Virus record (IMG/VR): IMGVR_UViG_3300028590_000055 | Location: 1-36,183 of that record | Length of the DNA: 36,183 bases | Reading direction: 5' to 3' (one strand) | DNA from: a virus | Shown here: in pieces, positions 1 to 36,183 of the stretch | How positions within the stretch are numbered: the stretch's first letter is position 1 | How the letters are laid out: the number at the start of each line of letters is the position of its first letter | Program-made: the position numbers and the translations under genes | Notes under the pieces: model-generated | Databases searched by the model: none | Told to the model about the DNA's origin: nothing | The model's input: only the letters and a program-made list of their open reading frames with translations

Positions 1-544
1 TGAACATGCCCGCATTGGCGGTGCTGAACGTGTAGGTTGTTGCCTCGTCCGATACAGCGGTGAAGCGGACGACATCACCCCCTGCCTTTGCCGCGTTAAA
101 AGCTGTCACCACATTGCTGGCACCGGTAGGCGAACCGAACGTCAGCATGGTCGGGCGGAGTGCGCTGTCAACAAACGCATCGCCGTAGATTATTTCGTCT
201 GCGTGCGCGTTTTCGATCGACCCGGGGTCGCCCTGGTCGCCTTTGTCGCCTTTCAGTGCCGTCCCCGGGACATAAGGATCGATGTCATTGCCTAGCTGCG
301 TGCCGGCGGCGTTCGTGACACGCACCCGATAGGTCACGGATTCGTTGATGTAGATGTTGGCATATCGACCAGTGGCATCCGCGATTACCGGATTCGCCAA
401 GGGCGTCGTCATTCCGGCGTCAGCGTAGATCGGGGCCTTCGTCGTCGTGCCGGTGTAGTAGAAATATAGTCTGGCCCCCGCGACCGGGAGGCCGTTCGCG
501 CTGAACGTTGGAATGAACGGGGAGTAATAGACCTTAGATGCCAT
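1..544 (-). CDS. Tail fibre / tailspike protein, N-terminal part (cut by window edge)
   Basis: I translated this directly from the minus strand. It starts MASKVYYSPFIPTFSANG at 544 and runs off the window after about 181 residues. Residues 1-95 look like a virion-binding head domain (a beta-rich stretch with GRYANIYINESVTYRVRV). A short collagen-like linker follows, GDKGDQGDPGS near residue 100, and then the start of a new domain (YGDAFVDSALRPTML). This layout is typical of podovirus tail fibres and tailspikes whose distal part binds or degrades host surface sugars. That distal part is missing here. It is the last late gene visible, downstream of the ejection proteins. The Shine-Dalgarno signal is weak, but no better start is seen. 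Confidence 0.8.
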   Translation of the reverse strand, partial: MASKVYYSPFIPTFSANGLPVAGARLYFYYTGTTTKAPIYADAGMTTPLANPVIADATGRYANIYINESVTYRVRVTNAAGTQLGNDIDPYVPGTALKGDKGDQGDPGSIENAHADEIIYGDAFVDSALRPTMLTFGSPTGASNVVTAFNAAKAGGDVVRFTAVSDEATTYTFSTANAGMF

Positions 545-640
545 AGCTGTTACCGTTCGTGTTGAATGCGCCGTACCTTTCGCGATCCTCGAACCTTTCG
601 ATTCTGGCTCTGCCTGATCGCCATGTATTGGTGGTTCCCA

Positions 641-3355
641 TCACTGGCGTTCCTCGTCAGCGGCCGCTCGTGTGGGTGTTGAAGAAAGGGCTTGCTGCAG
701 GTACCGCTGCAGCCCGAGCGCATCCTGAGCGATGGCTGGGTCACGGGTAGCCACCGTGCGAAGCCGCGCAACATGCCGCTCGATCTTCTGCGGCGTCGTC
801 ATGCGGGGAGCTTGCCTGAGCCATTTCGACATGTCTGGGGACATGAGTGCGCGGGCGGAGAGATGGCGAAGGCCGGCCCCACCGGCAGTGCCCAACGCCG
901 TGCCGACGACAGCACCTGGCACGCCGCCGACTGTCGCGCCCACAGCGCCACCGATGCCGCCACGGGTAACCAGATTCCTGATCTCGCTGCCCCAATTCAT
1001 GACCACGCCAGAACGCGAGTTGTTCAGTCGTGCAGCGGTATCACGATACGCCTCGGCAACGGCGCGCAGGTTCGTGATCGATTTTGCACCTTCCGGCCCA
1101 AAGATCGTGCGGCGTGCAGCCGGAGACAGTGCGCGAACACTGCTGACGAATAGTGCTGGAGAGAAATCTTCTTCAGGTGACCTGCGCCCGAGCCTCGCCG
1201 CGATCGTTGCCGCAGCGTCGGCCTGCTCTTCCGGCTCCAGTTTCTGCCACAGTCGATCGAGGCGTTGACTATCACCGCCCTCGCTTGCCATCGTCTTGAT
1301 GCGGCTCCAGACGGCCTCGCCGCCGAGCTTGTCGTTCTTGTTCCCGATGACGCGGCGAACGACCTGATCGATCTCCGCCTTGCGCTCGCGCCAGAACTTG
1401 TCGGCACGGTCGTACTGACGAACCGCAGCCGGAGCCGTCTTGCCCAGATCGCGCTGGATGTCGGTTTTTGCCGCGTCCAGCACCATGCCAACACGGCGCT
1501 CAGCATCGGTTGCTGTCAGGTTACGATTGTTGATGTTGCCGCGCAGTTGGGTGCGAAGATCCCGAATGTCGCCAATCGTCTTGGCCTTGAGGTTCCCGCC
1601 TTCATCGACAAAGTCGCCGCGGATCTCCTGAAGGTACTTGATCAGCGGCGAGTTCGTGTTTGCGTTGCCCTGAAGTTCGGCGATTTGCTTATCGAGAACC
1701 TGGACAGCGTCCCGGCCAGTAACGGGGGTGCCGCCTGCCATCTGGTCGGCGCGATCGTACATCCGACCGCCGACGCCACGGGACTTCTCGATATAGCGCT
1801 CGCCGGCATCCTGGATGCGCTGCCCGATGACACCGCCCTCTTGAGCCATGCCGCCGTTGCCCAAGCCTCCCGCGCGAGCTTCAAGTGCGTCGGCGGTTCC
1901 CTTGAGTGCCTGGCGAACAGGGCCACCGCCACCGATCGAGCTTTCCAGATACGCCATCGCATCGCGGCGGCGTGGATCGACCACCGGACGGCTGACCGGG
2001 ATATTCTCCTCAGCCGCAGCCTTGGCGATCTCGACACTTTCATCCGTTCCGCGTGGCGGCGGCGCACCGTTCGGGCGATTGCGCAGCCGGTTGCTGAGCG
2101 CGCCGAAACCCGCTCCCAACGCACCACCAAGCGCTGCGCCGGTCGGAACCTGCGCTAGACGATCGGTAAATCCGCCCTCGCCCGAATTGAACGCATAGGT
2201 TCCGCCAAGCGCGGCACCCTCACCGCCCGAGCGCAGCGCACTCCGGGGGACGGCAGGCCCTCCACGCCCTAGCACGCGCCCCCAAGGCAGCAGTGCGCCG
2301 CCAGCTTGGCCGGCGAAGCGCGCAAGTGGGTTCACACGTTCGTCCGAACTGTCGATAGCTCGCTCAGCACGAAGGTTATCGCGCATAGTGCCGTCGCTGA
2401 AGATCGTCCTGCCAGCAGCCGCTAGTTCATCAGCGGCCCCTAAAGTGATCGTGTCAGCAGCACCGCGCACCGCGGCATCTACGGCACCCATCGTAGTGTC
2501 ACGGCGAAGGTCTATCGCCGCTGGCGCTTCCTCGGTGATGTTGACCGAAAGCGCGGGCTCGGTGCCGAACTTCGCACGGTAGGCCGCCGCGTATTCGTCG
2601 CTGTTCAGGATATCGGGCGACGCGTTTATCGGCTCGCCATTGTACGATAGCCCGGTTTCGGTGACCTCGTACTTGCCGCCGCTGAGACCAGACGCAAAAT
2701 CAGTAAGGTTGCTGATTGTGAGGGTGTTGGCTTCCTTCGCGATCGGCGCAGCATCATCAAGCGCCTCGCCCCTGAGTGCCTTGTCGATGTCCGGTCGGAA
2801 CCCATCCAAAATTGCTTTGGTTTCCGGCGTCAAGGCACGCCCAGCGGAGGCCTCAAGCCCAGCGATAGCGCGAAGCCGAGCGGCCCGCTTCTGCGCCACC
2901 GCCTCCGGCCCTTCGTTGGGCATCGGGAAATAGATACGGCGCTGGCGTTCCAATTCCTCTTCGGGAATGGCGGCTCCGGAATCCTGCCGAAGCGAAGCAG
3001 CGATGAACTCGTCTTGCGCGCTGTCGGCGACCTGCCGCTGGGGGCTATTTCCCACGGTTGCAGGAAGCGCATTCAAAAGGTCGGGTGCCGTGTTCGCAAG
3101 CGTCTGGCCAACCAGCGAGCGTGGCCCGACGCCGGTCTTCTCATACGAGACGTTCGCACCCAAAGCTCTGCGAATGAACGCGCTGGCCTTGTCCTCCCCT
3201 TCACGGGTCTGGGGCTTATTGTTCGCAGGTGCGACGCCTTGCGCGCGGTAAACCTCAAGTTCCTGCTGGTGCTCCGGCTTGATCCGACCAGTCGTCTCCA
3301 ACTCGATCAGCTTGGCAATGCGGGGATTGGCGACGGCTGTGGGCTTCTTCGCCAT
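641..3355 (-). CDS. Large internal virion / DNA ejection protein (P22 gp16-like position)
   Basis: This is a 904-residue protein starting at an ATG two bases after the stop of the preceding gene. It is rich in Ala, Arg and charged helix, with no enzyme motif I recognise. A glycine-zipper segment about 75-105 residues from the C-terminus (GGIGGAVGATVGGVPGAVVG) could insert into a membrane. Size, composition and place match phage ejection proteins (P22 gp16, T7 internal virion proteins): it is the third of three genes between the tail accessory genes and the tail fibre. Such proteins are packed in the head and injected to help DNA cross the cell envelope. The function is inferred from position and composition, not from a clear homology motif. 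Confidence 0.65.
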   Translation of the reverse strand: MAKKPTAVANPRIAKLIELETTGRIKPEHQQELEVYRAQGVAPANNKPQTREGEDKASAFIRRALGANVSYEKTGVGPRSLVGQTLANTAPDLLNALPATVGNSPQRQVADSAQDEFIAASLRQDSGAAIPEEELERQRRIYFPMPNEGPEAVAQKRAARLRAIAGLEASAGRALTPETKAILDGFRPDIDKALRGEALDDAAPIAKEANTLTISNLTDFASGLSGGKYEVTETGLSYNGEPINASPDILNSDEYAAAYRAKFGTEPALSVNITEEAPAAIDLRRDTTMGAVDAAVRGAADTITLGAADELAAAGRTIFSDGTMRDNLRAERAIDSSDERVNPLARFAGQAGGALLPWGRVLGRGGPAVPRSALRSGGEGAALGGTYAFNSGEGGFTDRLAQVPTGAALGGALGAGFGALSNRLRNRPNGAPPPRGTDESVEIAKAAAEENIPVSRPVVDPRRRDAMAYLESSIGGGGPVRQALKGTADALEARAGGLGNGGMAQEGGVIGQRIQDAGERYIEKSRGVGGRMYDRADQMAGGTPVTGRDAVQVLDKQIAELQGNANTNSPLIKYLQEIRGDFVDEGGNLKAKTIGDIRDLRTQLRGNINNRNLTATDAERRVGMVLDAAKTDIQRDLGKTAPAAVRQYDRADKFWRERKAEIDQVVRRVIGNKNDKLGGEAVWSRIKTMASEGGDSQRLDRLWQKLEPEEQADAAATIAARLGRRSPEEDFSPALFVSSVRALSPAARRTIFGPEGAKSITNLRAVAEAYRDTAARLNNSRSGVVMNWGSEIRNLVTRGGIGGAVGATVGGVPGAVVGTALGTAGGAGLRHLSARALMSPDMSKWLRQAPRMTTPQKIERHVARLRTVATRDPAIAQDALGLQRYLQQALSSTPTRAAADEERQ

Positions 3356-3357
3356 CG

Positions 3358-4572
3358 TCAGTAATCCAGGTCGCTGAGATCGGTGCGCACGCCAAGACGG
3401 GAAGCGGCGATAGCCGCACGATCCTTGTCCCGCTCCTTGAAGCGAACAGCCGCTCGCCCCTCTGCCCGCTGGGCACGGCCTTCGGCGGCGGTCGCGCGGC
3501 GCTCAGAAAGCTGGAACTGGCGCTCGGCGCGCTCGGCCGCGGTGTCCGCGCGTGCATTGTCGGCCGCAGTATTCTGTTCACTGAGGCGTTCGGAGAACGA
3601 CATCCCCATGATGCGGTCACGGTTGAGGATGTTGTCGCTGAGATCGGCCTGCGCCAACTCAGCGTCCGTATAGCCAAGCTGCAACAGGTCGCCGCGCATG
3701 GCTTGGAAGGCGGCGGTACGTTCAGGGCCCGCTGGCACCTTCAACAGATAATCGGCAATGCCGGCCTTCTGCTCTAGATGCTTCTGGGCCTGCTCGATCT
3801 GTGCCTTTTCGCCCTTCTGCGCGAACTCGTAGAGCTTCATCGCCATGTCGCTTTGGCCAGGAATCATCGCGAGATCGCGAATGGCGTCCATGTTGATGTT
3901 GAGCCCGTCGGCGCGGCGAACCGTTTTAGGTATTGCGACCGCATACTGCTCGGCTTGCTCCGCGTGGAGCTTCTCAGCATAGGCTGTCGCCTCCTCTGGT
4001 GTGCGGAAGACTCCTAACTTTCGCCCAGTCCGACGGTATTCAGCAACAGCCTGCTCGTCAGAAAGCAGCCGCCCATCATCTGAAACTGTTGGTATGAGCA
4101 CCTCACCTTCATCTGTTCCGATGGAAATGCTGCGCACGGTTGATATCGAGCCATCTGCGTTCGGCACTGAAGGGCGGTTATTCAGATTGATGTTGCCCCC
4201 TGCGGGTCCGTAAGCCCCCTGCTGCTGTTCATCAGCTGCGAGGCTGCCCAGAGCTTGGCCCGGCATGAAGCGGTCAACATCGCTGCCTTGAGCGACAGGG
4301 AAAATCCGGTGAGCGTCCCCACCGATCTCATTCACGGCCTCGCCCATCGTGCGATCCGGGTTCGTATCGACAAAGCCTCCGCCGAGCGCAGGCTTCGTCG
4401 CACCGCCTCCGAAGGCCTTCGCAACCAGCGCCGCCGCCTGCTCTTCGCGTCGATCCTTGCGATCTTGAGCAGCATCCTGCGCCTGTTGGCGGCGGATCTG
4501 GCGCCCGGCCTCGTAGCCGCCCAATGCGGCCTGTGCGAAATTAGGGGTCTCGAGAATACTAAAATCCGGCAT
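3358..4572 (-). CDS. Probable ejection / internal virion protein (P22 gp20-like position)
   Basis: The ATG at 4572 ([14 protein letters not shown]) is chosen because GAGGA lies 7-8 bases upstream and it makes a TGATG overlap with the preceding stop. A TTG two codons earlier lacks room for a ribosome site. The protein has 404 residues, with a charged helical N-terminus ([18 protein letters not shown]), a low-complexity middle, and a long Arg/Ala/Glu coiled-coil-like C-terminal region (about residues 325-385). It has no catalytic motif and lies between two other ejection-type genes. A tape-like or injected virion protein is the best guess. Family membership is not proven. Confidence 0.55.
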
Positions 4573-5261
4573 CACCAATTCCTCGATGGATCGTTGAAAC
4601 CGCCGGGATTATAGGGTGGCGCCTGTCCTGATTTTGCTCCGTAGGAGCTGCCCATGCCCTGTGAGTAGCCGTAGGCAGTGAGCCCAGATTGCAGGATGCC
4701 GTTGATGCTGTTCGCGTTCGATAGGGCCGCGTTGCCGACAGCGTTCGCGGCTTGGTTGTTGTTGATCGAAACGCTGTTCGCGAAATTCTGACCAACGCCG
4801 GCAAGGGCCGAAGCGGCACCTAGACCGATTTGCTGCTGGCCGGCCAGATGGCCCATATACTGACCGAGCGACTGGTTCGATTGCGCGTGCCCATACCGGG
4901 TGAGCGCCTTCTGGGCGGCGCCGCTATCGAGCAACCCACGGTTGCCGAGTGCGCCAGTTACCGAGCGCTGGCCCTCATTGAACTGGTCCTGATAGCCGGT
5001 CGCGTTGCGGAAGGTGTTAAACGCCCCTTCGGCTGCCGCTTTGTCTCCCCCAAGCCCAAGCAGCGCCTGTATCGCTGACGTGGCAGGACCACCGGCATTC
5101 ATAAATGGCGTGAGCGCGGCCTTGTTCTGCCCGTAGATTTGCTGCTGCAGAGCGTTGTTCTTGTCGGCCGCAGAGGTCGCCGCTTTGCTCGCCTTACTTG
5201 AGGCAGAGCTTGCCGCGACGCCGCCGACGACAGCCGAACCGACTATTGCTACGGCGACCAT
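4572..5261 (-). CDS. Probable DNA ejection protein (P22 gp7-like)
   Basis: This is a 229-residue protein. The ATG at 5261 is preferred over a GTG at 5285 because it has GAGAGGG seven bases upstream and makes a TGATG overlap with the GNAT gene. The N-terminus is a hydrophobic helix ([17 protein letters not shown]) followed by Ser/Ala/Lys heptads and [20 protein letters not shown]. The rest is Gly, Asn, Gln and Ala rich. This architecture (N-terminal membrane-active helix, small-residue-rich body) is common in gp7-type injected proteins that lie just before the larger ejection proteins, as here. The role is inferred from architecture and gene order. Confidence 0.6.
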
Positions 5262-5725
5262 CAGGAAGCCCTCTCGCCGAGCCACATCTCGTAATACCGC
5301 TCAACTTCCCGGTACCCGAGAAACTGAAACAGAAACGATGCGTCCTTGTGGCACTTGGAGCCGACGAACATGCGCTGCACGCCCCGACGACGAGCCTCGG
5401 CCTCTACCGCCTTGAACAGCATGACGCCGCCAGCCTGGCCGCGGTGGTCGGGGTGGACATAGAAGATGTCCATCGTCAGCGTGAGGCACGTCTTGTAGTG
5501 CAGGCCCGGCGCTACGAAGCCGACGAAATACCCGACCAGTACGCCGGCATCGCGCAACGCAACCGTCATCACTTGCCCTGCGGCGTCGCGCTGCAGATAC
5601 AAATCGTACTGCGGGTCTAGTGGAACCTCATCCTTGTCGAGCGCCAGCTCCTCCCAATGCAGGGGCAGGATCGGCTTCACCTCTTCGAGGAACGGAGGGA
5701 ACGGCTCTGGCTGGGCGGTCAACAT
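5261..5725 (-). CDS. GNAT-family N-acetyltransferase
   Basis: The protein has 154 residues. The GNAT acetyl-CoA binding loop is visible at about 91-103 (HPDHRGQAGGVML), after the beta-strand MDIFYV, and is followed by the helix FKAVEAEARRRG and a C-terminal FLGYREVERYYEMWL strand-helix. The fold predicts transfer of an acetyl group from acetyl-CoA to an amine; the substrate is unknown. It sits inside the virion operon, between a dioxygenase gene (7-bp overlap) and an ejection protein gene. It could modify a virion protein or a host target, or simply be cargo. The family call is firm; the function is open. Confidence 0.85.
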   Translation of the reverse strand: MLTAQPEPFPPFLEEVKPILPLHWEELALDKDEVPLDPQYDLYLQRDAAGQVMTVALRDAGVLVGYFVGFVAPGLHYKTCLTLTMDIFYVHPDHRGQAGGVMLFKAVEAEARRRGVQRMFVGSKCHKDASFLFQFLGYREVERYYEMWLGERAS

Positions 5726-6249
5726 ACACGGATGTCCACGACGATGACGATCCGGTCGTCGGCGGAATTGTTCACAACCTCATGCTCGACGCGGTTGTTG
5801 AACCAATACGCCTCGCCCGCAGCGAACGTGATCACCTCCTCTCCAGAACGAGTGACGCAGCCAGGGAGCGACTGCAAAGCGATGTGATAGCGCTGGTAGA
5901 AGGTCGCCGGTGCGCCTTGGTCCTGATGGGGCGCAATTGATGCACCGGGGGCGAGCCGAGTGATGATCGCTCGCCCGAGCTGCACGCCGTTGACGCGCCG
6001 CATAAGATTGAGGAGGAGATCCTGAACCGGAAGCTCGTACCAGCCGCGATGCGGGTGAGTCTGAATGTCATTGACGACGTCGCCATCGCACTCGTTGAAC
6101 ATCAGCCAGATGTCATCGACCTGTGCGTGGGGGCTACCGGGATAGGTGGTGCGAAGATCGTTCTCGTTCCACAGATCGGCGCGCGCAGATAGCGCGGCCA
6201 TGATCGGAACGACGTCGATTCCATCAGCAATTTTGAGGAAGTTCCTCAT
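5719..6249 (-). CDS. Aspartyl/asparaginyl beta-hydroxylase-like Fe(II)/2-oxoglutarate dioxygenase
   Basis: Starting at the ATG at 6249, which makes an ATGA overlap with the HNH gene upstream (a GTG at 6267 is the alternative), the protein has 176 residues. The metal triad is seen as H108-Q-D110 (APHQDQG) and H156 (NRVEHEV), with R166 well placed to bind 2-oxoglutarate. The surrounding pattern (RYHIALQS, GEAYWFNN, then a strand ending in VDIRV) fits the aspartyl/asparaginyl beta-hydroxylase group of cupin-fold enzymes. These hydroxylate protein side chains or small molecules using O2. The target here is unknown; the adjoining acetyltransferase suggests a paired modification function. Confidence 0.8.
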   Translation of the reverse strand: MRNFLKIADGIDVVPIMAALSARADLWNENDLRTTYPGSPHAQVDDIWLMFNECDGDVVNDIQTHPHRGWYELPVQDLLLNLMRRVNGVQLGRAIITRLAPGASIAPHQDQGAPATFYQRYHIALQSLPGCVTRSGEEVITFAAGEAYWFNNRVEHEVVNNSADDRIVIVVDIRVC

Positions 6250-6776
6250 CGGACCCGCCCCATCCACTCTACGACGGCAAGCACCTCCTCATAGCTTCCG
6301 TCGTTCTTGATCGAGTTCGCGCGCGCGCTGATAACAGCGATATTGCCCGGGACGTAACCGAGGACTGGGACTATCCGGTCCAAGCTAGGGCTATGAGCGT
6401 TTCTACCCTGCCTCTTGTCGGCGCACTCGATCGGGTAGTGCAGGTCGATGCCTAGCGCAGGGCAGACGCCCACGCATTCAGCTAGAACATCTTCAACCGT
6501 TATGTCGAATGGAACGCCAGACGAAGCAGATCGGGCTTTCGCGTTCGAATACGCTGTCCTCGCCCACGCGAGCATAGGGTCCTTTGCCCGCCGAAGAGCA
6601 AGTGCGGCCCTCTTTGCATCCCTTGAGTTGTAGGGCCGCTGCGAATAATCGCGCCAGGTTTTCGTCTGTGGCGAGCATTCGTTGCAGGACGCGTGGATGC
6701 GTCCGCCCCAACGAGCGAAAGCGTTCGCGCCTTTTTCGGCGCCGCACAGAGTGCAAATTTTAGAAGGTGTCAGCAA
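6246..6776 (-). CDS. HNH-type endonuclease with N-terminal zinc finger
   Basis: This is a 176-residue protein. No ATG is available near the N-terminus. The TTG at 6776 has GAGG five bases upstream and keeps the first zinc cysteines, so it is chosen. Cys8/Cys11 and Cys31/Cys34 form a zinc-binding motif. The C-terminal half (CPALGIDLHYP, then SPSLDRIVPVLGYVPGNI and VISARANSIKND) matches a phage HNH group related to free-standing homing endonucleases. It lies at the edge of the ejection module, next to a reversed lipoprotein gene, which suggests an insertion point. It may be selfish or may act in packaging; the former seems likelier. Confidence 0.75.
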   Translation of the reverse strand: MLTPSKICTLCGAEKGANAFARWGGRIHASCNECSPQTKTWRDYSQRPYNSRDAKRAALALRRAKDPMLAWARTAYSNAKARSASSGVPFDITVEDVLAECVGVCPALGIDLHYPIECADKRQGRNAHSPSLDRIVPVLGYVPGNIAVISARANSIKNDGSYEEVLAVVEWMGRVR

Positions 6777-6832
6777 GCGGGCCTCGATGTTTTCGAGATC
6801 GCCGCTGCGGCGAAAATGTCTGACTGCAGCTA

Positions 6833-6851
6833 TTGCCTACTTTTTAGGCAA
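6833..6851. repeat. Perfect inverted repeat TTGCCTA-N5-TAGGCAA upstream of the lipoprotein gene
   Basis: The two 7-bp arms are 6833-6839 and 6845-6851, with a CTTTT loop. The hairpin lies in the divergent gap between the HNH start (6776) and the lipoprotein start (6886). No T-run follows on either strand, so an intrinsic terminator is not strongly supported. It could be an operator or an insulating hairpin for the reversed gene. Confidence 0.6.
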
Positions 6852-6885
6852 ATGCAAGAACCCTCGCGCTGATTCGGAGGGTGAC

Positions 6886-7113
6886 ATGCGCAAGGGGATT
6901 TTGATGATCGCGGTACTGGTGGCGGCGTGCGCGCCCAAGCTGGTGCAGAACGGTCCTGCTGGCGGGATGATTTCGATGACAGGGGTGATGGGCGAGAAAT
7001 CAAAAGCCGCTCAGATCGCGAATGCCGAATGTGCAAAGCATGGCCGGGACGCTCGCATTACCCGCTTCGATGTAATCTCCGACACTGCCTCTTACGAGTG
7101 CGTCGCGCGCTAG
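6886..7113 (+). CDS. Small lipoprotein, YecR-like (reversed moron in the late operon)
   Basis: The ATG at 6886 follows GGAGG at a spacing of about 6 bases. The 75-residue product begins with a short basic stretch, a hydrophobic helix and a lipobox ending in Cys15 (LVAAC), so it should be lipidated and exported. The mature part (KAAQIANAECAKHGRDAR, then TASYECVAR) has the two-cysteine pattern of YecR-like lipoproteins; this family call is tentative. It is the only plus-strand gene among the late genes. It converges with the next minus-strand gene, and the two share the palindrome CTAG (7110-7113) as stop codons. Independent expression in the lysogen, as for phage morons, is plausible. Confidence 0.75.
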   Translation: MRKGILMIAVLVAACAPKLVQNGPAGGMISMTGVMGEKSKAAQIANAECAKHGRDARITRFDVISDTASYECVAR

Positions 7114-7703
7114 ACCGGCGCCTCAACAAAGCCGGGGGGCCTGACGTAATTCCCATCCTCGGTACCAGCCACGGGAATCGTGGCCGCGCCGACCGAATGT
7201 CGATCACCAGTCTGGACTGGCGGGGAGGCCGGATCGACAGTGAACTGGTAGGCGACGGCCCCGCCTGTGCGCGTCGGGTCATCATAGAACACCCGAACAA
7301 CCCCTCCGGAAACAACGCCGGTTGCGATTACGCCGCCGACCACTGAGACGGTGGGGTTCATCACGGGATCGCCATAGACGCGGTCATGATTGGCAATCGT
7401 GACATTGCCCAAATTATCGGCGGTGATCAGCGGAGCGGTGAAGTTGGCGATATAGCTATTTACCAGCGACGATTCAGCGGTAGTGCCGTCCGCCGCATCC
7501 TGCGCAGCAGCAGCCGCGGCCAACGCTACGTCGGCAGCGTCCAGCGCGATACCTGCGGCCTCCAGCGCGAGAACGATGCCATTGACCGACCGCTCGATAT
7601 TATCGGCATTTTGCTGCCACCACTGGATGAACAGCGCAGACGGCGTACCGTCGCGATTGATGATCTTGAGACCGGGGCTTAGCCTGGGCAGCTTGAGCGC
7701 CAT
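7110..7703 (-). CDS. Phage structural protein, probably tail-associated, function unknown
   Basis: This 197-residue protein starts at an ATG in a TGATG overlap with the gp10-like gene. The N-terminus (LSPGLKIINRDGTPSALFIQWWQQNADNIE) is of a kind common in phage tail or fibre-adjacent proteins. An alanine-rich helix (about residues 46-72) and a beta-rich C-terminal region (VVSGGVVRVFYDDPTRTGG) follow. Position between the gp10-like tail accessory gene and the ejection genes suggests a virion component such as a tail needle or fibre adaptor. No enzymatic motif is seen. The stop codon overlaps that of the convergent lipoprotein gene. Confidence 0.6.
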   Translation of the reverse strand: MALKLPRLSPGLKIINRDGTPSALFIQWWQQNADNIERSVNGIVLALEAAGIALDAADVALAAAAAAQDAADGTTAESSLVNSYIANFTAPLITADNLGNVTIANHDRVYGDPVMNPTVSVVGGVIATGVVSGGVVRVFYDDPTRTGGAVAYQFTVDPASPPVQTGDRHSVGAATIPVAGTEDGNYVRPPGFVEAPV

Positions 7704-9061
7704 CAGACGCGGCTCCGTCCGCCCATCGCTTCATTAAAGCGGATCGACGACACGCGCCAATAGGTAGGATCGGTCATGCGGAAGTCGAGCAATCCCCCCT
7801 CCCCATCGATCATGCCTAGCCGGCGCCATGCAGGGCGCTTGCGATACTGACCTTGCTCGCCCACCGCCGCTTGCTGCCATTCCCCATAGGTATTGCCGCC
7901 ATCGCGCGAGATGCGAACCTCGGTGATAGGGTCGAAATCCAGAACCGGCGCTTCGCCGACCGGCACGTCAAGCGAGAGATTGTCGAGAAACAATGCGGTC
8001 GGGAACAGCGCGGTCCACCGGCGCTCGATTGGGTCGGTCCCGTCAAGCAGGATGTCCCCGTTCAGCTTCCAAATCCGGCCCGTTTGATCGTCGCCGGCAT
8101 ATACCGTATCGTTGAGAAACACGCCGACATGCGCGCGCCAGTTATTGCGCTGGTACGAGCCAAACTCGCTCCACTGCTGACTGGCCGCGTTATAGGCGAA
8201 CGTCCCCGAGCTGGTCGAAAGCACGTAGAACAGATTGCCCTGCCAAGGAAACGCCCATGCGGTAAGATCGGCGGGATCTGACGACTGAATCGCTTCCTCG
8301 ATCCCGTGATCAGACACGCGCATCGGGATCGTATCCCCTCGATAGACCTTGAAATCATGCCCAACCCAATAAATCGAGTTGTCAAGCTTCGCGATCGTAT
8401 CACGCGAGATGCAGCCTTGGTCGTACAGCCGCCCATCAATGCGCTGAAACGGGACTTCGCCATCGCCGGTCGTTACCCAAACCTCAGTCGTGATCTCGCC
8501 AAACAGCCAGATTTGGTCGCTGACGATCCAGATCGCGACGAGACTATCCGGCGCGCGTTCAGCCGAGGCATAGTCGAGCGCATCCCAGCTTTCCGCATCG
8601 AGGATGCCAGACCAGTAGAACCGCTGGCTATCTGCCCGCGCGGCGAGAAAGTATCCGTTGATGTACGCAACCGAGGTCACGCCGGCATCATCGGGAAATG
8701 CCACTGTATCGACCGTTACGCCGTCGCTGACATAGAGCGCCGTGTCGTTCGCGATCAGCATTTGCGAGCTCGAAGCAGCGATGCTTACGCGAGCGGTGCC
8801 GGGTATCGTCCCGAGATCGTCCACAGCCTTGTAGAGGGTATCCCCGGAAACCGCGAAAAGCGCCCCGCCGAGCGCACCGGGTTGCCCATACATGCCTCGG
8901 ATCGGGCCGGCGCCGATATCGTACTCAATCTGCAGCGAGGGACGCGACAGGAGGGCGGTCTGCGCCCGCGAGGCTGGCGTTGCCTCGACATAGAGATTGG
9001 ACAGCCGAACCTTTGGCAGATCCGCCCGTTTGTAGGTCTGGATGCCATAGGGGACGATCAC
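7703..9061 (-). CDS. Packaged-DNA stabilization / tail accessory protein, P22 gp10-like
   Basis: The GTG at 9061 (MIVPYGIQTYKRADLPKVRL) gives 452 residues and a GTGA overlap with the preceding gene. A longer TTG start at 9136 would add residues that look like out-of-frame translation of that gene. The body is a beta-propeller-like series of short strands (GDTLYKAVDDLG, YINGYFLAARADSQRFYWSG, IYWVGHDFKVYRGD), ending in RRLGMIDGEGGLLDFRMTDPTYWRVSSI. This pattern, with a gp4-like gene just upstream, fits the P22 gp10 family, which joins the portal/gp4 ring to the tailspike and plugs the head. I am confident of the class, less of detailed function. Confidence 0.75.
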   Translation of the reverse strand: MIVPYGIQTYKRADLPKVRLSNLYVEATPASRAQTALLSRPSLQIEYDIGAGPIRGMYGQPGALGGALFAVSGDTLYKAVDDLGTIPGTARVSIAASSSQMLIANDTALYVSDGVTVDTVAFPDDAGVTSVAYINGYFLAARADSQRFYWSGILDAESWDALDYASAERAPDSLVAIWIVSDQIWLFGEITTEVWVTTGDGEVPFQRIDGRLYDQGCISRDTIAKLDNSIYWVGHDFKVYRGDTIPMRVSDHGIEEAIQSSDPADLTAWAFPWQGNLFYVLSTSSGTFAYNAASQQWSEFGSYQRNNWRAHVGVFLNDTVYAGDDQTGRIWKLNGDILLDGTDPIERRWTALFPTALFLDNLSLDVPVGEAPVLDFDPITEVRISRDGGNTYGEWQQAAVGEQGQYRKRPAWRRLGMIDGEGGLLDFRMTDPTYWRVSSIRFNEAMGGRSRV

Positions 9062-9300
9062 GGCACCACGGGAGCCGTGTTCGTGGCAATCGCCTTCAGA
9101 ATGGCGATAACCGTACCGGACCCCGTCCCACTCCAAGCCGCATCGTCGGGCGATCCGATTGCTGTCACCATTGCCGCGGAATCGACTGGCTCACCGTCAC
9201 TTCCGACTGACAGGAAATGCTGCACCCAAGCAACACCTCCCGATTCAGCGGCTACCGAGGTTCCGGCGATGCGATCGCCGCCACGAAAGTTGTCACCCAT
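9058..9300 (-). CDS. Small conserved phage protein between gp4- and gp10-like genes
   Basis: The 80-residue product starts at the ATG at 9300 (MGDNFRGGDRIAGTSVAAE), which overlaps the gp4-like stop by 8 bases. It is Gly/Ser/Ala rich, and its ending GSPDDAAWSGTGSGTVIAILKAIA is a motif I associate with short phage structure-linked proteins. No signal peptide or membrane helix is clear. Tight overlap on both sides implies co-translation with the tail accessory proteins. The role is unknown. Confidence 0.65.
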   Translation of the reverse strand: MGDNFRGGDRIAGTSVAAESGGVAWVQHFLSVGSDGEPVDSAAMVTAIGSPDDAAWSGTGSGTVIAILKAIATNTAPVVP

Positions 9301-9988
9301 AGTCGTATCTCCCGTAGGAAGGCCCCATGAACACCGACGCGGGGCGATCGAAGTCCAGCAGCTTTTGCTCAAGGTTTGCTGCGCGCTGAACGACCATCTG
9401 CACGGCAGCCGGATCAAGCCGCGTGACGCCGAACATCGTGACGCAGCGAGCGGCAAGATTGGTCCAGACCGTCTCCATCCACTCTTGCGGGATATCGACG
9501 GTCTCATTGAGGTCGGTCACGTCGTCGATCACGCGCGAATAAGAGTAGCGGATCTCGGTCTCCACGAAGGGAACTGGCCACAGCGTCATGCTGATCTGGC
9601 TCGCGCCCTTCTGGAGATAAAACGCAGAAGGCATCCCCGACTGGTCCGGGTTCGGTAGCTGGCGATATTCGCCAAGCTCCCAACGCTGTAGGGGGCGAAG
9701 AAAGGTATTCGCCTGAACCAACCTAGCCTCAAGCACGTCCAGGCAACGAGGATCGAGCACCACCGTCTTCTCATCGATCGCGAATGTCGCGGTAGCCTCG
9801 GCCTCGCGCCACAGATTGACGCCATCGGCCTGCCAGCTTTTCAGCATCCAGGTCAGGCGGACCATCATGTCTTCGCCATCAGCGGCAGAGATCGTTTCCC
9901 CGGCGCTATAGACGCCTAGATCCTTCGCCGCCGCGTCGCACAGCTGGCGCGCCGTCATCGTGCCGGAAATGACGCCAGATGTAGCCAC
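9293..9988 (-). CDS. Head-tail connector accessory protein, P22 gp4-like
   Basis: This is a 231-residue protein. The GTG at 9988 overlaps the preceding TAG (TAGTG) and has GAGG eight bases upstream. The sequence shows the hallmarks of the gp4 group: an N-terminal helical region (TARQLCDAAAKDLGVYSAGETISAAD, then MMVRLTWMLKSWQADG), LPNPDQSGMPSAFYLQ, and a C-terminal WMETVWTNLAARCVTMFGV helix. In P22, twelve copies of gp4 bind below the portal and close the head after packaging. Genes for coat upstream and gp10-like downstream support this. Confidence 0.75.
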   Translation of the reverse strand: MATSGVISGTMTARQLCDAAAKDLGVYSAGETISAADGEDMMVRLTWMLKSWQADGVNLWREAEATATFAIDEKTVVLDPRCLDVLEARLVQANTFLRPLQRWELGEYRQLPNPDQSGMPSAFYLQKGASQISMTLWPVPFVETEIRYSYSRVIDDVTDLNETVDIPQEWMETVWTNLAARCVTMFGVTRLDPAAVQMVVQRAANLEQKLLDFDRPASVFMGPSYGRYDYG

Positions 9989-10272
9989 TACAGATCCTCA
10001 GGAGTAATCGGGTTCTCAGGGTCGATGAACACGACCGGCAACTGCGGGGATGCGTTCGGCACGGGCAACCCTTCCGGGTAAACGTTGGGAGGAGACAGTT
10101 GCGGTGGGCGCGGATCCCAGCAGCCGTTCGGGCCGTTGGTCTTCGTACAGACCCTCAAACCGGTCCATTCGAGGCGAAGTTCGTCCGTGAACCGGGTCCT
10201 TGCACACCTTTGGCAGACGCCAAGCGCCCGCCCCGCATGATAGCCCTCAGGCCGTGTCTGCGGAGCGGGCAT
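9988..10272 (-). CDS. Small cysteine-containing phage protein, function unknown
   Basis: The 94-residue product has Cys20-x2-Cys23 (VCQRCART), a later Cys42 (LRVCTK) and Cys51 (NGCWDPRPPQ), which could bind zinc. Pro is abundant (PNVYPEGLPVPNASPQLP). Proteins with the pattern CxxC, EWTGLRVC and DPRPPQ are common next to phage coat or connector genes. It starts at ATG 10272, five bases after the coat stop, and its stop overlaps the gp4-like GTG. A connector or assembly role is guessed from position only. Confidence 0.65.
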   Translation of the reverse strand: MPAPQTRPEGYHAGRALGVCQRCARTRFTDELRLEWTGLRVCTKTNGPNGCWDPRPPQLSPPNVYPEGLPVPNASPQLPVVFIDPENPITPEDL

Positions 10273-10277
10273 GGGGA

Positions 10278-11186
10278 CTATGCGCCGGGGTTGCCGAACA
10301 CGTTCCGCCAGTCACCAACGCCAGCGGCGAAGCGCATGTAGCTCGACGCACGGGCGTTCTTCGTGTCGAAGTCGTTGTCCTGTTCGAGGTTCGGATCGTT
10401 CCGCCACATCGACATCAGGCCATCCGGCACGTTGGTCTGAACGTACCAACTGTCCGTGTCGGTCAGATAGTAGTTCGTCACCACTTCCGGCACCGTGCCC
10501 ATCGCATTCAGGGCGTTGATGTCGTTGTTGGGCGTGCCGGCGCGCAGAACCGAGTTGAGGATGCGTGTCGCGTTGAACGAATCCTCGGGCGTGATGATCA
10601 GCCGCTTGATGCCGCTGCCCATCGGCTGACCGCGAGCGCTCTTGATGCGCCATACAGCCTTTGCCGCGTCCTCGATCGCCGTTTCCGACAGATCCGCCGA
10701 AGCCAGGAGGTTCGACTGATTGCCCGAGACGGTCGGATGCGACGCCGAGAACAGCGCCGCGCCATCGCCGATCGCATAGTTCGTGTCGAACCCGCGATTG
10801 AGGACGTTGGCGTGGACGATCTCAGCCGTCCAACGCATCGAACGAGCAAGGTTGGCCGAGCGTCGCGTCGAGATGATCTTGTACTGACCATCGGCTAGCT
10901 CTTCCATCGTGACGATGTAGCCCAGCGCATAGACCACATGAACGAACGTGCTCTTGTAGCCCTGCTGATCGGAGTCGTACTGGATCGGCGCGCCTTCGGT
11001 CTTGACCGGGGCGATGCCGAAGCCGGTCGCCTCGACCACGATCTCCTGATACTTTTCAGAAGTCTCGCGCTCGAAGATCTTCGACCATTGCGGTTCCAGC
11101 TCCTTGTAGGTGAGGCCGAACCAATCCTTCACACCGGGCCAAAGGGCGTCGGGGTGGGCGGAGCGTGTGATGATACCTGCGGGCAT
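10278..11186 (-). CDS. Major capsid (coat) protein, tentatively of the Mu gpT-like group
   Basis: The 302-residue protein starts at ATG 11186 behind a strong GGGGGAG ribosome site. Features seen: N-terminal WPGVKDWFGLTYKELEPQWSKIFE, the central GYIVTMEELADGQYKII, AALFSASHPTVSGNQSN (a SxxHP motif usual in gpT-type coats) and LIITPEDSFNATRILNS. These indicate an HK97-fold coat of the gpT-like kind, which builds the icosahedral shell. A scaffold gene lies about 1.2 kb upstream, and the portal and terminase lie before that. This is a different coat class from P22's own, combined with P22-like tail accessory genes. Confidence 0.82.
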   Translation of the reverse strand: MPAGIITRSAHPDALWPGVKDWFGLTYKELEPQWSKIFERETSEKYQEIVVEATGFGIAPVKTEGAPIQYDSDQQGYKSTFVHVVYALGYIVTMEELADGQYKIISTRRSANLARSMRWTAEIVHANVLNRGFDTNYAIGDGAALFSASHPTVSGNQSNLLASADLSETAIEDAAKAVWRIKSARGQPMGSGIKRLIITPEDSFNATRILNSVLRAGTPNNDINALNAMGTVPEVVTNYYLTDTDSWYVQTNVPDGLMSMWRNDPNLEQDNDFDTKNARASSYMRFAAGVGDWRNVFGNPGA

Positions 11187-11201
11187 GTCCTATGCTCCCC
11201 C

Positions 11202-11786
11202 TTAAACGCCAGTCGAACCGACGGCGCCGGTTTCGGTTGGAAGGTTGATGGCGACGAGCCATTTGGCGTAGTTGCCAATCTCGTTGTCGGCGCGGCGCTC
11301 GAGCTCGACGATGCGAAGCTGAAGCGTAGCGGTGACGGCGGCGGTCGAGCTGTCGAGCATGAAGCCAGACATCTTGGTTGCGGCCGAGCCGGAGGCAGCG
11401 ATCAGGTCGGCGTTGAGACCGACCGAGGTTGCGGCAAGAGCGCCGCCGACGCTGTCCTCCTGTATCTCGAACAGCACTTCCGGATCGTCACAGACGAGCA
11501 CATAGAAGCCGGTCGAAGCCGCGCCATAACCAACCGCATTGATTGATGCGTCGGGCTGGAAGCCGCACACCACGCCGGTAATCCGGCCAGCGGATGCGGC
11601 GGTTGCGCGAGTGACCGTTGGGACGCCGTCGGCATCGGCCGAACCAGCGATAATCACCGGGTCGCCGATGAACAGCGCAGTCGCGTCGGTTGCAGGGTGG
11701 TAGTAGGTACGCAGCGGACCCACCCAGGGTGCCCCGTTGCGCAGCCGGCGCGGCGTAAGGCCGGTTGCCGAATTGGTGTTGGCCAT
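11202..11786 (-). CDS. Probable capsid-associated / decoration protein
   Basis: This 194-residue protein starts at ATG 11786. The N-terminus MANTNSATGLTPRRLRNGAPW and the beta-rich, Ala/Gly/Val-rich body (LFIGDPVIIAGSADADGVPTV, GRITGVVCGFQPD) are characteristic of abundant small head proteins placed directly before the coat gene. A decoration or head-fibre base role is inferred. A strong hairpin ending directly at the start codon covers its ribosome site, which suggests controlled translation (see the 11787-11818 entry). Confidence 0.65.
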   Translation of the reverse strand: MANTNSATGLTPRRLRNGAPWVGPLRTYYHPATDATALFIGDPVIIAGSADADGVPTVTRATAASAGRITGVVCGFQPDASINAVGYGAASTGFYVLVCDDPEVLFEIQEDSVGGALAATSVGLNADLIAASGSAATKMSGFMLDSSTAAVTATLQLRIVELERRADNEIGNYAKWLVAINLPTETGAVGSTGV

Positions 11787-11818
11787 TGTCTAAACCCCTT
11801 GGTCGAGGGGTCCAGACA
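11787..11818 (-). promoter_or_regulatory. Hairpin that buries the ribosome site of the decoration-like gene
   Basis: Arms TGTCT (11787-11791) with AGACA (11814-11818), and ACCCCT (11794-11799) with AGGGGT (11806-11811), leave a 6-base loop and one 2x2 mismatch. On the coding strand the AAGGGG ribosome-binding sequence, about 8 bases before ATG 11786, sits in the 3' arm. No U-run follows, so it looks more like a translation control or mRNA stability element than a terminator. Confidence 0.6.
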
Positions 11819-11825
11819 GACGCCC

Positions 11826-12320
11826 TCAGGAAATGCGGTTTTGCGTGCCCTTGGGCTGGTAGATGCCGTCGTGGGCCACGCTTTCGGAACCGCCTTCGCC
11901 AACCAGTGAGCCAGCCTTCCCGTCGATCGCCGATCGCTCACGCGACCTGTTCAGCTCTTCGATGGGCTTGCGGTCCTCACGGTACCAATCTTCGTATTTC
12001 GCCATGAGGATCAGCTGGCCGTCCTCTGAACGAGAAGCGGCAACAGGCTCTACGCCTTCGACTCTGTCCCAATCATCCGAGATCATCTGCTGCATGCGGC
12101 CCGCATCGTCGCGGACCCATCGCGGGGTCTTGCCCTCGCGCTTCAGCTTGTCCTGGATTTCCTTGGGAATCGCGAGTTTCATTCTGGCGCTGTAGTCCAG
12201 ATCGCCATCGCTACGACGGCGGCGCTCGCGGCGCATCTCTAGCGCACGGGCCGTGACCGGAGCCTGTTCCGGGGCGCCTTCCGCAACTTCTTCGCGGACG
12301 CGCGGGATACCACGAGGCAT
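11826..12320 (-). CDS. Head-module protein of unknown function
   Basis: This 164-residue protein starts at ATG 12320 with AAGGAG eight bases upstream. It is highly charged. It has a basic N-terminal third (RRERRRRSDGDLDYSARMKL), then PKEIQDKLKREGKTPRWVRDD and a helical, acidic C-terminal half. Proteins of this type (with the string KTPRWVRDDAGRM) sit between scaffold and coat genes in many phages, but I know of no assigned function. It may be a scaffold companion. No motif is recognised. Confidence 0.65.
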   Translation of the reverse strand: MPRGIPRVREEVAEGAPEQAPVTARALEMRRERRRRSDGDLDYSARMKLAIPKEIQDKLKREGKTPRWVRDDAGRMQQMISDDWDRVEGVEPVAASRSEDGQLILMAKYEDWYREDRKPIEELNRSRERSAIDGKAGSLVGEGGSESVAHDGIYQPKGTQNRIS

Positions 12321-12367
12321 GTGCTGATCTCCTTGTGCCTAATTTTTAAGCAGTTCGCAAGCGGTTT

Positions 12368-13162
12368 CTACGCGGCCTGCCCGGTCTCGGTGAAATAGGT
12401 CTTAGCGTAGTCTTCGATCGTGTACTTGCGGCCCTTGGCCTCCGCCATCTTGACGAATTCCTCGCCAGCCGCGCGAACATCCCGAGGCAAGTCAGCCGCG
12501 GACTTCTCGCGCTTTTGCGGCGCGGCCTGGCGGGTGCCGGGAGCGTTGACGTTGGGCGCTTGGCGAGACTTCTGCTTCTCGTCTTCGAATAGCTCGGGGA
12601 ATCGCTTGCGCACGCCTTCAGCAGCGGCTTTCAGCTGATCCTCAACGGATTTGCCTTGTGCGGCTAAGCGCTGGCTGATGCCCACCGCATAGGCGGTCGC
12701 CTCGTCATCCTTCTCGTACCACGGGTTCTCGCGGGCGAAGTCGGCTTCCGGGTTCGATGCCTCTCGTTGGCGGTCGATCGCGGCAAGGTCGCGCGTAGCC
12801 TTGGCGGCAGCGGTCTTGTCGCCATCCTCCACGGCCTGCTCGAACTTTGCGACCAGCTCGGCCTCCTGCTCGCGTAGCATTCGTTCGGTGGTGGCAGCTG
12901 AGGTTCGGACAAGCCGCTCAACCTTATCAGCGAGTGCATCCGTCTTCTTGCGCAGATGGTTGCCGATGTCTTGGCCGGCGCGGATGAACTCCACGGCACC
13001 GCGCCATTTGGCAGGATCGCCCTTGTACTGATCCTGCGGCTTCCACCCTAGATCCGCGGCAAGATCCTCGATGCTCTGCGGCGACGCTTTAAGGTCGGCG
13101 TCCTCCTGAACCTCATCGATCTGGTCAGCACCCTGTGGTGCGGCGTCGTCTTCGGTGCTCAT
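12368..13162 (-). CDS. Putative capsid scaffolding protein
   Basis: The ATG at 13162 is preferred (264 residues): it makes an ATGA overlap with the HNH gene and has AAGGA six bases upstream. The protein is almost wholly charged helix. It has an acidic N-terminus (STEDDAAPQGADQIDEVQEDADL), a WKPQDQYKGDPAKWRGA segment, and a coiled-coil region near residues 70-130 (DALADKVERLV through AAAKATRDLAAID). This composition and its place between portal and coat genes match phage scaffolds, which guide shell assembly and then leave. There is no protease motif. Assignment rests on composition and gene order. Confidence 0.7.
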   Translation of the reverse strand: MSTEDDAAPQGADQIDEVQEDADLKASPQSIEDLAADLGWKPQDQYKGDPAKWRGAVEFIRAGQDIGNHLRKKTDALADKVERLVRTSAATTERMLREQEAELVAKFEQAVEDGDKTAAAKATRDLAAIDRQREASNPEADFARENPWYEKDDEATAYAVGISQRLAAQGKSVEDQLKAAAEGVRKRFPELFEDEKQKSRQAPNVNAPGTRQAAPQKREKSAADLPRDVRAAGEEFVKMAEAKGRKYTIEDYAKTYFTETGQAA

Positions 13163-13719
13163 GCGGCTTCCTTCCAAATATTCCCGCGCCGAATGTCACT
13201 GACATTGCTCTGCGAGATGCCAAAAAGGCGAGCGGCTTGGACCTGAGTTATCGGGGCCGTGCGGATCGTGCGGACCTTGTCCCACGTCAGTTTGGCGCTT
13301 GCATGTTCCTCTCCGCGCTTTAGTCGCTCGGGCATCCGTCGCGACGGATGATTATCGCCCATCGGGACCGTGCCATGACGCCGCTTGTCCGCCATGTTTT
13401 CCTTAGCCGTCGCCCAACGCAGGTTGCTCGCAAAGGAGTTCAGCTTATCGCCGTCCCAATGCGCAACCTGATGTTGCTCGGATGGTTTCGGGCCGTGAAA
13501 GGCAATGGCTACAATCGTCGCAACGTTGCGCGAACGATGGACGCCGTTGCAACATAGCGTAAGGGAAGGACGCCCAGCGGTGTTCAGCGCCTGCTTCAAT
13601 ATTCTGCCATTGTACCGGCCCTGGCTATCCGCTCGGATTCTTTTAACACGCCCAAATTGGGAAACCGCGTAATCAGGAGCCTCGGCGACAACGCGCCATT
13701 CTTCATCGCTCGGGTTCAT
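13159..13719 (-). CDS. NUMOD4-HNH homing endonuclease inserted between head genes
   Basis: Starting at ATG 13719 (MNPSDEEWRVV) the product has 186 residues. A NUMOD4 DNA-binding motif spans about residues 6-30 (EEWRVVAEAPDYAVSQFGRVKRI). The HNH core is VAHWDGDKLNSF with NLRWATAKENMADKRRHGT (His87, Asn108). A C-terminal HTH (about 158-178, QVQAARLFGISQSNVSDIRRG) would add specificity. This is the architecture of free-standing homing endonucleases that cut phage genomes lacking them. It overlaps the GroES-like gene by 17 bases and the scaffold gene by 4, which suggests it arrived as an intergenic insertion without breaking its neighbours. Confidence 0.88.
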   Translation of the reverse strand: MNPSDEEWRVVAEAPDYAVSQFGRVKRIRADSQGRYNGRILKQALNTAGRPSLTLCCNGVHRSRNVATIVAIAFHGPKPSEQHQVAHWDGDKLNSFASNLRWATAKENMADKRRHGTVPMGDNHPSRRMPERLKRGEEHASAKLTWDKVRTIRTAPITQVQAARLFGISQSNVSDIRRGNIWKEAA

Positions 13720-14059
13720 CGACAATCCCCCAGCAATCCCTATCCTGCAAAATTCTGTACTCGCGTCCGTCCTCACCTTGGGTCACGATGCCCACGTGGC
13801 GTGCGAAAACGATGATCTGCCCCTCCTTGGGGGCCTCACCGCCGAAATCAGCGAAATCGAACGCAGCGGGCGAAATAGAGACGATACGCCCCCTCACCTC
13901 TGCCATGCGCTCCCGATCCTTCACCTGATCCGGTAAAAGCAGCGACGTCTTACGCCCGTTGATGGTTGCGAAATCGTCATCTGGTGGAAGCGCGACGATC
14001 AGCGCGAAGCCCGTTGCCCGAATGCCGGGCTTGCATTCCTCAAGATCAGGCAGGTTCAT
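13703..14059 (-). CDS. GroES-like (Cpn10-fold) co-chaperonin-type protein
   Basis: This is a 118-residue protein. The order of elements resembles Cpn10: GFALIVALPPDDDF, a loop ending in TSLLLPDQVKDRE (mobile-loop position), RGRIVSISPAAFDF, EGQIIVFARHVGIVTQGEDGREYRILQDRDCWGIVDE. The last part matches the usual GroES end, where the product reads as a DG-EY-IL-E-D string. A phage GroES-like protein (compare T4 gp31) could help fold the coat protein, and it lies between the portal and scaffold genes. Homology is by pattern only; the fold should be checked by structure prediction. Confidence 0.6.
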   Translation of the reverse strand: MNLPDLEECKPGIRATGFALIVALPPDDDFATINGRKTSLLLPDQVKDRERMAEVRGRIVSISPAAFDFADFGGEAPKEGQIIVFARHVGIVTQGEDGREYRILQDRDCWGIVDEPER

Positions 14060-14288
14060 GCATCAGACTCCATTGGTCGAATGTGGTCTCGAAAAGGGCG
14101 CGATAGGCATCAGCGCGGGTGCGCAGCTCCATCAGGACCAGAGGGCTTACGTCGCCGGCCTCCCAGGATTGTCGTTCCCATTCAGCTTTCTGCGCTTCAG
14201 CTGCGCGCTCGACTGCGGCAAATACCCAGCGGCTTACTGGATGGTCCTGCCATGCTAGGAAGTCGTCTTCGGTGATGTTACGCTGCAT
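14046..14288 (-). CDS. Small helical protein next to the portal gene
   Basis: The 80-residue product starts at ATG 14288, inside the last codons of the portal gene (11-base overlap), and overlaps the GroES-like start by 14. The pattern DDFLAWQDHPVSRWVFAAVERAAEAQKAEWE, then ELRTRADAYRALFE, recurs in phages directly behind P22-like portals. It looks all-helical, with no motif of known function. A head assembly role is likely from position. Confidence 0.7.
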   Translation of the reverse strand: MQRNITEDDFLAWQDHPVSRWVFAAVERAAEAQKAEWERQSWEAGDVSPLVLMELRTRADAYRALFETTFDQWSLMHEPA

Positions 14289-16293
14289 CGGTCATCTCCG
14301 GCTCAGGGCCGCCAGATTCGGCCGCGCCAATCTCCTTGCCGACGCGCGCACCGATTTCGGCCTCTTGGGCTCGATAGAGCGATGCCTGCGCATCGTTGCG
14401 CGCCGCCTCGCTGAGGGTCTTCACATCGTCAGGTGACGGCGGCGCATCCGGGTTTGGCGGTGGAAGCAGCGTGTCGAGATCCTCAACATCCGCCGCCTCG
14501 AAGACACGGCGCTTCAGTTCGCGCTGATCAACGTTCGGATCGCCGACCCCAGTCTGTAGTAGGAACTGAGCCCGCGCGACCTTCTGCAGGCGCGTAATCG
14601 ACGTGGGATCGGAAACGGGCCGGATATCCATGTCGGAGGCGTCGAAATCGGCCCGAAAGTCCGCTTCCACGTCATCCAGAACATCGAGATAGTCCTTTGC
14701 CGTCTTCTCGCCGCCGTATCGACCGACCAGCTTGAAGATCAGGCCAAACTCTTGCCGCTCGGCACGATAGACCCGCTTGTAGATGGCGGTGAAGACCTGC
14801 AGCCCCTGCTCGATCAGTGCGAGCGTGGTGCCTACCTGGCCATTGTTCGAAGCATCACCGCTGGTGACGTCCTTAATCGCAGCGACATCCTTCGCAGCGC
14901 CCAGCATCATCTCCAGCACGGAGAACATGATGTTGGAGGCGGGTGGAAGCGTGCGTTCGAAGATCGACCCCTGCAACAGGCCTGGCGCTACGTTGACGTT
15001 CTTGTACTCACCGGGACGCCAGCGCAGCGTGTTGGTCTGACCGTTGCCTTGAAGGCGAAGGCCCGACGAAATGAACCCACCGCCCGCGATCTGCGCATGG
15101 CCGGCATCGATCATCTGGTTGATCGCGGTGTTGATGACCGCGCTCAGCTCAGACAGCAGGTGGCCAAAGCCGATGCCGTAGAACTTGCCCTCGGGATGAG
15201 GCAGGAAGTCGTATTTGATGTAGAACGCCGAGCGCTCCACATTCTCGACGCCCTCTTGGCCAAACTCGATATCATCGACATCGAACGCCGCGACGATGCT
15301 CAGCACCTCCCGCGTTTCCCGGTCCACAGTGATGATGTACGGCTCTTCGTAACCGTCTTCGTCGAGGTCGATCAGGCGGTGCTGCTCAAGTAGCATGCGC
15401 GCCGCTTCATCATCGCCTGAGTTGCCTCCGCCGCTCGGGCCAAGATCGACCCTGCGATATTCCCCCCGCGCCATCCTCTGGCGGATTTGGTACGGGAATA
15501 CGTCTGGCATTTCCTCGGTCGCGCGTGGCGTCGTCGCTAGGCTCAGCGCATCCATCGGCACGACAAGGCGCAGCGCGGGCACGTACCGCGAGCACGGCAT
15601 TTGCTTGCCGTTATCCCACCACACCTTGCGGAACGCGCAACCGACGATCGGCAACTGGTATAGCAGGGAATCGGTGTCGCCTTCCCAATCGTCCATGCGG
15701 TAGTTCAGCAGGACGTTGAGATATTCCTTCACGCGAGCCGCGCGCTTCGTCTTGAAGCCCGGTGGACGCTCCCATGCTGGCTGAGCCGGGGGGATTTGCT
15801 GTCCGGACTGCTGAGCAATGGCCTCAGCTTCCTGAACGCGCGCCATCGCTGTTGACGCCTCAAGAGGCTCCCCGCCGAACGTCACCATCTGCTGACCGTC
15901 TTGGCCGATCAGAGGCCGGCCCTTGTCTGAGCCGATCACCTTGACCTGTACCGTCTCATCACCCTTGACGATCGCAGGATACGAGCGCGCGTTGAACTCT
16001 GTCGCTGCAATGGTGAGGATCGGATATCGAATGTCCGACGCTCGCTCGAATGGGTAGTTCTTGGGTTCAGTCTCGCCCTCTTGCGAGGCGGCTTTCTGAG
16101 CCTCTTCGACCTTGGTTGCCCAATCCCCCCGCGAAGTCTTGTCGCGTTCGTAATCTTCCACCACCTGGCTACCGATCGTGGCCAACTCGATGGAATCGAA
16201 GAACTGCGTCAGATCCCCGCCGTGCTGAGCGAGGCGAATGATGAGCGGCGCTTCGTCCTGAATCTGATCTTCAATGAACGGGGCGGTGGCCAT
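14278..16293 (-). CDS. Portal protein (P22-like)
   Basis: The ATG at 16293 (MATAPFIEDQIQDEAPLI) gives 671 residues, with a TGATG overlap to the preceding gene; a TTG at 16308 is less likely. The length is close to P22 gp1 (725 residues). Seen: an acidic N-terminal region, YMINI-type segments such as VKEYLNVLLNYRMDDWEGDTD with LLYQLPIVGCAFRKVWWDN, DIEFGQEGVENVERSAFYIKYDFLPHPEGKFYGIGFGHL, and a helical C-terminal barrel region rich in Ala and Glu. It forms the dodecameric vertex through which TerL pumps DNA. Terminase genes upstream and scaffold downstream agree. Confidence 0.88.
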   Translation of the reverse strand: MATAPFIEDQIQDEAPLIIRLAQHGGDLTQFFDSIELATIGSQVVEDYERDKTSRGDWATKVEEAQKAASQEGETEPKNYPFERASDIRYPILTIAATEFNARSYPAIVKGDETVQVKVIGSDKGRPLIGQDGQQMVTFGGEPLEASTAMARVQEAEAIAQQSGQQIPPAQPAWERPPGFKTKRAARVKEYLNVLLNYRMDDWEGDTDSLLYQLPIVGCAFRKVWWDNGKQMPCSRYVPALRLVVPMDALSLATTPRATEEMPDVFPYQIRQRMARGEYRRVDLGPSGGGNSGDDEAARMLLEQHRLIDLDEDGYEEPYIITVDRETREVLSIVAAFDVDDIEFGQEGVENVERSAFYIKYDFLPHPEGKFYGIGFGHLLSELSAVINTAINQMIDAGHAQIAGGGFISSGLRLQGNGQTNTLRWRPGEYKNVNVAPGLLQGSIFERTLPPASNIMFSVLEMMLGAAKDVAAIKDVTSGDASNNGQVGTTLALIEQGLQVFTAIYKRVYRAERQEFGLIFKLVGRYGGEKTAKDYLDVLDDVEADFRADFDASDMDIRPVSDPTSITRLQKVARAQFLLQTGVGDPNVDQRELKRRVFEAADVEDLDTLLPPPNPDAPPSPDDVKTLSEAARNDAQASLYRAQEAEIGARVGKEIGAAESGGPEPEMTDAA

Positions 16294-16574
16294 CAGGTTT
16301 CCATCCAATCAAGCGTTTCGCTGGTGAGCTTGGTCATCCCGAGCGACAGCATGCCGGTTGCCCGCATCCCGTCGATGTTGCCCCAACCAAACAGCTGAAT
16401 TCCGCCATCGATCTCGGCAACCGCGACCATGCTTTCGATGTGGCTGATTTCACCGCTGTCGATCTCATCAGCCATGCGGCGGAACTGTGCGGCGATGTCA
16501 GCGGCGCTCACGTCGCGCAGCGGGACCACAGACAAGCCCGTCTTTTCGTTGCCCGTGGTCGCCGCCTTATGCAT
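16293..16574 (-). CDS. Conserved small phage protein of unknown function
   Basis: This 93-residue protein has TGATG overlaps at both ends. The motif MADEIDSGEISHIESMVAVAE, then IQLFGWGNIDGMRATGMLSLGM, is a pattern I have seen in many phage hypothetical proteins. It is a small alpha/beta protein with no cysteine pairs or membrane helix. It is co-translated with portal; the function is unknown. Confidence 0.7.
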   Translation of the reverse strand: MHKAATTGNEKTGLSVVPLRDVSAADIAAQFRRMADEIDSGEISHIESMVAVAEIDGGIQLFGWGNIDGMRATGMLSLGMTKLTSETLDWMET

Positions 16575-16885
16575 CAGCCGCGAGCCCCGCCTTGGCCGGG
16601 TTCGCGCTTCTCGCCCTTCTTGGCGAGCGCCTTGTCTTCCTTGAGGCCCTCTGCGACATCCTTGTTCGCGCTGTTCTCGGCATCGTCACTGCCGTCATCG
16701 CCGCTGATTTCCTTGATCTTGGCTTCAGTCAGCTTCGCCGGATCCGGAACCTCAGCCAGCTTCGCCTTGCGCTGCGAAAGCACACGCTGGGCATTGCCGA
16801 CCGGATCGCCCGAACCGAGCACGCCTTCCCATTCGCTGAACTTGCCTTCCAGTTCCGTGACACGCTTTTCCAGATCACTCGCCAT
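16574..16885 (-). CDS. Short acidic/basic helical protein, function unknown
   Basis: The start at ATG 16885 (MASDLEKRVTELEGKFSEWEG) is supported by GGAGAG five bases upstream. A longer frame upstream overlaps the neighbouring gene and is rejected. The 103 residues include an N-terminal coiled coil (about 3-20), then a Lys/Glu/Asp-rich disordered stretch ending GEKREPGQGGARG. It may be a head-assembly helper. The start overlaps the end of the previous gene by 11 bases. Confidence 0.6.
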   Translation of the reverse strand: MASDLEKRVTELEGKFSEWEGVLGSGDPVGNAQRVLSQRKAKLAEVPDPAKLTEAKIKEISGDDGSDDAENSANKDVAEGLKEDKALAKKGEKREPGQGGARG

Positions 16886-17075
16886 CTTCACTCTCCTCGG
16901 GTTCCCCGCCCATCTCGGTAAGACGCGCCTCGATCGCGCGTGTGTTGTCGGCATAGCCAGCGATCCCGGCTCGCTTGTTCAGCTTGGCGCGCAGCTTTTC
17001 AGCGTCGCTCAACACCTTGGCGGAGCGATTGGTCACAGCGTCGATGCGCGCCTGAAGTTCGGGATCGAACGGCAT
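16875..17075 (-). CDS. Short helical protein behind TerL, function unknown
   Basis: The likely start is ATG 17075 (MPFDPELQARIDAVTNRSAKV), giving 66 residues of mainly charged helix (LSDAEKLRAKLNKRAGIAGYADN), ending GEPEESEDGE. No clear ribosome site precedes this ATG. Upstream in-frame starts (to 17174) would overlap the end of TerL and look non-coding in composition. A 12-bp motif repeated elsewhere lies 34 bases upstream (17110-17121) and could be a promoter element. Confidence 0.5.
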   Translation of the reverse strand: MPFDPELQARIDAVTNRSAKVLSDAEKLRAKLNKRAGIAGYADNTRAIEARLTEMGGEPEESEDGE

Positions 17076-17109
17076 TGTGCATGCCGAGTTAGCAGCCGCT
17101 AGGGGTGCT

Positions 17110-17121
17110 GAAAGTATGCGT
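17110..17121 (-). repeat. 12-bp motif ACGCATACTTTC, copy 1
   Basis: It reads ACGCATACTTTC on the minus strand, just past the TerL stop and 34 bases before the 66-residue gene. An identical copy lies at 18975-18986. A shared promoter or processing element is possible, but exact 12-mers recur by chance in a window of this size. Confidence 0.35.
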
Positions 17122-18438
17122 TCAGTAGCCTGTGCGGGCAGATCTGCCCGTGGCATAAACAGGCTCATCATCATCGGCAGGACCGTATTGCTGATCGACC
17201 AGCAGCGGCTTTGCTATCGCCATCAACCCGAACGCGTCGGCACCGTGTGACGCCCAATCATGCTCAGGTCCAAGCCCCACGTTGCGGTGCTCGTCCTTTT
17301 TCTCGTGATATGCGCCGAGCGCCTCTAGCCCTGCCTCGCAGTGCTCGGGATCGATCCAGATCGAGGGGAACAAGCGCCGTGCAGCCTCCACCCGCTGCAT
17401 TGCTGCACCCTTGCCCTGGTTCTTCACGACCTCGGCTCGAAAGCCTGCCTGCGTCACATGGTCGATGTATCGCTGCGCGCTCATGGCATCGACGCTGGCA
17501 CCGTCATGCGGAAGGATGCAGATGGCGTTGGCGTATCCATTGGTGCGCAGCCATTCGAGGTGCGTTCCAAGCGGCTGGCCGGCTGCTTCGTAGTAATCGA
17601 GGCAGTTGATGCGACCGGCCGCAAATTGCACAACCCATATGGCGGTGTGATCGCGCACCCCGATGTCCCAGAACGTCCAATATTCAAGCAAGGGATCAAC
17701 GGTCAGCGGAGTGATGCGGCGATCGGCACGCGCCTTCGCCAGTGATCCAGCGTAATAGGCGCCCTCCATGACCTGCATGTAACCGCCCTCCCAGACGTGC
17801 TGATAGCGCTCTGGGAAGGCGTGCAGATCATACTGGCGCTCCGTATCGAGCGCCGCAGGGAAGAACGGGTTCTCACTCCAGTTGGCCTCAACCACCACTG
17901 CGCCAGGAGGCGGCTCTTTGCCGCGCAACAATTCATCGACCGGATCGATCTTGCGCGCCGGGTTCCAGCTGAACCACATCTCCGCGCCAGCTGGATAGGC
18001 CTCGGACGCCGGTTTGCGCATCGTCGGCCGCAACAGCATCATAGACCGCTTAGACAGGCTCTGCGCCTCTTCCAGCCACGCTATGTCGAACCCTTCATAG
18101 GATTTAATGCTGTCGGCTGTATGATCCTGCAAGCCAACGAATACGATCGTCCCGCCACCCGGGGTCTTGATCTCGGATTGCAGGCATTCAAAGTGCGCCC
18201 CAACGCCCATTGACTGGATCTTGTCCTCGATCAGCCGTTTGGCGGACTCCTTGAGCGACTTCTGAACCTCTCGACCGCAGAGCGCTCGGGTTCCAGGATT
18301 TGCGAGGCAATTTTCGACCAGCAGCTCAGCGAAAAAATGGGATTTGCCCGAACCGCGACCGCCGTGAGCGCCCTTGTATCGAGCCGGCTTCAACAAGGGC
18401 AGGAATACGCGCGGTGTCTGGATTTGCAAAACGGTCAA
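17122..18438 (-). CDS. terL: Terminase large subunit
   Basis: This is a 438-residue protein. The start codon is TTG at 18438, which overlaps the TerS stop (TTGA); the N-terminus MTVLQIQTPRVFLPLLKPARYKGAHGG fits its family. Walker A is at 26-33 (GGRGSGKS) and Walker B at about 119-124 (IAWLEE). The nuclease domain has Asp258 (TFWDIGVRD) and Asp312 (ILPHDGAS) as probable metal ligands. It is the ATP-driven motor and headful or cos-cutting nuclease that packages DNA through the portal. The length is normal for PBSX/Terminase_3-type subunits. The rare start may limit its dose. Confidence 0.93.
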   Translation of the reverse strand: MTVLQIQTPRVFLPLLKPARYKGAHGGRGSGKSHFFAELLVENCLANPGTRALCGREVQKSLKESAKRLIEDKIQSMGVGAHFECLQSEIKTPGGGTIVFVGLQDHTADSIKSYEGFDIAWLEEAQSLSKRSMMLLRPTMRKPASEAYPAGAEMWFSWNPARKIDPVDELLRGKEPPPGAVVVEANWSENPFFPAALDTERQYDLHAFPERYQHVWEGGYMQVMEGAYYAGSLAKARADRRITPLTVDPLLEYWTFWDIGVRDHTAIWVVQFAAGRINCLDYYEAAGQPLGTHLEWLRTNGYANAICILPHDGASVDAMSAQRYIDHVTQAGFRAEVVKNQGKGAAMQRVEAARRLFPSIWIDPEHCEAGLEALGAYHEKKDEHRNVGLGPEHDWASHGADAFGLMAIAKPLLVDQQYGPADDDEPVYATGRSARTGY

Positions 18439-18704
18439 TCGACCACCCGCCGCTCAATCCGCGTGATCCGCATCTCGCCATCGACCTCGACTTGTAGCGG
18501 GAGAAGCTTGCTGGCGATCTTGTAGAACTCGGTGGGATTTTCTTCGGCCCACCCGATAAAATGTCCGTGCGCCTCGCCCGTGTCGATCTGGAGCTTGTCA
18601 TAAACAGCCTGGATAGCCGCCTTCATCGTCGCGGTGGACTTGTTCGGCACGCCCTTCTTGCGGCCCTTACCCGCATTCGGCGGCTTTTGCCGAGCAGCAA
18701 CCAT
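18435..18704 (-). CDS. terS: Terminase small subunit (putative)
   Basis: Starting at ATG 18704 (a GTG directly before it is equally possible) the product has 89 residues. The N-terminus KPPNAGKGRKKGVPNKST is a basic segment common in phage DNA-binding small terminases. Helices AAIQAVYDKLQIDTGEAHGHFIGWAEENPTEFYKIASKLLPLQ follow, then a beta-hairpin end. It should recognise the packaging site and load TerL, whose start overlaps its stop. It is short for a TerS. No good ribosome site is seen. Confidence 0.75.
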   Translation of the reverse strand: MVAARQKPPNAGKGRKKGVPNKSTATMKAAIQAVYDKLQIDTGEAHGHFIGWAEENPTEFYKIASKLLPLQVEVDGEMRITRIERRVVD

Positions 18705-18717
18705 CACTAGTTTGCTG

Positions 18718-18786
18718 TTAGCGCCGCAGCAGGATCACGACCTGCAGCACGGCGATGATAATGAGCAGTCCGGTGTTGATCGACAT
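18718..18786 (-). CDS. 22-residue single-helix membrane peptide
   Basis: The minus strand reads MSINTGLLIIIAVLQVVILLRR and then TAA. The start has GGAG about 8-9 bases upstream. It is one hydrophobic helix with two terminal arginines, so the topology should be N-out/C-in. It lies between a 46-residue gene (3-base gap) and TerS. Such tiny membrane proteins are usual in phages but rarely annotated. Function is unknown; a holin-like or regulatory role is speculation. Confidence 0.6.
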   Translation of the reverse strand: MSINTGLLIIIAVLQVVILLRR

Positions 18787-18789
18787 GAC

Positions 18790-18930
18790 TTAGCTCCCGA
18801 CCTTGATGGTGGAGCGAGGGCTGGTCGTGGTAGACAGAGCCTTGTGCAGCGGCATACCCTGCTTGATTGCAGCCTGAGTGCGCGCAGGGATGGGCTTGGT
18901 CGCTTTGCCGTCAATGGTTGCGTCGGGCAT
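18790..18930 (-). CDS. 46-residue soluble protein, function unknown
   Basis: Translated directly: MPDATIDGKATKPIPARTQA onward, ending STIKVGS. The ATG at 18930 has an excellent AAGGAGAT site nine bases upstream, which is the main evidence that it is real. It is basic and Thr/Lys/Pro-rich, with no motif. It is the first gene after a 55-base gap on this strand, so it may head the terminase transcript. Confidence 0.6.
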   Translation of the reverse strand: MPDATIDGKATKPIPARTQAAIKQGMPLHKALSTTTSPRSTIKVGS

Positions 18931-18974
18931 GGGAATATCTCCTTTGCGCCAGTGTAGCGTTAGGCCGAGGCCCC

Positions 18975-18986
18975 GAAAGTATGCGT
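18975..18986 (-). repeat. 12-bp motif ACGCATACTTTC, copy 2
   Basis: This is identical to 17110-17121 and again lies directly past a stop codon (of the winged-helix gene), 44 bases before the 46-residue gene. TTGACG overlaps its 5' side, but no convincing -10 box follows at 16-18 bases. Confidence 0.35.
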
Positions 18987-19228
18987 CAAGGCAGCCGGAT
19001 CCGGCGCACTCTCCCCGCCCCCGCCCGTCTCAGCAGTCCCGCTTTTTCAAGCGATCCGACCGTGCGCGCTACATCCGACTTGCTCCACATGCCAAGCTCG
19101 TCCCGGATCATGCTGTAGCTCGGGGCCTCTCCATCCCGTTCGAACGTGGTTTGGACGTAGCCGAGCACTTGCTGGGCGCGATAACCGAGGTGACGCGACC
19201 TTCCGGCCCGAAATGGACTGGATCCCAT
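18986..19228 (-). CDS. Winged-helix DNA-binding protein (LexA N-domain-like)
   Basis: The 80-residue product contains the LexA-type winged-helix pattern: RAQQVLGYVQTTFERDGEAPSYSMIRDELGMWSKSDVARTVGSLEKAGLLRR, then RVRRIRLP as the wing. There is no peptidase domain, so it would be a stand-alone DNA binder. It sits between replication and terminase genes, where a late-gene regulator is expected. The start at ATG 19228 directly abuts the preceding stop. A late activator role is a guess from position. Confidence 0.7.
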   Translation of the reverse strand: MGSSPFRAGRSRHLGYRAQQVLGYVQTTFERDGEAPSYSMIRDELGMWSKSDVARTVGSLEKAGLLRRAGAGRVRRIRLP

Positions 19229-19366
19229 CTATTCCCTCCCCTGCGTGCAAGTCAGACATTCGCCGACCAGTCGGGCAAGCCGGCGACCACGAACGATGCT
19301 CGATATCGCGATGATATTATCGCCTTCAGCGCATGAGAGACGGCGGTCCAGGATCAGGTCAGCCAT
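19229..19366 (-). CDS. 45-residue protein with a CxxC motif
   Basis: ATG 19366 (MADLILDRRLSCAEG) overlaps the stop of the previous small gene by eight bases; a start at 19411 in the same frame is the alternative. It ends LARLVGECLTCTQGRE, with one CxxC and one further Cys. No function is known. It directly abuts the winged-helix gene. Confidence 0.5.
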   Translation of the reverse strand: MADLILDRRLSCAEGDNIIAISSIVRGRRLARLVGECLTCTQGRE

Positions 19367-19490
19367 CGCACCAGGTCCCGATGACGAGACGCCCGGCCCA
19401 GACAGGGACATCGCGCTCGAGGCGATCGTCGGGGATGGCGGCGATGGGGTGCCACGTCGGCGCGTCTGGGATTGTGGCGAGGGCGTTCAT
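19359..19490 (-). CDS. 43-residue protein with a WxPI motif
   Basis: The product begins MNALATIPDAPTWHPIAAIP and ends RLVIGTWCDG. The start has a near-perfect GGAGG site about five bases upstream and an ATGA overlap with the preceding frame. The string WHPIAAIPDD with VPVWAG resembles short phage proteins built around W-x-P-I-x-x-x-P (DUF551-like), though here only a fragment of such a fold is present. Function is unknown. Confidence 0.55.
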   Translation of the reverse strand: MNALATIPDAPTWHPIAAIPDDRLERDVPVWAGRLVIGTWCDG

Positions 19491-19639
19491 GCCCCACCTC
19501 CCGACGCTTTCCCGGATTGTCGGGGTTCTACGGGGTTTGTTTCAACCGGCTTCCCTGAAAATACACACTGCGAAATCTCCACACATGGCTGAGAGAACCC
19601 CGTAGATACCCGTACAACCCCGTAAATGTTGCCGCTCAT
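19487..19639 (-). CDS. Possible 50-residue coupled ORF containing phased repeats
   Basis: It starts at ATG 19639 in an ATGA overlap with the AAA+ gene stop and ends at an ATGA overlap with the next gene. The product reads MSGNIYGVVRVSTGFSQP and onward. Perfect coupling on both sides favours translation, but the DNA holds five 10-bp phased repeats, so the reading frame may be secondary to a DNA-level role. Confidence 0.4.
   Translation of the reverse strand: MSGNIYGVVRVSTGFSQPCVEISQCVFSGKPVETNPVEPRQSGKASGGGA
19520..19624. repeat. Five 10-bp phased repeats, core CGGGGTT, in two opposed groups
   Basis: On the minus strand three repeats start at 19624, 19614 and 19604 (TACGGGGTTG, TACGGGTATC, TACGGGGTTC), exactly 10 bp apart. 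After a 58-bp spacer, two inverted copies lie at 19537-19529 (AACCCCGTA) and 19527-19520 (AACCCCGA), again 10 bp apart. One repeat per helical turn, directly beside the replicative ATPase gene, suggests a protein-binding array, perhaps an origin or operator. Confidence 0.75.
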
Positions 19640-21285
19640 GCTCGCACCGCCTTCCAGACCTTCTGCTTCAAATCGGAATTTTCCTCGGACATCAGCTTGA
19701 GACCGGAGACGATCCGGCCCTCGTACCGTTTGAGGTAATGCCCGAGCTTCTTGGAGTTGACGCCACCGCGGCCATCGTCCGCGACCTCGATCAGAGCCTC
19801 GCGCAGGACCGGGTTGAGCAAGCCGCCAAAAGTGTTCTGCTCCGCTGCAACTTCCTTGATCTGTGCCGTCGTCCTGGCCGAGCCCTGCACCGCGTCGTGC
19901 CACGACGTCAGCAGGTTCCCGAGCTGCGTGGTGATGGGATCCTCGGCCCTGGCCTTGTTCATAGTCTCGCAGGGGTCGGCGCGACCGAGCCAGACCAGCG
20001 CGGACCGAACCATGCGGCTCCAGTCCTCGAATGAAGCCAGCGACGGCAATTCGCCGGGATAGCCCGCCACGACATAGGCGCGGACCACGATGAGTGCGGC
20101 AGCGACATACTTGCCGCGATCGGCGAGGACCTCCTCGAACGGGTTGTGCGCGAAGTTGCGCAGTTCGGGCCGCTCCATGTCGGGGTCGAGCGAGCAGAGC
20201 ACGACGCGACGCGTCATGTCACCGACGAGCTGGATGTTGTTCCCCGTGGCGAAGCAGGTTGCCCGGCTCTCGACCTTGACGAAGACGGATTGACCCAGGG
20301 GGCGCACCGCAACGACGGGCCGCTCGATCATCTGGCAAAGGAAGTCGCCGCCCAGCGTACCGTTGACATTGTCGATCGAGATGATGGTCTGGGCCGAGAG
20401 GAGTGCAGCGACGAGGCGCTTTTCGGTTTCCTCTTCGGTCCGGCCAGCACTCAGCACCGGGGCCCGCTCGCCGCTGTTGATCGCGGATGCGAGGTCGATG
20501 ATGTAGCTCTTGCCTGAGCCGGGAACCGGCGCGGTGGTGGCATGCATCGGGGCCGTGGTTACGGCGCCACGGACAACGGGCGTGATGAGCGCGGAAAGCG
20601 CAACCGAGCGGCTGGCGTCGTCGACGAAGGGGAATTCGTTCAGCAATGCGTCGAGTTGCTCGAGCGCGGTCAGCGCGTCCTTGCGCGTCGGGCTTGCCGG
20701 CATCCGGGGCAGCGCCGGCGGTTCCAGCAGCAGCAGCTGCGTCGCCGCATCGTAGCCGCCCTTCGACAAAATGGTGCCGTCGGGGCGCAGCGTCGGGGTG
20801 GTGATGACCCCGGACAGCTTGCGCATCCGCCACTCGCCATCGCGAGACAGCACAATCGACGCGACTTCACCCGGTGGGTCGGTGCGGACATAGCCTTTCT
20901 TCCGGGCATTCCACTTGATCCAGCGCGCAGAGCGGGACAGCCGGTCGATCATCACGGGCGTCGTCACGTCGGTCAGTCTCGCAACCTTGGTCCTGCGGCC
21001 GCGCGCCGCCGGCATATCGTCGACGACCGGACGCACGAGACGCTCGCCGCGAACGAAGAACGGCGTTGACGCTGTGATCAGCGCGGATTCCGCAGCGGTG
21101 GCAAGGTTGTGCAACTCGCCAGCCTCCAGCGTGATGAGAGGCAGATCCTTGCCGCCCGCAACGGAGTTCATCTCCTCCTTGCGGAACGGCAGGACGTTGT
21201 CGCGCAGGTTCTCGGGCGGCCCCTCGTCGCGGGGGATGCTGTCGAGGTAGGCGTTGATTTCGTCGGGATCGTTCACGTCATCCAT
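19636..21285 (-). CDS. AAA+ replicative helicase / primase-type ATPase
   Basis: This is about 549 residues from ATG 21285 (a GTG two codons earlier is possible). Walker A is at 254-261 (VPGSGKSY) and Walker B at about 302-306 (ISIDN). A sensor-like ATGNN is at 346-350 and an arginine-finger candidate MTRR at 357-360. The order matches phage/plasmid D5- or SF3-like helicase domains that follow a primase region. The N-terminal 200 residues show no zinc ribbon or obvious primase catalytic triad, so priming activity is uncertain. It should unwind DNA at the phage origin. Phased repeats lie directly downstream. Confidence 0.75.
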   Translation of the reverse strand: MDDVNDPDEINAYLDSIPRDEGPPENLRDNVLPFRKEEMNSVAGGKDLPLITLEAGELHNLATAAESALITASTPFFVRGERLVRPVVDDMPAARGRRTKVARLTDVTTPVMIDRLSRSARWIKWNARKKGYVRTDPPGEVASIVLSRDGEWRMRKLSGVITTPTLRPDGTILSKGGYDAATQLLLLEPPALPRMPASPTRKDALTALEQLDALLNEFPFVDDASRSVALSALITPVVRGAVTTAPMHATTAPVPGSGKSYIIDLASAINSGERAPVLSAGRTEEETEKRLVAALLSAQTIISIDNVNGTLGGDFLCQMIERPVVAVRPLGQSVFVKVESRATCFATGNNIQLVGDMTRRVVLCSLDPDMERPELRNFAHNPFEEVLADRGKYVAAALIVVRAYVVAGYPGELPSLASFEDWSRMVRSALVWLGRADPCETMNKARAEDPITTQLGNLLTSWHDAVQGSARTTAQIKEVAAEQNTFGGLLNPVLREALIEVADDGRGGVNSKKLGHYLKRYEGRIVSGLKLMSEENSDLKQKVWKAVRA

Positions 21286-21613
21286 CTCCACGACCCGACC
21301 AATTCACCGCGCGTTCGAGATGGCGCGCCGATTCGAGCAGACTCGCCAGCGCGAACCGCGTCATGTGCAGCTTGCCAGTCGGCATCTGGGCATAGACGGC
21401 GTGCGTCGCGAGCCTCGACACCTCGGCCAAAATGCCTGCGGCTTCCGGCGAGCAGCGGCGCAGCCCAGCACTGGCCTGGTCGCGGATAACGGCGATCGCG
21501 ACCCTGCTGGCCATCTTGTATTCGCCCTCGTTGGGGCAGTGGATCGAGATCGACGCGCGGTGCGCCGCCTCAAGGCCGCTGGTATCGGGGCGAATGCGGG
21601 CTGGCGCGTTCAT
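21278..21613 (-). CDS. Replication-cluster protein of unknown function
   Basis: ATG 21613 overlaps the SF1 helicase stop (ATGA); the product has 111 residues. It starts MNAPARIRPDTSGLEAAHRA and continues with helices (EAAGILAEVSRLATHAVYAQMP, TRFALASLLESARHLERAVNW). Its end overlaps the AAA+ gene. No motif is recognised. Co-translation with two helicases suggests a replication accessory role. Confidence 0.6.
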   Translation of the reverse strand: MNAPARIRPDTSGLEAAHRASISIHCPNEGEYKMASRVAIAVIRDQASAGLRRCSPEAAGILAEVSRLATHAVYAQMPTGKLHMTRFALASLLESARHLERAVNWSGRGDG

Positions 21614-22728
21614 ACGATCACCGTCACGCGCTCGGCGGCGCGGGTCACGGCAGTGTAGAGCCAGTTTGCTCGCGCGTCGCGGAACGCGCCGCTTTCGTCG
21701 AAGACAACAACATTGTCCCACTGGCTGCCCTGCGATTTGTGGCAGGTAATCGTCCAGCCGAATGTAAACTCGTGGGACTCGCGGCGCTCGCGCCAATCGA
21801 GCTTGCGCTCCGTGCCGTTGAAGAACTCATCGCGCACCCCGAGCCACACCGGGTCGCGGTCCGGTTCGTCGATCGAGTGAGCCATGATATCGAACCGGCC
21901 GAACTTGTCCTCAACCACGCGGGCGTGCCAGAGGCCGCCGTTGAACAGCGCCTTCTCGCGGTTGTTGCGGAGGCAGATCAGCCGGTCACCGACCGCCGGG
22001 TGCCACATCGCTCTCTCACCCGCGAGATCCTTGAGCGCGCGGACGCGGCGGTTGAAGGCCGTGCGGGTCCGGTTTAGGCCGCAAAGCACTTGGTCAGCGC
22101 CGAGCACGAGCTCGCGCAGTTGAGCGGCATCGACATCATCGCGCGCCGCGACGAGGCTTTCGCCGTGAGTGCCACGCTGCAGCGGCCGACCTTCACGGAT
22201 GTCCATGCTCAACCGGATAATTGGATTGTCTCGGGCCTGGCGGTGGACCTCGGTCAGCATGACGTCGGGCGCGGAGTTGATGAAGAAGCCCTCACCCTTC
22301 ACCGGCGGGAGCTGCGCAGGGTCGCCCAGCACGAGGATCGGCACCTTGAAGCTCAGCAGGTCGCGCGCGAGTTCGTCATCCACCATCGAGACTTCGTCGA
22401 CGATCAGCAGCTTCGCGTTAGCGAGGTCACTCTCGCGATTGAGCTTGAATGACGCCTCGCCTGTCTCGTTGCAGACGTCGACCTTGTAGATCAGCGAGTG
22501 GATCGTCGATGCCTCGTCGCAGCCCTTCTTGCGGAGCTGCAGCGCCGCTTTGCCGGTGAACGTCGCATACAGGACCGTGCCACGAACCGAGGCCGCCAGT
22601 TCCTTCGCCAGCGTCGTCTTGCCCGTTCCGGCGTAGCCGAACAGGCGGAACACTGGCTTGCGGTTCCGCGACTTGATCCATGCGCGCACGTCGTCGATCG
22701 CGCGCTCCTGTTGCGGCGACCAGCTCAT
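21610..22728 (-). CDS. SF1 DNA helicase, RecD2/Dda-like
   Basis: ATG 22728 (MSWSPQQERAIDDV) gives 372 residues; longer frames upstream are rejected because of the ATGA overlap. Motif I is GYAGTGKTT at 31-39, motif II DEVSM at 111-115, motif III GDPAQLPPV at 135-143 and motif IV-like EVHRQA near 161. Motif V/VI are TCHKSQGSQWDNVVV and LYTAVTRAAERV near the C-terminus. This is a complete SF1B 5'-3' helicase of the type found in T4 Dda, likely to help replication start or recombination-linked restart. All key residues are present. Confidence 0.9.
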   Translation of the reverse strand: MSWSPQQERAIDDVRAWIKSRNRKPVFRLFGYAGTGKTTLAKELAASVRGTVLYATFTGKAALQLRKKGCDEASTIHSLIYKVDVCNETGEASFKLNRESDLANAKLLIVDEVSMVDDELARDLLSFKVPILVLGDPAQLPPVKGEGFFINSAPDVMLTEVHRQARDNPIIRLSMDIREGRPLQRGTHGESLVAARDDVDAAQLRELVLGADQVLCGLNRTRTAFNRRVRALKDLAGERAMWHPAVGDRLICLRNNREKALFNGGLWHARVVEDKFGRFDIMAHSIDEPDRDPVWLGVRDEFFNGTERKLDWRERRESHEFTFGWTITCHKSQGSQWDNVVVFDESGAFRDARANWLYTAVTRAAERVTVIV

Positions 22729-23165
22729 CGCCCACCCCCATCGACAAACGGCGCACCCAAGCCGCGCAGCCACGCAAGAAAGCTATCCTCGCGCCGGAAC
22801 ACCCCGACATGGAAGCCGCGGTCGAACAGCATGTTGAGCCGGTCGCGCTGGTTCGGGTCCGGCACATCCTTGCCGTCCTTCCACTCCACGAAGGCGACGC
22901 CGCGGTCTCCGGGTCGTGGTCGCCATGTCACGACCCAATCCAGCGCGCCGGCCTTCATGCCCTCCTTCTTGCGCTGCTGGACCTCCCAACGGGTCCGGCG
23001 CGCAGCGTTGGGGATGGCGACGATGTCCACCGCGGGGCAGATGATGCGGGCCTTGCGGAGCGCGGCGAGTTGGCGCGCACCCTCGTCGCGCGGGTCGGCG
23101 TCCCGCGGGTCGCAATGCCACGGTAAATTTTTGGCGGGCGCCTCAAGGCTGGCGAAGAAGTTCAC
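22725..23165 (-). CDS. VRR-NUC domain nuclease
   Basis: The GTG start at 23165 overlaps the previous stop (GTGA); the product has 146 residues. The VRR-NUC core is seen as GMKAGALDWVVTW (Asp), FVEWKDG (E-x-K) and PDPNQRDRLNMLFDRGFHVGV with a conserved Gln. These are PD-(D/E)xK nucleases; phage versions usually stand alone, as here, and probably resolve branched DNA. The helicase gene directly follows, a common pairing. Catalytic residues look intact. Confidence 0.85.
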   Translation of the reverse strand: MNFFASLEAPAKNLPWHCDPRDADPRDEGARQLAALRKARIICPAVDIVAIPNAARRTRWEVQQRKKEGMKAGALDWVVTWRPRPGDRGVAFVEWKDGKDVPDPNQRDRLNMLFDRGFHVGVFRREDSFLAWLRGLGAPFVDGGGR

Positions 23166-23401
23166 GCGGCCTCCCGCTTTCCGCTCGCGATATTGCGGCG
23201 ACAGTGCTCACAGGCACGAAGACGCTCACTCATCTCTGCGCGCGCGGCTCGGGCGGCGATAAACACGACCGCGGGTGGCGCATCGACTTCCTGCATGATC
23301 CGAGGCGTCGACCAACCAGCCTCGACCGCAGTCCAGACGAACTGCCAGTCATCCTGCGACAACGCGAGAAGTCGACGGTCAAGGTTGCGGTCGAAGTTCA
23401 C
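23162..23401 (-). CDS. Small protein with a C-terminal CxxC motif
   Basis: This has 79 residues from GTG 23401 (GTGA overlap). It contains LLALSQDDWQFVWTAVEAGWSTPRIMQEVDAPPAVVFIAARAAR, a probable HTH-like helical region, then a single CEHCRRN pair. It could be a transcription or replication helper. No family is assigned. Confidence 0.6.
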   Translation of the reverse strand: MNFDRNLDRRLLALSQDDWQFVWTAVEAGWSTPRIMQEVDAPPAVVFIAARAARAEMSERLRACEHCRRNIASGKREAA

Positions 23402-23628
23402 CCGCGCGCCTCCCCCGCCCGCCGCTGCCGAGCGATGGTCAGCAGGTACTCGACCTCCTTCCGCGGCACCTTGCTATGCGTGCACAACAGCTCGTCGACG
23501 GTGTACCGATCGAGCATGTGCGGCCGGCACTCGTAGAGCAGCCGGGTCAGCTGCGCCTTGTGCTGCGCGCCGGTCATTTCGGTCGAGCCGTAGCGCGCCG
23601 TGGCCTGTGGTCGCCCCCTGCCCCGCAT
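23398..23628 (-). CDS. Small basic helical protein, function unknown
   Basis: ATG 23628 makes a TGATG overlap; a GTG at 23631 is equally possible. The product has 76 residues, Arg-rich, with TGAQHKAQLTRLLYECRPHMLDRYTVDELLCTHSKVPRKEVEYLLTIARQRR. The last part resembles an HTH (TVDELLCTHSKVPRKEVEYLL). DNA binding is plausible. Confidence 0.6.
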   Translation of the reverse strand: MRGRGRPQATARYGSTEMTGAQHKAQLTRLLYECRPHMLDRYTVDELLCTHSKVPRKEVEYLLTIARQRRAGEARG

Positions 23629-23867
23629 CACGCCATTCCCAGCGCGGCGCGATAGGTTTCGAGGAGCGCATCCTGCTCGTCGAGCTGGTGCTTCTCCATC
23701 TTGCGGAGACGCACGATCGTGCGGATCGTCTTGGCGTCGAACCCGGTCGATTTCGCCTCAGAGTAGACGTCCTTGATGTCGTCGCTGATGCCGCGCTTTT
23801 CCTCTTCGAGCCGCTCGATACGTTCGATGAGCAGCCGTAGCTGTTCCGCGCTTATGCTGTCGGACAT
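23628..23867 (-). CDS. DUF2312 / GapR-like nucleoid-associated protein
   Basis: ATG 23867 has a strong AAGGAGG site four bases upstream; the frame upstream is non-coding. The 79 residues match the DUF2312/GapR pattern nearly end to end: [52 protein letters not shown], then [15 protein letters not shown]. GapR from Caulobacter clamps overtwisted DNA ahead of forks and RNA polymerase and aids type II topoisomerases. A phage copy could aid its own replication or interfere with the host protein. This family is largely alphaproteobacterial, which supports the host guess. Confidence 0.9.
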
Positions 23868-24151
23868 GGTGCCTCCTTGGCCAAGGAATTGAGGTGAGCG
23901 GAGATCGTGGCGACATGCCCGTCGATCGCGCGGGCGCGGCGTTCGAGCGCTGGCAGGACGCGACGAAGGTCGGCGGCACTGACGCCGCGATCGCCCGACA
24001 GCTTCGCACGCAGCGAGCGCTCCTCGATGTCGAGCACTTGCGCGACCGAGGGCAGGCCGAGATAGACCGACGCCCACATCAGCATGCGATGGCGCGAGAC
24101 TTTGTCATGAGGTGAGCCGTTTTCCGGCTCGTGCGTCACGTTCTGCATCAT
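23852..24151 (-). CDS. Small protein, possible HTH
   Basis: The ATG at 24151 (ATGATG) has GGGAGGT upstream and overlaps the preceding stop; the product has 99 residues. The centre ([50 protein letters not shown]) looks like a XRE-style helical DNA-binding domain without a clear turn. The last residues overlap the GapR-like start by 16 bases. Role unknown; regulatory is possible. Confidence 0.6.
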
Positions 24152-24924
24152 GCCGCGATGACCTCCCGCCAAGCATCGGGCCGCCAGCCCTGACGCGTCG
24201 CCCGCTCAATGATCTCGGCATCGCTCAGCACGAAGCGGCCGCCGCGCAGCCAGTGCGTGCCCTTGGGGTCGATGCGACCGTCGGCGTCGCAGCGCACGAC
24301 CGATCCGAACTTCTGCAAAAACTGTGCGGCCATGCCGGCGCGGCTGATATCGCGGGCATCGGGCAGCGGGCGGGGTCCGGGCTTGCGCCAGAACGATCTC
24401 GGCTGGACCTTGCGAGGCGCGGCGACGGGCGTCGACACGGCGCGGGGTACGAGCTTCGACAGCCGGGAGCCCCGATCCCGCACGATCCCGGCTTGAGCGA
24501 GCCAGCGCTTGGTCGTGCGCTCACCGACCCCGTAGTGCTTCCCGATTTCCTTCGTGGTCCGGGTCGCGGCGATCTCGGTGAAGTCGTCAGGTAGCGGCAT
24601 CAAACGATCGGCGCGGTTGCGCGCGATACCGCGACGCACGACCGCCGAGCATTGACGGCACCGCAGCGACTGACGGAACACCTGCTTCGGACAGTCGAGG
24701 CAGGTTCGCGCCTCGGTCTGTGGGCCGCGCTTGACCTTGGGGCTGGGGTTCGCCCGTTCCGCCGCGATGAAGCCGCGCACCCGCGCCTCGATGCGCGGTG
24801 TCGGCTCGCGTCCAGTGCGCATCCGCGGCACCATCTGCGGATCGTTGACCGACAGCTTTCCGAAACGGCTGGCGGACATCTCGGATGCGACGAGGAAGGC
24901 CTCGATTTCGGCTAGGAGCGTCAT
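24148..24924 (-). CDS. Two-domain regulator-like protein: N-terminal helical domain plus zinc ribbon and HTH
   Basis: This is a 258-residue protein. Residues 1-55 (EIEAFLVASEMSASRFGKLSVNDPQMVPRMRTGREPTPRIEARVRGFI) share a pattern with the 71-residue protein at 26971-27186. A zinc ribbon is formed by CLDCP and CRQCS at about 75-92. An HTH-like segment (TKEIGKHYGVGERTTKRWLAQAGI) follows at about 123-147. The C-terminal part (about 215-258) is of a type seen in phage proteins with WLRGGRFVLSDAEIIERA. It may regulate transcription. All assignments are by eye. Confidence 0.6.
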   Translation of the reverse strand: MTLLAEIEAFLVASEMSASRFGKLSVNDPQMVPRMRTGREPTPRIEARVRGFIAAERANPSPKVKRGPQTEARTCLDCPKQVFRQSLRCRQCSAVVRRGIARNRADRLMPLPDDFTEIAATRTTKEIGKHYGVGERTTKRWLAQAGIVRDRGSRLSKLVPRAVSTPVAAPRKVQPRSFWRKPGPRPLPDARDISRAGMAAQFLQKFGSVVRCDADGRIDPKGTHWLRGGRFVLSDAEIIERATRQGWRPDAWREVIAA

Positions 24925-25529
24925 GCCGCGACTGCCTGGTCGAACTTGCCGACCTCATTGCCCCATGCCGACCAGCCCGGCCGCGTCGTTCGAGCGAACA
25001 TCTCAAGATACGGCCCGGCGACGAGTTGCTCGACGCGCTGCCGCGCGACCTCCGGCTTGCGGCTATGCTCGCGCCTCGGCTCGATGATGGCCTGACGCAC
25101 GCCCTTGCTCAGCCGTCGCGGCGAGCCCCGGGTGAACAGCCAGCACGGTTCGACCTGCTTCCTGGTCCAGTACCCGAAACCCATGCGCGGCTCGGGAATG
25201 TCGTCGGTGAACATGTCAATCTGGTCGGCGCCATGCAGGCGCTGCTTCAGCCAGTAGAAGGCGTCGGTCTTGAACTCGAAGCCCCAGGCGCGCGCCAGCT
25301 CGATCGACTCAGCAAGGTGCGAGCCGACGATCCACATGAACAGCGCGCAGTCCTTCGCTGCCCAGTCCCGCACAGGGAGCGCCGACATCTCGTCGAGCGT
25401 CATCGTGCGGTAGTGATCCTCGGCACAGCGATGCGGGGTCATGTTCTCGCCCGAGAAGGTGCGGAACGCCCATGGCGGGTCGGCATAGATGCAGCCGAAG
25501 CCGCCGTTGGGAACGGTGAGGTCGGTCAT
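24921..25529 (-). CDS. MT-A70 family DNA N6-adenine methyltransferase
   Basis: The 202-residue protein starts at ATG 25529. The catalytic DPPW is at 17-20 (YADPPWAF). Also seen are FMWIVGSHLAESIELARAWGFEFK, YWTRKQVEPCWLFTRG, and a C-terminal PEVARQRVEQLVAGPYLEMFARTTRPGWSAWGNEVGKF, typical of phage and bacterial MT-A70 enzymes. It transfers a methyl group from SAM to adenine in DNA. No partner restriction gene is present, so anti-restriction or regulation is likelier than an R-M system. Confidence 0.92.
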   Translation of the reverse strand: MTDLTVPNGGFGCIYADPPWAFRTFSGENMTPHRCAEDHYRTMTLDEMSALPVRDWAAKDCALFMWIVGSHLAESIELARAWGFEFKTDAFYWLKQRLHGADQIDMFTDDIPEPRMGFGYWTRKQVEPCWLFTRGSPRRLSKGVRQAIIEPRREHSRKPEVARQRVEQLVAGPYLEMFARTTRPGWSAWGNEVGKFDQAVAA

Positions 25530-25882
25530 CGCACCAATTCCCGCGAGTGACGCGACGGGTTCAGCGATGCCACCTTCGGCTTTCCCGCCGACTTGATGCG
25601 CGCGATCGTCGCGGCATCGTCAGCCTCGACCAGTTTGCGGAAGGCGCCAGACTCGTATGACCGCCCGCTGATCGCCTTGAAGGTCAGCCATATCGCGCGG
25701 ACGCCTTCGGGAGCGGTATCGTCGAAGACCTCTGCTACGGTTAGAACGTCGCCCGGCTCGGGGTCGCACGGGTCGGCTTCATGCCAACCGGCAACGACGC
25801 AGATGGCTCGTTCGCCGACCTGCCAGATCGAACCGTCGCGGCGGTCATCGATCGTCGGCTTGCGCTTGAACGGCCAGATCAT
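25526..25882 (-). CDS. Small phage protein of unknown function
   Basis: ATG 25882 (MIWPFKRKPTIDDRRDG) overlaps the stop before it by ATGA; 118 residues. The middle (IWQVGERAICVVAGWHEADPCDPEPGDVLTVAEVF) is beta-rich and resembles small SH3-like phage proteins. The rest (IWLTFKAISGRSYESGAFRKLVEAD) is compatible with a compact barrel. Function unknown. Confidence 0.65.
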   Translation of the reverse strand: MIWPFKRKPTIDDRRDGSIWQVGERAICVVAGWHEADPCDPEPGDVLTVAEVFDDTAPEGVRAIWLTFKAISGRSYESGAFRKLVEADDAATIARIKSAGKPKVASLNPSRHSRELVR

Positions 25883-26370
25883 TGCCCCACCGCCTTCAGC
25901 GCCGGTCGCCGGATTTCTTCGATGCGCGAGAGCCAGGTGCCAAGCGTCCGGTAGCATTTGCGCAATCGGTTCTCGTCCTTGAGCAGCAACTCGTGGTCGG
26001 TGGTCGCGACGCCGCCTGGACTATCAGCCGACTCGGCCTGGGCGGTCTCGTGCGCCAGCGCGATCAGGTCGATGGTCAGCGGGTCCGAGGTGCAGACCGC
26101 ATCGGCTCCGACATTCTTGAGGCCGAATTCGCGGTCGAGCTCGTCGTGCGCGCTGTCGTCATAGGCGAGCAAGTTCCAGATCCGGTCGGCCGAGGGCAGC
26201 GACGTGCCAGCCTTGACGTTGCGGAGGTGGCGCTCGCTGATCCCGAGCCACAGCGCGACCTGGCCGTCGTCATGCTTATCGCACAGGCGGGACAGTGCGC
26301 GGAGCCATTTCGCCCGGAACTGCTGTTCCGTGAGAGGTTGCACACGCGGAACGATGTTGCACTGCGTCAC
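25879..26370 (-). CDS. Putative phage regulator with N-terminal HTH
   Basis: The GTG at 26370 starts a 163-residue protein (two bases after the small membrane gene's stop). Residues about 24-60 (LSRLCDKHDDGQVALWLGISERHLRNVKAGTSLPSADRIWNLLAYDD) form a HTH of the XRE type. The C-terminal half is acidic (VATTDHELLLKDENRLRKCYRTLGTWLSRIEE). The type is common in sphingomonad prophages, as I recall it, with unknown function. A CII- or antitermination-like role would suit its position. Confidence 0.65.
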   Translation of the reverse strand: MTQCNIVPRVQPLTEQQFRAKWLRALSRLCDKHDDGQVALWLGISERHLRNVKAGTSLPSADRIWNLLAYDDSAHDELDREFGLKNVGADAVCTSDPLTIDLIALAHETAQAESADSPGGVATTDHELLLKDENRLRKCYRTLGTWLSRIEEIRRPALKAVGQ

Positions 26371-26372
26371 GC

Positions 26373-26549
26373 CTAGAGACCCCTTCCATGGAACGACCCG
26401 CCCGCATCAGCGCCGAGCCAATCGGCATGCTCATCCGCCGCTGCATCGCGTCGATCGGTGACGGCGATGGCGCGACCGACCAGAATGCCGAGGACGAGAC
26501 TGAACAGCAGACAGCCGGCCGCCATTGCGGCGATGTGCCAGGCGGTCAT
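26373..26549 (-). CDS. 58-residue single-pass membrane protein
   Basis: I translated this directly: MTAWHIAAMAAGCLLFSLVL and onward, ending GSFHGRGL. ATG 26549 overlaps the preceding stop (ATGA). One clear membrane helix covers about residues 5-27 (IAAMAAGCLLFSLVLGILVGRAI), followed by a charged tail (VTDRRDAAADEHADWLG). It may be an exclusion or inhibition protein; no family is known. Confidence 0.6.
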   Translation of the reverse strand: MTAWHIAAMAAGCLLFSLVLGILVGRAIAVTDRRDAAADEHADWLGADAGGSFHGRGL

Positions 26550-26974
26550 GCCGACACCTGTGAAATTGCGACGGGCCCGGACTTCGCGGCTATCACGCCG
26601 TTTCCCGCCATCGCCGCCGCGTTTACGCAGGACGCAGCCTGGGCAGGCCCGGTGCCGTCGCGGTCACCGGTTGGAATGGGCGGGCAGGAATTCTGATGCT
26701 GACCCGGCTCGCCATGGCATTGGCGCAGGAAGCGGTCCCAAGCGCCGGGTTCGGACTCGGTGTCGATCGTGACGGTGGCTTTGGGGGTCTGGCCGGCCCA
26801 CTCGTCGTCGCGGTGACCGCAGATCGGCTGTCCGCACGCGGCACAGCGCTCGTTGGTGATCGCGGTGGCGCGCTGGACCGAGACGTTGAACACGCGGGCG
26901 AGCAGCGCCGGACTGGCGCCTTCCCAGCCGTGGCGGCGTTCGACCATGACGCGGCGGGTGTTGGTGTCGGTCAT
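26546..26974 (-). CDS. Putative DNA-binding protein: HTH plus zinc-binding motif
   Basis: This has 142 residues from ATG 26974. An HTH-like stretch (SPALLARVFNVSVQRATAITNERC) is followed by CAACGQPICGHRDDEW, which has Cys and His spaced for zinc. The C-terminal third (NSCPPIPTGDRDGTGPAQAASCVNAAAMAGN) is low complexity. It is the second gene of the leftward early transcript. A regulator of early transcription is a reasonable guess. Confidence 0.6.
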   Translation of the reverse strand: MTDTNTRRVMVERRHGWEGASPALLARVFNVSVQRATAITNERCAACGQPICGHRDDEWAGQTPKATVTIDTESEPGAWDRFLRQCHGEPGQHQNSCPPIPTGDRDGTGPAQAASCVNAAAMAGNGVIAAKSGPVAISQVSA

Positions 26975-27186
26975 GCGGCGGTGACCTGCACTGGCTCCGG
27001 CACGTAATCCGCCATGAAGTTGCGGACCTTATCGACCGTGCTCAGCTTGAGATCGCGACCGGCCTTCACGTCGCGCACAAAATGCGGGTCGTTCATGGCC
27101 TTGCGACCGAACGTTACCGGCGACATCTGATGCGTCTCGATGAAAGCATCGATCGCATCGGCGAGCGTCTGGGGCGTCGTATCCAT
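26971..27186 (-). CDS. First leftward early gene: small HTH-like protein, Cro-like by position
   Basis: The 71-residue product is AIDAFIETHQMSPVTFGRKA with NDPHFVRDVKAGRDL, then a TVDKVRNFM helix. It shares this pattern with the N-terminus of the 258-residue protein at 24148-24924. The predicted leftward promoter (27195-27223) would start transcription at about 27188, so this ATG (27186) would be nearly leaderless; no ribosome site is seen. Position opposite the repressor suggests a Cro-like antirepressor. That is unproven. Confidence 0.65.
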   Translation of the reverse strand: MDTTPQTLADAIDAFIETHQMSPVTFGRKAMNDPHFVRDVKAGRDLKLSTVDKVRNFMADYVPEPVQVTAA

Positions 27187-27194
27187 GACGGCGC

Positions 27195-27223
27195 AGGATA
27201 TGTAGGGCGCGCCCTACCGTCAA
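27195..27223 (-). promoter_or_regulatory. Leftward early promoter (PL-like), overlapped by an operator
   Basis: On the minus strand, TTGACG (27223-27218) is followed after exactly 17 bp by TATCCT (27200-27195). The spacer holds a full 16-bp operator. It should drive the whole leftward gene cluster when the repressor is absent. Confidence 0.8.
27202..27217. promoter_or_regulatory. Operator 1, GTAGGGCGCGCCCTAC
   Basis: This is a perfect 16-bp palindrome lying between the -35 and -10 boxes of the leftward promoter. The same sequence occurs at 28780-28795. Confidence 0.85.
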
Positions 27224-27232
27224 GCGAAATTA

Positions 27233-27248
27233 GTAGGGCAAACCCTAT
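27233..27248. promoter_or_regulatory. Operator 2, GTAGGGCAAACCCTAT
   Basis: This is an imperfect copy of the 16-bp operator, centred 31 bp (about three helical turns) from operator 1 and 20 bp before the repressor GTG. A TATCCT at 27246-27251 could be part of the repressor's own promoter, so this site may set autoregulation. Confidence 0.7.
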
Positions 27249-27267
27249 CCTATCAGAGGACGGGCGT

Positions 27268-28020
27268 GTGTGGGACACGGCCCACATGGCCGAAGCCGAA
27301 CGCTCGCAACTGCAGAACCTGCTCGCGGACCTCGTCGCGAAGTCGGACCGAACGCGCGATTACTTCGACGCGCGATTGCGCGAGCGCCTAGAAACGACCG
27401 GCAAGCCGCTATGGGATATCGAACGCGGCAAGGTGAAGCGACCAAGCCCGCGGGTTCTTCGCGCTATCGAAGAAGTGCTGGGCTTGGAGCCGGAACGCCT
27501 CGTTGATCTGGTTCATCCTCGTGAAGATCCGCCCGTTGCCAAATCGGCTCGTCCGGTCGCCGGTGCGCGCTCCGATCACCCGCCGGTCCGAACGGCCGAT
27601 GGTGGCGAAACTGCCTCAGTGATGCGCATGGACCTTTCCTATGCGATGGGGCCCGGCACCAACATCGACGACGACTATATCGAAGGCGAGCCGGTCGAGC
27701 TGGATATCGGCTTCCTGCGCCGGCTAACGCCGTCCGCCCCTTCGATGCTGCGCTTGGTCAGCGGCATCGGCGATTCGATGCAGCCTACCATCCACGATAG
27801 CGAGGATCTCGTCCTCGACCTGGGCCAACGCGTTGTTAATCTGCAGGATCGGATCTGGGCAATCTCCCTACTCGGCGCTGGCGCGGTAAAGCGCCTGCGC
27901 ACTGTCGCCAAGGATCGCGTGCTCGTGATCAGCGACAATCCGGACGTTCCTGATACAGAATATAGCACCGAGGATATAGCGATCGTCGGGCGGATCGTGG
28001 GGTCGATCAAGAGGCATTGA
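27268..28020 (+). CDS. S24-type phage repressor (CI/LexA-like)
   Basis: The GTG at 27268 is favoured because AGAGGA lies 7 bases upstream; an ATG at 27286 is possible. About 250 residues. The N-terminal half (about 15-82) is helical, of XRE type (AKSDRTRDYFDARLRERLETTGKPLWDIERGKVKRPSPRVLRAIEEVLGL). The C-terminal S24 domain holds Ser170 in GDSMQPT and Lys208 in AVKRL as the catalytic dyad. The usual Ala-Gly cleavage site is not plain (DLSYAMGPG has Ala-Met-Gly). It probably binds the four nearby operators. SOS control is uncertain. Confidence 0.88.
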   Translation: MWDTAHMAEAERSQLQNLLADLVAKSDRTRDYFDARLRERLETTGKPLWDIERGKVKRPSPRVLRAIEEVLGLEPERLVDLVHPREDPPVAKSARPVAGARSDHPPVRTADGGETASVMRMDLSYAMGPGTNIDDDYIEGEPVELDIGFLRRLTPSAPSMLRLVSGIGDSMQPTIHDSEDLVLDLGQRVVNLQDRIWAISLLGAGAVKRLRTVAKDRVLVISDNPDVPDTEYSTEDIAIVGRIVGSIKRH

Positions 28021-28037
28021 GCGCTGAGGGGGAAGTG

Positions 28038-28364
28038 ATGGGGGAAGGTTACGAAACGTCCGAGGCGCCGCGGGGGCGGCTATCGGACACGCAGCGCATG
28101 CTGATCGAGCAGCGCATCACGAACGACAAGCCGAGCACCGGGGCGGCGTACATTCTCTGCATCTTCTTCGGCGTGCTCGGCGTGCACCGCTTCTATCTAG
28201 GTCGCATCGGAACCGGCATCGTGATGCTCATCTTCACGCTGACGTTCTTCGGCCTGATCATCTCTGGGATATGGGCCTTCATCGACCTGTTTCTGATTCC
28301 GTCGATGATTCGCGAGCGGGTCGATACGCTGCGGCACCGGCTGACGCTTGAGGCGATTGCCTAA
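28038..28364 (+). CDS. TM2-domain membrane protein
   Basis: ATG 28038 has GAGGGGG upstream and follows the repressor by 17 bases; a TTG at 28017 is rejected. The 108 residues contain the TM2 motif: first helix at about 36-48 (TGAAYILCIFFGVLG), then VHRFYLGRIGTGI, and a second helix region at about 61-88. The N-terminus is charged and soluble. It is probably co-transcribed with the repressor, hence expressed in the lysogen. A superinfection-exclusion role is inferred from this context. Confidence 0.85.
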   Translation: MGEGYETSEAPRGRLSDTQRMLIEQRITNDKPSTGAAYILCIFFGVLGVHRFYLGRIGTGIVMLIFTLTFFGLIISGIWAFIDLFLIPSMIRERVDTLRHRLTLEAIA

Positions 28365-28370
28365 CCGGGC

Positions 28371-28778
28371 ATGCCCCTCCCCACCCAATCCCTCGCCGTC
28401 GTCGGCACCCAGTTCGATAACAAGAAGGGTCCGACGCGCCGTTTCGAGATCGAGCTGTGCCGACCCGGCGAGCCGATCGAGCTGCGGCCGGAGCCGAAGA
28501 ATCCTGCGGACGAGCATGCCGTCGCGGTCTATTCCATACGCGGCCTCCAGATCGGCTACATCAAGGCCGAGCGCGCGGCATGGATCGGGGGCATGATCCG
28601 TCAGGGCCGTGAGATGGCGGCGATCTTCCAGGAAAGCACGAGCTGGGGCGCCGTCGTGCGAGTCGCGTTCGATGGTGAGGTACCGACGCTTCCGACCAAG
28701 CGTGACAGCGGCGATAGCGTCGTTGGCGCCGATGATTCGGATATAGGATTCTGGCCAGACGAAGAGTGGCCCGAGTAA
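28371..28778 (+). CDS. HIRAN-domain protein
   Basis: The product has 135 residues. The HIRAN fold is seen as VVGTQFDNKKGPTRRFEIELCRPGEPIELRPEPKNPADEHAVAVYS, then GLQIGYIKAERAAWIGGMI. HIRAN domains bind DNA ends or stalled forks; here there is no helicase attached. It is acidic at the C-terminus. It lies six bases after the TM2 stop, just before the second operator pair, so it belongs to the repressor transcript. Its role in the phage is unknown; DNA recognition linked to immunity is possible. Confidence 0.85.
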   Translation: MPLPTQSLAVVGTQFDNKKGPTRRFEIELCRPGEPIELRPEPKNPADEHAVAVYSIRGLQIGYIKAERAAWIGGMIRQGREMAAIFQESTSWGAVVRVAFDGEVPTLPTKRDSGDSVVGADDSDIGFWPDEEWPE

Positions 28779-28779
28779 C

Positions 28780-28795
28780 GTAGGGCGCGCCCTAC
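28780..28795. promoter_or_regulatory. Operator 3, GTAGGGCGCGCCCTAC
   Basis: This is identical to operator 1. It starts two bases after the HIRAN stop, 10 bp upstream of the rightward promoter -35 box. Confidence 0.85.
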
Positions 28796-28804
28796 ATTTT
28801 CTTG

Positions 28805-28833
28805 TTGACATAGTAGGGTGCGCCCTACATAAA
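28805..28833 (+). promoter_or_regulatory. Rightward early promoter (PR-like), overlapped by an operator
   Basis: TTGACA (28805-28810) and CATAAA (28828-28833) are 17 bp apart, and an operator fills the spacer. Transcription should start at about 28840, giving a 32-base leader before ATG 28872. It should drive the recombination genes and perhaps the integrase. Confidence 0.8.
28813..28828. promoter_or_regulatory. Operator 4, GTAGGGTGCGCCCTAC
   Basis: One change from the perfect palindrome. It sits between the -35 and -10 boxes of the rightward promoter, centred 33 bp from operator 3. Confidence 0.85.
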
Positions 28834-28871
28834 GAGCCCATCGCCGCACCCCGCGGCATGGGAGCAACCGG

Positions 28872-29531
28872 ATGGCCAAGAAGCCGACCAAGGCGAAAGC
28901 CGAGACCGCAGCGCCGGTCGTCATCACGTCGATCAAGGGGTTCGACCAGGACCTGAAATGCCGCGGCTACCAGTTCGAAGTCGGCAAGACCTACGAGCAC
29001 ACCGGCAAGGTCGAGCAGTGCGCCAGCGGCTTCCACGCCTGCCCGATCGAGCATCACCCGCTTTCGGTCTTCGAGTTCTATGCCCCCGCCGGGAATCGTT
29101 TCTTCGAGGTGCGACAAGGCGGCAAGACCAGCAACGGCGGAACCAAGCTGGCATCGGCGACGATCACGATCGATTTCGAGCTGACGATCGGCGATTTGGT
29201 CAAGCGGGCCTGGGACTATGTCTGGTCGCGAGCCACGAAGAGCGTTGATGCGCATGTCACGGTTGAAGGTCACGCGGCGAGCGCGACGGGAGACCTGGGC
29301 GCGGCGAGCGCGACGGGATACCAGGGCGCGGCGAGCGCGACGGGAGACCTGGGCGCGGCGATATCCTCATACGAAGGCCGAGTCATGGGCGCCGAGGGCA
29401 ATGCCCTGTTCGGCATCGAGCGTGACGACAACCTCGACATTCTTTCCGTAGCCGCCGGCATTGTCGGCCGAGACGGCATCAGGCCCAACGTCTGGTACAA
29501 GGTCGTCGGCGGCAAGCTGGTGGAGGCCTGA
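28872..29531 (+). CDS. DUF7666-type protein with AASATGxxG repeats
   Basis: The 219-residue product starts at ATG 28872 with GGGAG seven bases upstream. The N-terminal region (SIKGFDQDLKCRGYQFEVGKTYEHTG, CASGFHACPIEHHPLSVFEFY) matches the DUF7666 pattern, as I recall it. Three 9-residue repeats (AASATGDLG, AASATGYQG, AASATGDLG) at about 135-161 form a pentapeptide-like spiral, ahead of a VMGAEGNALFGIERDDNLDIL region. It is the first gene after the rightward promoter. Function is unknown; the repeat part resembles adhesin or DNA-mimic structures, but that is speculative. Confidence 0.75.
   Translation: MAKKPTKAKAETAAPVVITSIKGFDQDLKCRGYQFEVGKTYEHTGKVEQCASGFHACPIEHHPLSVFEFYAPAGNRFFEVRQGGKTSNGGTKLASATITIDFELTIGDLVKRAWDYVWSRATKSVDAHVTVEGHAASATGDLGAASATGYQGAASATGDLGAAISSYEGRVMGAEGNALFGIERDDNLDILSVAAGIVGRDGIRPNVWYKVVGGKLVEA
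29274..29354 (+). repeat. Three in-frame 27-bp tandem repeats
   Basis: Units 29274-29300, 29301-29327 and 29328-29354 differ only in the last codons of unit 2 (TACCAG in place of GACCTG). Units 1 and 3 are identical, which suggests recent expansion or conversion. Each codes for nine residues, so unit number can change without frameshift. Confidence 0.9.
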
Positions 29532-29533
29532 CC

Positions 29534-29851
29534 ATGGCCCGGCCTTGGCATCACAGCCGTGACGCGCAGGCGCTGCTCGCCGACTGCGTCGCGAACCCGC
29601 CCCGTTATCTGACCCGCCGTTTGGCCTCGCACGAGCGCTGGACCCGCGATGACGAGACGGTCAGCAGCTACGACTGCAACGACGATCGCGTCGATGCGCT
29701 GATCCGACTGTCGGACAAGGCGTGCGAGGCTGCGATGCGCGCCTGTGGCGAAGACCGCGACGCGCTGCGCAAGCTGATCCACTCGTGGCCCCATGTCGAC
29801 CATGTGATTCAAAAGGCGATCGATAGCGCCGCAGCGAAGGTCGCCGCCTGA
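29534..29851 (+). CDS. Small helical phage protein, function unknown
   Basis: This 105-residue protein starts at ATG 29534, two bases after the DUF7666 stop. Its sequence (DAQALLADCVANPPRYLTRRLASHERWTRDDETVSSYDCNDDRVDALIRLSDKACEAA) is helical, with Cys residues but no zinc motif. It is followed by TGATG coupling to the next gene. No function is assigned. Confidence 0.6.
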   Translation: MARPWHHSRDAQALLADCVANPPRYLTRRLASHERWTRDDETVSSYDCNDDRVDALIRLSDKACEAAMRACGEDRDALRKLIHSWPHVDHVIQKAIDSAAAKVAA

Positions 29852-29973
29852 TGCGCCTCTTCGCCCTCCGCACCCGCTGGACCGCCGCATCTGTGCCGCT
29901 GACCCGCGAAGAAATCGAATGCGCCATCTTCGGCATGCTTGTCGCGGTCGCGATGACGGGAGCGCTGTTGTGA
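29851..29973 (+). CDS. 40-residue membrane peptide
   Basis: The product starts MRLFALRTRWTAASVPLTRE and ends with one hydrophobic helix (CAIFGMLVAVAMTGALL). ATG 29851 is in a TGATG overlap, and its stop overlaps the next GTG. A C-terminal tail anchor is predicted. Function unknown. Confidence 0.55.
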   Translation: MRLFALRTRWTAASVPLTREEIECAIFGMLVAVAMTGALL

Positions 29974-30230
29974 CGCATCGGCATCCCGCAGGCGCGGCAA
30001 CCGTCGAGGTGAAATGCCAGCGCTGCAAGCGCCCGTTCACTGCGCGCGTCGCTGACCGCCAACGCGGTTGGGGCAAGTTCTGCTCCAAGTCCTGCAAGGC
30101 GATCAAGCAGACGCAGCGCACCGGCTACGCGGGTCCTCGCGCCCATGACGACCGTGGCCGCCATCGGGACGATTGGGATCGCTACGCTGACACCGTCCAC
30201 CCGTTCAGTTCGGAGGCATTCGAGCAATGA
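29970..30230 (+). CDS. Treble-clef zinc finger protein
   Basis: GTG 29970 (GTGA overlap) gives 86 residues. CQRCKRPFTARVADRQRGWGKFCSKSCKA holds the four cysteines of a treble-clef zinc knuckle. The charged tail (RAHDDRGRHRDDWDRYADTVHPF) is disordered. It is of a common small phage type, presumably nucleic-acid binding, in the recombination operon. Confidence 0.7.
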   Translation: MTHRHPAGAATVEVKCQRCKRPFTARVADRQRGWGKFCSKSCKAIKQTQRTGYAGPRAHDDRGRHRDDWDRYADTVHPFSSEAFEQ

Positions 30231-30406
30231 CCCGCGCCCGCCAGTTCGCCAACTGCCTTGATGCGGTTGCGCCGTCCTTCCCGGCACGGATCAACGCCGC
30301 GACCGAGCGCATGATCGCGACCCAGATGACGGCGTACCCCGCCGACTGGTCCGACGCGGACAAGCGCGAGATGGCTGAGCGGCATCTGTTTGGGGTGCGG
30401 TCGTGA
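30227..30406 (+). CDS. 59-residue protein before the exonuclease gene
   Basis: The product reads MTRARQFANCLDAVAPSFPA onward, ending HLFGVRS. ATG 30227 overlaps the previous stop (ATGA), and its stop overlaps the exonuclease GTG. It is helical, with no motif. Its place suggests a recombination accessory. Confidence 0.55.
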   Translation: MTRARQFANCLDAVAPSFPARINAATERMIATQMTAYPADWSDADKREMAERHLFGVRS

Positions 30407-31335
30407 ACGCGCCCGCCAACCTCACCGACGCGGCCTTCCGCGCGGCCCATGTCGGCGCCAGCGAGGTCGCGGCCCTGTTCGATGCCTCGCCCTGGCTCAC
30501 GCATTTCGAGCTGTACCACCGCAAGGTCGGAACGATCGCGACGCCGGACTTCAACGCGGTGCGCGACGACGGAACCCCGGAGAACGAGCGGATCCATTGG
30601 GGCGTCATCCTCGAAGACGCCATCGTCGCCGAGGCGTGCCGTCGCTGGGGCTATGTCGAACGCGAGCCGGTCAGGCACCTCTCCAATGGGAAGGGCCTCG
30701 GCGGCCACCCCGACCGTCGCGTCATCTGTCCGGAGCGCGGCCCCGGCGTCCTTGAGGCCAAGATGGTCGATTGGCTGGAGGTCAAGAAGTGGGGCGACGA
30801 ACCGCCGGTCCACTATCTGCTCCAGAACCAGTCCTATCAGGGCCTCGACGGTGTCACCTGGGGCGACATGATCGTGCTGGTCGGCGGCAACGAGTTGCGC
30901 CGGTTTCAATACGACTTCCGGCCCGGCCTGTTCGCCGAAATCGAGCGCCGCGTCGGCGACTTCTGGGACCGGGTGCGCGCGAACAATGCCCCTCCGGTCG
31001 ATTACAGCCGCGACGGCGCCTCGCTGATCGAAGCCATCGGCGCTCCTGATGACAGTCTGGCGGACCTTCGGGACTGCCTCGAAGCCGAGCAGGAAGCGAT
31101 GGACTGGCTCGACGCACGCGCACGCCGCGACGCCGCGATCACTGACATGGACATCGCCAAGGCCCGGCTGATCGAGCGGATTGGCGCCGCCGGCACTGCC
31201 CTTCTGCCATCGTTCCGCATCGGCTGCGGCGAGACCAAGGGCTCACCTGACAAGGAAGTCACCGCCGACATGATCGGCACGGTCATCAAGGGGCGGCGGG
31301 GCTACCGGCGCTTCGATGTGAAGGAGATCAAATAG
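30403..31335 (+). CDS. YqaJ-type (lambda Exo-like) 5'-3' exonuclease
   Basis: GTG 30403 gives 310 residues. The nuclease core has Glu71 (GVILED), Asp104 (GHPDRR), Glu118-x-Lys120 (LEAK) and Gln141/143 (LLQNQSYQ). It chews back 5' ends to give 3' single strands for RecT, whose GTG overlaps its TAG. The helical region at about 240-290 looks intact. The pair makes a phage single-strand annealing recombination system. Confidence 0.9.
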   Translation: MNAPANLTDAAFRAAHVGASEVAALFDASPWLTHFELYHRKVGTIATPDFNAVRDDGTPENERIHWGVILEDAIVAEACRRWGYVEREPVRHLSNGKGLGGHPDRRVICPERGPGVLEAKMVDWLEVKKWGDEPPVHYLLQNQSYQGLDGVTWGDMIVLVGGNELRRFQYDFRPGLFAEIERRVGDFWDRVRANNAPPVDYSRDGASLIEAIGAPDDSLADLRDCLEAEQEAMDWLDARARRDAAITDMDIAKARLIERIGAAGTALLPSFRIGCGETKGSPDKEVTADMIGTVIKGRRGYRRFDVKEIK

Positions 31336-32216
31336 TGGCCACCCAACTAGCCGAGCGCCGCGACAATCCTGTTGCAGTCATCCGTCAGAACCTCACGGCC
31401 ATGGCGCCGGAGTTCCGCGCCGCCCTTCCGGCACATGTCCCGGTCGAGAAGTTCACCCGTGTCGCGATGACGGCGATCCAGAACAACCCGGACCTTCAGA
31501 ACGCAGACCGCCGCAGTTTGTTTGGCGCCATCGTCAGGCTCGCCCAAGACGGGCTGCTGCCCGACGGACGCGAAGCGGCGATCGTCATCTTTAATGCGAA
31601 GGACGGCAACGGCTGGATCAAGAAGGCACAGGCCATGCCGATGATCGCTGGGGTGCTCAAGAAGCTGCGCCAGTCCGGTGAGGTCGCGAAGGTCTCTGCG
31701 CATGTCGTTTACGAGAAGGATCACTTCGTCTGGTCGCTCGGATTCGATGAGACAATCGAGCACACCCCGCCGGCGCTCAACGCCGAGCGCGGCAAGCCCA
31801 TCGGCGCCTATGCGACCGCGGTCCTGAAGGACGGCTCTCAGCTGTGCGAGGTGATGACGCTGGAGGAAATCGAGAAGGTCCGGAGCGTCAGCCGTTCGAA
31901 GGACAAGGGCCCTTGGGTCGAATGGTGGGGGGAGATGGCCCGCAAGACGGTGATGCGCCGCCTGTCCAAGCGCCTGCCCATGTCGACCGACATCGAGGAC
32001 GCCGTCGATCGAGCCGCCGGTGTCGACCGCGACGACCCGCCGGCCATCGAGCACGAGGCAACCGCCGTGCACGTCTCGCGCCTCGACGCTCTCGAACAGC
32101 AGATCGCGAATGACGGTGCCCTCGACGATGACAACCCCGGCGCCGCCGAGGGCCGTACCGACGCCCAGCACGGCGACCAATTCCCCGGTGACGAGCCGGT
32201 CAACGAGGAGGACTGA
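31335..32216 (+). CDS. recT: RecT-family single-strand annealing protein
   Basis: GTG 31335 has AAGGAG eight bases upstream and overlaps the exonuclease stop; 293 residues. RecT motifs: FTRVAMTAIQNNPDLQNADRRSLFGAIVRLAQDGLLPDGREA, MPMIAGVLKKLRQSGEV, and EMARKTVMRRLSKRLP. The acidic C-terminal tail (about 225-293) is typical. It binds single strands and anneals them, acting with the exonuclease just upstream. No cofactor site is expected. Confidence 0.93.
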   Translation: MATQLAERRDNPVAVIRQNLTAMAPEFRAALPAHVPVEKFTRVAMTAIQNNPDLQNADRRSLFGAIVRLAQDGLLPDGREAAIVIFNAKDGNGWIKKAQAMPMIAGVLKKLRQSGEVAKVSAHVVYEKDHFVWSLGFDETIEHTPPALNAERGKPIGAYATAVLKDGSQLCEVMTLEEIEKVRSVSRSKDKGPWVEWWGEMARKTVMRRLSKRLPMSTDIEDAVDRAAGVDRDDPPAIEHEATAVHVSRLDALEQQIANDGALDDDNPGAAEGRTDAQHGDQFPGDEPVNEED

Positions 32217-32219
32217 CCC

Positions 32220-32585
32220 ATGTGGAATCCCTTTGCCAAGAAGCCCACGCCCGCGACGATCGACACCGTGACGCTCGCCTACCACCGTGAGGCGATCGAC
32301 ACGCTCAACGCCGAAGTCATCCGCCTCCGGGCCGAGCGCAACAACGCCCGGTCGGCGCGTGATGCGGCGGAACAGCGCGTTGCTCGCCTTCAGCACGTCG
32401 GCAAGGTCAAGGGCCAGCTGGCCGACGAACTCCTGACCGAGCGCGACGCCGCCCGCGGCATCCTCCGCGAGATCGATGCGATGCTTACGCCTTCGACCGC
32501 CAGCATCGGTCGCCGCATGGCTGCCAAGGCGCGCGAGGGGTTGCTCGAGTTCGCGACCGGCGCGCCTGTGCGGGAGGTGGCGTGA
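32220..32585 (+). CDS. Coiled-coil protein of the recombination operon
   Basis: ATG 32220; 121 residues. It begins MWNPFAKKPTPATIDT. The middle (about 22-75) is a coiled coil rich in Arg, Ala, Glu (ERNNARSARDAAEQRVARL). The C-terminus is TASIGRRMAAKAREGLLEFATG. No enzyme motif. It may be a structural partner of RecT or unrelated. Confidence 0.6.
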   Translation: MWNPFAKKPTPATIDTVTLAYHREAIDTLNAEVIRLRAERNNARSARDAAEQRVARLQHVGKVKGQLADELLTERDAARGILREIDAMLTPSTASIGRRMAAKAREGLLEFATGAPVREVA

Positions 32586-33010
32586 TGCGCACCATTCTCG
32601 CAGCGGCGGCAAGCATGGCCCTCATGAGCGCAGCATCCGGCACGTCGGGGCATGGTTCTCCCGCCATCGTTCTCCCGAGCGGGCCGCGCCTCCCCCGTGC
32701 GCCTCGGACCGACAGGAGGCGAGTTCCAACCAAGACCCTTGATGGCCGAGCCCGAGGTAGCGCCTCCGACCCCTATTTCGGCATCAAGTCGAAGGGTCGC
32801 ACCGGAGCGCGTGCGCGGCAGGCTGCGATGGCAGCAGCGAAGCCAAATCGTGCGTCGCCGGGGCTGGTCAATCCGTTCAAGGAGGACAGCCGTCGGAAGG
32901 CTTTCGAGGCAGCGCTAAAGACGCTCGCGCCGATCATCCGCAACCCCGAAGCGCGACGCCGCCAGGCAATGCGCGTCGCGCGCCGGGTCACCGTGGCCGC
33001 GCGCACCTAA
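32585..33010 (+). CDS. Small basic protein with possible signal peptide
   Basis: ATG 32585 overlaps the previous stop (TGATG); 141 residues. The first residues MRTILAAAASMALMSAASG look like a Sec signal, but the rest is very basic (RTDRRRVPTKTLDGRARGSASD, RRRQAMRVARRVTV), which suits nucleic-acid binding better. A strong start is lacking, so confidence is moderate. Confidence 0.5.
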   Translation: MRTILAAAASMALMSAASGTSGHGSPAIVLPSGPRLPRAPRTDRRRVPTKTLDGRARGSASDPYFGIKSKGRTGARARQAAMAAAKPNRASPGLVNPFKEDSRRKAFEAALKTLAPIIRNPEARRRQAMRVARRVTVAART

Positions 33011-33026
33011 CCCCCGAGGGCGCCTC

Positions 33027-33087
33027 CACCGCAGCTCCCGCGGTGACGTCCATTTTCCCCCGCCAGCGTCGTGAGGCCGGCGCTGGC
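33027..33087 (+). repeat. Two inverted repeats in a 97-base gap
   Basis: CACCGC/GCGGTG (33027-33032, 33040-33045) and GCCAGCG/CGCTGGC (33062-33068, 33081-33087) lie between the basic protein and the next small gene. No T-run follows. They might slow polymerase or stabilise mRNA. Confidence 0.4.
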
Positions 33088-33107
33088 AACCACCGAAAGG
33101 CATGACC

Positions 33108-33275
33108 ATGGCCTACAACGACTATCTCGCATCGCGCGGATATCAGCGCGCCGTGTTCGTGCCGACGAAGAAGCGCGCGGGCGACTTCGAGGTCGTCGAC
33201 GCCAACAAGCCGGCGGTCGAAGTGGCGCCGGTGGAGCGCAAGGTCGTCGAGATGAAGCGGAAGGCGGCCAAGTGA
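33108..33275 (+). CDS. 55-residue protein, function unknown
   Basis: The product begins MAYNDYLASRGYQRAVFVPT and ends KRKAAK. ATG 33108 follows AAAGG at seven bases; an in-frame ATG at 33102 is too close to it. Its stop overlaps the next gene's GTG. It is basic and Val-rich. No family is recognised. Confidence 0.6.
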   Translation: MAYNDYLASRGYQRAVFVPTKKRAGDFEVVDANKPAVEVAPVERKVVEMKRKAAK

Positions 33276-33517
33276 GCCGACCGCTCCCCTATTGGCCATC
33301 TGAAGCCGAGGCGGGCAAGCCGCTGCATCCGGTCAAAGTTCAGAGGCCTCGCGAATGCCGGAGGTGCGGGAAGGCCTTTCTGTTCTGGCACCAGCACGAG
33401 GGGCGGCACCTACTCCACCACTACGCGGATCTCGACGACGGTCGCGGCCCGCGATTCATCCTGCACCGCTGTGGCTTTACCTCCGCCGGCGTGCCGATTG
33501 CTGGAACGCCCGCATGA
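33272..33517 (+). CDS. Small protein with Cys/His-rich (possible zinc) core
   Basis: GTG 33272 (GTGA overlap) gives 81 residues: ECRRCGKAFLFWHQHEGRHLLHHYADLDDGRGPRFILHRCGF. The Cys pair and later Cys/His could bind zinc. It is a small conserved phage type, to my eye. It is coupled to the DUF5131 gene by ATGA. Confidence 0.6.
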   Translation: MSRPLPYWPSEAEAGKPLHPVKVQRPRECRRCGKAFLFWHQHEGRHLLHHYADLDDGRGPRFILHRCGFTSAGVPIAGTPA

Positions 33518-34623
33518 GCGACAACACCAAGATCGAATGGACCGACGCCACCGTGAACGCGGTCAACGGCTGCTCAGTCGTCTCGCCGGGCTGCAAGCAC
33601 TGCTACGCGATGAAGCAGGCCCACCGCTTCCCGGTGCGCCAAGGTCTGACCATGAAATCGGCCGGCGGCATGGTCTGGACCGGCGAGGTGCGCTTCAATG
33701 AGAAGGCGCTGCTCGAGCCGTTGGGCTGGACGCGGCCGCGCCGCATCTTCTGGAACGCGCATGGCGATCTGTTCCACGAGAGCGTGCCGGACGAATGGAT
33801 CGACAAGGTGTTCGCGGTCTGCGCGCTGACGCCGCAGCACCAGCACCAGATCCTCACGAAGCGGCCCGCGCGGATGCGGCAATACATGGAGTCGATCGAC
33901 AACGCCGACGGTGAGCGGCTGGAAGGTTTCCGCTCTGCCTTGGTCGAGGGGATGGCTCAAAGCATCTGGCATGCGCGGACCGGGGACGATTCCGTTGACG
34001 AGTGGCTGGCCGTGCACCTCCCGCTTCCCAACGTCTGGCTCGGCGTGTCGGTCGAGGACCAGCAGCGCGCCGACGAGCGCATCCCTGATCTGCTGGCGAC
34101 GCCGGCGGCGGTGCGGTTCCTGTCGTGCGAGCCGCTGCTCGGGCCGGTTGATCTCCAGTCGGTGTGCAACGGCCATTACTTCCAGAATCCGTTGACCGGC
34201 GACCGCTGGCACGAGCCGCCCGAAGGCTTCCGCGGCGCCAGCGATCGGGAAGGCACTCGCATTTGCTGGGTCATCGTCGGAGGCGAGAGCGGCCCCGGCG
34301 CGAGACCGATGCACCCGGACTGGGCGCGGTCACTGCGCGACCAGTGCGCCGCCGCCGGTGTGCCGTTCTTCTTCAAGCAGTGGGGGGATTGGGTCGACTA
34401 TCGCCAGCTCGGCGCCGTCGGTTGGCGCAATGTCACGCCTCAGAGGACTTCATACCAAGGGCCGCCGCGAGGAGTGCTTTACGGCGCCAAGGGCGGAAAG
34501 GAGGGGCCGTTCGACACACGCTTTGACCTCGGTGGCCCTAACGGCCCAATTGTCGTCCGCGTCGGCAAGAAGGCCGCCGGTCGCCTGCTCGACGGCGTGC
34601 AGCACGACGGGATGCCGGGATGA
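33514..34623 (+). CDS. DUF5131 family protein (phage Gp37/Gp68)
   Basis: ATG 33514 gives 369 residues. The N-terminal signature IEWTDATVNAVNGCSVVSPGCKHCYAM has Cys20, Cys27 and Cys30. Later motifs: RIFWNAHGDLFHESVPDEWIDKVF, ILTKRPARM, VWLGVSVEDQQRADERIPDLLATPAAVRFLSCEPLLGPVDL, WVIVGGESGPGARPMHPDWARSLRDQC and PFFFKQWG. These define DUF5131, of unknown function; the Cys triad suggests a metal or iron-sulphur site, as in SplB-like radical SAM relatives, but that is inferred. It is common in mobile elements. Confidence 0.9.
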   Translation: MSDNTKIEWTDATVNAVNGCSVVSPGCKHCYAMKQAHRFPVRQGLTMKSAGGMVWTGEVRFNEKALLEPLGWTRPRRIFWNAHGDLFHESVPDEWIDKVFAVCALTPQHQHQILTKRPARMRQYMESIDNADGERLEGFRSALVEGMAQSIWHARTGDDSVDEWLAVHLPLPNVWLGVSVEDQQRADERIPDLLATPAAVRFLSCEPLLGPVDLQSVCNGHYFQNPLTGDRWHEPPEGFRGASDREGTRICWVIVGGESGPGARPMHPDWARSLRDQCAAAGVPFFFKQWGDWVDYRQLGAVGWRNVTPQRTSYQGPPRGVLYGAKGGKEGPFDTRFDLGGPNGPIVVRVGKKAAGRLLDGVQHDGMPG

Positions 34624-34802
34624 CCGCCGCTGCACGCTTCAAACAGGAGGATATCACTCGCGCCGTCCGCGGCGTCGAGAAGGCGGGCATCCGCGTCGGA
34701 CGCGTCGAGATTGACCGCGACGGGCGCATCGTCATTCTCAGCGAATCGGCCGCGCCTCCCGCTGCGGCTCCCAACCCCTGGGATGATGAGCTGAAGCCAT
34801 GA
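34620..34802 (+). CDS. 60-residue protein before the integrase
   Basis: ATG 34620 overlaps the DUF5131 stop (ATGA); its stop overlaps the integrase ATG the same way. The product reads MTAAARFKQEDITRAVRGVE onward, with a VGRVEIDRDGRIVIL beta-hairpin and a Pro-rich end. It resembles small proteins placed just before phage integrases, perhaps with an excision role, but it does not look like a classic Xis. Confidence 0.65.
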   Translation: MTAAARFKQEDITRAVRGVEKAGIRVGRVEIDRDGRIVILSESAAPPAAAPNPWDDELKP

Positions 34803-36040
34803 CGAATCGCCGCCAGCTGAAGAGCAATCGCTTCCTCCCCGAGTTCGTGAGCCGGTTCAAGGACCGGCATGGCAAGGAGCGGCTGCGCTTCCGGCGCAAG
34901 GGCTACCCGGCGGGCTACTTCAAGGCACCCCTCGGGACCGAGGCGTTCCGAGAGGAATACCACGCCTTCAACAACCCCGGCGCGATCGTCGCGGCTCGAG
35001 AAGCCGCTATCGAGGCACGTATCGCGCCGGGCTCCGTCGCGGATCTGCAACGGCGCTATTACTCCGTGCCGGAGCGCCTGGGCCCGACGGCGACCACGCA
35101 GGGCAAGGTTCGCTCAGTGCTGGACCGGGGCTTCTTCGCCGGCCGCGCCGCTCACCCGGTCGCGTCGATCCGGTTCGAGCACATCGAGGCGATCGTCGCC
35201 AAGCGCCGGACCAAGTTCAAGAATGACGAGGGCCGCTGGGAAGGCGGAAACGAGGCCGCGCGAAAGCTGCGCAAGGAGCTGGTCCGCCTCTTCGATTTCG
35301 CCATGAAGTCGGAGATGGTGCAGATCAATCCGGCGGCACAGTCCGAGCGCGTCAAGATCGCGCCGGCGGACCGGTCGAAAGGCTTCCATACCTGGACCGA
35401 GCCCGAGATCGCCCAGTACCGCGCGCGGCATCCGCTCGGCACCAAGGCCAGGCTCGCGATGGAGCTGATCCTGTGGACAGACCAGCGCGGCTGCGATTCA
35501 ATCCATCTCGGGCGCCAGCATATCCGCGACGGGCAATTCCACATTACGCAGAGCAAGACCGGTAAGGCGCTGATCATCCCCATCGCGCCGCAGCTGCTTG
35601 CCGCGATCGCCGCCAGCGACGCACTGAACTCGATGTGCTTCCTGCTCAACGAATACGGCAAGCCATTCACCCGCAAGGGCTTCGGCAACAAGATGCGGGA
35701 CTGGTGCGACCAGGCCGGACTTGCCCACTGCACCGCCCATGGTCTCCGCAAGGCGACGATGCGCCGCATGGCCGAGCTCAACCTCGGCAACCAGACCATG
35801 AAGGGCCTGTCCGGCCATTCGAAGGATGATGAGGTCGCGCTCTACACCGCCGCCGCTGATCAACAGCGGATGGCGCTGCAGGCCGTCGAGCACCTCGCGG
35901 CATGGGAGAGTGCCCCCCGTGAGCAGAGCCAGGATGCGTTCGCCAAGGCGGCGATCGTCGCTTTTCGAGACCCGGTGGTGTCTAACCGTCTTCCGGAGTT
36001 AGACACCACAGAGCAACAAGAGGCTGCAAATGCACGGTAA
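34799..36040 (+). CDS. int: Tyrosine recombinase / phage integrase
   Basis: This is a 413-residue protein. Catalytic residues: Arg230 (TDQRGCDSIHL), Lys253 (SKTGKA), His314 and Arg317 (HGLRK), His340 (SGHSKDD), Tyr349 (VALYTAA). The N-terminal part carries an arm/core-binding region (SVADLQRRYYSVPERLGP). It integrates and excises the phage. It is the last rightward gene, which places attP just downstream or inside its end. A 12-bp inverted repeat lies in the last codons (35975-36009). Confidence 0.92.
   Translation: MTNRRQLKSNRFLPEFVSRFKDRHGKERLRFRRKGYPAGYFKAPLGTEAFREEYHAFNNPGAIVAAREAAIEARIAPGSVADLQRRYYSVPERLGPTATTQGKVRSVLDRGFFAGRAAHPVASIRFEHIEAIVAKRRTKFKNDEGRWEGGNEAARKLRKELVRLFDFAMKSEMVQINPAAQSERVKIAPADRSKGFHTWTEPEIAQYRARHPLGTKARLAMELILWTDQRGCDSIHLGRQHIRDGQFHITQSKTGKALIIPIAPQLLAAIAASDALNSMCFLLNEYGKPFTRKGFGNKMRDWCDQAGLAHCTAHGLRKATMRRMAELNLGNQTMKGLSGHSKDDEVALYTAAADQQRMALQAVEHLAAWESAPREQSQDAFAKAAIVAFRDPVVSNRLPELDTTEQQEAANAR
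35975..36009. repeat. 12-bp perfect inverted repeat within the integrase 3' end
   Basis: GTGGTGTCTAAC (35975-35986) and GTTAGACACCAC (35998-36009) flank an 11-base loop. No T-run follows, so it is not a plain terminator. The place, about 30 bases before the integrase stop, is suggestive of an attachment-site or regulatory element. Confidence 0.8.
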
Positions 36041-36183
36041 TATCGAAGTGGTGGCGCTCCGGCTCGGGCCTCCACTCCCCAAGCTGCGGCTTTCGGGAGC
36101 AAAACAACACCCTCCCCCGCCAGCTTCGCCCGCATCGCGAAGGCCCGTGCGCAGCCGCGTCGATCCGGCTGTCATGCGCTGAA
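36041..36183. other. Right-end segment without a recognised gene
   Basis: No gene is recognised here. A 50-codon frame, MHGNIEVVALRLGPP onward (36030-36182), has AAGAGG six bases upstream and overlaps the integrase end, but its Pro/Arg-rich product is unconvincing. An attachment site may lie here; no tRNA end or repeat is seen. Confidence 0.4.

Follow-up and report, generated by a model that had tools for sequence, protein, structure and literature searches.

Arm-type integrase sites, their arrangement in pairs, and motifs specific to a lineage are already in print, as the available portions of two papers describe (PMC3203893, PMC11963761). In the mycobacteriophages CrimD, Pixie, L5, and Giles, short repeat pairs flank the attachment core and the motifs vary among related integrases, and in both respects they resemble the locus analyzed here; orientation also varies between their arm-type sites, as it does here, with one CrimD pair inverted relative to the other pair and the L5 and Giles pairs direct (PMC3203893, available portion). 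What distinguishes the present locus from CrimD, L5, and Giles, as they appear in that portion, is a pair whose two members point toward each other and lie in the 3′ end of the integrase gene (int). The attP of ICEMlSym(R7A) has five IntS arm-type sites, all said to be needed for efficient integration; it is similar in having an alphaproteobacterial tyrosine integrase with arm-type motifs and different in its motif (TGKTGGTATC), in belonging to an ICE, and in its five sites (PMC11963761, available portion).

The lambda attP, to whose arm-type (P, P′) sites the N-terminal domain of Int binds, is like the site described here in its related integrase, in the arm sites that flank the core, and in a spacer fit for bending by IHF. 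The lambda P′ sites are direct, whereas here the P′ pair is inverted, and the motif is a different one. Sinorhizobium phage phi2LM21 and Paracoccus phage vB_PthS_Pthi1 also have related integrases, with other motifs. Both records place the core at the end of the genome, within tRNA-Phe(GAA) for phi2LM21 and within tRNA-Ser(GGA) for Pthi1, where it is preceded by TTGTATC..GATACAA. The record feature rows shown for these two phages list the core and no arm sites, and the term "inverted repeat" is absent from the main text, as available, of the phi2LM21 paper (PMC5537653). A literature search on integrase arm sites in inverted orientation gave no match, which does not show that the layout is unreported.

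The inverted repeat at the int 3′ end and its relatives

The window, by which we mean the whole stretch of DNA analyzed, is a virus record of 36,183 bases, and the features of its right end are as follows.

33355-34623: DUF5131 / phrog_2045 gene, directly upstream of int
34799-36040, + strand: int, tyrosine integrase of 413 aa (PF00589; PHROG integrases)
35975-36009, no strand: inverted repeat of two perfect 12-bp arms separated by 11 nt, within the final codons of int
35979-35986, + strand: P′2, proposed distal arm-type half-site, TGTCTAAC; the octamer is also found at the int ends of relatives and inside attL
35998-36005, − strand: P′1, proposed proximal arm-type half-site (GTTAGACA on the + strand), on the same basis as P′2; the start-to-start distance of 19 bp is the commonest spacing
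36006-36048, no strand: spacer from P′1 to the predicted core, set by the spacing rule of relatives; place of a possible IHF bend
36049-36066, no strand: predicted attachment core (TGGTGG...), placed from spacing alone
36067-36183, no strand: right flank, possibly host DNA beyond attR

Residues R230, K253, H314, R317, and Y349 of the integrase are invariant across 34 integrase sequences, and the active site has the R-K-H-R-(H/W)-Y pattern. The best structural match to the model of the window integrase (pLDDT 88.9) is lambda Int (1z1b, Foldseek E 2.2e-14). Superposition with lambda Int gave Z 19.3 with an rmsd of 16.0 over 320 residues (model residues 9-364), and this large rmsd means that the domains are set differently in the model and in lambda Int. 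Residues 1-60 are predicted to form strands at 17-21, 27-31, and 39-41 and a helix at 48-58, and arm-binding domains are described as three strands and a helix in the available part of PMC8138268. When the N-terminal domain was folded alone, the match was weak, with the Tn916 domain at Z 2.5, tied with unrelated folds.

The repeat at the int 3′ end, GTGGTGTCTAAC-N11-GTTAGACACCAC, is present with exactly the arms and gap that had been predicted, and it is in frame with the last int codons, encoding VVSNRLPELDTT. The exact repeat has a single match in the window, and none of 100 shuffles reached this pattern even with up to three mismatches. The original prediction held the repeat too long and exact to be chance, and from length alone this does not stand: a dinucleotide-shuffled window contains, on average, 0.125 perfect inverted repeats whose arms are 12 or longer and whose gaps are 3-20 (40 shuffles, largest 2). 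It does stand through conservation, since the repeat recurs in relatives and a chance origin is thereby excluded.

Viral contigs were scanned for GTGTCTAACN{5,20}GTTAGACAC, which was present in 11, five of them with the pattern at an integrase 3′ end and an 11-nt gap in each case (L056, L062, L060, L061, and L066, where L056 and L062 are the same over the compared stretch). The remaining six (L057, L058, L059, L063, L064, and L065; gaps of 5, 11, or 13), where an integrase was not seen at the pattern, were set aside. The peptide VSN....LDT is encoded across the repeat in four of the five int-linked contigs; in the fifth, L066, the int stop codon falls inside the left arm, so that the frame is lost there but the repeat persists. 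Thus, the DNA rather than the protein is conserved. The repeat also lies at or after the int stop codon in L014, L020, L081, and L082. The comparison also covered 54 further integrase loci. In 12 of these, a related repeat, exact and with arms no shorter than 8, lies within the int end or directly after it, mostly as TGTCCCAC..GTGGGACA; in another 12 the sequence stops at the int stop codon, so that a downstream repeat could not show. What the window repeat and its relatives share is (G)TGTCTAAC, the innermost 8-9 bp of either arm; the similarity does not extend to the outermost bases of the 12-bp arms. As read from these sequences, the conserved unit is the octamer TGTCTAAC with its inverted partner, usually 19 bp apart.

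Host genomes were searched for the pattern TGTCTAACN{10,12}GTTAGACA. Of 385 alphaproteobacterial genomes, 2 have it, each time at int, and the reversed pattern, used as a control, is found in 1. Of 398 genomes belonging to the order of G285, perhaps Sphingomonadales, 10 have it and the control again gives 1. With one genome common to both sets, this makes 11 loci in total, a count that overstates independence, as L149/L152 and L153/L154 are near copies. An integrase frame was detected beside eight of the 11 palindromes with a filter for open frames of >250 codons, and under that filter none was found beside L149, L150, and L156. The motif recurs both in host genomes and at other integrase ends, the two places in which the original prediction had proposed to look.

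Recurrence of the motif on both sides of the core in relatives

In many relatives with host DNA, int runs toward the 3′ end of a tRNA gene. A facing (convergent) tRNA is present in 10 of the 11 host loci, with its 3′ end 45 bp past the repeat in nine and 44 bp past it in one, and these tRNAs are six Ser-GGA, two Arg-CCT, one Glu-TTC, and one Met-CAT; L148 (in G540), alone among the 11, has no tRNA called at the locus. The spacing is the same while the targets differ, and thus the repeat is placed relative to the crossover.

The original prediction proposed locating the far end of the prophage and comparing attL with attR, and this was done in relatives. The other end of nine TGTCTAAC-type elements was sought within up to 60 kb, leaving out G706, whose contig ends. 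For seven of the nine (G285, G783, G789, G780, G637, G485, and G540), attL was found as a repeat of 13-17 bp, 8.9-35 kb away, and for G759 and G750 it was not found within up to 60 kb. The 13-17 bp common to attL and attR in these seven begin 43-48 bp past the inverted repeat, which lies outside the core. Inside attL, the motif recurs at +50 and +102 from the core in all seven elements, with 0-2 mismatches to TGTCTAACC, and two such motifs 52 bp apart occur at only 7 of the 382,083 positions in the searched regions. No far arm sites were seen in the ~5 kb of prophage side present for G102.

In a first element set, attL was found for five of eight elements, G285 among them, and not for the other three, for two of which only 14-20 kb were covered. 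Four elements have motifs that differ from TGTCTAAC, yet each repeats its own motif inside attL: G249 has TGTCCCAC at +58 and TGTCCCAT at +112, G287 has GTCAAACC at +51 and GGCAAACC at +103, G175 has GTGTCTAA at +74 and TTGTCTAA at +124, and G048 has TTGTCTAA at +142 and, by eye, GTCTAAAA at about +92. In the viral contig L061, TGTCTAAC is present four times in 12.8 kb: two of the copies make up the repeat, and the other two, at a distance of 52 bp from each other, are on the far side. L060 has the whole site on one contig. In relatives, then, the motif lies on both sides of the core and outside the crossover, and the window record holds the P′ side only.

A search of viral contigs with the whole-site pattern (P′2, P′1, and P2 at the predicted distance) returned eight contigs, including L060. 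An integrase directly precedes the site in seven of the eight, the L193 locus having only 39 bases ahead, and a fourth site follows P2 in all eight. The distance to this fourth site is 51-53 bp in five contigs and 43 bp in the other three, L191, L196, and L197, whose sequences do not differ over 250 bp. With the integrase in seven and the fourth site in eight, the predicted whole-site layout is found as expected.

Elements of ~9-11 kb (L061, G285, G287, G637, and G783) have the integrase type and arm layout of full-size prophages, and these may be phage satellites. Separately, the 38-kb circular record L127 (NZ_CP081845.1), named plasmid p1 of Caenibius sp. WL, encodes a related integrase, after which two copies of TTTGGCTAACC lie ~50 bp apart; this record may be a circular phage genome.

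For the window itself, the core is predicted near 36049 from the spacing in relatives: TGG at 36049 or 36052 is 43 or 46 bp after the octamer, and the relatives have 44-45. No tRNA was found in the 36,183-base record, including at the predicted core, and attL is absent from it. The right flank is possibly host DNA beyond attR, since no arm sites follow as they would in a free attP. An exact search with the predicted core gave no match in viral contigs, and there was none in the family of G102 (only 2 genomes). Searching 398 genomes of the order of G285 gave short matches in 70, with E up to 0.01 and scattered over the query, which we take as chance; one of these that covers the predicted core, L162, has no tRNA at the locus. 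The right flank thus found no convincing match in these searches. The window may end in an attR within a non-tRNA target, by analogy to G540, which has the same layout and no tRNA called. A 50-codon open frame at 36030-36182 overlaps the int stop and crosses the predicted core, and it has no PHROG match.

The window contains other repeats as well. The palindrome GTAGGGCGCGCCCTAC is present at 27202-27217, 28780-28795, and 28813-28828, as two perfect copies and one with a mismatch, and three copies were found in 0 of 100 shuffles; one copy lies in the 5′ part of an S24-type repressor frame (27082-28020) and two lie beyond it, the last two flanking TTGTTGACA. These palindromes are probably repressor operators. 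At 29273-29361, a 27-bp unit, CGCGGCGAGCGCGACGGGAGACCTGGG, is present in three copies head-to-tail.

Readings of the repeat

The original prediction offered an attP arm as one of its readings, and this is the one that is strongly supported. We are highly confident, from the comparison of sequences, that the repeat is an inverted P′ pair of integrase arm-type sites in attP, beside the core and not the core itself, and we consider a terminator, an inserted element, or an int off-switch to be much less likely. We infer that it is the integrase that binds the octamers.

Of the alternatives, the one that survives best, although improbable, is that the repeat is bound not by the integrase but by some other protein component of the attachment complex or by a protein that regulates int, for instance an excisionase. 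Dimeric regulators favor inverted repeats, and directionality factors also bind within attachment sites (PMC11963761, PMC2951348, available portions). However, the sites are found on both arms, with the far side direct and the int side inverted or direct, and such orientations are possible for arm-type sites in mycobacteriophages, according to the available portion of PMC3203893.

Slightly less probable again is a role in RNA, in which the repeat would act on int mRNA, ending or tuning it as a terminator or a processing hairpin, or would end transcription from the facing tRNA gene. The window RNA does fold to a 12-bp stem (−25.6 kcal/mol, z −2.99), the L060 repeat RNA folds with z −1.41, and int and the tRNA face each other in relatives. 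Against this, no terminator-like site (G+C-rich stem plus T-run) was found around the repeat in a scan of 35700-36183, in line with the T-run that had been noted as lacking, and L085, with a direct pair, folds no better than shuffles (z 0.91). A role in RNA also leaves the separate single octamers inside attL and the fixed distances unexplained. A hairpin in RNA is possible as a side effect.

The repeat could instead be the attP core itself, with its arms as core-type half-sites around the crossover and the same sequence in the host. The core sites of tyrosine recombinases often take the form of an imperfect inverted repeat whose halves lie a short spacer apart, and an attP core was among the original suggestions. 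We dropped this reading, which we now regard as very unlikely, once attL and attR had been located in relatives: the sequence common to attL, attR, and the host site is not the repeat, the core lies 44-45 bp beyond it, at the tRNA 3′ end, and the arm spacing shifts by a helical turn among relatives, unlike a crossover. The original prediction had named two findings that would count against it, namely an attachment core mapping elsewhere and a repeat missing from close relatives; the first is what we observe, as the core maps beyond the repeat, and the second is not, as relatives do have the repeat.

It had also been suggested that the repeat shuts off int once the phage has integrated, a reading that we reject on logic. 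In the intact attP (L060) as well as in attR, the repeat is on the same side of the core as int, so that integration leaves its link to int unaltered, and int is thus unlikely to be switched off upon integration.

Conservation as a peptide (VSN....LDT) only, chance, or an inserted palindrome has next to no probability despite the four int-linked contigs that encode the peptide and the frequency of such repeats in shuffled windows, being ruled out by L066 and by the loci whose repeat coincides with or follows the int stop codon; the small palindromic element once suggested also does not fit the fixed place and spacing, the related repeats, e.g., TGTCCCAC..GTGGGACA, at the same place in other lineages, or the direct pair that replaces the repeat in some relatives.

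Pair geometry and the proposed attachment site

To place the pair in the wider family, we used 40 int-tRNA loci in which the tRNA faces a nearby int end, with 2000 segments as the control. Loci with a same-strand tRNA about 310 bp beyond int (L014 and L039) or with the tRNA farther away (L033, L042, L047, L050, and L070) were left out, as were the repeats L071, L146, and L147. The 40 loci are related and some are near-identical, so that the following counts are not independent. An exact 7-bp inverted repeat with its proximal arm 46-58 bp from the tRNA is present in 28 of 40 loci versus 52 of 2000 controls; with the same placement, 8-bp arms give 21 of 40 versus 13 of 2000, and 9-bp arms give 16 of 40 versus 10 of 2000. 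A one-mismatch version was too lax to be informative (37 of 40 loci versus 459 of 800 controls). In some relatives, a direct pair stands where others have the inverted repeat. By eye, the 12 loci without the exact 7-bp repeat comprise seven with direct copies in the same place (L077, L079, L080, L084, L085, L087, and L088) and five with imperfect or shifted repeats (L048, L049, L051, L052, and L054). Also by eye, CCGCACC/GGTGCGG forms a direct pair in L079 and L080, an inverted pair in L131, and far-side copies in L132.

When pairs were counted by octamer register in the collected loci, 46 distinct inverted pairs were 17-21 bp (24 pairs) or 27-29 bp (22 pairs) apart, and no inverted octamer pair was seen at other spacings in the scanned range of 11-34 bp. 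The two spacing classes differ by about one helical turn.

The 46 bp nearest the tRNA plus the first four bases of the tRNA have a mean of 38% G+C over the 40 loci. IHF-like sites are enriched in these segments: 17 of the 40 have one with at most one mismatch, versus a mean of 3.9 and no more than 11 in 200 shuffles, which preserved base content alone. In the window's own spacer, no IHF-like site has fewer than two mismatches.

We propose that the P′ arm consists of two octamer copies, inverted and 19 bp apart in the last int codons, which would be bound by the N-terminal domain of the integrase. The attP of this lineage would have the order int, the facing sites P′2 and P′1, a spacer about 44-47 bp long, the core, P2 (+50), and P1 (+102), where the core is about 13-17 bp and usually a tRNA 3′ end, and the spacer is perhaps bent by IHF. 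Integrases gripping arm and core sites together would bring attP to the host site and recombine the cores, and excision would use the same sites together with a directionality factor. A facing P′ pair inside the coding end of int may be a trait of the lineage.

A broader proposal can be made more tentatively, and from the spacing classes we consider it possible and not probable: facing P′ sites would carry the integrase complex throughout the lineage, with the bound domains on the same DNA face and the motif swapped, presumably together with the N-terminal domain. If this is true, the P′-arm geometry would be unlike that of lambda, a code from motif to domain would be readable from genomes, and the geometry would serve full-size phages and ~10-kb elements alike.

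The site is of a known kind and in itself is ordinary phage biology, here with its layout mapped closely across many related phages. In this lineage, the arm repeat serves as a ruler that locates the attachment core within a few bases and marks the prophage end of a contig, and with the motifs collected beside their integrases, recognition of arm sites by the N-terminal domain can be tested both through comparison and through domain swaps in laboratory systems.
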